Shown piece after piece: positions 1 to 32,982 of a DNA stretch of 32,982 nucleotides. The stretch's first letter is position 1. The number at the start of each line of letters is the position of its first letter. This DNA comes from Chitinophagales bacterium. Its GTDB lineage: Bacteria > Bacteroidota > Bacteroidia > Chitinophagales > JANQFB01. A program made the position numbers and the translations under genes. A model generated the notes under the pieces. That model did not search any database, was not told the DNA's origin, and was given only the letters and a program-made list of their open reading frames with translations. The stretch is from the NCBI GenBank assembly GCA_028278085.1, contig JANQFB010000433.1, forward strand, positions 1-32,982, given 5' to 3'.

Positions 1-1559
1 TCTACCGGTATACCCTGTACGACAAAGGATTGCCGGCCGAATTCCCGGATATCGAATCCCAGGGCATTGATCTCGGGCAAGAGGTCGTTCATCAGTGCCG
101 CATCGGCGGCATTCAATTCAAGATTCTGGGGAAAAAGCTGCTGCTGGCTTAGTGACTTGTTCTTTTCAAGATTGTCTTTATACTTTTCGTACAGGATCCG
201 TTCATGAGCCGCCTGCTGATCGATAATGATAAATCCGGACCGGATCTGGCTCAGGATGTAACGCTTATGCAGTTGAAATGGGATCTTTTCGGTATCATCG
301 TATAAGCGTTCACCTTCCAACTGTTCCTCCTCCTCGGTATCCGAGGGCATATTCATCGCACTGGGGATGGTGATCTTCCGGTTACCGCCCTCATCGATGT
401 CGTACAGATCCCGCCAGTTTTTAAGGTTGGCGCTATCCCTGGCGCTCCATTCGGGTTTAATTGGCGGGCTTACGGCAGGGGCTTGGGGATCCTTTCCGGG
501 AGTGGTTGTTTTGAAGGCTTCCAGCCGGTTAAAGCTTTGTTCCTGGTCGAAATCGAGCGTTGGGGTAACGCTGTAAGATGCCAGGGAATGCTTAACGGAG
601 GCATGAATAAAGGTATAGACCAGGCGCTCATCATCAAACTTAATTTCCTGCTTGGTAGGATGCACGTTGATGTCGACCCGGTCGGGATCGATATCGATGA
701 ACAAAACATACAAGGGAAACGACCGCTCGGGCAGCATTTCATCGAAAGCGCTGATAACGGCATGATTCAAGTAGGGATTACGGATATAGCGGTTGTTCAC
801 AAAAAAGAACTGCTCCCCCCTGGTCTTTTTGGCGGCTTCCGGTTTTCCCACGAATCCGTGGATCCTGAGACTATCGGAAGCTTCTTCCACCGGCACTAAT
901 CGCTGATTATAGTTTTTCCCGAACACCCCGACGATCCGTTGCCGGAGGTTACCCGGCCTCAGGTGGAAAACTTCGGAACTGTTGTGGTGCATGGTAAAGC
1001 TATGGTTGGGATGAGCCAGTACGATCCGGTGGAATTCATCGATGATATGCCGGGTTTCGACCGTATTGGATTTCAGGAAATTCCGCCTGGCCGGTACGTT
1101 GAAGAAGAGGTGCTTTACCGCTACCGAAGTGCCGGCCGTACATTGGCAAGGTTCCTGCTTTTTCACCTCGGAACCCTCTATCGATACAACCGTACCCAGG
1201 CTATCCTCGGTTTTTCTCGTTTTCAGCTCCACATGGGCAATGGCGGCAATAGACGCCAGGGCTTCACCCCTGAAACCCATGGTTCTGATCGCAAAGAGAT
1301 CTTCGATGGCTTTGATCTTCGAGGTCGCATGCCTTTCGAATGACATCCTGGCATCGACCTCAGACATCCCACAACCGTCGTCGACCACCTGGATCAGGGT
1401 TTTTCCGGCGTCTTTGATGATCAACTGAATTTGCTGGCCGCCGGCATCGATGGCATTTTCCATCAATTCTTTTACCGCAGAGGCGGGCCGTTGGATAACC
1501 TCTCCCGCAGCTATCTGGTTGGCAATGTGGTCGGGTAAGAGTTGGATAATTTCAGACAT
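1..1559 (-). CDS. mutL: DNA mismatch repair protein MutL (3' end outside window)
   Basis: MutL is the GHKL ATPase that links MutS mismatch recognition to strand incision. About 519 residues are visible from ATG at 1559; the frame is still open at base 1, so the C-terminus is missing. The N-terminal domain shows the family signatures in order: QIAAGEVI, ELMENAIDAGG (ATP/Mg site), DDGCGM, RHATSKI and GFRGEAL. The transducer domain follows (NVHPTKQEIKF), then an acidic linker rich in glutamate. The C-terminal domain carries DQQAAHERILYE near residues 441-452, which matches the endonuclease metal motif DQHA-x2-E-x4-E except for Gln in place of the first His. It therefore resembles the nicking type of MutL rather than the E. 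coli type, which lacks the motif. The gene lies 27 nt downstream of a small membrane-protein gene and is probably co-transcribed with it. Confidence 0.96.
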   Translation of the reverse strand, partial: MSEIIQLLPDHIANQIAAGEVIQRPASAVKELMENAIDAGGQQIQLIIKDAGKTLIQVVDDGCGMSEVDARMSFERHATSKIKAIEDLFAIRTMGFRGEALASIAAIAHVELKTRKTEDSLGTVVSIEGSEVKKQEPCQCTAGTSVAVKHLFFNVPARRNFLKSNTVETRHIIDEFHRIVLAHPNHSFTMHHNSSEVFHLRPGNLRQRIVGVFGKNYNQRLVPVEEASDSLRIHGFVGKPEAAKKTRGEQFFFVNNRYIRNPYLNHAVISAFDEMLPERSFPLYVLFIDIDPDRVDINVHPTKQEIKFDDERLVYTFIHASVKHSLASYSVTPTLDFDQEQSFNRLEAFKTTTPGKDPQAPAVSPPIKPEWSARDSANLKNWRDLYDIDEGGNRKITIPSAMNMPSDTEEEEQLEGERLYDDTEKIPFQLHKRYILSQIRSGFIIIDQQAAHERILYEKYKDNLEKNKSLSQQQLFPQNLELNAADAALMNDLLPEINALGFDIREFGRQSFVVQGIPV

Positions 1560-1586
1560 CAGCATTCCGCGGCTTTGCTGCCGGTT

Positions 1587-1880
1587 TTACAGGATCCACC
1601 AAACCAATATTCCAAGGAATACAATGATCATGATAACCCGCAGGTTCGATTGCCGCCTTTGTTTGGCCGATTCGGCAAACCGTTTGGCACGCTTGAATTT
1701 CATGGCCATTCGCGGTCTGACGTCCGCAGTAGTTTGGCCAGGTTTCATTTCTTTTTCGATCGCCCGGATCCGTTCTTCCAGGTCATCCTGTACCGGATCG
1801 TAATACCGGGGCCGGTATTCAAACTGTTTTTGTACCGGAGTCTTAAAAAATGAAGGTAAACGGGGCGTGAGCATAGACAT
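1587..1880 (-). CDS. small tail-anchored membrane protein upstream of mutL
   Basis: This is a 97-residue protein of unknown function. Residues 1-35 are basic and aromatic (KQFEYRPRYYDP). Residues about 35-70 are rich in Glu, Lys and Arg and probably helical. A basic stretch (KQRRQSNLR) is followed by one hydrophobic segment at residues 80-97 (VIMIIVFLGILVWWIL) that runs to the last residue. This predicts a tail-anchored inner-membrane protein with a cytosolic N-terminus. Start ATG 1880 is preceded by GTAAATTTGT, a match to the phylum's -7 promoter box. A similar small protein next to mutL is, from memory, common in Bacteroidota and is often mislabelled riboflavin synthase subunit beta; nothing in the sequence supports that enzyme. 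Its position implies expression with mutL, but a role in repair is not shown. Confidence 0.8.
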   Translation of the reverse strand: MSMLTPRLPSFFKTPVQKQFEYRPRYYDPVQDDLEERIRAIEKEMKPGQTTADVRPRMAMKFKRAKRFAESAKQRRQSNLRVIMIIVFLGILVWWIL

Positions 1881-1881
1881 A

Positions 1882-1889
1882 CAAATTTA
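1882..1889 (-). promoter_or_regulatory. candidate -7 box TAAATTTG, one base upstream of a start codon
   Basis: Read on the minus strand, this is an exact match to the Bacteroidota -7 consensus TAnnTTTG. It ends one base before ATG 1880. I see no clear -33 TTTG. If used, the transcript would have almost no leader. Confidence 0.4.
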
Positions 1890-2109
1890 CGGATTTATTA
1901 CGATTAAAGCGATCAGCCGTTTCTATTCAGGACACATTAGGGTAATACACAACATTGCTGTGGAAATATTTATAACCGGCAATCCTATATAATGCGTAAA
2001 TCCTTTTAATTTTATGTGCTTCAATGGCAGGGGCAGCCCCGCAACATTTGCCAAAAAAAATCGAACAAATAAAGAAATTTTAAAACGACTATTCACGTTT
2101 AAATAAGTA

Positions 2110-5106
2110 ATGCGGTCATTATTACTGGTTTTTTTATTGTTTTTTCCGGCGGTTACCATGCTTCCCTCGCAAAATGAGGAAAAGAAAAGCAGCCTTTCCG
2201 GCCCTCCATTCCTGGAGGCACAGTCAACATGGATCGACTCCGTATTTGCCTCCCTTTCATTAGAACAAAAGATCGGTCAGTTATTTATGGTCGCCGCCTA
2301 CTCCAACAAAGGCAGCGCTCACAAAAGATCGATCGAGGCGCTGATCAGGGATCACCATATCGGAGGATTGATCTTTTTCCAGGGCGGGCCGGTACGGCAG
2401 GCGCGGCTCACGAATTATTATCAAAGCAAAGCCAGGGTTCCCCTGTTGATCGCCCAGGATGCGGAATGGGGCCTCGGGATGCGGCTGGACAGTACGATGA
2501 GCTTCCCGCGACAGCTTACCCTCGGCGCGATCAGGGATAATGCCCTCATCTATGAAATGGGTAAGGAGATCGCCCGTCAATGCAGGCGTTTGGGGGTACA
2601 TGTGAACCTGGCGCCGGTAGTCGATATCAATAACAATCCTAATAATCCGGTGATCAACGACCGCTCCTTTGGAGAGAATAAGTTTAACGTTACCATCAAG
2701 GGATATTATTATATGAAAGGCATGCAGGACAACCGGGTGATGGCCTGTGCCAAACATTTCCCGGGGCATGGCGATACCGATAAAGATTCTCACAAAACAC
2801 TCCCGGTTATCCCCCATAGCCGTCAGCGGCTCGACTCCCTGGAATTATATCCTTTCCGGAAAATGATCGATGGCGGGATCGGCGGGGTTATGTCGGCGCA
2901 CCTGTTTATCCCGGCCCTTGACAGCACGCCCAACCAGGCCTCTTCGGTTTCCAAGGCAGCAGTGTATGACCTGCTCCGCAGCGAGCTCGGATTTTCCGGC
3001 CTGATCTTTACCGATGCTTTGAACATGAAAGGGGTGAGCCAGTACTATGTGCCCGGGGATCTCGACCTAAAGGCCTTAATGGCCGGTAATGACGTATTAC
3101 TGTTTCCGGAACAGGTACCAAAAGCCATTAAAGCGATCAAAGGCGCTATCATGCGCAAAGAAATTCCCCTGGAGGTACTCGATTGGAAGGTGAAAAAGAT
3201 CCTGAAAGCCAAATATTGGGCGGGTTTGGATCATTTTAAGCCTATCGAAACGGAGAACCTTTATGCGGATCTCAATACCCCGCAAGGAGAAATGCTCAAT
3301 GCCCGGTTAACACAAGCGGCGCTGACCCTGGTGGCCAACAAAAACGACCTGATCCCTATCCGTTTCATCGACACCATCTCCATGGCTTCTGTAAGCATCG
3401 GGGCCAATCAAAAAACCGAATTCCAGCAAACCCTCGACCTGTATGCCCCGGTGAAGCACTTCCATATCTCCAAAGATGCCAAACAAGGAGATTTCAACCG
3501 GCTTTTGGAAGAATTGGATCAGTATGAAGCTGTGTTCATCAGTTTGCACCGGATGAGCCGCTATGCTTCGAGAAATTACGGGATAACCACCCGGACGAAG
3601 GAGTTCATCCAACATTTGAGGCATAAAACGGATGTTGTACTGACCCTCTTCGGAAGTCCTTACAGTCTGAAATATTTTGACCGGCTCGACTGGATACAAG
3701 TGGCTTACCAGGATAATGCCATCACCCAGCAGCGGGCGGCGCAGTTGATATTCGGTGGGATCTCCGCTTTCGGGAAGCTGCCGGTAACCGCATCCGAACG
3801 GTTCAAATTCGGCTTGGGTATTCAGACGCCGGCGCCCTGCAGGCTGGGCTATGGACTGCCGGAGGAAAAAGGGATCAGTTCGGCAGATCTCCGGGAGATC
3901 GACTCTATTGCCCGTGAAGCGATCAACGACGGCGCCACCCCCGGTTGTCAGATCCTGGTGGCTAAGAACAATACGATCATCTATCAGAAATCATTCGGCC
4001 ATCATACTTACAACAAGGTTACCCCGGTCAGCAATACCGACATTTATGATCTGGCTTCCATTACCAAGATCGCAGGTACCATGCTAAGCCTGATGCATTT
4101 GTATGATCTCAACCAATTCAGGATCGATAAGCGCCTGTCGAATTATATCCCGGACCTTGACCAGTCGAATAAAGGGAATCTGCTTGTCAAGGATATTCTT
4201 ATGCACCAATCCCAACTCAGGGACTGGATCCCCTTTTATATGTATACCTTAAACAAAGACGGGTATTGCGATAGCAATTACTGCTATAAACCTGATCCTC
4301 TTTTTTCGACCAGGGTTGCCGAGAATTTATATATCCGTAACGGTTACAACGATACCATCTGGAAAAAGATCGTGGATTCGAGGTTGCGGAAGAAAAAGGA
4401 ATATAAATACAGCGATCTCGGCTTTTATATCTTCCAGGCCATCGCGGAGAATATCAACCAGGAACCCCTGGATGAATATGTGCAGGAGCATTTTTACGGA
4501 CCGCTGGGCCTAACCACCCTGGGTTACCTGCCCCGGAAAAAGTTTCCTTTATCAAGGATCGTCCCGACGGAAGATGACCAGGTTTTCCGCAGGCAATTGA
4601 TCCACGGCGATGTGCATGATCCGGGAGCGGCCATGAAGGGCGGCGTTGCCGGGCATGCAGGATTGTTTTCCAACACCAATGACCTGGCTATTGTGATGCA
4701 AATGCTGTTGAATAAGGGGGAATATGGCGGAGAACGATTTATCAACGCTTCGACGATCGAAAAATTTACCAGCTACCAGACCAAAGATAACCGCAGGGGA
4801 TTGGGATTCGATAAACCCGAGCCCGATCCCAACAAGGGCAATCCTGCATCAGACCTGGCCTCTCCCAAAACATTCGGTCATACGGGATTTACCGGCACCT
4901 GCGCCTGGGCCGATCCTGAACATGAGCTGGTCTATATTTTCCTTTCCAACAGGGTCCATCCGGATATGAGTAATTACAAGCTGGTGAAACAAAATATCAG
5001 GACCAGGATACAGGATGTGATCTATAAGGCCATTCAAAACGGAACAACGGCTGCCAATGACACCGATACCACGAAGCCTGTCCATAACCTGGTTAACAAA
5101 CAATGA
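2110..5106 (+). CDS. GH3 N-acetylglucosaminidase-like / serine hydrolase (beta-lactamase-like) fusion
   Basis: This 998-residue exported protein has a signal peptide at residues 1-20 (LLLVFLLFFPAV). Residues about 40-370 are a GH3 domain of the NagZ type: KHFPGHGDTDKDSH (residues 215-228, holding the His228 acid/base candidate) and IFTDALNM with nucleophile candidate Asp302. Residues about 390-590 form a linking alpha/beta domain like the second domain of long GH3 enzymes. Residues about 605-980 are a class-C beta-lactamase/esterase-type serine hydrolase with SITK (Ser650, Lys653), YSD (Tyr767) and HTG (924-926). All three motif sets look intact. Family knowledge suggests a periplasmic enzyme that trims GlcNAc from cell-wall fragments and also cleaves an ester, amide or D-amino-acid bond; the substrate is inferred. 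Such ~1000-residue fusions are typical of Bacteroidota. The gene stands alone: 229 nt upstream and 153 nt downstream are non-coding. Confidence 0.92.
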   Translation: MRSLLLVFLLFFPAVTMLPSQNEEKKSSLSGPPFLEAQSTWIDSVFASLSLEQKIGQLFMVAAYSNKGSAHKRSIEALIRDHHIGGLIFFQGGPVRQARLTNYYQSKARVPLLIAQDAEWGLGMRLDSTMSFPRQLTLGAIRDNALIYEMGKEIARQCRRLGVHVNLAPVVDINNNPNNPVINDRSFGENKFNVTIKGYYYMKGMQDNRVMACAKHFPGHGDTDKDSHKTLPVIPHSRQRLDSLELYPFRKMIDGGIGGVMSAHLFIPALDSTPNQASSVSKAAVYDLLRSELGFSGLIFTDALNMKGVSQYYVPGDLDLKALMAGNDVLLFPEQVPKAIKAIKGAIMRKEIPLEVLDWKVKKILKAKYWAGLDHFKPIETENLYADLNTPQGEMLNARLTQAALTLVANKNDLIPIRFIDTISMASVSIGANQKTEFQQTLDLYAPVKHFHISKDAKQGDFNRLLEELDQYEAVFISLHRMSRYASRNYGITTRTKEFIQHLRHKTDVVLTLFGSPYSLKYFDRLDWIQVAYQDNAITQQRAAQLIFGGISAFGKLPVTASERFKFGLGIQTPAPCRLGYGLPEEKGISSADLREIDSIAREAINDGATPGCQILVAKNNTIIYQKSFGHHTYNKVTPVSNTDIYDLASITKIAGTMLSLMHLYDLNQFRIDKRLSNYIPDLDQSNKGNLLVKDILMHQSQLRDWIPFYMYTLNKDGYCDSNYCYKPDPLFSTRVAENLYIRNGYNDTIWKKIVDSRLRKKKEYKYSDLGFYIFQAIAENINQEPLDEYVQEHFYGPLGLTTLGYLPRKKFPLSRIVPTEDDQVFRRQLIHGDVHDPGAAMKGGVAGHAGLFSNTNDLAIVMQMLLNKGEYGGERFINASTIEKFTSYQTKDNRRGLGFDKPEPDPNKGNPASDLASPKTFGHTGFTGTCAWADPEHELVYIFLSNRVHPDMSNYKLVKQNIRTRIQDVIYKAIQNGTTAANDTDTTKPVHNLVNKQ

Positions 5107-5259
5107 TCGGGAGAAAATAAAGTCCTTTAGGGATTGAAAACACCCCGATGTACAGTGTTGTGATCCAAAAATCAGAGATTAAGTCCGGGCAATAAAAAGC
5201 CGGAATTATTTGCACAAATGCCAAAATATATTTATTTTTCGCCCCGCAAACTGTATGAT

Positions 5260-5883
5260 ATGAAATTTGTAATGAAATCCTTATGCCTTTTAGCCGTTTT
5301 GGTTATAGTAGCCGGTACACAGGCTCATGCGCAACGTAAAGGCAAGAAGATGACCACCCCTTATTTCCAGAAAGAGAAGTCACTGATGATCAATACCGGG
5401 GTATACCTGTTTACCCCCCAGCGTACGACTACCGTACCGCTGTACCTGAACCCGGAAATGCTGATCAAGAAAAATATCGCGGTCGGATTGAAGATCGGAC
5501 ATTTTCAATACAAGCATTTCCTGCAGGATTCCACCCCTATCGATTATTTTACCGAATGGAATGAAGAAATACAAGAAGTGGCTTATACGCATTGGTTGGT
5601 TGCGGCCGAGGCCAAATACTTCCTTAATGACATCTTCAATAAAGGCCTGAAAGTCAAGATCCCGCAACAATACGGCTTTTATGTCGGCGGTTTTGTCGGC
5701 TATAACCTGGTGATGTCGAATAATGATGCCTTTACTACCGATCTGGAGCAAGAGACCCTACGCCTGGGCGCCGCGGTCGGATTGAAGTATCAGTATTCGA
5801 AGTGCCTGGGATTCTTCGGAGAATTTACGGTGAACAATTATGCCAGCGCTTCACTGGGCTTCACCATTTTCTTAGGTAAATGA
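5260..5883 (+). CDS. small exported outer-membrane-type protein, function unknown
   Basis: I chose ATG 5260 over an in-frame upstream ATG at 5218 because it gives a proper signal peptide: MKFVMKSLCLLAVLVIVAG then AHAQ, with cleavage likely after Gln25. The mature part is about 180 residues. It has alternating hydrophobic and polar stretches with Gly and aromatic residues (YGFYVGGFVGYNL, LRLGAAVGLKYQYS, SASLGFTIFLGK) and ends in a beta-like strand, as in small outer-membrane beta-barrels. I cannot place it in a named family. Its last 12 bases overlap the 3' end of the convergent pseudouridine synthase gene, so no terminator separates them. ATG 5272 is a possible alternative start. Confidence 0.75.
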   Translation: MKFVMKSLCLLAVLVIVAGTQAHAQRKGKKMTTPYFQKEKSLMINTGVYLFTPQRTTTVPLYLNPEMLIKKNIAVGLKIGHFQYKHFLQDSTPIDYFTEWNEEIQEVAYTHWLVAAEAKYFLNDIFNKGLKVKIPQQYGFYVGGFVGYNLVMSNNDAFTTDLEQETLRLGAAVGLKYQYSKCLGFFGEFTVNNYASASLGFTIFLGK

Positions 5884-6627
5884 CTTTAACCAGATAACCT
5901 CTTTTTTCGTCAGGAACCGCCATTTTCCGCGGGGTAGGTCTTTTTTCGTCAATCCTGCGTATATCACCCGATCCAAGCGTTTTATCCGGTAGCCCAGGGA
6001 TTCGAATATCCTCCGGATCACACGATTCCATCCGATATGGATCTCTATGCCGATGTTGCTCTTTTCCGAGGGGTCAGGATAGGCGAGGTCATCGACTTTT
6101 ACAGTCCCTTCTTCCAGCGATATCCCCTTTTGGATCTTTTCAAAATCTTTTTTGGTCAATGGTTTATCCAGGTGAACATGGTAGATCTTTTTAACCTTTT
6201 TACTCGGATGCGCCAGATCCTGTGACAGCTCCCCGTCGTTGGTCAGCAATAACAAACCGGTGGTATTCCTGTCCAGCCTTCCGACCGGATAGATCCTTTC
6301 GGAGCCGGCCTTTTTCACAAGGTCTATCACTGTTTTACGGCCCTGGGGATCGCTGGTAGTGGTTATGGTATCTTTCGGCTTGTTCAACAGGATATACACC
6401 TTTTTGCCGCTTACCACCTCTTTTCCCTGGTAGTATACGGGTTCTCCCGGCATCACCCGGTAGCCCATTTCCCGAACCACTTTCCCGGAAACCGTAACCA
6501 GGCCTTTGGCAATCAGCTCATCGGCCTTTCTCCGGGAACAGATGCCGGCATTGGCAATATACTTGTTGAGCCGGACGCCTGGCGTACCCTCGTCGGGAGT
6601 GGAAGCGCGATGCTTGGGGGGCTTCAT
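5872..6627 (-). CDS. pseudouridine synthase, RsuA/RluB family
   Basis: This 251-residue enzyme is predicted to convert a uridine in rRNA to pseudouridine. Residues 18-65 are an S4 RNA-binding domain (VRLNKYIANAGICSRRKADE). The catalytic domain follows, with the signature YPVGRLDRNTTGLLLLTNDG (residues 113-132) containing the catalytic Asp119. The RsuA/RluB/RluE/RluF branch is clear from the N-terminal S4 domain and the GRLDxxTxGLL motif. Which rRNA position it modifies (23S like RluB, or 16S like RsuA) cannot be decided from the sequence. The start ATG 6627 overlaps the scpB stop in an ATGA, implying translational coupling. scpB next to an rluB-type gene is a widespread bacterial arrangement. 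Confidence 0.93.
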   Translation of the reverse strand: MKPPKHRASTPDEGTPGVRLNKYIANAGICSRRKADELIAKGLVTVSGKVVREMGYRVMPGEPVYYQGKEVVSGKKVYILLNKPKDTITTTSDPQGRKTVIDLVKKAGSERIYPVGRLDRNTTGLLLLTNDGELSQDLAHPSKKVKKIYHVHLDKPLTKKDFEKIQKGISLEEGTVKVDDLAYPDPSEKSNIGIEIHIGWNRVIRRIFESLGYRIKRLDRVIYAGLTKKDLPRGKWRFLTKKEVIWLKSFT

Positions 6628-7196
6628 GATTCGGGCTCTTCCTGTGGGATACCGATCTGGTTGTCCTGGGGATATAGTTCTTTGAGTTTGGGGAGTTCAT
6701 CCAGGGAATTGATGCCGAAATAGTCCATGAATAGCTGGCTGGTTCCGTAAAGGAGGGGTTTCCCCGGTGATTCGTTGCGGCCGGTGATAACGATCAGTTC
6801 CTTATCCAGTAGTTTTTGGATGGAATAATCGCAGTTCACACCCCTGATCTGTTCCACCTCCGATTTGGTCACCGGCTGTTTGTATGCAATGATCGCCAGG
6901 GTTTCAATGGCTGCATTGCTGAGTTTTTTCTTATTCTTATGTTGGTAGAATCCGGCTACAGTAGGATTATAGGTTTCTTTGGTCAGGAATTGCCATCCAC
7001 CCCCTTTTTCCAATAGCTCGATAGCAAATTGACCGGGCTGATAGCGCTGCCGGATCTCCTCCATATAGCCGCTAATTTCATCGGCAGAGATGTCAAAACC
7101 ATAAACCTGGTGCAGGGCTTCCCCGATCTCCTCTTCCGATACCGGCTGATCGGCTGTAAAAACCAGGGCTTCTATATGCTGACTGATATTTTCCAT
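6624..7196 (-). CDS. scpB: segregation and condensation protein ScpB
   Basis: ScpB is the small winged-helix dimer (kite subunit) that, with ScpA, bridges SMC heads in the condensin complex and helps chromosome segregation. The 190 residues show an N-terminal winged helix (residues 1-80, starting ISQHIEALVFTADQPVSEEE) and a second one carrying the family hallmark AAIETLAIIAYKQPVTKSEV near residues 96-115, followed by IRGVNCDYSIQKLLDKELI. An acidic tail (QEEPES) ends the protein. scpA is not adjacent here. The gene lies 39 nt after pheS and overlaps the following pseudouridine synthase gene by 4 nt. Confidence 0.95.
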   Translation of the reverse strand: MENISQHIEALVFTADQPVSEEEIGEALHQVYGFDISADEISGYMEEIRQRYQPGQFAIELLEKGGGWQFLTKETYNPTVAGFYQHKNKKKLSNAAIETLAIIAYKQPVTKSEVEQIRGVNCDYSIQKLLDKELIVITGRNESPGKPLLYGTSQLFMDYFGINSLDELPKLKELYPQDNQIGIPQEEPES

Positions 7197-7235
7197 GATC
7201 GCAGCTTTGTGAGCTCGTTAAAGCCTTTCCGGCGC

Positions 7236-8282
7236 CTATAAAGCATGCCGGAATTGGTCCAGGAATTGAATGTCGTTCTCAAAAAATAAACGGATATCGT
7301 TGATCCGGTATTTAAGCATGGCAATCCGTTCGATACCCATACCGAAGGCAAATCCCATATATTTCTCCGGGTCGATCTTACAGTTTTCAAGTACTGCCGG
7401 ATCGACCATACCACAGCCCAGGATCTCCACCCAACCGGTATTTTTACAGACAGGGCAACCATCGCCCTTACAGATCAGGCAGGAAATATCCATTTCCGCG
7501 GAAGGTTCCGTAAAGGGGAAATAGGATGGACGGAACTGGATCTGCGTTTCGGTTCCGAACATTTCCTGGACGAAATAATACAGGGTTTGTTTGAGGTCGG
7601 CAAAAGAAACCGATTCATCTACATACAGCCCCTCTACCTGGTGGAACTGGCAATGGGCGCGGGCGGAAATCGTTTCATTCCGGTAAACCCTGCCCGGGGA
7701 TATCGTCCGGATCGGCGGCTGCTGACGTTGCATGACCTCGACCTGGACCGATGACGTATGTGTACGCAAAACAAAATCCGGATCCTTGCGCACAAAATAG
7801 GTATCCTGCATATCTCTTGCCGGATGGTTTTCCGGCATATTGAGGGCGCTGAAATTGTGCCAATCGTCGACCACTTCGGGACCCTCGGAAATGATAAATC
7901 CGATCCGGCCGAATATATCGATGATCTGAGAACGGATAATCGCGATCGGGTGCCTGGAGCCTAAAGGAATGGGATCGGCCGGAAGCGTGAGATCGATACC
8001 TTCGGCCTGTGATCCGGTATTTTCTTCCGATAAGTTCGACTTTAGCGCTTCATACTTCTCCTCTGCGGCCTTTTTGACCCGGTTGACCAATTGCCCAAAG
8101 TCTTTTTTTTGTTCCGGGGGAATATGTTTTATCTCCGCAAACAGCTCCTTGATCAAGCCTTTGCTGCCGATATACTTGATCCGGAATTGTTCGACTTCCT
8201 CCTGTTTTTGGGCGGCAAAGGATTCAATTTTATCCAGGATAGACCTGGCCTGGTCAAAAACCTTATGTTTGGTTGCAGACAT
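7236..8282 (-). CDS. pheS: phenylalanine--tRNA ligase alpha subunit
   Basis: PheS is the catalytic alpha subunit of the alpha2-beta2 phenylalanyl-tRNA synthetase. I chose ATG 8282 (MSATKHK), giving 348 residues, over a TTG nine bases upstream that would add only three residues. The N-terminal ~90 residues form the coiled-coil tRNA-binding arm (KIESFAAQKQEEVEQFRIKY, then SKGLIKELFAEIK). The class II core shows GSRHPI, motif 2 with FRPSYFPFTEPSAEMDI, and motif 3 with GFAFGMGIERIAML. A Cys pair of pairs (CLICKGDGCPVC) sits before GWVEILGCGMVDP, a possible small zinc site found in many bacterial PheS proteins. pheT is not adjacent. A TACTTTTG box lies 6 nt upstream of the start. Confidence 0.96.
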   Translation of the reverse strand: MSATKHKVFDQARSILDKIESFAAQKQEEVEQFRIKYIGSKGLIKELFAEIKHIPPEQKKDFGQLVNRVKKAAEEKYEALKSNLSEENTGSQAEGIDLTLPADPIPLGSRHPIAIIRSQIIDIFGRIGFIISEGPEVVDDWHNFSALNMPENHPARDMQDTYFVRKDPDFVLRTHTSSVQVEVMQRQQPPIRTISPGRVYRNETISARAHCQFHQVEGLYVDESVSFADLKQTLYYFVQEMFGTETQIQFRPSYFPFTEPSAEMDISCLICKGDGCPVCKNTGWVEILGCGMVDPAVLENCKIDPEKYMGFAFGMGIERIAMLKYRINDIRLFFENDIQFLDQFRHAL

Positions 8283-8288
8283 CGTCCA

Positions 8289-8296
8289 CAAAAGTA
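8289..8296 (-). promoter_or_regulatory. candidate -7 box TACTTTTG upstream of pheS
   Basis: On the minus strand this matches TAnnTTTG and ends 6 nt before the pheS ATG at 8282. No clear -33 element is visible. It could allow pheS to be expressed separately from guaB, whose stop lies 63 nt upstream of the pheS start. Confidence 0.35.
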
Positions 8297-8345
8297 CGGA
8301 ATATCGCTATTTATCTAAAGAAGGGGGATTGAAAAAATTAGCCGT

Positions 8346-9815
8346 TCAACGGCTGTAGTTCGGCGCTTCCCGGGTAATCGTTACATCATGGGGGTGGCTT
8401 TCGACTTTCCCGGCCTGGGTGATCTTCACAAATTTGGCGCCCTGCAGCTCATCAATCGTGGATGCGCCGCAATACCCCATGCCGGCCCTTAATCCGCCAA
8501 TATACTGAACCATTACTTCTGCCAGGGATCCTTTATAGGGCACCCTGCCGACAATACCTTCGGGCACCAGCTTTTTGATATCATCTTCCACATCCTGGAA
8601 GTAGCGGTCTTTGGATCCGTCCTGCATGGCATCGATAGATCCCATGCCCCGGTATAATTTAAATTTCCGGCCTTCGTAAATGATGGTTTCCCCGGGCGAT
8701 TCTTCCACACCGGCAAAGAGGGATCCGGCCATAATGGAATCAGCCCCGGCGGCAATAGCTTTGACCAGGTCGCCGGTATATCTTACGCCGCCATCACTGA
8801 TGATCGGTACGCCGCTGCCTTCGATCATCCGGTAAGTTTCGTTCACAGCCGTTAACTGGGGCACACCAGCGCCTGCCACGACCCTGGTGGTGCAGATCGA
8901 CCCCGGCCCTACGCCCACTTTAACGCCATCGGCTCCGGCATCGACAAGGGCTTTAGCGCCATCCCCGGTAGCCACATTGCCGGCAATGATATCGAGATCG
9001 GGGAAGGCCTTTTTAACCGCTTTGACGGCCTCTATGACCCCTTTGGAATGTCCATGCGCCGTATCTATACAAATAACGTCAACACTTTCCGCCACCAAAG
9101 CAGTTACCCGCTTTTCCATATCATTGGTAACACCAACGGCAGCGCCGGCGATCAGGCGGCCAAAGCTGTCTTTACAGGCATTCGGATGGCTTTTCAGCTT
9201 CTGGATGTCTTTGAAGGTGATCAAGCCGATCAATTCATTATTGGATTTTACTACCGGCAGCTTCTCGATCCGGTACTTATGCAGGATCTTTTCGGCTTGT
9301 TTGAGATCCGTTCCATCCGGTGCGGTGACCAGGTTTTCTTTGGTCATCACCTCTCCTATCTTCCTGGACAGATCATCTTCAAACCGCAGATCACGGTTGG
9401 TCAGCATGCCGACCAGGATATTATCGGTGTTGATAACCGGAATACCCCCGATCTTGTTTTCTTTCATGATCTGCAGGGCTTCACCGATCACGGCGGTTTC
9501 GGGAAGTGTGATCGGGTCTTTGATCAGGCCGCTTTCGGAACGTTTCACTTTCCTGACTTCCCGCGCCTGCAATTCAACCGGCATATTCTTATGTAAGATG
9601 CCGATGCCGCCTTCCCGCGCAATGGCTATAGCCAAAGCAGATCCGGTAACGGTATCCATGGCCGCCGATACGATGGGCACATTGATCCGGATGTTCCTGG
9701 TGAGCCGGGAACGAATATCTACTTCACGAGGTAAAACAGAAGAATAGGCAGGGATCAGCAGGACATCATCGAAGGTAAGCCCTTCTCCGTATAATTTGTT
9801 TGTGTCCAACTGCAT
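8346..9815 (-). CDS. guaB: inosine-5'-monophosphate dehydrogenase
   Basis: GuaB oxidises IMP to XMP with NAD+, the committed step of GMP synthesis. The protein is 489 residues, the normal bacterial length. The TIM-barrel N-part begins [20 protein letters not shown]. Two CBS domains lie at about residues 95-210 ([20 protein letters not shown] and [20 protein letters not shown]). The barrel resumes with DTAHGHS and the active-site loop [11 protein letters not shown], where Cys308 is the catalytic nucleophile. GGVRYTGD and the mobile flap region ([23 protein letters not shown]) follow. All key residues are present. ATG 9815 lies 17 nt downstream of a TAATTTTG box. Confidence 0.97.
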
Positions 9816-9832
9816 GCAGAAAAAATATCCTG

Positions 9833-9840
9833 CAAAATTA
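9833..9840 (-). promoter_or_regulatory. candidate -7 box TAATTTTG upstream of guaB
   Basis: On the minus strand this matches TAnnTTTG and ends 17 nt before the guaB ATG at 9815. The -33 region shows only a weak TTTT-like match. Confidence 0.4.
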
Positions 9841-9901
9841 GCAAATATTTGGCATTGAAAACCGAAGCGTGGGCAAGAATTAATGATAAATTGACCCGAT
9901 A

Positions 9902-11656
9902 TTACCTAACCAGCATAACATTCCCCTGATGGTGGGTGATCAATTCACCGTTCAGGCTTTTGTATTGGAGCCGATAGATATAGAAGGCCTGCGGCAATTC
10001 TTTGCCGGCATTGAGGAATGTTCCGACCCAACCGGTTTGCGGAGAGCTGGATTCGAAAACCTTCTGGCCCCATCGGACGAAGATCCGGAGCATATAATCT
10101 TCCTCACTGACAAATCGCATCACCGGATTGAAAACATCGTTCCTGCCATCATTGTTCGGGCTGAAAGCATTGGGGAATATGGGTTTGTGGAAAGGTTTTA
10201 TCCCCAAAGGATTCGAAAGGCTGATATATGGAAAGCCTTCCAGCTCATAGGTGGCTTTGATAAAATAGGTAATTTGGCCATCATCCGCACGGATAGCTGA
10301 GATATCGTCAATATAACTCAGGGTCAGGGCGTCGAAAGTATCCACCACCACCGGTATATTATTGACTTCCCTGAACAGCACATAGGACGTTACCAGTTCT
10401 CCGATGCCCAATTCTGGTTCGTTCCAGTTCAATTCTACTTCAAGGTTATTCAATTCCCGGAGCGGGGCGCCCTGCAGCAGGATCGTGTTGCCCACATTCG
10501 AGGGAAAGATATTACCACAACTATCGACGCTAACTACCCGGTAGTAGTAGTTCCTATCGGCCGGGGTAAGGTTCTTACTGTCGGTAAACTGAAAAACATT
10601 GTTCACAAAACTGGAAAAAAACAAGGTTTCGATGGTATCATCCGGATCCGTAGAAAAAGATCCCCGGAGAATTTTAAAGGCAGCAATATCCGCATCGAGG
10701 TCGGGTAACCATTCGATACTGACAAACTCATTGTTAACCGTAACATTCAGTAATTCCAGGGATTGAACAGGTTGCAGCGGCTCGATGGTCCGGGTAACTA
10801 TGTTGGAATAAGAATGAAACCGTCCGCTGCCGTCTGTCGCCCGGATCTTGAAGGCCAGCAGGGAATCATAGCCTTGAATATTATAGATAAAATTCGGCAC
10901 GGCGGTCGAATCGATCAGGGTATCATTCTTATAGATAAAGTAATTGCGGATCTGATCCCAGCCGATATAGGGTGTCCAATCCAGGTGCGCAGTCTGGTTG
11001 CAGATAGAATCAGCCACGGTCAGGTACATGGTTTGATGAATATTGGGGTTCCGGGCGCCCCGGTTGCCACAACTATCCATGGAAGAGAGGGTGTAAGCCT
11101 GTGGGTTGTTATTCGGAACCACGGCACTATCGATATAAACCGTATCGAAGACATCGGCAATGTTGAAGGGATCGATAGACGTATTGCCATCCGGAAAATG
11201 AAAAACGACATAACCGAATGTTTCGGGATCCACGCCATCCGCCCACTTTATCTTGATTCCATTCCCGACCACGGTGATATATTCTATTTCAGGGGCAGTA
11301 GGGTTGATATTGTCCAGGGTATCCGAAGGAACGGCCGTAAATCCCGGGCAGTCGAAGTCCGACAACATATAATAATAGATGGTATTACCCCCATTAGGGC
11401 TGGTATAGGATGTGGTAGATTGTGTGGGGATGGTAGCAATGGTGGTAAATGGGCCCGTAGGGCTGGTGCTGGATAAGATATAATAGGCGATGAAGCTTCC
11501 CCCACAGGTGACTACCGGTAATTCCCAGGTCAGAGAATCGATCTGGCCGTTTTTAGTAACACAATTCAGATCCGGTGCGGGTATTGTTTGGGCAAAAGCA
11601 TATCCGATAAGAGACATGCATAATACCGTAAGGATGTATTTGGCATGGGCCCTCAC
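9902..11656 (-). CDS. T9SS cargo surface protein with gliding-type (type B) C-terminal domain
   Basis: This is a 584-residue exported protein of unknown specific role. I place the start at GTG 11656, because it yields a good signal peptide ([19 protein letters not shown], cleavage after Gln23) and no in-frame ATG lies nearby upstream. Residues about 25-485 are beta-rich and look like four or five fibronectin-III-like modules with paired Cys ([36 protein letters not shown]). Residues about 490-584 are the CHU_C/gliding-motility-associated domain: [17 protein letters not shown], then [11 protein letters not shown] and FYIYRL. In Bacteroidota this directs type-B secretion through T9SS and surface attachment. 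It follows the M16 peptidase pair by 44 nt but has its own candidate -7 box, so it may be a separate unit. Confidence 0.87.
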
Positions 11657-11661
11657 AATTA

Positions 11662-11669
11662 CAAATTTA
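11662..11669 (-). promoter_or_regulatory. candidate -7 box TAAATTTG, 5 nt upstream of a GTG start
   Basis: On the minus strand this is an exact TAnnTTTG match in the short gap between the M16 peptidase gene and the type-B T9SS protein. No clear -33 element is seen. Confidence 0.35.
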
Positions 11670-11700
11670 CTGAAAATGACGTGTTTTCCTGCATGCTGCC

Positions 11701-13002
11701 TTATCCTACCACGATCTCGGTCATTTTGGAGGGGTCAAGATATTTGGCGGCCAGGGCCTGCAATTGATCCCGACTTACCGTTTGGATGCACTCGAGCATG
11801 GTTGCCACATGGTTCATATCCAAATCGTGCAACAGCAACCCTTTAAGGGTTTGGGCCTGGTTAAAGGGGCCATCGATCTTTGTTAACAACTGACCGGACA
11901 TATATTTCTTCACCAGGTCTAACTCCCCCTTGTCTGGCTTTTCCTTCTCTAAACGTTCCAGTTCGTAATATATTTCATCGATGGCAGCCTTTGTTACCGC
12001 CGTTCCCACTTCCGTGGCAATTGAAAAGTAGGCTTCATTCACATGGGCACTTATCGAAGAATAGACCCCATAGGTGAATCCCCTGGCTTCCCGGAGGTTA
12101 GACATTAGCCTGGACCCAAAGTAACCGCCGAGAAGGGTATTGAGGACCCAAAAAGGCAAATAATCGGGATGATCTTTGGGGCAGATCCTTGTTCCGATCA
12201 TCAATGCCGACTGCAGGGATCCTTTTTTGTCGATCTTTTTTCGCTCCGGCGGTTTGACTGGTGCAAGCGGTGTGGCAGCAGGTTTCGAAGGTTTTGCCGG
12301 CCAATCGGAGCTGCCCAGATAGCTGTTGACCGATTCCAACGCACCCTTTTGGTAACGCCCGGATAAAATGATGCTGCAGTTGTCGAATCCGAAATTAGAC
12401 CGGTAATGATCCCTAATAGCTTCGCGGGTGAGGGCTTTCAGATCCGGTTCGGCGGTATGATATGCGTATGGGTGATCTTCTCCATACAAGGATTCGCTAA
12501 AATATTTCTGGGCCAGGAAGTCATTCTTTTCCAAGTTCAGCTTCAGCTTTTGAAGCTTATTTTTCCGGTAAAGGTCGATCTCCGGTTGTGGGAACTCGGG
12601 TGTGGTCAATATTTCTTTGAGCAGAGGCAGGATCTCCGGCAATTTTCCGGTAGTGCAATATAAAGTCAGGGATGAACGGTCAAATCCTCCGGTAGGTTTT
12701 AGGGAAGCACCGAAAAAGTCGAGCTTTTCGGCGATTTCCCGAGCTGTTAGCTTAGCGGAACCTTCTTTCAAAAGATTAGCAGTGGCGGTAGATACGCCTT
12801 TGTTCTTTTCGAACCACCGTCCGGCGTTAAAGATCAGATCCAGTTGTATAACTTCCTGCGCACCGCTATTGATCTCGAAAACCGGGATCCCGTTGTCCAA
12901 TTGGCTTCGCATAGGCTGTGGAAGATCGAGGGAGGAGATGGGTTTAATTTCCGGGCCGGCAAGCCTGTTCAGGGCAGACATAGGATGGTCAGTTTTTAGC
13001 AT
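11701..13002 (-). CDS. M16 peptidase family, non-catalytic partner subunit
   Basis: This 433-residue protein has the M16 (insulinase/pitrilysin) fold but no HxxEH zinc motif; the matching region reads FNAGRWFEKNKGVSTATANL. It does keep the downstream Arg/Tyr substrate-binding motif, EARGFTYGVYSS, near residues 303-314. Together with the adjacent catalytic subunit this is the classic two-subunit M16B arrangement, in which one chain supplies zinc and the other supplies the Arg/Tyr pair. The start ATG 13002 lies 14 nt inside the upstream gene, so the two are almost surely coupled. No signal peptide is evident, so the active enzyme may be cytoplasmic. A proline/lysine-rich linker (KPSKPAATPLAPVKPPERKK) joins the two halves. 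Confidence 0.92.
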   Translation of the reverse strand: MLKTDHPMSALNRLAGPEIKPISSLDLPQPMRSQLDNGIPVFEINSGAQEVIQLDLIFNAGRWFEKNKGVSTATANLLKEGSAKLTAREIAEKLDFFGASLKPTGGFDRSSLTLYCTTGKLPEILPLLKEILTTPEFPQPEIDLYRKNKLQKLKLNLEKNDFLAQKYFSESLYGEDHPYAYHTAEPDLKALTREAIRDHYRSNFGFDNCSIILSGRYQKGALESVNSYLGSSDWPAKPSKPAATPLAPVKPPERKKIDKKGSLQSALMIGTRICPKDHPDYLPFWVLNTLLGGYFGSRLMSNLREARGFTYGVYSSISAHVNEAYFSIATEVGTAVTKAAIDEIYYELERLEKEKPDKGELDLVKKYMSGQLLTKIDGPFNQAQTLKGLLLHDLDMNHVATMLECIQTVSRDQLQALAAKYLDPSKMTEIVVG

Positions 13003-14227
13003 GATAATATAGTGTCGACAGGTTCCTGCTGTGGAACATATGGTTGGCCGTTTCCATCAGATCCCTGCTGTCAAGCTGCAAATAACGGTCGATCTCGCGG
13101 TTGACCATATCAGCGTCGCCAAGCATTTCCCAATAGGCCAGTTGGATAGTATTGCTCAATGTATTGCAATGGGAGAACCTCCAATAAGATTCGATCTTGT
13201 TTTTGACTTTTTCCAATTCCCGTTCCCCTACCTGTCGTTCCATTAGCTGGTCTACTTCCCTGTGGATCGCCTCATCCGCCTGCTGCATGGAGACTCCTTC
13301 CGCCAGCTTTCCTTCGATAACGAATAATCCTTCATTCAGGGATCCGGAAATATAGGCATCGACCTCTGAAAACAGCTTTTCATCCTTTACCAGCGCCTGG
13401 TAGAGGCGGGAAGACTTGCCTCCGGACAATATATCCGATAGCATATCCGCATGATAATAAGTATCATCCAATCGATCGGACATGTGAAAGGCTTTCATGA
13501 TCAGATCGACGGGAACCTCTTTTTCCACAGTTAAGGAACGCGCTTTTAGCTGTTCGGGTTCCCGGGGCAATTGACGGTTAACCACGGGCCCGGTCGGAAT
13601 ATCGCCAAACCACTTCTCCGCCAATTCCCTGACCTGTGGAGCGCTTACTTTTCCCGCCACCGCAAGGATAGCATTGGCCGGATGGTAATAGGAGGTATAA
13701 AATGCTTTGACATCCGCCAGGGTAATTTTTTCAATATGGTCCAGGTTAAGCCCGATAGTCGGCCAGCGGTAAGGGTGAACGGTATAACATAGCTCTCTTA
13801 AATAGTGCCAGATATCACCATAGGGCTGGTTGAGGTAGTTTTCTTTGAATTCTTCGCTGACCACCTTTTTTTGAATATCCAGCGAAGATTCGGAAAAGGC
13901 AAGGTCGAGCATGCGGTCGGATTCCAGCCAAAAGGCCGTTTCCAGGTTCTGGGCCGGTACGACATTATAGTAATTCGTGTAATCGTTGTTGGTGAAGGCA
14001 TTGTTTTCTCCGCCGGCCTGCTGCAGGGGTTCGTCGTATTGTGGAATATGCCTGGAGCCTTCGAACATCAGGTGCTCGAACAAATGAGCAAAGCCGGTTT
14101 TATCGGGCGCTTCATCCCTTGCCCCTACCTGGTACAGGACGTTTAGCACGGCCATCGGGGTAGAAGGATCTTCATGAACAATAACTTTTAACCCGTTATC
14201 CAGGCGGAAACTTTCAAAGGCTATCAC
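12989..14227 (-). CDS. M16 family zinc metallopeptidase, catalytic subunit
   Basis: This is a 412-residue catalytic M16 peptidase. The inverted zinc motif is HLFEH (His48, Glu51, His52), and the third ligand is Glu125 or Glu126 in KKVVSEEFKENY, at the spacing expected for the family. The N-terminal strand (FRLDNGLKVIVHEDPSTPMA) and NAFTNNDYTNYY are also typical. The start is GTG 14227, since no ATG in frame gives this conserved N-terminus. No export signal is visible. It is encoded directly upstream of, and overlaps by 14 nt, the non-catalytic partner, so a heterodimer is expected. The substrate is unknown; the family degrades peptides and unfolded short proteins. Confidence 0.93.
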   Translation of the reverse strand: MIAFESFRLDNGLKVIVHEDPSTPMAVLNVLYQVGARDEAPDKTGFAHLFEHLMFEGSRHIPQYDEPLQQAGGENNAFTNNDYTNYYNVVPAQNLETAFWLESDRMLDLAFSESSLDIQKKVVSEEFKENYLNQPYGDIWHYLRELCYTVHPYRWPTIGLNLDHIEKITLADVKAFYTSYYHPANAILAVAGKVSAPQVRELAEKWFGDIPTGPVVNRQLPREPEQLKARSLTVEKEVPVDLIMKAFHMSDRLDDTYYHADMLSDILSGGKSSRLYQALVKDEKLFSEVDAYISGSLNEGLFVIEGKLAEGVSMQQADEAIHREVDQLMERQVGERELEKVKNKIESYWRFSHCNTLSNTIQLAYWEMLGDADMVNREIDRYLQLDSRDLMETANHMFHSRNLSTLYYHAKN

Positions 14228-14277
14228 GGCAAAGGAAATTACGTTATTTTAGTACGGATGCAAAATAAGCCATTTTC

Positions 14278-15096
14278 ATGGGATTTGGCAAGATAGTTTT
14301 AGGCTGTTGGGGCTGTTTATGGGTGATGTCGTGCACGCTATACAAAACCACTCCCGTCCATACACCCATGTTGACCGACCAGGGAGAATTTGTGCTGAAC
14401 ACACAACTCACTGCGGGTTTGTACAATACGGTAAGTCCTTATGAGCTGGCAGGTATCCAGGCGGCCTTTGCTCCGACCAACAAGATCGGTATCATCGGAG
14501 GGTTCGACAGTCGCTATCTCCTGGTGAATGATACCAGCTACTTCCGTATGGCCAGTATCGGGGTGGGCGCCATCGATGTATACAGTCTGGGGGAAAATTC
14601 GGAGATCTATGGCGGTTATGCCTTCGGCCGGTCGGGCATAAAGATCGATGACCTGTCGAGGGTCAATAATATCAACCTGGAAAAAGCCGATGTACACAAA
14701 TATTTCCTTTTGTACAATATATTGTTAGGCAGCAATTACCAGGATACGGCCAATTATTACCGTTTTGAACGGCCTTACGGTCAGATGTGGCATGAAATTA
14801 TTTTATCCCTTCAATTAGCCAAAGCAGATATCACTAATATCCGTCTTATTCGGCTCGACCCTGATAATGCGGTGGTATCGGAAGGAACCCGGGTTAAGGA
14901 GTCGTATCTTAAATTCGAACCCTTTTTGAGTTTTACCCTGGGCAAGGGCATGATGAGCTTCCGGGCAAGCGCCGGGATGTCGATGAATATTCTCCAGAAT
15001 GCTTCACCGGTGTTCCAACCGGATATCCATGCCTTATTATCCGTCGGATTTGGTCTGCTGATCGATCAATCGGTATTGAATAAGCGGCGGCATTAG
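14278..15096 (+). CDS. putative lipoprotein, function unknown
   Basis: This 272-residue protein has a short hydrophobic N-terminus (IVLGCWGCLWVMSC). Cys19 fits a lipobox (VMSC), suggesting a lipoprotein anchored at the outer membrane. The mature part has many glycine/aromatic beta-type stretches (IGIIGGFDSRYLLV, SEIYGGYAFGRSGIKI) and a barrel-like last third (YLKFEPFLSFTLGKGMMSF). I recognise no named family; the pattern recalls outer-membrane beta-barrel-like proteins. It is divergent from the M16 operon (50-nt gap between starts) and 30 nt upstream of mqnC. A candidate promoter between the two suggests mqnC can be expressed on its own, so no functional link is implied. Confidence 0.75.
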   Translation: MGFGKIVLGCWGCLWVMSCTLYKTTPVHTPMLTDQGEFVLNTQLTAGLYNTVSPYELAGIQAAFAPTNKIGIIGGFDSRYLLVNDTSYFRMASIGVGAIDVYSLGENSEIYGGYAFGRSGIKIDDLSRVNNINLEKADVHKYFLLYNILLGSNYQDTANYYRFERPYGQMWHEIILSLQLAKADITNIRLIRLDPDNAVVSEGTRVKESYLKFEPFLSFTLGKGMMSFRASAGMSMNILQNASPVFQPDIHALLSVGFGLLIDQSVLNKRRH

Positions 15097-15108
15097 CGGC
15101 AAAATGGT

Positions 15109-15116
15109 TAAATTTG
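15109..15116 (+). promoter_or_regulatory. candidate -7 box TAAATTTG upstream of mqnC
   Basis: This is an exact TAnnTTTG match on the plus strand, ending 10 nt before ATG 15127. No TTTG lies at the expected -33 position, so the box may be weak or activator-dependent. Confidence 0.4.
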
Positions 15117-15126
15117 CTTTCCAATC

Positions 15127-16269
15127 ATGCTCTCGATGAAGTCAGATCGATTACTCCGGCGGGCGCTGGATCTTGAATTCCTTTCGGCCGAAGAAGGCGA
15201 ATTCCTTTTCGAGCATGTGCCCACTCCTGAGCTCATGGATGTAGCACATTCCCTGAGAATGCAGCAGAAGCCTGATAAGGTGGTTACCTGGATCATCGAC
15301 CGAAATGTGAATACCACCAATGTATGTGTGGCCAACTGTAAGTTTTGCAATTTTTTCGTTCCTCCGCTGAAGGAGGGACATCCGAATGCCTATGTAACGT
15401 CGATCGAAGTATATCGGGAAAAGATCGAAGAAATGATGCGATATGGTGGCGACCAGCTATTGTTGCAGGGGGGCCATCATCCTGAATTGGGGCTAAGCTT
15501 CTATACAGACCTGTTCCGGGAGCTTAAATCCATATACCCTGACGTCAAGCTGCATGCGCTAGGACCTCCGGAGGTAGCCCATATTTGCAAGATCGAAGGA
15601 AAAACACACCGGGAGGTGCTGGAAGCCTTGATCGAAGCCGGGCTAGACTCTTTCCCCGGTGCAGGCGCCGAGATCCTGAGTGACAGGGTGCGAAGGCTCA
15701 TTGCCAAGGGCAAATGCACGGGTGTGGAATGGCTGGAGATCATGAAAGTAGCTCATCAGCTCGACCTTACCACTTCGGCAACGATGATGTTCGGACATAT
15801 TGAAACGCTTCGCGAACGTTTCGATCATTTAGTCAGCATCAGGGATGTGCAAGCCCAAAAACCGGAAAATGCCAATGGATTCCTGGCATTTATTCCATGG
15901 CCCTACCAGGATGAAGGGACCATCCTTAAAAATGTCAAGGGAATTCGAAACGAAGTCAGTGGAGATGAATATATCCGGATGATCGCCATGAGCAGGATCA
16001 TGCTGCCCAATATCATCAATATCCAGGCTTCATGGCTAACGGTGGGTAAATCCGTTGCCCAGATATGCCTGCATGCCGGCGCCAACGATTTCGGATCGAT
16101 CATGATCGAAGAGAATGTGGTATCGGCGGCCGGCGCCCCCCACCGCTTTACCGCTAATGGGATACAGGATTCCATCCGGGAGGCGGGATATACCCCTCAA
16201 TTACGCACCCAAAAATACGAATACCGGGAATTGCCCGTGGAAATAGAAGAACAAGTGATCAACTATTAG
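15127..16269 (+). CDS. mqnC: cyclic dehypoxanthine futalosine synthase MqnC (radical SAM)
   Basis: MqnC cyclises dehypoxanthine futalosine in the futalosine route to menaquinone, so the organism likely makes menaquinone without MenFDHC. The 380 residues show IIDRNVNTTNVCVANCKFCN, with the radical SAM cluster cysteines Cys67, Cys71 and Cys74 (CxxxCxxC). They are followed by LLLQGGHHPELG, GLDSFPGAGAEILSDRVR and SIMIEENVVSAAGA, all typical of the MqnC branch. The sister enzyme MqnE (aminofutalosine synthase) is the main alternative, but the RNVNTTN context and the IMIEENVVSAAG block favour MqnC. An ATG at 15136 is an alternative start three codons in. No other mqn gene is in the window. Confidence 0.9.
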   Translation: MLSMKSDRLLRRALDLEFLSAEEGEFLFEHVPTPELMDVAHSLRMQQKPDKVVTWIIDRNVNTTNVCVANCKFCNFFVPPLKEGHPNAYVTSIEVYREKIEEMMRYGGDQLLLQGGHHPELGLSFYTDLFRELKSIYPDVKLHALGPPEVAHICKIEGKTHREVLEALIEAGLDSFPGAGAEILSDRVRRLIAKGKCTGVEWLEIMKVAHQLDLTTSATMMFGHIETLRERFDHLVSIRDVQAQKPENANGFLAFIPWPYQDEGTILKNVKGIRNEVSGDEYIRMIAMSRIMLPNIINIQASWLTVGKSVAQICLHAGANDFGSIMIEENVVSAAGAPHRFTANGIQDSIREAGYTPQLRTQKYEYRELPVEIEEQVINY

Positions 16270-16310
16270 CTCAATAAGTTATTTCTTTGTGAGCAGACCG
16301 TCGCTAAATA

Positions 16311-16339
16311 TCGTTTTTAGTGGAAAAACGAATTTTTTC
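16311..16339 (+). terminator. weak intrinsic terminator after mqnC
   Basis: An 8-bp AT-rich stem (TCGTTTTT / AAAAACGA) with a 5-nt loop is followed by a T run. It lies about 40 nt after the mqnC stop and just before the next gene's promoter. The stem is weak because only one C and one G in each arm pair. Confidence 0.45.
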
Positions 16340-16366
16340 CAAACCAAAAAAAATATGGTCATTTTC

Positions 16367-16395
16367 TTTGGTTTGTATGAAAATTGTTATCTTTG
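16367..16395 (+). promoter_or_regulatory. near-consensus Bacteroidota promoter for the small lipoprotein gene
   Basis: TTTG at 16367-16370 is separated by 17 nt from TATCTTTG at 16388-16395. This fits the known Bacteroidota -33 (TTTG) and -7 (TAnnTTTG) elements. The predicted transcript starts shortly after 16400 and has a leader of roughly 30 nt rich in A and T before ATG 16434. Confidence 0.75.
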
Positions 16396-16433
16396 CCTCA
16401 ATTTTGATTTTTTATAATTCTAAAACATAAACG

Positions 16434-16895
16434 ATGAAACAATTCAAGACCCTTAGTTTATTACTGGTACTGGCATTATTGATTAGTGCCTGTTCAAAAG
16501 ATCAGAAAGTCATTAAGCAATTGGAAGGTACTTGGAAGATTACTGCCATGACCGTTGACGGTACTGCTGTAGACGCTGAATTCTTCTCCGGTACTTCCAC
16601 TACTTTCCCCAAGTGTAAGCAGAAAAAAGAGACTTGTGTAGGTACACAAACTGCTACATTTGAATTCTTTGGTACCACTTTCACCACTACTACCGAGTTC
16701 AACTACGAGGTAAAAGACAAAGGTGAAACTTTCGTGATGACTGTTGTAAAATCCACTACTGACGGTGTTAGCACCGAATGTACTGATGATTGCACCAACA
16801 CCAGCACCATCACTGAGCACTCCAAAGAAAAATTCGTTACTGAATTCACTGACGATGACGGCGTGAAGACTGTAACTACAATGGAAAAGCAATAA
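16434..16895 (+). CDS. small lipoprotein, lipocalin-like, probably highly expressed
   Basis: This 153-residue lipoprotein has signal MKQFKTLSLLLVLALLISAC, with Cys20 as the lipidated residue. The mature part starts with KQLEGTWKITAMTVDG, the opening strand of lipocalin-like/DUF families common in Bacteroidota, and continues as a Thr- and Val-rich beta sandwich or barrel (TFEFFGTTFTTTTEFNYEV). It has two further cysteine pairs (CKQKKETC, CTDDC), perhaps disulfides. Codon use stands out from its neighbours: Gly is almost always GGT, Thr is mostly ACT or ACC, and rare-looking CGG or GGG codons are absent. This suggests strong expression, which fits its near-consensus promoter and strong terminator. 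The ligand or role is unknown. Confidence 0.82.
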   Translation: MKQFKTLSLLLVLALLISACSKDQKVIKQLEGTWKITAMTVDGTAVDAEFFSGTSTTFPKCKQKKETCVGTQTATFEFFGTTFTTTTEFNYEVKDKGETFVMTVVKSTTDGVSTECTDDCTNTSTITEHSKEKFVTEFTDDDGVKTVTTMEKQ

Positions 16896-16917
16896 GCTGA
16901 AAAAGCTTAAAAGATTT

Positions 16918-16951
16918 AAAGCCCTTTGGTTTTCACCAAAGGGCTTTTTTT
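16918..16951 (+). terminator. strong intrinsic terminator after the small lipoprotein gene
   Basis: A perfect 11-bp stem (AGCCCTTTGGT / ACCAAAGGGCT) with loop TTTC is followed by seven T residues. It begins 22 nt after the stop codon of the lipoprotein gene. Confidence 0.92.
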
Positions 16952-17040
16952 GTGTCCATTCCTCAAGGATGGGATACCTTCCGGAAGACTCCTATTAGGT
17001 TCGGGGTTAACAAACATTTCCCTGATCGAGTACAGGCAAT

Positions 17041-17079
17041 AAAAAAGAGGCTGCTCTATTCAGAACAGCCTCTTTTTTT
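17041..17079. terminator. bidirectional terminator between convergent genes
   Basis: The stem AGAGGCTG / CAGCCTCT is flanked by an A run on the left and a T run on the right, so it can act on both strands. It lies 69 nt beyond the stop of the large minus-strand T9SS gene and backs up the plus-strand terminator at 16918. Confidence 0.88.
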
Positions 17080-17147
17080 ATATTGACAGTGTTCTTCGGT
17101 TATCCTCTTCTCAACTGAAATCAAGTTGAGGATCAACTTCTGTCAAA

Positions 17148-20100
17148 TTAGCGCATCAGGGATAGCTTGTTAATACTGGTTTCCCTGTCGGTGGTAACCT
17201 TGTAGAGGTACATACCTCCTGCAAGATCACCTGCCGGGAGCTCAATGAGTTCTTTATGGCCGGCATTCACCTTGCGGTCGTACAGCATTGCCACTCTTGT
17301 ACCGGTAAGGGTATATACTTCCACTTTAACGTTGGTGCTATAACCAACGGCAAAGGAAATATGCGTGACATTGGTGAATGGGTTAGGATAAGCATTTACA
17401 GCAAGGCCTTCCTGCTTACCGGGATCCATTCCCATCCTCCGCTTATCATCGGACGAACCACTGCCGGAGCTGTGATCATCAGACGATTCGCTACTACCAT
17501 GACTAAGTTGGACAAAGACCGTGTCGGTAACCGTACATCCGTTGGAATCCGTTACTTCCACAAAGAATACCAGCACTTTTCCGTCATCACTATCATCGCT
17601 GTCATCGGATGAACCGCTGCCACTCATACTTCCGGATCCGCTGTTGCTTCCACTGCTGTGGCTTTCGGAAGTAGTACTATGTACGGAATCCACCACACAA
17701 CCGTCTTTGAACACGTTGAAGCCATTATCATCGGAAGAATCATCACTTCCGCTGTTACTTCCGCTGCCGCTATTACTATCACTATCACCATGCGGGAAGT
17801 TACAGCTATTCAGATCTTCGATGGTATCGCCGGTACACCAGGAATAGGTATAAGGCTCACAGCCTCCCGATACGGTCAGGTCGATGATAAACCCATCGCT
17901 ACATCCAACATGATCATCATCGGTGGTATCGTCAGATGATGCGGAGGAACCCGATCCACTGGAGCCGGAACCTGATCCGGAGCCCGATCCGGAATGAGAT
18001 CCGGAGGAGTGCGATTCGGAAGTTGTCGATGGACAAGCGATGCAAATGATATCAAAATCAAGTGCTAAAGAGTCCGCCTCTACCGTAATGGTTTGTTTAC
18101 ATTCACTACGGTTTCCGCAAGAATCGGTGCTACTGTAGGTCCGCATAATGATGATCGGATCACCGAAGCAACCGGAGGCGCCATTACTTACATCGCCTTC
18201 GTGCTTAACGGTCGGATCGGGATCACAATTATCCATGGTTATCACATCATTAACATCCGGAGCCGGTACTTCATCGAAACATTTAACCATGGTGTCGGGC
18301 GGACACATGATCATCGGTGCAACCGTATCGATCACATTGATCGTTTGGATACACATGGCCATGTTACCACAACTATCCATGGCTACCCATTTTCTCAGGA
18401 TGGTAAATTCCTGCGGGCATGGACCGGGAACGATACTGTCGGTATGCGTAACTTCCGGATCCGGATCGCAGTTATCCATCGCAGTTGCCATTCCCAGGGT
18501 ACCGATATCTAGGCTATCCGTACATTGAACAGTAGTATCGGGCGGACACATGATCATCGGTGGAACCGTATCGATCACGTTGATCGTCTGGACACACATG
18601 CTCATGTTTCCGCAACTGTCTGTGGCAATCCATTTCCGCTCGATCGTGAACTGCTGCGGGCAGGGACCATCGATGCGGGTATCCATATAGGTAATGTCCG
18701 GTCCGGGTGCACCTTCTATGGTTTGTCCGGCATTCAGGGAACCGGGAGATTCCGCAGAAGGACCACTGAAAGTAAAGTCGCCGGCGCTGAATCCGCTGCC
18801 GGTCCTTTGCAGGGAATTTCCTGCTGCAGGGGCCGGATCTTCATCGACGCCAACATCGGTTGACATCATTCCGGACGCGGGACCCATGATGGCCATAAAC
18901 ATGCCTTCATAGCTCAAGAATTCAATGACAGATCCGGCTTTTACCAAGGCAAATCCATCGGGTGAACCATTCTGCAATCCATTTGTGGGTAAGGAGAAGC
19001 TTAAAGCTCCGTAACCCTCTCCTTCATCGTCGATGATCCCGGTGAGGTTCACGGAATTGTAGACACGTCCATTCAAGCCATTGTACAACACTACCTGGTA
19101 AGGATCAAGATCCAGGCCGGCAGGTCCGGCGATCTCCAGGAATTCTCCGGCATCGATACCACTATTGTCATAATGGAATTCATTGACCCAGGCTTCTACA
19201 ATACCCAGGGCATTGTCACAATCGTCCAGGGCAGTTGCTCTGCCCAGACTGTCGACGCCTGTGCTGTCCGTACATTGTACGGTCGTATCCGGCGGACAGG
19301 TAATGACCGGTGGCGTGTCGTCTACAACATTAATTATCTGAACACAGCTATCCATGTTGCAGCAACCGTCGGAAGCTTTCCATGTCCGGGTAATGGTGAA
19401 TTCCTGCGGGCAAGGACCGGGTGTGATCACATCGGTAAAGCAAATCACCAACCTTCCGGCTGCGATGATGGTTTGACCGATATTCAGGCTGCCGGGAGAA
19501 TCCGTCGACGGTCCGCTCCATGTGAAGTCGGTACTGCGGTTGCCATTACCGGTCAATTGCAGGGAATTTCCTGCTGCAGGTGCAGGTTGTTCATCCACAA
19601 CAACATCGGTTGACAACATACCAAACGCAGGACCTGCCGTGGCAACAAAAGTACCTTCATAGCTCAGGAATTCCACTACATTACCGGAAGGATCTACCAA
19701 TGCAAAACCATCCGGATCTCCGTTTTGAATACCGTTTGTCGGAAACTGGAAGTCAACGGCTCCATACTTGTTACCTTCATCATCGATCATGCCGGTCAGG
19801 GCTACCACATCATATACCGTACCGTTGGCACCGTTATACAAGACTAGCTGATAACCGGAGAGGTCGATGCCGGCATTTCCGGCCACTTCGATAAACTCGC
19901 CCTGATCCGTACCACTATCGTCATAATGGAACTCATTGATCCAAACCTCTTTAAAGGTGAAAGAAGTCGCGCAATTGTCTTTGGCGGAAGCTTCTCCGGT
20001 GGAGGATGGGTCGGTGCTGGCCGTACAATCGATCGTTGTATCGGACGGACACATGATCATCGGGGCAGTGGTATCGGCAATAAAGATCATCTGAACGCAA

Positions 20101-21593
20101 GTATCGCTATGACCACAGGTATCCGAAACGATCCAGGTCCGGTTGATCTTTCTCACCTTAGGACAACTGTCCAAGGGTAAAACTACTTCCATATCCGTAA
20201 AAGTAACGGTGGGCATGCAGTTGCAATTATCGCTGATCGTCGGTGTTCCGGTGGCCGAGGTATCCGTAGGTTCGCCCCATTCCACACATGTATCCGGCGG
20301 GCAGGTGATTACCAGTGTACACACCTCAACACAGGTGTTAAAGGCTTCCACATCGCCCAGGTCGGTTTTGTCCTGACCAAGCACATCGGCATCCAGATCG
20401 ACGACATAGGTATTGTTAAAGAAATAATCGGCAGCGATAGGGTTTGTTCTTTGGTTACCCGTAATCGGTAATAAGCCCATCCCATATGCCGGTGGGCTCG
20501 GGAAGATCAACCCATCTCCGTTAGCATATAATAAGCTGTCGCAGGTATAAGAAACACCACCTGTAGCGTTGGTATTCCCGCCGATCTGACCGATAAAGAA
20601 ATCCAGACCACTGGGCACCCAGCTACCGGCCACAAAAGAGTATTCCAGCAACCTGGCTGTATGTGGGCTGGTTTGATCATCACCCCGCATACCTCTTTCG
20701 GCAAGCATCATTTTACCACTTACGGGTGAAAAGCTGATATCGGCGACCGGATTGGTACGGTTGCTGGTCCGGGTTGGAAGGGTAACTTCCAATGTTTCGG
20801 AACCGGAAAAATCACAACCGACAATAGCCACTGACCAAACTTCATTATTGTTGGTCGCATCTACTGCTGTTTCATGTTCGATCCACCGGCCAAAGTAAAG
20901 CCGGCCATCATCGGGATTATACTGAACCCCCCACAATCTTTCGCCCAGGGGAGCAAAGCCGGGCGTTCCGGGGTCGGCTCCAAAGGGGTCGAAGGTATTG
21001 ACGATAGCACCTGCGGAATTCAAGCGGTAAATTTTACCATCTTCGTGATTGGTTACAAAGAATTGATCACAATCCGCCTGGTAGGCAATATTTCCGAGCG
21101 TTTGACCGGAATTTGGCAAAGTAGCAAATAGGGTGGATTCCCCTGTGGTTCCATCCAATTGCCATACCTCACCACCGGTACCACCCGGTGCCAGGGACTT
21201 GGTGAAATAAATATTGGTGGCCGTAACATAAATGTTGGGGGCCGGACCTGCATCCAGTGCAATACCGAATACTTCACCCAGGGTATCTTTTACCCAATCG
21301 CCGGCATGGAACATCGGGGGTATCCAATTGATACCGGGTACGGCACCACTACCTCCCGGATCGCGAACATCGAGGACGCCGACGATAAAGCCGTTGGCGG
21401 AACGCGCCGAATGGCAAGTGGCAACAGCCATTCCATTCAACATGGGAAGCTGGGCGAAAATGCTTTCGTTGCAAAACAACAGGAAGAGGCATAATCCTAC
21501 AGCCACCCTGAACTTGTGTTGAATCCTTGTACATAAGAACAGCCTGAACCAAGAGGCCGGGCTGCTTATCTTTTGTTTTTTTCGGATTTTCAT
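17148..21593 (-). CDS. giant T9SS cargo protein: HYR-like repeats, two nested lamin-tail-like domains, type A sorting domain
   Basis: This 1481-residue secreted protein has an extended N-terminus with a signal segment near residues 31-49 (VAVGLCLFLLFCNESIFAQ). Residues about 50-410 look like a beta-propeller or YVTN-like region (FFVTNHEDGKIYRLN, GVQYNPDDGRLYFG). Residues about 410-1190 hold repeated units of roughly 80-90 residues with CPPDTTVQC, DNC, GPCPQEFTI, and a WxAxDSCGNxxxC core, like HYR/Ig-type repeats; the paired cysteines are probably oxidised. Two lamin-tail-like domains (about 550-708 and 802-957) interrupt these units. Four Ser/Gly/Asp linkers (about 1192-1225, 1267-1292, 1303-1338, 1363-1385) precede the type A sorting domain (YPNPFTNVTHISF to NKLSLMR, about 1398-1481). 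The expected location is the cell surface or medium. Adhesion is a guess; no catalytic motif was seen. Confidence 0.9.
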   Translation of the reverse strand: MKIRKKQKISSPASWFRLFLCTRIQHKFRVAVGLCLFLLFCNESIFAQLPMLNGMAVATCHSARSANGFIVGVLDVRDPGGSGAVPGINWIPPMFHAGDWVKDTLGEVFGIALDAGPAPNIYVTATNIYFTKSLAPGGTGGEVWQLDGTTGESTLFATLPNSGQTLGNIAYQADCDQFFVTNHEDGKIYRLNSAGAIVNTFDPFGADPGTPGFAPLGERLWGVQYNPDDGRLYFGRWIEHETAVDATNNNEVWSVAIVGCDFSGSETLEVTLPTRTSNRTNPVADISFSPVSGKMMLAERGMRGDDQTSPHTARLLEYSFVAGSWVPSGLDFFIGQIGGNTNATGGVSYTCDSLLYANGDGLIFPSPPAYGMGLLPITGNQRTNPIAADYFFNNTYVVDLDADVLGQDKTDLGDVEAFNTCVEVCTLVITCPPDTCVEWGEPTDTSATGTPTISDNCNCMPTVTFTDMEVVLPLDSCPKVRKINRTWIVSDTCGHSDTCVQMIFIADTTAPMIMCPSDTTIDCTASTDPSSTGEASAKDNCATSFTFKEVWINEFHYDDSGTDQGEFIEVAGNAGIDLSGYQLVLYNGANGTVYDVVALTGMIDDEGNKYGAVDFQFPTNGIQNGDPDGFALVDPSGNVVEFLSYEGTFVATAGPAFGMLSTDVVVDEQPAPAAGNSLQLTGNGNRSTDFTWSGPSTDSPGSLNIGQTIIAAGRLVICFTDVITPGPCPQEFTITRTWKASDGCCNMDSCVQIINVVDDTPPVITCPPDTTVQCTDSTGVDSLGRATALDDCDNALGIVEAWVNEFHYDNSGIDAGEFLEIAGPAGLDLDPYQVVLYNGLNGRVYNSVNLTGIIDDEGEGYGALSFSLPTNGLQNGSPDGFALVKAGSVIEFLSYEGMFMAIMGPASGMMSTDVGVDEDPAPAAGNSLQRTGSGFSAGDFTFSGPSAESPGSLNAGQTIEGAPGPDITYMDTRIDGPCPQQFTIERKWIATDSCGNMSMCVQTINVIDTVPPMIMCPPDTTVQCTDSLDIGTLGMATAMDNCDPDPEVTHTDSIVPGPCPQEFTILRKWVAMDSCGNMAMCIQTINVIDTVAPMIMCPPDTMVKCFDEVPAPDVNDVITMDNCDPDPTVKHEGDVSNGASGCFGDPIIIMRTYSSTDSCGNRSECKQTITVEADSLALDFDIICIACPSTTSESHSSGSHSGSGSGSGSGSSGSGSSASSDDTTDDDHVGCSDGFIIDLTVSGGCEPYTYSWCTGDTIEDLNSCNFPHGDSDSNSGSGSNSGSDDSSDDNGFNVFKDGCVVDSVHSTTSESHSSGSNSGSGSMSGSGSSDDSDDSDDGKVLVFFVEVTDSNGCTVTDTVFVQLSHGSSESSDDHSSGSGSSDDKRRMGMDPGKQEGLAVNAYPNPFTNVTHISFAVGYSTNVKVEVYTLTGTRVAMLYDRKVNAGHKELIELPAGDLAGGMYLYKVTTDRETSINKLSLMR
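17440..18020 (-). repeat. low-complexity Ser/Gly/Asp-coding tracts
   Basis: Four imperfect tracts, around 17440-17505, 17580-17685, 17720-17795 and 17930-18020, encode runs of GSGSGS, SSDDSDD and SNSGSGS. They separate Cys-containing modules. At DNA level the unit is a degenerate 6-mer (Gly-Ser codons), prone to slippage. Two tracts begin with the same STTSESHSSGS block, showing they arose by duplication. Confidence 0.8.
18719..19946 (-). repeat. duplicated lamin-tail-like coding segments inside the giant T9SS gene
   Basis: Two segments of about 475 bp (roughly 19470-19946 and 18719-19193) encode clearly paralogous domains: both contain INEFHYD/VNEFHYD, YQ(L/V)VLYNG, DDEG, PTNG(I/L)QNG, FLSYEG, PAPAAGNSLQ and SPGSLN. 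Nucleotide identity is high in places, for example the shared GCAGGGAATTTCCTGCTGCA near 18811 and 19558. This is an internal duplication, not a mobile repeat. Confidence 0.85.
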
Positions 21594-22179
21594 TTGTTAT
21601 AAGTTTAAAATTTTTAGTCTTAAGATTTTTTATTCTTTCCGACCATTTATACTCATGGCCGGGCAATAGCCATTCATCGTGGTGTTAACATTCTCTCTCT
21701 CTAGACCATATTTCCTCCTTTTTTTTATCACTAGTTATCAAACAAAAACACATAAATGTTCATTTGATCCATGCAATTCCGCAGCAGCGGCAATGCATCA
21801 AAATATCTTCAGAAACTCTTAAAACCCTTGTAGTGGTTGAAGCGAGGATGGTTCAGGGGAAGCGAAAAAGGTTGTCTGAAATAGCAAATACAATTAATTT
21901 ATTTGAAACTTCAATCCTTTTTATAGTTAAATATGTTTCGAAATTAATTGTTTTATTTTTATATGCTCAGGGAAAACTATGTCGTCGAGTTGACAGACTT
22001 GTTGACGTTCGGAAAAAGATAATCTGTTGTACAATAACGAATTATTGTAAAAGATTATTCAATGATATTGACAGGATCTACCCGTTCGGACAAAAACGGC
22101 CTTTCCGGAATGGCATGCTGTGGTTATTCATTGTTGCGATGGACGGGAAAATATATGAGGGATAACCCAAGGAGTGGTA
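21594..22179. other. 586-base AT-rich stretch without a convincing gene
   Basis: This is the upstream region of the giant T9SS gene and the downstream region of the radical SAM gene. Read on the minus strand, 21701-21718 holds a GGAGG Shine-Dalgarno-like site 4 nt before a two-codon ORF (ATG GTC TAG), followed by other very short ORFs. A perfect 8-bp hairpin (TACAATAA / TTATTGTA, loop CGAA) lies at 22030-22049 without a T run. A 133-codon plus-strand frame (21764-22165) exists, but its composition is not protein-like and it has no promoter or family match. No TAnnTTTG box was found close to the 21593 start. Confidence 0.6.
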
Positions 22180-23202
22180 TTAAGCCCAGACTTTGGTGCC
22201 CTCGGTGCAATTCCGGCAGATATCGATCTCGCTCCTGGACTTTAGAATAGCGGTCCTGAATTGATGGTATTGGCCATTGAACCAGATCTCTTTAAAGGTT
22301 CTTTCTTTGAGGTCTCCCAGGCGATGCGTCGCATCTTTATCGAAGCAGCAGGGCACGACCAGGCCATCCCAGGTGATCACGCAGGCATGCCACAGCTTCC
22401 AGCAGTGATCCAATAAACTATTCTTGATGGTATAGGTTCCGTCTTTTTGTTGCTTATACCGGGCATATTTTTCGATCGTCGGGATGAGATCATTGCCCTG
22501 CTCATACTCATAAACCTGGGCGGTTTTTAGGCGGACTTCGTCGACGCCAACCTCTTTTCCCAGGGCCATGACATCTTCGATCTGATGTTGGTTAGGCTTT
22601 ACCACCAGGAATTGAAAGATCACATGAGGAGTTTTGGCTTTCAATTGCTTTTTCCAATGAATAACATTTTTGGTCCCTTCGATCACTTTATCGAGCTTTC
22701 CACCGATCCGGTAAGATTGATAGGTTTCCTGGGTCGTACCATCGATAGACACGATCAATCTATCCAGGCCGGATTCAACCGTTTTTCGGGCCATTTCGTC
22801 GTCCAGGTAATGGGCATTGGTGGAAGTGGCGGTATATATGCCTTTCCGGGAGGCATATTGCACCATGTCCAAAAACTTAGGATTCAAATAGGGCTCTCCC
22901 TGGAAATAAAAGATCAGATACAACAAACGCCCGGCCAGCTCATCGATGGTTTGGTTGAAGAAACCGGTATCCAGCATGCCCGTAGGCCTGGTGAAGGATC
23001 TTAGTCCGCTCGGACACTCCGGGCAACGCAGGTTGCAGGATGTGGTCGGTTCGTAGGAAATGCTCAACGGCAAGCCCCATTGGACGGGTTTACGGGTCCA
23101 CTTGGACCAATAAAAGGATGACAGCACCTGCAAGGCGTTCCATAGTTTCAGCGGCGTCAGCTTTGAAGCCAGGTTTATATTATCTCGAAGATGCAGTTCC
23201 AT
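22180..23202 (-). CDS. radical SAM/SPASM domain protein
   Basis: This 340-residue protein is a radical SAM enzyme with auxiliary cluster cysteines. The core motif is SCNLRCPEC, with Cys56, Cys60 and Cys63 (CxxxCxxC), preceded by the LSISYEPTTSC strand. IFYFQGEPYLNP and LIVSIDGTTQETY follow typical barrel strands. The C-terminal SPASM-type region has Cys267, Cys274, Cys285, Cys286, Cys329 and Cys332 (ICRNCTEG), enough for one or two further Fe-S clusters. The family modifies peptides, sugars or tRNA; the substrate here is not apparent. It is the last minus-strand gene of the surface-glycan region, 170 nt after the GT2 gene, so envelope modification is a reasonable but unproven guess. Confidence 0.9.
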   Translation of the reverse strand: MELHLRDNINLASKLTPLKLWNALQVLSSFYWSKWTRKPVQWGLPLSISYEPTTSCNLRCPECPSGLRSFTRPTGMLDTGFFNQTIDELAGRLLYLIFYFQGEPYLNPKFLDMVQYASRKGIYTATSTNAHYLDDEMARKTVESGLDRLIVSIDGTTQETYQSYRIGGKLDKVIEGTKNVIHWKKQLKAKTPHVIFQFLVVKPNQHQIEDVMALGKEVGVDEVRLKTAQVYEYEQGNDLIPTIEKYARYKQQKDGTYTIKNSLLDHCWKLWHACVITWDGLVVPCCFDKDATHRLGDLKERTFKEIWFNGQYHQFRTAILKSRSEIDICRNCTEGTKVWA

Positions 23203-23372
23203 CCGAAAATTTAATTACAGCTCAACACTGCCGGCCGGGTTCCGAAAGAATGCTTCCGGCAAACCGGGTGTCGAATATATCAGATGCATGCCTGATGGGA
23301 TAGGTTGCATGGGCAAATTTACGGAAATTATGCGGGCAGCAGTATTATCATGTAGCTTCCCGGAGCCGGGCA

Positions 23373-24092
23373 TCAGAATCTCCTGAACAGCAATACCCTG
23401 AGATATGCCAGGGTTGTTGTGATCACTTTCATTTTGGATCGGCCTTTCCTTCTGGAGGATTCCAGCACCATGGGAATTTCTATTACGCTGGCTTGCAGGC
23501 GTAAGGCTTTGATCAGTATTTCGACTTTCGAGATAAAACCGGGCTCGGTGATCATCGAACCATAGCGCTCTTTAACCGACCGGAGCAAATCGACCGTGTA
23601 AACGCGGTAAAAGGAGCTTAGGGTCAGTACCTTAATATCGAATACCAGGCGATACATCATATTGGCAATAAAGGAGACCAGCTTCCGCAACAGGGTAGTT
23701 TTTTCAAACCCTCCGCTTTGGGCATAGGGTGAGGCCAGCACCAGTTGGTAACCATAATCTGCCATCGCCAGCATCTGGGGTAAGATGCCCAGGTCAGATG
23801 TATTATCCCCTTCCAGGGTGATGATCTTGTCCGAAGGGTCCTTGGAATTTGATAAGATCCATTCAAAACCTGCATTAAAAGCATAGCCGGGCCCATGGTT
23901 CGATCCGTCGCCCAATATTATATATGGAGTATCCTGGAAAAGTCGGCTGACCAGTTCCGCCGTTTCGTCGGTAGAACCATCATCATAAAAAACAAAAAAC
24001 TTATCTGCAGGATGAACCAGCCCGGTCAGGGAGGCGGCAAGATCGGGCAGGTCAGGCACTTCATTATATAAGGGTATCAGGAAATAGTGCAT
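23373..24092 (-). CDS. family 2 glycosyltransferase
   Basis: This 239-residue GT-A fold enzyme starts YFLIPLYNE. FVFYDDGSTDETAELV (Asp37, Asp38) is the nucleotide-sugar site, and ITLEGDNTSDLG (EGDN at residues 94-97) stands in the DxD metal position. The layout resembles DPM1/polyprenyl-phosphate mannosyl- or glucosyltransferases, with a basic SSRRKGRSKMK stretch near the C-terminus and no transmembrane helices. The likely job is moving a sugar from a nucleotide donor to a lipid or glycan acceptor. It starts 1 nt after the stop of the epimerase gene, so the two are co-translated; the sugar made by that gene may be its donor. Confidence 0.9.
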   Translation of the reverse strand: MHYFLIPLYNEVPDLPDLAASLTGLVHPADKFFVFYDDGSTDETAELVSRLFQDTPYIILGDGSNHGPGYAFNAGFEWILSNSKDPSDKIITLEGDNTSDLGILPQMLAMADYGYQLVLASPYAQSGGFEKTTLLRKLVSFIANMMYRLVFDIKVLTLSSFYRVYTVDLLRSVKERYGSMITEPGFISKVEILIKALRLQASVIEIPMVLESSRRKGRSKMKVITTTLAYLRVLLFRRF

Positions 24093-24093
24093 A

Positions 24094-25068
24094 TCAGGTT
24101 ATAGCCATTATCCTTTTCTGCCAGGCTATCGTTCTTCTCAAACCCTCCTCCAGGGAAATTTGGGGATCAAAACCCAGTTTATCTATTATTTTACCGATAT
24201 CAGGGACCCGCCGCCTGACATCTTCATAGTTCCCGAAAGTTTTATAGGGAATGAATTCGAATGCTGGTTTGGAATTTTGTCCATGGATCAACTGCCAGAT
24301 AAGCGTTCCCAGGTCTTTGATGCTGATCTCCTCCTTCGGATCGTTGGCTATATTGAAGATCTCATTTTGAGCTGGCGCTTCGAACATGCAAAGCATGATC
24401 CCCTGAACGGTGTCGTCCACATAGGTAAATGTCCGGGTTTGCAGCCCATCGCCATGGATCTCCAGGGGTCTTTTTTCCAAGGCCCTGCCAATAAAAACCG
24501 ATTGAGGCCCACCCCACCAGGTCAAATGCTGATGAGGTCCGTATGACCCGAAAAAACGCATGATCGTAAAGCTGAGCCCTTCCTGTTCATGATTAGCAAT
24601 GATATATTGCTCGCCATATATCTTAGATAAGGCATAGGCCCACCTTTTAACGGTGGTGGGTCCGAGCACCAGGTCGGAATTTTCATGATAGGGATATGCC
24701 TTGTTTTTACCGTATACATCGGAGGTGGATGCAAATACCAGCTTGATCTTGTCGCGGTTACATTTCCGGACCACATTGCCCAACATAGACCGGTTATCGG
24801 TTAAGGTCTGCAAGGCATTGGTATACCTGGGGATCTTGAAGGAAGCCAAATGAACCAGGATCTCCCCTTTCCCTTTATCAAGGCTTTTAAAGTCGAGCAG
24901 GTCGGCTTCGAGAAAGGTAAAGTCGGTATGAGCATTCAGTGATTGAATATTTCGCAGGCTGCCATAGGATAGATTATCGATCCCGGTTACCTTGTGTCCT
25001 TTTTCCAGCAGATGCCGGGCCAGGTTCGAACCGATGAATCCTGCCACCCCGGTAATAATTACCTGCAT
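24094..25068 (-). CDS. NAD-dependent nucleotide-sugar epimerase/dehydratase (extended SDR)
   Basis: This 324-residue extended short-chain dehydrogenase has the Rossmann motif GVAGFIG (Gly7, Gly10, Gly13), the NAD-binding acidic residue in GIDNLSYGS, the FASTSDVYG strand, and catalytic Tyr145/Lys149 in YALSKIYGEQY. Later signatures include MRFFGSYGPHQH and the C-terminal VDDTVQGI. This is the UDP-glucose 4-epimerase / dTDP-glucose dehydratase superfamily acting on nucleotide sugars. The exact substrate and product cannot be told. It is directly followed by the GT2 gene (1-nt gap), as in surface glycan clusters. A 345-nt non-coding gap with an inverted repeat separates it from the upstream membrane-protein gene. 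Confidence 0.91.
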   Translation of the reverse strand: MQVIITGVAGFIGSNLARHLLEKGHKVTGIDNLSYGSLRNIQSLNAHTDFTFLEADLLDFKSLDKGKGEILVHLASFKIPRYTNALQTLTDNRSMLGNVVRKCNRDKIKLVFASTSDVYGKNKAYPYHENSDLVLGPTTVKRWAYALSKIYGEQYIIANHEQEGLSFTIMRFFGSYGPHQHLTWWGGPQSVFIGRALEKRPLEIHGDGLQTRTFTYVDDTVQGIMLCMFEAPAQNEIFNIANDPKEEISIKDLGTLIWQLIHGQNSKPAFEFIPYKTFGNYEDVRRRVPDIGKIIDKLGFDPQISLEEGLRRTIAWQKRIMAIT

Positions 25069-25413
25069 ATGGTCATCTTTTGTTTAGCCTGGATAGTACC
25101 CATAATATAAGCATAGTCATTCGTATAGCAGTATATACGAGGGAAATAAAGGTTCTATATTTTTAGTGTCCAATAAACTTCAAATTGATCCGAGAAGGAA
25201 TGATGAATTTCGAATAGTGAAGCAAGAATGAAGAAGAATTGAAATTAAACTTCTTCATTCTCCATTCACTTTTCCTCATTCGATATTCCTCATATGGTTA
25301 AGTGAATTTTAAATGATCAACGTCCTCTGGATATATTTGAACTCTATTTTTACCGGACAATAATGCTTCTATATTACAAATTCCAGTGGACAAATGAAAG
25401 CGGGCCCACCCAC
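25069..25413. other. 345-base non-coding gap with an imperfect inverted repeat
   Basis: This gap breaks an otherwise compact run of minus-strand genes. Its centre holds the inverted repeat described at 25194-25293. The rest is AT-rich. One plus-strand TATATTTG (25332-25339) matches a -7 box but leads only into sequence antisense to the next gene. I see no tRNA or riboswitch-like structure. A promoter for the epimerase gene would be expected here but I could not identify one. Confidence 0.6.
25194..25293. repeat. imperfect long inverted repeat, MITE-like or attenuator-like
   Basis: The two arms, 25194-25236 and 25250-25293, face each other around a 13-nt AT-rich loop. The inner 12 bp pair perfectly (AGAATGAAGAAG at 25225-25236 with CTTCTTCATTCT at 25250-25261), and pairing continues imperfectly outward. 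The arms are rich in GAATGA and ATTCGA units. From memory such units occur in dispersed intergenic repeats of some Bacteroidota. No target duplication was found and no transposase is near. Confidence 0.7.
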
Positions 25414-27063
25414 TCAGTTTTTTTGATGAACCCTGTACAGGCCGAATTCGAAGGCCCTGTTGATCTCTTCAAAGGTTACCGCCATTTGATAATGCTCCAT
25501 CATATACCTGGCATACAACTGATTTTTTCCCGGATCACTGACCAGGAAAATGTCATCCATTTGGGCTAAGGCCGGGTAAATATCATCGATGTCAAATTCC
25601 CGCAAACGTTCGAAATAGGGCGGGCTGTTGGTTTTTACACCCAGGGGTAATATTTTCAAAGCCTTTACATATTCCAGGTGATCGAAGGGCAGGCAGGCAT
25701 TCAAGGGCAATAATCCGGCCCAATTAACATATAACTGACCGGGTGAAGGGTCCAATTCCCGGATAAATGACCGGAATTCGCGGTTACGTTCCATCGCCGC
25801 CGAACCTTGCCGGTAAAGCCAGGACCACCAGATCCCCAGCAGCAGCAATCCGATGATGAAGAAATACCGCTTTCTACCTGCTTTGATATCAATACGGAAG
25901 GTGTCGAAAATGCCCCAAACCCCGATAAATCCCAACATCGGCAGGATGGTCCTGTCATTGATCTTTTTGAAAAGAAGGAGATACAAGCCTAAAACCACCA
26001 TACAACCGGTCAACAAGATAAATTTCCGGCGCCTTTGAACATCCGGCCAAAACAATATCAACCCTAATGCCAGCCAAATCACCGAGACTGCGATCACCGG
26101 TTGCCCGATCAACCGCTTGAAATCGGCGCCGGCGCTTCCCCAGGAAAATTTTAGGGTGGGCAGATGGCTGGTAACCTGTTTAAACCTGGCCAGGCTATAC
26201 CTTGACGAATCTGCAAAAAACCATGTCCGGAGCATCGCCAGGTCATTGCTACTCCAACCTATTGCTTCGATCTGGTTTTGATCACGCAAGTTGTGATATT
26301 CCACTATCTGTGCGCGTTGGGAATTGTATTGATGAAAGCCTTTCCAAGCCGGATCCTGTTCCAACAGGCCAATCCTTAAATTTGACCCCGCCAAGATGCA
26401 AACCACCCACACAGACATCGTGATCAAAAAGCGGTAAAGCAAAGGATTGGTAAAGCGGTTGAAGAGGTGAAGGGCAAATACCGGCAACGCAAGCAGCCAT
26501 AACTGGATGCCCGGAGGCACCCTGATCAACAAACCTATGGATACCAGGATCGTACCCATGCCCAAATATCCCAACCAATGCTTTCGATCGCCGGAAAATC
26601 CCATGTACATCCAAAGGATCCCCGCCTGGATCAACAGATAGGCCGTATAGGTAAACTGCAGGTGGGTCAGGAACCAAAACCCGAAAAATAAGCACCAGGC
26701 TACCCACAGCGCCAACCTGCCGGCAGAAAAGGCCATTTTGAGGATCGCATACCCTGTAAACACCAGGGCTGATAAGATCAGGAAATATTTCAAGATCCCA
26801 TACCAGGGCCAGTAGGGTTTGAGTTCAAACAGGTTAACCAGGACCATACCGACCAAATTATTGGAGTGGTAAAGTGAGGCATCCGGCTGACTGCCAAGCA
26901 CCATCCCTCCTGAATAGAATGCCATGGCAGGATCGTCGTTGGTCAGGTAGAAGGGTTGCAGGCCAGCCAACACGATCAATACGGACAATACCCCAACGGA
27001 GAAACTGGTTAAAAACGGCTGCCGGGCACACCAGGATATCAACTTATGCTTATGGGGATTCAT
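25414..27063 (-). CDS. polytopic membrane protein, GT-C glycosyltransferase-like
   Basis: This 549-residue integral membrane protein has about ten or eleven hydrophobic segments between residues 17 and 410, and a soluble C-terminal part of about 130 residues. After the first helix the loop reads YLTNDDPAMAF; an acidic pair at this position is what GT-C lipid-linked-sugar transferases use, which is my main reason for the suggestion. No strong family signature was recognised, so an uncharacterised membrane protein is equally possible. It begins 4 nt after the stop of the upstream SGNH-like gene, which places it at the end of the MBOAT/SGNH operon. Confidence 0.7.
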   Translation of the reverse strand: MNPHKHKLISWCARQPFLTSFSVGVLSVLIVLAGLQPFYLTNDDPAMAFYSGGMVLGSQPDASLYHSNNLVGMVLVNLFELKPYWPWYGILKYFLILSALVFTGYAILKMAFSAGRLALWVAWCLFFGFWFLTHLQFTYTAYLLIQAGILWMYMGFSGDRKHWLGYLGMGTILVSIGLLIRVPPGIQLWLLALPVFALHLFNRFTNPLLYRFLITMSVWVVCILAGSNLRIGLLEQDPAWKGFHQYNSQRAQIVEYHNLRDQNQIEAIGWSSNDLAMLRTWFFADSSRYSLARFKQVTSHLPTLKFSWGSAGADFKRLIGQPVIAVSVIWLALGLILFWPDVQRRRKFILLTGCMVVLGLYLLLFKKINDRTILPMLGFIGVWGIFDTFRIDIKAGRKRYFFIIGLLLLGIWWSWLYRQGSAAMERNREFRSFIRELDPSPGQLYVNWAGLLPLNACLPFDHLEYVKALKILPLGVKTNSPPYFERLREFDIDDIYPALAQMDDIFLVSDPGKNQLYARYMMEHYQMAVTFEEINRAFEFGLYRVHQKN

Positions 27064-27067
27064 GCGC

Positions 27068-28168
27068 TTAATCGGATCCTTTTGGTTGGTGTGAAGGATT
27101 GATCAATTCAAGGAATGACCGGGCCAATGCCGCGGAATATAACCGTGCGCCTTTCGAGTTCATATGATTGCCGTCAAAACTATAATCCAGGTCATACCAT
27201 TCCGGATATTTAGCCGGATCGATCAGATCAATTTTCAGGGGGTGATCCAATTGCCGGTAGGTCCGGATCACGGCTGCCAGGTCTTCATCCAGGTTCTGCA
27301 TCAGGAAGATCAGCTTGACATTTTTAGCATCTGCCAATTCCTGCAATGCCCGGACTTGTGCCAGATAAATGGCATCTGCCTTTTCCGGAGGAGCATCCTG
27401 TTGGAGTAACCGGGATATTTTCTCTTTTAGCTCCTGAATGGACCGGGGATCATTAAGTAGTTTTTCATGACGCCTGGCAACTGCGGCAAATTGACCGGAG
27501 TGCCTGCCTAATCCTGCTGTATCCGCAGCCAAAGCACTGATAAAACGATCGTAGTCAAGCGGTTGGTGACCTGATTCGTTTACCCAATGATCAAAATCAC
27601 TTAGGGTAACCGGTAATTGCCCGGCTTGCTTCCATGGATTCAGATTGTAGGCAGACCGTTTTAGGTAGTTTAGGATATAAACAGTCGAAAAATAAAGCTT
27701 TTTATGCACAGGCATTTGTGATGCCCACAGGTAACGGAAGGTAAACCCGAAAGCATTTGCATTGAACCAATAGGCAGGTGCAGGCTTTTTTAAGGAACCC
27801 AGGAAGAGGTGTTTTTTAACCGGGCTAAATTCTACGACCAGGTATTCCAGCCCGGGTGGGTCGAGCGATAGAATATGCTCGGTCAGGTAAAAGATATGCT
27901 GAGCTCTGAAACTATGGATACCCAGGTTAAACGATTTGACAGGATATCCCGCGACCGAATCAAAAACTTCCGGATCGATATGATTACAGGTCTGGCTCGA
28001 ACCGACGAAGAGGGTGTTGTAGTTTTCGTGATGATCTTTGTAATACCTTACTTTTAAATCGATCCAGTTTTGTTTGGACAAGTAAAAGGTATTTTTCAAT
28101 CCCGCTAACACCAGGATCATCAGGATCAGGGAACAAAAAATTGCTATTTTAAGGACTAGCTTTTTCAC
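27068..28168 (-). CDS. membrane-anchored SGNH-like protein, copy 1
   Basis: This 366-residue protein has an N-terminal membrane anchor (residues 5-25, LKIAIFCSLILMILVLAG) and a domain outside the membrane. Block I reads NTLFVGSSQT (Gly56-Ser57-Ser58), and the last block is FDGNHMNSKGA with Asp332 and His335 (DxxH), the arrangement of SGNH/GDSL esterases and of DltD- or AlgX-like acyl-transfer partners. It is a paralogue of the protein encoded at 29668-30729. It lies 58 nt downstream of the MBOAT gene. In known systems MBOAT proteins pass an acyl group across the membrane and SGNH partners finish the transfer; that role is inferred here. It may also lack activity. Confidence 0.8.
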   Translation of the reverse strand: MKKLVLKIAIFCSLILMILVLAGLKNTFYLSKQNWIDLKVRYYKDHHENYNTLFVGSSQTCNHIDPEVFDSVAGYPVKSFNLGIHSFRAQHIFYLTEHILSLDPPGLEYLVVEFSPVKKHLFLGSLKKPAPAYWFNANAFGFTFRYLWASQMPVHKKLYFSTVYILNYLKRSAYNLNPWKQAGQLPVTLSDFDHWVNESGHQPLDYDRFISALAADTAGLGRHSGQFAAVARRHEKLLNDPRSIQELKEKISRLLQQDAPPEKADAIYLAQVRALQELADAKNVKLIFLMQNLDEDLAAVIRTYRQLDHPLKIDLIDPAKYPEWYDLDYSFDGNHMNSKGARLYSAALARSFLELINPSHQPKGSD

Positions 28169-28226
28169 CAGATCAATGGTTGATATTTTGTTGCCGAACG
28201 GATGTTTTTAGGTTTTTTGACGGCTT

Positions 28227-29663
28227 TTAAAATTGAAAATAAACAAATGGCCTTTCTTCATACACACCAAAACCAATGATGACCAGCACCAATGCCAAAT
28301 AGCAGGTCCACCGAAGCAAAACCGGCTGCTGCCGGATCCAATCGCGAACCGGCTGGCGTCTTTGCCAAAGATGAACGATTTCCAGGATCACAACAAAAAC
28401 TGCAGCCAGCATCAGCTCATACCGGTTATTCATAAAAATAGGGAGCCAAAGCTGCTCACTTTTGATCATTACCATGTTTTTTATTAATAGGGCTGCATCG
28501 TTCATATTATTGGCCCGGTATATGATCAGGGAAAAGGCAAATAAACAAAAGGTGCAACATGCGTTGATCCATTTGTTGGTGAGGGGCCATTTTTCAAGCC
28601 CGAATATCCGGGCCCTGAGCTTCAGGGTAGCATCGCCAACCAGCAGGTATAAGGCATTCACGGCCCCGAAAACGACAAATGTCCAGTTCGCCCCATGCCA
28701 TAGGCCCACGGCAAGGAAAACGATGGTTATATTATAATACCATCTCCATCGATGCACCCGGTTACCCCCTAAGGGGATATAAACGTAATCTTTAAACCAT
28801 GTGGATAGGGAGATATGCCAGCGCCGCCAGAATTCACGCATAGAAACCGCATGGAACGGTCGGCGGAAATTGACCACCAGGTTGATCCCAAAAACCTGGG
28901 CGGCACCAATGGCAATATCGGAATAACCGGAAAAATCACAATAGACCTGGAAGGTAAAAAAAACCGCTGCCAATATAATGGGCCAACCTTCATACGCTCC
29001 AGGATCACCATAAACCATATCCACATAAATAGCCAGCCGGTCGGCAATGACCACCTTCTTAAAAAATCCCCAGGCCATCAGCTTCAACCCATCGGTAATC
29101 TGCTGATATCGGAATACGAATTTTTGATGGATCTGCGGTAACAGGCGACCGGCCCTTTCGATCGGACCGGCGACCAACTGTGGGAAAAAGGATACATACA
29201 AAGCAAACTTTCCAAAATGCCTTTCGGGCCGGATCTTTTCGTGGTATACATCGATGGTATAAGCCAGCGTTTGAAAAGTATAAAAGGAGATCCCGACAGG
29301 TAGCAGCAGATCTGCGTAGGGAAAGGTATGTGATAAACCCAGTCCCAGCAAGAGATCGTTCACAACATTGGTAGCGAAATTCAGATATTTAAACATTGCC
29401 AGCAAGCCAAGATTAACGCCCAGGCTCAGGAATAACCATTTCCGTTTTCCTTTTTTTGTCAGGGCCTTGTTCATTTGAAGCGCCGCAACATAGTCGATTG
29501 TAGTAGATATCAGGATCAATAAAGCATAGCTGGCGTTCCACCACATATAAAAGATATAACTGGCTACCAGTAGCAACAACCAGCGCCAGCGATCGGGCAT
29601 AATAAAATACAGTCCGACGACCAGCGGAAAAAATAACCCGAAATCAAGGGAGTTAAATAGCAT
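28227..29663 (-). CDS. MBOAT family O-acyltransferase (AlgI/DltB type)
   Basis: This 478-residue polytopic membrane protein is of the membrane-bound O-acyltransferase family, which moves acetyl or other acyl groups to glycans or other envelope polymers. The start is typical (MLFNSLDFGLFFPLVVGLYF). LPVGISFYTFQTLAYTIDVY, FPQLVAGPIERA, WRRWHISLSTWFKDYVYIPL and GLWHGANWTF are family signatures; the last holds the invariant catalytic His323. Length and motif order are normal. It sits between two paralogous SGNH-like genes, 4 nt after the first of them. This matches the AlgI-AlgJ/AlgX and DltB-DltD logic, so cell-surface glycan acylation is the likely job. The acceptor is unknown. Confidence 0.94.
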   Translation of the reverse strand: MLFNSLDFGLFFPLVVGLYFIMPDRWRWLLLLVASYIFYMWWNASYALLILISTTIDYVAALQMNKALTKKGKRKWLFLSLGVNLGLLAMFKYLNFATNVVNDLLLGLGLSHTFPYADLLLPVGISFYTFQTLAYTIDVYHEKIRPERHFGKFALYVSFFPQLVAGPIERAGRLLPQIHQKFVFRYQQITDGLKLMAWGFFKKVVIADRLAIYVDMVYGDPGAYEGWPIILAAVFFTFQVYCDFSGYSDIAIGAAQVFGINLVVNFRRPFHAVSMREFWRRWHISLSTWFKDYVYIPLGGNRVHRWRWYYNITIVFLAVGLWHGANWTFVVFGAVNALYLLVGDATLKLRARIFGLEKWPLTNKWINACCTFCLFAFSLIIYRANNMNDAALLIKNMVMIKSEQLWLPIFMNNRYELMLAAVFVVILEIVHLWQRRQPVRDWIRQQPVLLRWTCYLALVLVIIGFGVYEERPFVYFQF

Positions 29664-29667
29664 GCCC

Positions 29668-30729
29668 TCAGCGATCTGCTAACATCCGGCGGGTAGCAAC
29701 TTCAAATGACAATCGGCTGGTGAATATCCGGGCGCCGCGCGTGTTAAGGTGGTATTTATCATAATTATTGACAAAATAGTAAAACTCCGGATATCGCACC
29801 GGATTTGCCATATCGATCCTGGCATCAGGGTCTAGTTGGTTAAATACTCCAAAGACCAAGTCAAAGGGCTGACGGGGCAACTGAAGGATCAGCATGAGTT
29901 TGATCCCGGCATCAACCGCTTTTTCCCGTAGCTTCCGGATCCTTTTTAAATAAACGCCCCCGACAATTCCCGGGGATGACCGGGCCTGATCATAGCACTG
30001 GGCTCGCTGGTACAAAATGCTAGTGTCATTCCGTAGATCCTGGTGGTGAAAGAGGATCTTTTCGATATTTTGACGGATGGTTCCCTCGTGGTGCATCAAT
30101 GAATCGGTTAACCTTTGCTTATCCAACGGCAAAAAGCCATTTTGAAGGGCCAGGCCCGGCATCCGATCGACATGACGACTTTGCAACTGCCAGGCATGAA
30201 AGGGATTGCCCTGCTGAAAAGCTCTTCTGAAAAAACAAGTGGTATAAAGACCAGTGATAATCATCTTCTTAGCCACCGACAGTTCTCCGGACCAGATCGA
30301 ACCCAGCATAAATACATAATGTTCCGGGGAAAGCCAGTAGGTCGGGCGGGCATGTTGGATAATACTCCAGTGCTGACTCCTGAAAACCGGTGAAAGCTCC
30401 AGGAACAAATATTTCAACGAGGGACTACCTGTTTCGATCAGGTGTTCGGCCAGGTAGAGATTTTCCGGGAACCAGGTGCCGTTGATCCCCAGATTGAGTG
30501 ACCGGGTACCATTGATAGAATCGAAGATAGCCGGGTCGATATGGCTGGCGGTAAGGCTGGACCCCAGGAATACCGTGTTGTAATCGGAATGGTGCTGTTC
30601 ATAGAACAAGATCTTATCATCAACCCAGAAAATATCCGAATACTGGAAGGCCTCTCGAAAGCTCAGGCAGCCATAACCTACCAACAGGCAGGCTACAAAG
30701 ATCCCTAGACGGCCAAATAGCTTTTTCAT
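29668..30729 (-). CDS. membrane-anchored SGNH-like protein, copy 2
   Basis: I chose ATG 30729 (MKKLFGRLGIFVACLLVGYG), giving 353 residues, because it yields a membrane anchor and overlaps the upstream stop in ATGA. A longer frame starting at 30825 would add 32 charged residues inside the upstream gene. Block I is NTVFLGSSLT with Gly56-Ser57-Ser58 at the same residue numbers as copy 1. The last block is YDKYHLNTRGA with Asp324 and His327. Shared features with copy 1 include HIDP(A/E)(I/V)FDS and NLGI. It is expected to be a periplasmic acyl-transfer or esterase partner of the MBOAT encoded 4 nt downstream. Confidence 0.82.
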   Translation of the reverse strand: MKKLFGRLGIFVACLLVGYGCLSFREAFQYSDIFWVDDKILFYEQHHSDYNTVFLGSSLTASHIDPAIFDSINGTRSLNLGINGTWFPENLYLAEHLIETGSPSLKYLFLELSPVFRSQHWSIIQHARPTYWLSPEHYVFMLGSIWSGELSVAKKMIITGLYTTCFFRRAFQQGNPFHAWQLQSRHVDRMPGLALQNGFLPLDKQRLTDSLMHHEGTIRQNIEKILFHHQDLRNDTSILYQRAQCYDQARSSPGIVGGVYLKRIRKLREKAVDAGIKLMLILQLPRQPFDLVFGVFNQLDPDARIDMANPVRYPEFYYFVNNYDKYHLNTRGARIFTSRLSFEVATRRMLADR

Positions 30730-32982
30730 GGGTTCATCGTTGTGCTTGATCGGTGTCGCGTGATCCAATACCTGGCTCCTGCTGCCAGTGGCCCGTCGAT
30801 GGTCGTGCGCTCCCCGGTCGACCATTGTATCACCACCTTATCCACTTGCTGATGGCTGCCCAGCCCAAAATGAGCTTCATAAGGATCAAATGAACGGAAT
30901 CCTCCTCCCATCACCATCTCCCGCATTTGCTGCTTTCCGTCACCATAATATATATAGATCTTGCTGTTGATCCCATAATAATTGCCGATCTCGTCCCGCA
31001 ACATGAAGCGGATGGCCCGCAGGGTGGCATTATTCCGGTAAACGATCACAGGCCCCACGGAAGGGACCACGAATATATCCATATCCCCGTCATTATCCAT
31101 ATCCATATAGGTATAAGCCTGGCAAGGTATACCCATCCGCATATTGGATTCATCCGTGCGGTTCAAAAATTGTTGGCCCTGATCATTCATCAGCAGCAGA
31201 TTTGTCGATTGCCTTTTCTTCCACATAAAACCGTTGACCACATACAAGTCTACCCATTCATCCTGGTCGAGATCGGCAAATTTACCATTCCAGGACCAAC
31301 CGGTGGTTTCCAGGCCCCGGGCTAGGGCCATATTCCGGAAACGGCCATTGGGTTGAGGCATCAACAACACATTCTGATGGGCCGATTGGGGAATGGCCTG
31401 TTGATACTGGATCTCCGGGTATTCCAATAGCTTCACCTCTTCCAGGCAAGCCAGGTTATAGGATTCCCAGGAAGGCGGGAAGTAGCGGCAGATCTTTTCG
31501 GCGACCGCACGCTGGTCATTATTGGTACGGGCTGTCAGGGCCATGTTCCACAGTTTATAACCGATACAATCCGCCCGGTAACTTTCCTCGCAGTAACGCA
31601 CCCGGTCGATAGCCGAGGTTTTCATCGAGACTATGGTTTGCTGGATGGTATAGACCTGTTCACAATCTTTTTTCTCTGCCGGATCTGTTATATCCCCGCA
31701 GATCCCCTTGACATTCAGGGCCCAGTAATCCCGGTTTAATTGCAGCTCGCTGTCCTGGGTTTGATAGATCTCCAATTGCCCGTTATTATCTATATCGGCG
31801 GTGGTTACACTCATCGTAAATTTTGTGCCTAGGGGTATGATACTATCGCTTCGGGTTAACAATGTCATTTGTCCCTGACCATTGCCTCGGTAGTAATGAT
31901 CCGGGTAAAAATGGTCATTGCCAACGATCAGATCAGGGAGATTATCATTGTTGAAATCGGAGATCAGTGCACATAAGCTCTCTCCCGGAAGCCCCGGAAG
32001 CTTTTTTTGCCGGAACTCCCCATTGTTATTGATCAGCAGATCATCCCCGGAGGCCGGCGAGGGCCGGAAAGGTTTCCTTGGAAATACCAAAAGAGAAGGG
32101 CCGAGTGTCCAGTTGGCCATGGCAAGGTCCAGGTCGCCGTCTTTATCCGGATCGCCTGCTGAAACGGCTGCTGTTAGACGCGTATCTTGGTCTAAGGGTA
32201 AGCGATGCAGTGATCCGAATTTCCCGGAATCGTTGTACAGGATATAGTTGCCATGAAGATAAGTGGTGATCAGCAGATCGAGCCAGGAATCGTTATCCAT
32301 ATCGACCAGTGCGGCATTAAATACATAAACGCTGTCGAATTGCGGCAGATCGATCTCCCTTTTGTAAAACCGGCCATCGCCCGTATTCATAAAGATCGAC
32401 AGGCCCTGGTAATCGGCAATGACAAAATCCTGCCAATGATCCCGGTTTATATCTCCGCTGCTGATACCACGTCCCAATGCATAGGGTTCCAGGAGGTTGA
32501 TCAGGGAAAAAGAATAGGCTAACCCGATGCCTAAAGATGGTCCGGAAAGCTGGGTGAACAGGGTATCCGATGCCGATACCGGAGACTTGAAATCTGCTTT
32601 GTGCATGCTTATTCCGGGGGGCAACGCCAGATCGATCTGTTGAAAGCCCACTGCGCCGCCGGAAACTTCAGCGGCCTTTTTATTTGAGGGATATGTTTTT
32701 TCGAACAATACGGATAAGCCTTCCTGTTTTTCCAGGAATTCCCCGAAAACAGCTTCCAGTTTTTTATTTTCCTTGATCGCAAAATAATGCGCGGCTACTC
32801 CGGATCCAATACCCAGCAAAACCAGGCAAGCCATCAACCCAAGCGCCAACTTAAACGACATGGACTGCCGTACGATCAAAAAGGAGTAAATGCTGAATAT
32901 CCCCAGGGTAAATAGCAGCACCATAACGTATTTCGGCGGCATCCCTCCAACCAGCAGGACGACACAAATAATCACGTCGAAG
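30726..32982 (-). CDS. membrane-anchored FG-GAP/ASPIC (UnbV-like) repeat protein, 5' end outside window
   Basis: At least 752 residues; the frame is open at the right edge and the visible N-terminus is already hydrophobic, so the true start probably lies outside. A GTG at 32975 is the only nearby start inside. Visible order: two or three transmembrane segments (about residues 1-65 counted from 32975), an extended linker, then seven Asp-rich calcium-loop repeats of the FG-GAP/VCBS type (GDINRDHWQDF, VDMDNDSWLDL, GDPDKDGDLDL, SDFNNDNLPDL, ADIDNNGQLEI, ADLDQDEWVDL, MDMDNDGDMDI). An ASPIC/UnbV domain closes it (FGLGSHQQVDKVVIQWSTGE). A six-Cys insert lies at about 416-520. The family suggests an extracytoplasmic protein-binding propeller. 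It overlaps the SGNH copy 2 gene by 4 nt. Confidence 0.88.
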   Translation of the reverse strand, partial: FDVIICVVLLVGGMPPKYVMVLLFTLGIFSIYSFLIVRQSMSFKLALGLMACLVLLGIGSGVAAHYFAIKENKKLEAVFGEFLEKQEGLSVLFEKTYPSNKKAAEVSGGAVGFQQIDLALPPGISMHKADFKSPVSASDTLFTQLSGPSLGIGLAYSFSLINLLEPYALGRGISSGDINRDHWQDFVIADYQGLSIFMNTGDGRFYKREIDLPQFDSVYVFNAALVDMDNDSWLDLLITTYLHGNYILYNDSGKFGSLHRLPLDQDTRLTAAVSAGDPDKDGDLDLAMANWTLGPSLLVFPRKPFRPSPASGDDLLINNNGEFRQKKLPGLPGESLCALISDFNNDNLPDLIVGNDHFYPDHYYRGNGQGQMTLLTRSDSIIPLGTKFTMSVTTADIDNNGQLEIYQTQDSELQLNRDYWALNVKGICGDITDPAEKKDCEQVYTIQQTIVSMKTSAIDRVRYCEESYRADCIGYKLWNMALTARTNNDQRAVAEKICRYFPPSWESYNLACLEEVKLLEYPEIQYQQAIPQSAHQNVLLMPQPNGRFRNMALARGLETTGWSWNGKFADLDQDEWVDLYVVNGFMWKKRQSTNLLLMNDQGQQFLNRTDESNMRMGIPCQAYTYMDMDNDGDMDIFVVPSVGPVIVYRNNATLRAIRFMLRDEIGNYYGINSKIYIYYGDGKQQMREMVMGGGFRSFDPYEAHFGLGSHQQVDKVVIQWSTGERTTIDGPLAAGARYWITRHRSSTTMNP

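Follow-up and report, generated by a model that had tools for sequence, protein, structure and literature searches.

The five minus-strand genes at the end of this 32,982 nt stretch of Chitinophagales DNA (hereafter the window, which is an entire contig, G000:C441) probably comprise an MBOAT-SGNH acylation core within a surface-glycan operon, into which a transporter composed of a permease and an FG-GAP/ASPIC propeller has been recruited. The acylation core is a well-understood machine and hence ordinary; the new part is the transporter fusion, in which a permease is joined to a propeller and which is apparently undescribed.

Operon layout and the MBOAT-SGNH pair

In the direction of transcription, a gene encoding FG-GAP and ASPIC domains (30726 to 32982) is followed by those for SGNH1 (29668 to 30729; 353 aa), an MBOAT O-acyltransferase (28227 to 29663; 478 aa), SGNH2 (27068 to 28168; GTG start, 31% identity to SGNH1) and a polytopic membrane protein (25414 to 27063). 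The junctions between these ORFs are -4, 4, 58 and 4 nt, the first being an ATGA overlap, confirming the tightly packed single operon of the original prediction. On the same strand, 345 nt downstream of the operon, lies a gene for an NAD-dependent sugar epimerase/dehydratase (24094 to 25068), then one for a family-2 glycosyltransferase (23373 to 24092; PF00535, E 1e-13). The preferred explanation places the downstream portion of a single surface-glycan operon in the window. Scans for promoters and terminators gave signals similar to those from shuffled sequences. Neither an A-domain nor an ACP is encoded in the window, where no acceptor or donor gene was identified, and no alginate genes were recognised in the part of it that was examined.

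The MBOAT protein matches PF03062 above the cut-off (E 1e-28), and its closest solved structure by sequence is DltB (6bug, E 3e-29). Its predicted catalytic histidine, His323 (codon 28695 to 28697), lies in a WHG motif, while residues 473-478 at the C terminus read FVYFQF, matching the FXYXXF acyl-shuttle motif demonstrated for PatA and DltX (PMC12148441); the tyrosine predicted to carry the acyl group is Tyr475 (codon 28239 to 28241). Both the WHG histidine and an F-x-Y-x-x-F at the extreme C terminus are found in nearly all of 41 MBOAT homologues.

SGNH1 and SGNH2 reach no Pfam or NCBIfam cut-off. Each has one N-terminal TM helix, a GSS motif and a DxxH motif, giving Ser58, Asp324 and His327 in SGNH1, a predicted membrane-anchored SGNH acyltransferase, and Ser58, Asp332 and His335 in SGNH2. 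The SGNH label is applied because 24 homologues share an invariant GxS and an invariant histidine in the DxxH-type block, and because of the adjacency to MBOAT. A structure model of SGNH1, built from two sequences, was too poor to use (pLDDT 46).

The generality of the pairing was surveyed in approximately 30 MBOAT-SGNH loci from 99 sampled members of the same order, with about 10 kb considered around each. The two genes are adjacent at nearly every locus, none of the loci carries the permease fusion, and no FG-GAP gene scoring above a trivial 12-bit match is found within this distance. The acylation module of the original prediction is upheld: on the basis of these sequence features, the MBOAT and SGNH genes are predicted to encode a standard MBOAT-SGNH acyltransferase. 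What is observed directly is the set of residues and motifs, the order of the genes and the conservation of the pairing; homology to PatA/PatB and DltB/DltX/DltD suggests that the chemistry would be an acyl relay. MBOAT would accept an acyl group from a thioester donor in the cytosol, and His323 would pass this group through the membrane onto Tyr475 of the protein's own FVYFQF motif, from which a membrane-tethered SGNH protein would receive it on Ser58. Either SGNH1 or SGNH2 could then set it on a periplasmic glycan.

The last gene of the operon encodes about 7 TM helices according to a hydropathy scan, with a TNDD motif (residues 41-44) in the first loop, after TM1, that is common to its full-length homologues. 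Neither the protein nor its homologues matched any GT-C family or structure, such that the earlier description of it as 'GT-C-like' is possible but unproven. A candidate relative, mem538, present at C175 and in Roseivirga, was rejected, as it has no profile similarity to this protein (hhalign probability 0.1).

A truncated permease-propeller fusion

The first gene has matches to FG-GAP_3 (E 7e-35) and UnbV_ASPIC (E 5e-15), both above their cut-offs, and was originally interpreted as a membrane-anchored FG-GAP protein. It is instead the C-terminal part of a fusion protein in which an ArsP_1 permease is joined to an FG-GAP/ASPIC propeller. Its 751 codons lack a 5' end, with the frame remaining open at the contig end because the window is the whole contig; therefore the GTG at 32975 is not a believable start codon. 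The genome also encodes two complete paralogues (1064 and 1093 aa), both with an additional N-terminal permease (PF03773), and the window piece aligns from residue 331 of the longer, on contig C460, such that it begins with the last two permease helices, followed by the propeller and then the ASPIC domain. The presence of a GTG near the contig end would suit a complete, stand-alone FG-GAP protein anchored by two helices, but the residues on either side of this codon align with permease helices in the paralogues and in some 20 homologues, and an orphan N-terminal half is present on contig C333. Such a stand-alone gene is accordingly highly improbable, and was rejected in view of the truncation at the contig end and the permease-bearing paralogues.

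The half at the end of C333 matches the missing part of the fusion, stopping five to six codons short of the window piece. The two halves are complementary, while C333 overlaps the other orphan half in the genome (C104) with a different sequence. As no sequence overlap exists between the ends of C333 and C441, their joining into a larger operon is only inferred. PF03773 scores 38-41 bits in the complete paralogues and in the C333 half (cut-off 32.3), and is also above cut-off in most Bacteroidota homologues, with one (L222) falling slightly short at 30.3.

Spread and genomic associations of the fusion

The permease has approximately nine predicted TM helices and an invariant PLG-[VL]-CVNC motif. 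The family is rare yet distributed across several phyla, as fused genes or adjacent pairs and mostly without MBOAT; around 20 homologous loci, mostly near full-length, were found in other phyla. Roseovarius sp. ZX-A-9 is among the carriers of the gene. In the split versions, the FG-GAP gene directly follows that of the permease, and in one divergent pair the two overlap by 8 nt. As five split loci start the second gene in frame, it was considered whether the intervening stop might be read as a sense codon. This was discarded, as the stops are a mixture of TAG and TAA, the second proteins open with a stretch that is hydrophobic or resembles a signal peptide, and one locus lacks an ATG at the second gene; the split loci are read as two genes. 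The existence of fused and split forms in distant phyla points to a genuine partnership between the ArsP_1 permease and the FG-GAP/ASPIC propeller. No account of this recurrent fusion emerged from a limited literature search, and it is apparently undescribed.

The original prediction suggested that the FG-GAP protein holds the acceptor or acts as a scaffold for the acyltransferase, a role that is not supported as stated. The exact set of MBOAT, SGNH and FG-GAP genes was seen in this genome alone, at two loci, and not in the approximately 30 sampled loci of the same order, which counts against the proposal; what survives is a weaker link between the permease-propeller and transmembrane acylation, as the fusion recurs beside other Bacteroidota acylation genes. 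In an updated form of the original proposal, the fusion would itself function within the acyltransferase, its propeller holding the acceptor or docking the SGNH proteins and its membrane part moving acceptor or donor. The fusion gene overlaps SGNH1, and on C333 an MBOAT stop lies 15 nt before the permease start. Two copies in this genome are found at MBOAT-SGNH loci, a Roseivirga copy follows an AT3 acyltransferase, and copies in two further Bacteroidota genera adjoin FabA-like, KAS and phosphopantetheinyl-transferase genes. The first three of these copies form one clade (support 96/94) at 42% identity; since the clade is supported despite this deep divergence, the association with acyltransferases is not recent. 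However, the fusion is absent from every other MBOAT-SGNH locus examined, most homologues outside the Bacteroidota have no acyltransferase nearby, and AsnB, HprK, PqqD and sulfotransferase genes instead accompany the sister copies C104a/b and the copy in G629, making a direct role in acyl transfer doubtful.

The variety of neighbours across phyla, which include TonB receptors, sulfotransferases, EF-G and an SSF symporter, would suit a passenger, co-transcribed in a crowded glycan or secondary-metabolite island but functionally unrelated to acylation; the ten MBOATs in this genome would ease chance meetings in such islands. This is possible, if on the unlikely side, given the tight junctions on both sides of the fusion gene in the reconstructed operon and the Bacteroidota-wide tendency of the permease-propeller towards acyl or glycan loci.

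In the preferred reading of an acylation core with a recruited transporter, the permease-propeller gene lies outside the conserved core and would have been brought into glycan and acylation operons by this lineage. The fusion is proposed to be a transporter, and its kinship to the SO_0444 Cu/Zn efflux protein and SaoE would make it one that exports a transition metal, a metalloid or some other thiol-reactive solute. This assignment of a substrate class is a guess, as the scores are far below the equivalog cut-offs (at most 68 bits against 300 for SO_0444, and at most 39 against 325 for SaoE) and a fold search with the permease model found no match with E < 0.1, only a weak resemblance to INDY/CitS-type transporters. 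The propeller, most likely extracytoplasmic, may be stabilised by Ca and serve in binding or delivery in the periplasm. That ArsP_1-FG-GAP/ASPIC proteins constitute an undescribed envelope transporter class, in which permease and CRTAC1-like propeller operate as a single unit that in Bacteroidota cooperates directly with transmembrane acyltransferases by moving or presenting a substrate when a sulfated surface glycan is acylated, is distinctly doubtful. The permease-propeller may represent a new kind of exporter for metals or small molecules, and the pairing makes the function of the propeller/ASPIC class testable.

Comparison with known systems

The peptidoglycan O-acetylation system PatA/PatB shares the MBOAT catalytic histidine, the C-terminal FXYXXF motif and a membrane-tethered SGNH partner, whereas the window has two SGNH partners, a permease-propeller gene in the operon and a glycan-cluster context. 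With the teichoic acid D-alanylation system (DltA/B/C/D/X), the similarity is that DltB is the nearest solved structure to the window MBOAT, and that an A-domain enzyme and an ACP, resembling DltA and DltC, are additionally encoded at the paralogous locus on C460. By contrast, the shuttle motif in the window is on MBOAT itself rather than on DltX, and the host is Gram-negative. Membership of the Dlt system is ruled out by the score against the DltB equivalog (TIGR04091; 155 bits against a cut-off of 375) and by the ligase DltA and carrier DltC, present at C460, being missing from the operon region of the window. The AlgI/AlgJ/AlgX system for alginate O-acetylation has a similar arrangement of MBOAT and SGNH genes, but AlgX finds just a sub-threshold profile match in the window (E 0.45).

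As regards the permease, ArsP_1 proteins, SO_0444 and SaoE share with the fusion a PF03773 match above cut-off and a central motif containing cysteine. When Zn or Cu is in stressful excess, growth depends on SO_0444 (PMC3219624). The fusion differs from all these permeases in its C-terminal FG-GAP/ASPIC propeller and its own invariant motifs. The propeller itself belongs with CRTAC1/ASPIC-UnbV proteins, having both FG-GAP repeats and UnbV_ASPIC, and CRTAC1 (9etn) is its only sequence match in the PDB (E 1e-7); yet here the propeller is joined to a membrane permease and is not a free secreted protein.

The truncated first gene and its operon

The window is the whole of contig C441 (32982 nt), from a Bacteroidota draft genome of 590 contigs and 6.12 Mb. 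Its five minus-strand genes were re-found where the original prediction had placed them, with the same junctions of -4, 4, 58 and 4 nt, and the MBOAT, FG-GAP and ASPIC labels are backed by Pfam; both SGNH proteins and the last membrane protein reached no family in Pfam and NCBIfam searches. The first gene (30726-32982) is truncated, its reading frame running open to the contig end. Its proposed product, a membrane-anchored FG-GAP protein, has to be reconsidered, as in both full-length paralogues within this genome, on contigs C460 (1093 aa) and C104 (1064 aa), an N-terminal ArsP_1 permease (PF03773) precedes the FG-GAP/ASPIC part.

A genome-wide search found four ArsP_1 domains: those of these paralogues, plus two in N-terminal halves orphaned at the ends of contigs C333 and C92. 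Two C-terminal halves are likewise orphaned, namely the window piece and C104:8425-10782. The C333 half ends about 5-6 codons short of the start of the window piece, and the C92 half about 5 codons short of the C104 piece, while the C333 and C104 halves overlap by ~38 residues of differing sequence. Hence the consistent pairings would be C333+C441 and C92+C104, neither having sequence overlap at the join. Given the former, the operon would run sulfotransferase, SGNH/GDSL, MBOAT, (15 nt), ArsP_1-FG-GAP/ASPIC, SGNH1, MBOAT, SGNH2, membrane protein.

The acylation core and neighbouring genes

The window acylation core belongs to the already known MBOAT-SGNH kind. The MBOAT, to which DltB is the nearest solved structure, has a WHG motif (His323), and its final residues, FVYFQF, agree with the FXYXXF acyl-shuttle motif demonstrated biochemically in PatA and DltX (PMC12148441); nearly all of 41 MBOATs from this genome and others of its order end in the same way, a few with a final Tyr. 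SGNH1 and SGNH2 each have a single N-terminal helix, GSS (Ser58) and a D-x-x-H block, with the block I glycine and serine, and the histidine, invariant across 24 homologues. In the other genomes sampled from the order, the MBOAT gene directly adjoins an SGNH gene at almost every locus.

The paralogous locus on C460 (L069, 3871-8836) holds a Dlt-like set, divergent from a permease-propeller gene: a DltA-type adenylation enzyme, a protein that by inspection is GNAT-like, an acyl carrier protein (ACP), an MBOAT and an SGNH protein. The company in which this MBOAT-SGNH pair is found makes it plausible that the genome uses ACP-bound acyl donors. Contig C175 shares a 79-nt overlap with the C460 end; joined, the two make up a larger island that carries three MBOAT-SGNH pairs.

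For the fifth product (25414-27063), a simple hydropathy scan predicts about seven TM helices; TM1 is followed by a TNDD motif that its full-length homologues share. Profile and structure searches returned no family or structural match, leaving the earlier GT-C-like label a guess. Homologues occur in only 4 of 99 other genomes of the order, one of which has an MBOAT-SGNH pair about 6 kb away.

Elsewhere in the window, a Radical SAM/SPASM protein (22180-23202; nearest model a tungsten-cofactor oxidoreductase maturase, 126 bits, under cut-off) neighbours a GT2 and an epimerase, and positions 17148-21593 encode a T9SS-sorted surface protein of 1481 aa with HYR_4C and lamin-tail-like domains.

Spread of the permease-propeller family

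Relatives turned up at about 20 loci (L082-L101) when 84,980 species were scanned. Most are close to full length, with 32-39% identity, and the MAGs or genomes that carry them are labelled Bacteroidota, Acidobacteriota, Pseudomonadota, Myxococcota, Planctomycetota, Nitrospinota and others. Within Bacteroidota the family is seldom met: apart from this genome, sampling yielded full-length fusions in one of 399 genomes from the order, two of 395 from the class and none of 396 from the phylum. A group of proteobacterial and myxobacterial MAGs has the gene in two parts, divided precisely where permease meets propeller; at five loci (L089-L092 and L096) the FG-GAP ATG comes directly after the permease gene's in-frame stop, which is TAG or TAA, and at a sixth, L099, the second gene begins a few codons later, with no ATG directly after the stop. 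A TonB-dependent receptor gene lies upstream at those five loci, with a TPR-sulfotransferase in two. In two other Bacteroidota, a divergent ArsP_1 gene shares an 8-nt overlap with an FG-GAP/ASPIC gene. The occurrence of both fused and split forms argues for permease and propeller acting as a functional unit.

Among the family's invariant motifs are G-x-PLG-[VL]-CVNC-x-x-P and a block reading P-x-x-N. A model of the permease domain (pLDDT 81, pTM 0.79) contains, by eye, two similar broken-helix sets, and gave no confident match among solved structures. No literature joining at least three of ArsP, permease, FG-GAP and ASPIC was found, and a wider query likewise returned nothing relevant; as few subscription journals were covered, the fusion is only provisionally undescribed.

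Gene contexts and nearest named systems

Recurrence across Bacteroidota of the MBOAT/SGNH and FG-GAP set was not observed: the permease-propeller is absent from about 30 MBOAT-SGNH loci in 99 sampled genomes of the order, no MBOAT was seen beside it at the loci examined outside Bacteroidota, and the exact combination was seen only in this genome, at C333/C441 and C460. In the tree, the Bacteroidota copies form a supported clade, within which the two MBOAT-linked copies cluster with an AT3-linked Roseivirga copy (96/94), sister to two AsnB-linked copies. C333 and the Roseivirga locus have homologous PhyH, glycosyltransferase and sulfotransferase genes in common. Two further Bacteroidota copies outside the tree (G833 and G918) have FabA-like genes alongside, and the G833 contig, which reaches further, also carries ketoacyl synthase, phosphopantetheinyl transferase, PhyH and glycosyltransferase genes. 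The tie to acylation is suggestive but unproven.

A second context, of AsnB-like, HprK-like, PqqD-like and sulfotransferase genes, is common to this genome (C92/C104; loci L180 and L070), G629 and two Acidobacteria, spanning two Bacteroidota families (other loci L220, L087 and L097). This cluster resembles lasso-peptide-type modification machinery, and L087 has a transglutaminase-core protein. On the fairest reading, the permease-propeller is a transporter that glycan or modified-peptide loci have recruited.

At locus L213 (5993-10682), a split ArsP_1/FG-GAP pair adjoins a gene fusing multicopper-oxidase and cytochrome c domains (NirK-like). The nearest named kin of the permease, which scores far below the equivalog cut-offs of both, are SO_0444 Cu/Zn efflux and SaoE. 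Growth when Zn or Cu is stressful requires SO_0444 (PMC3219624), and the Sao system is linked with organometals (PMC13188914).
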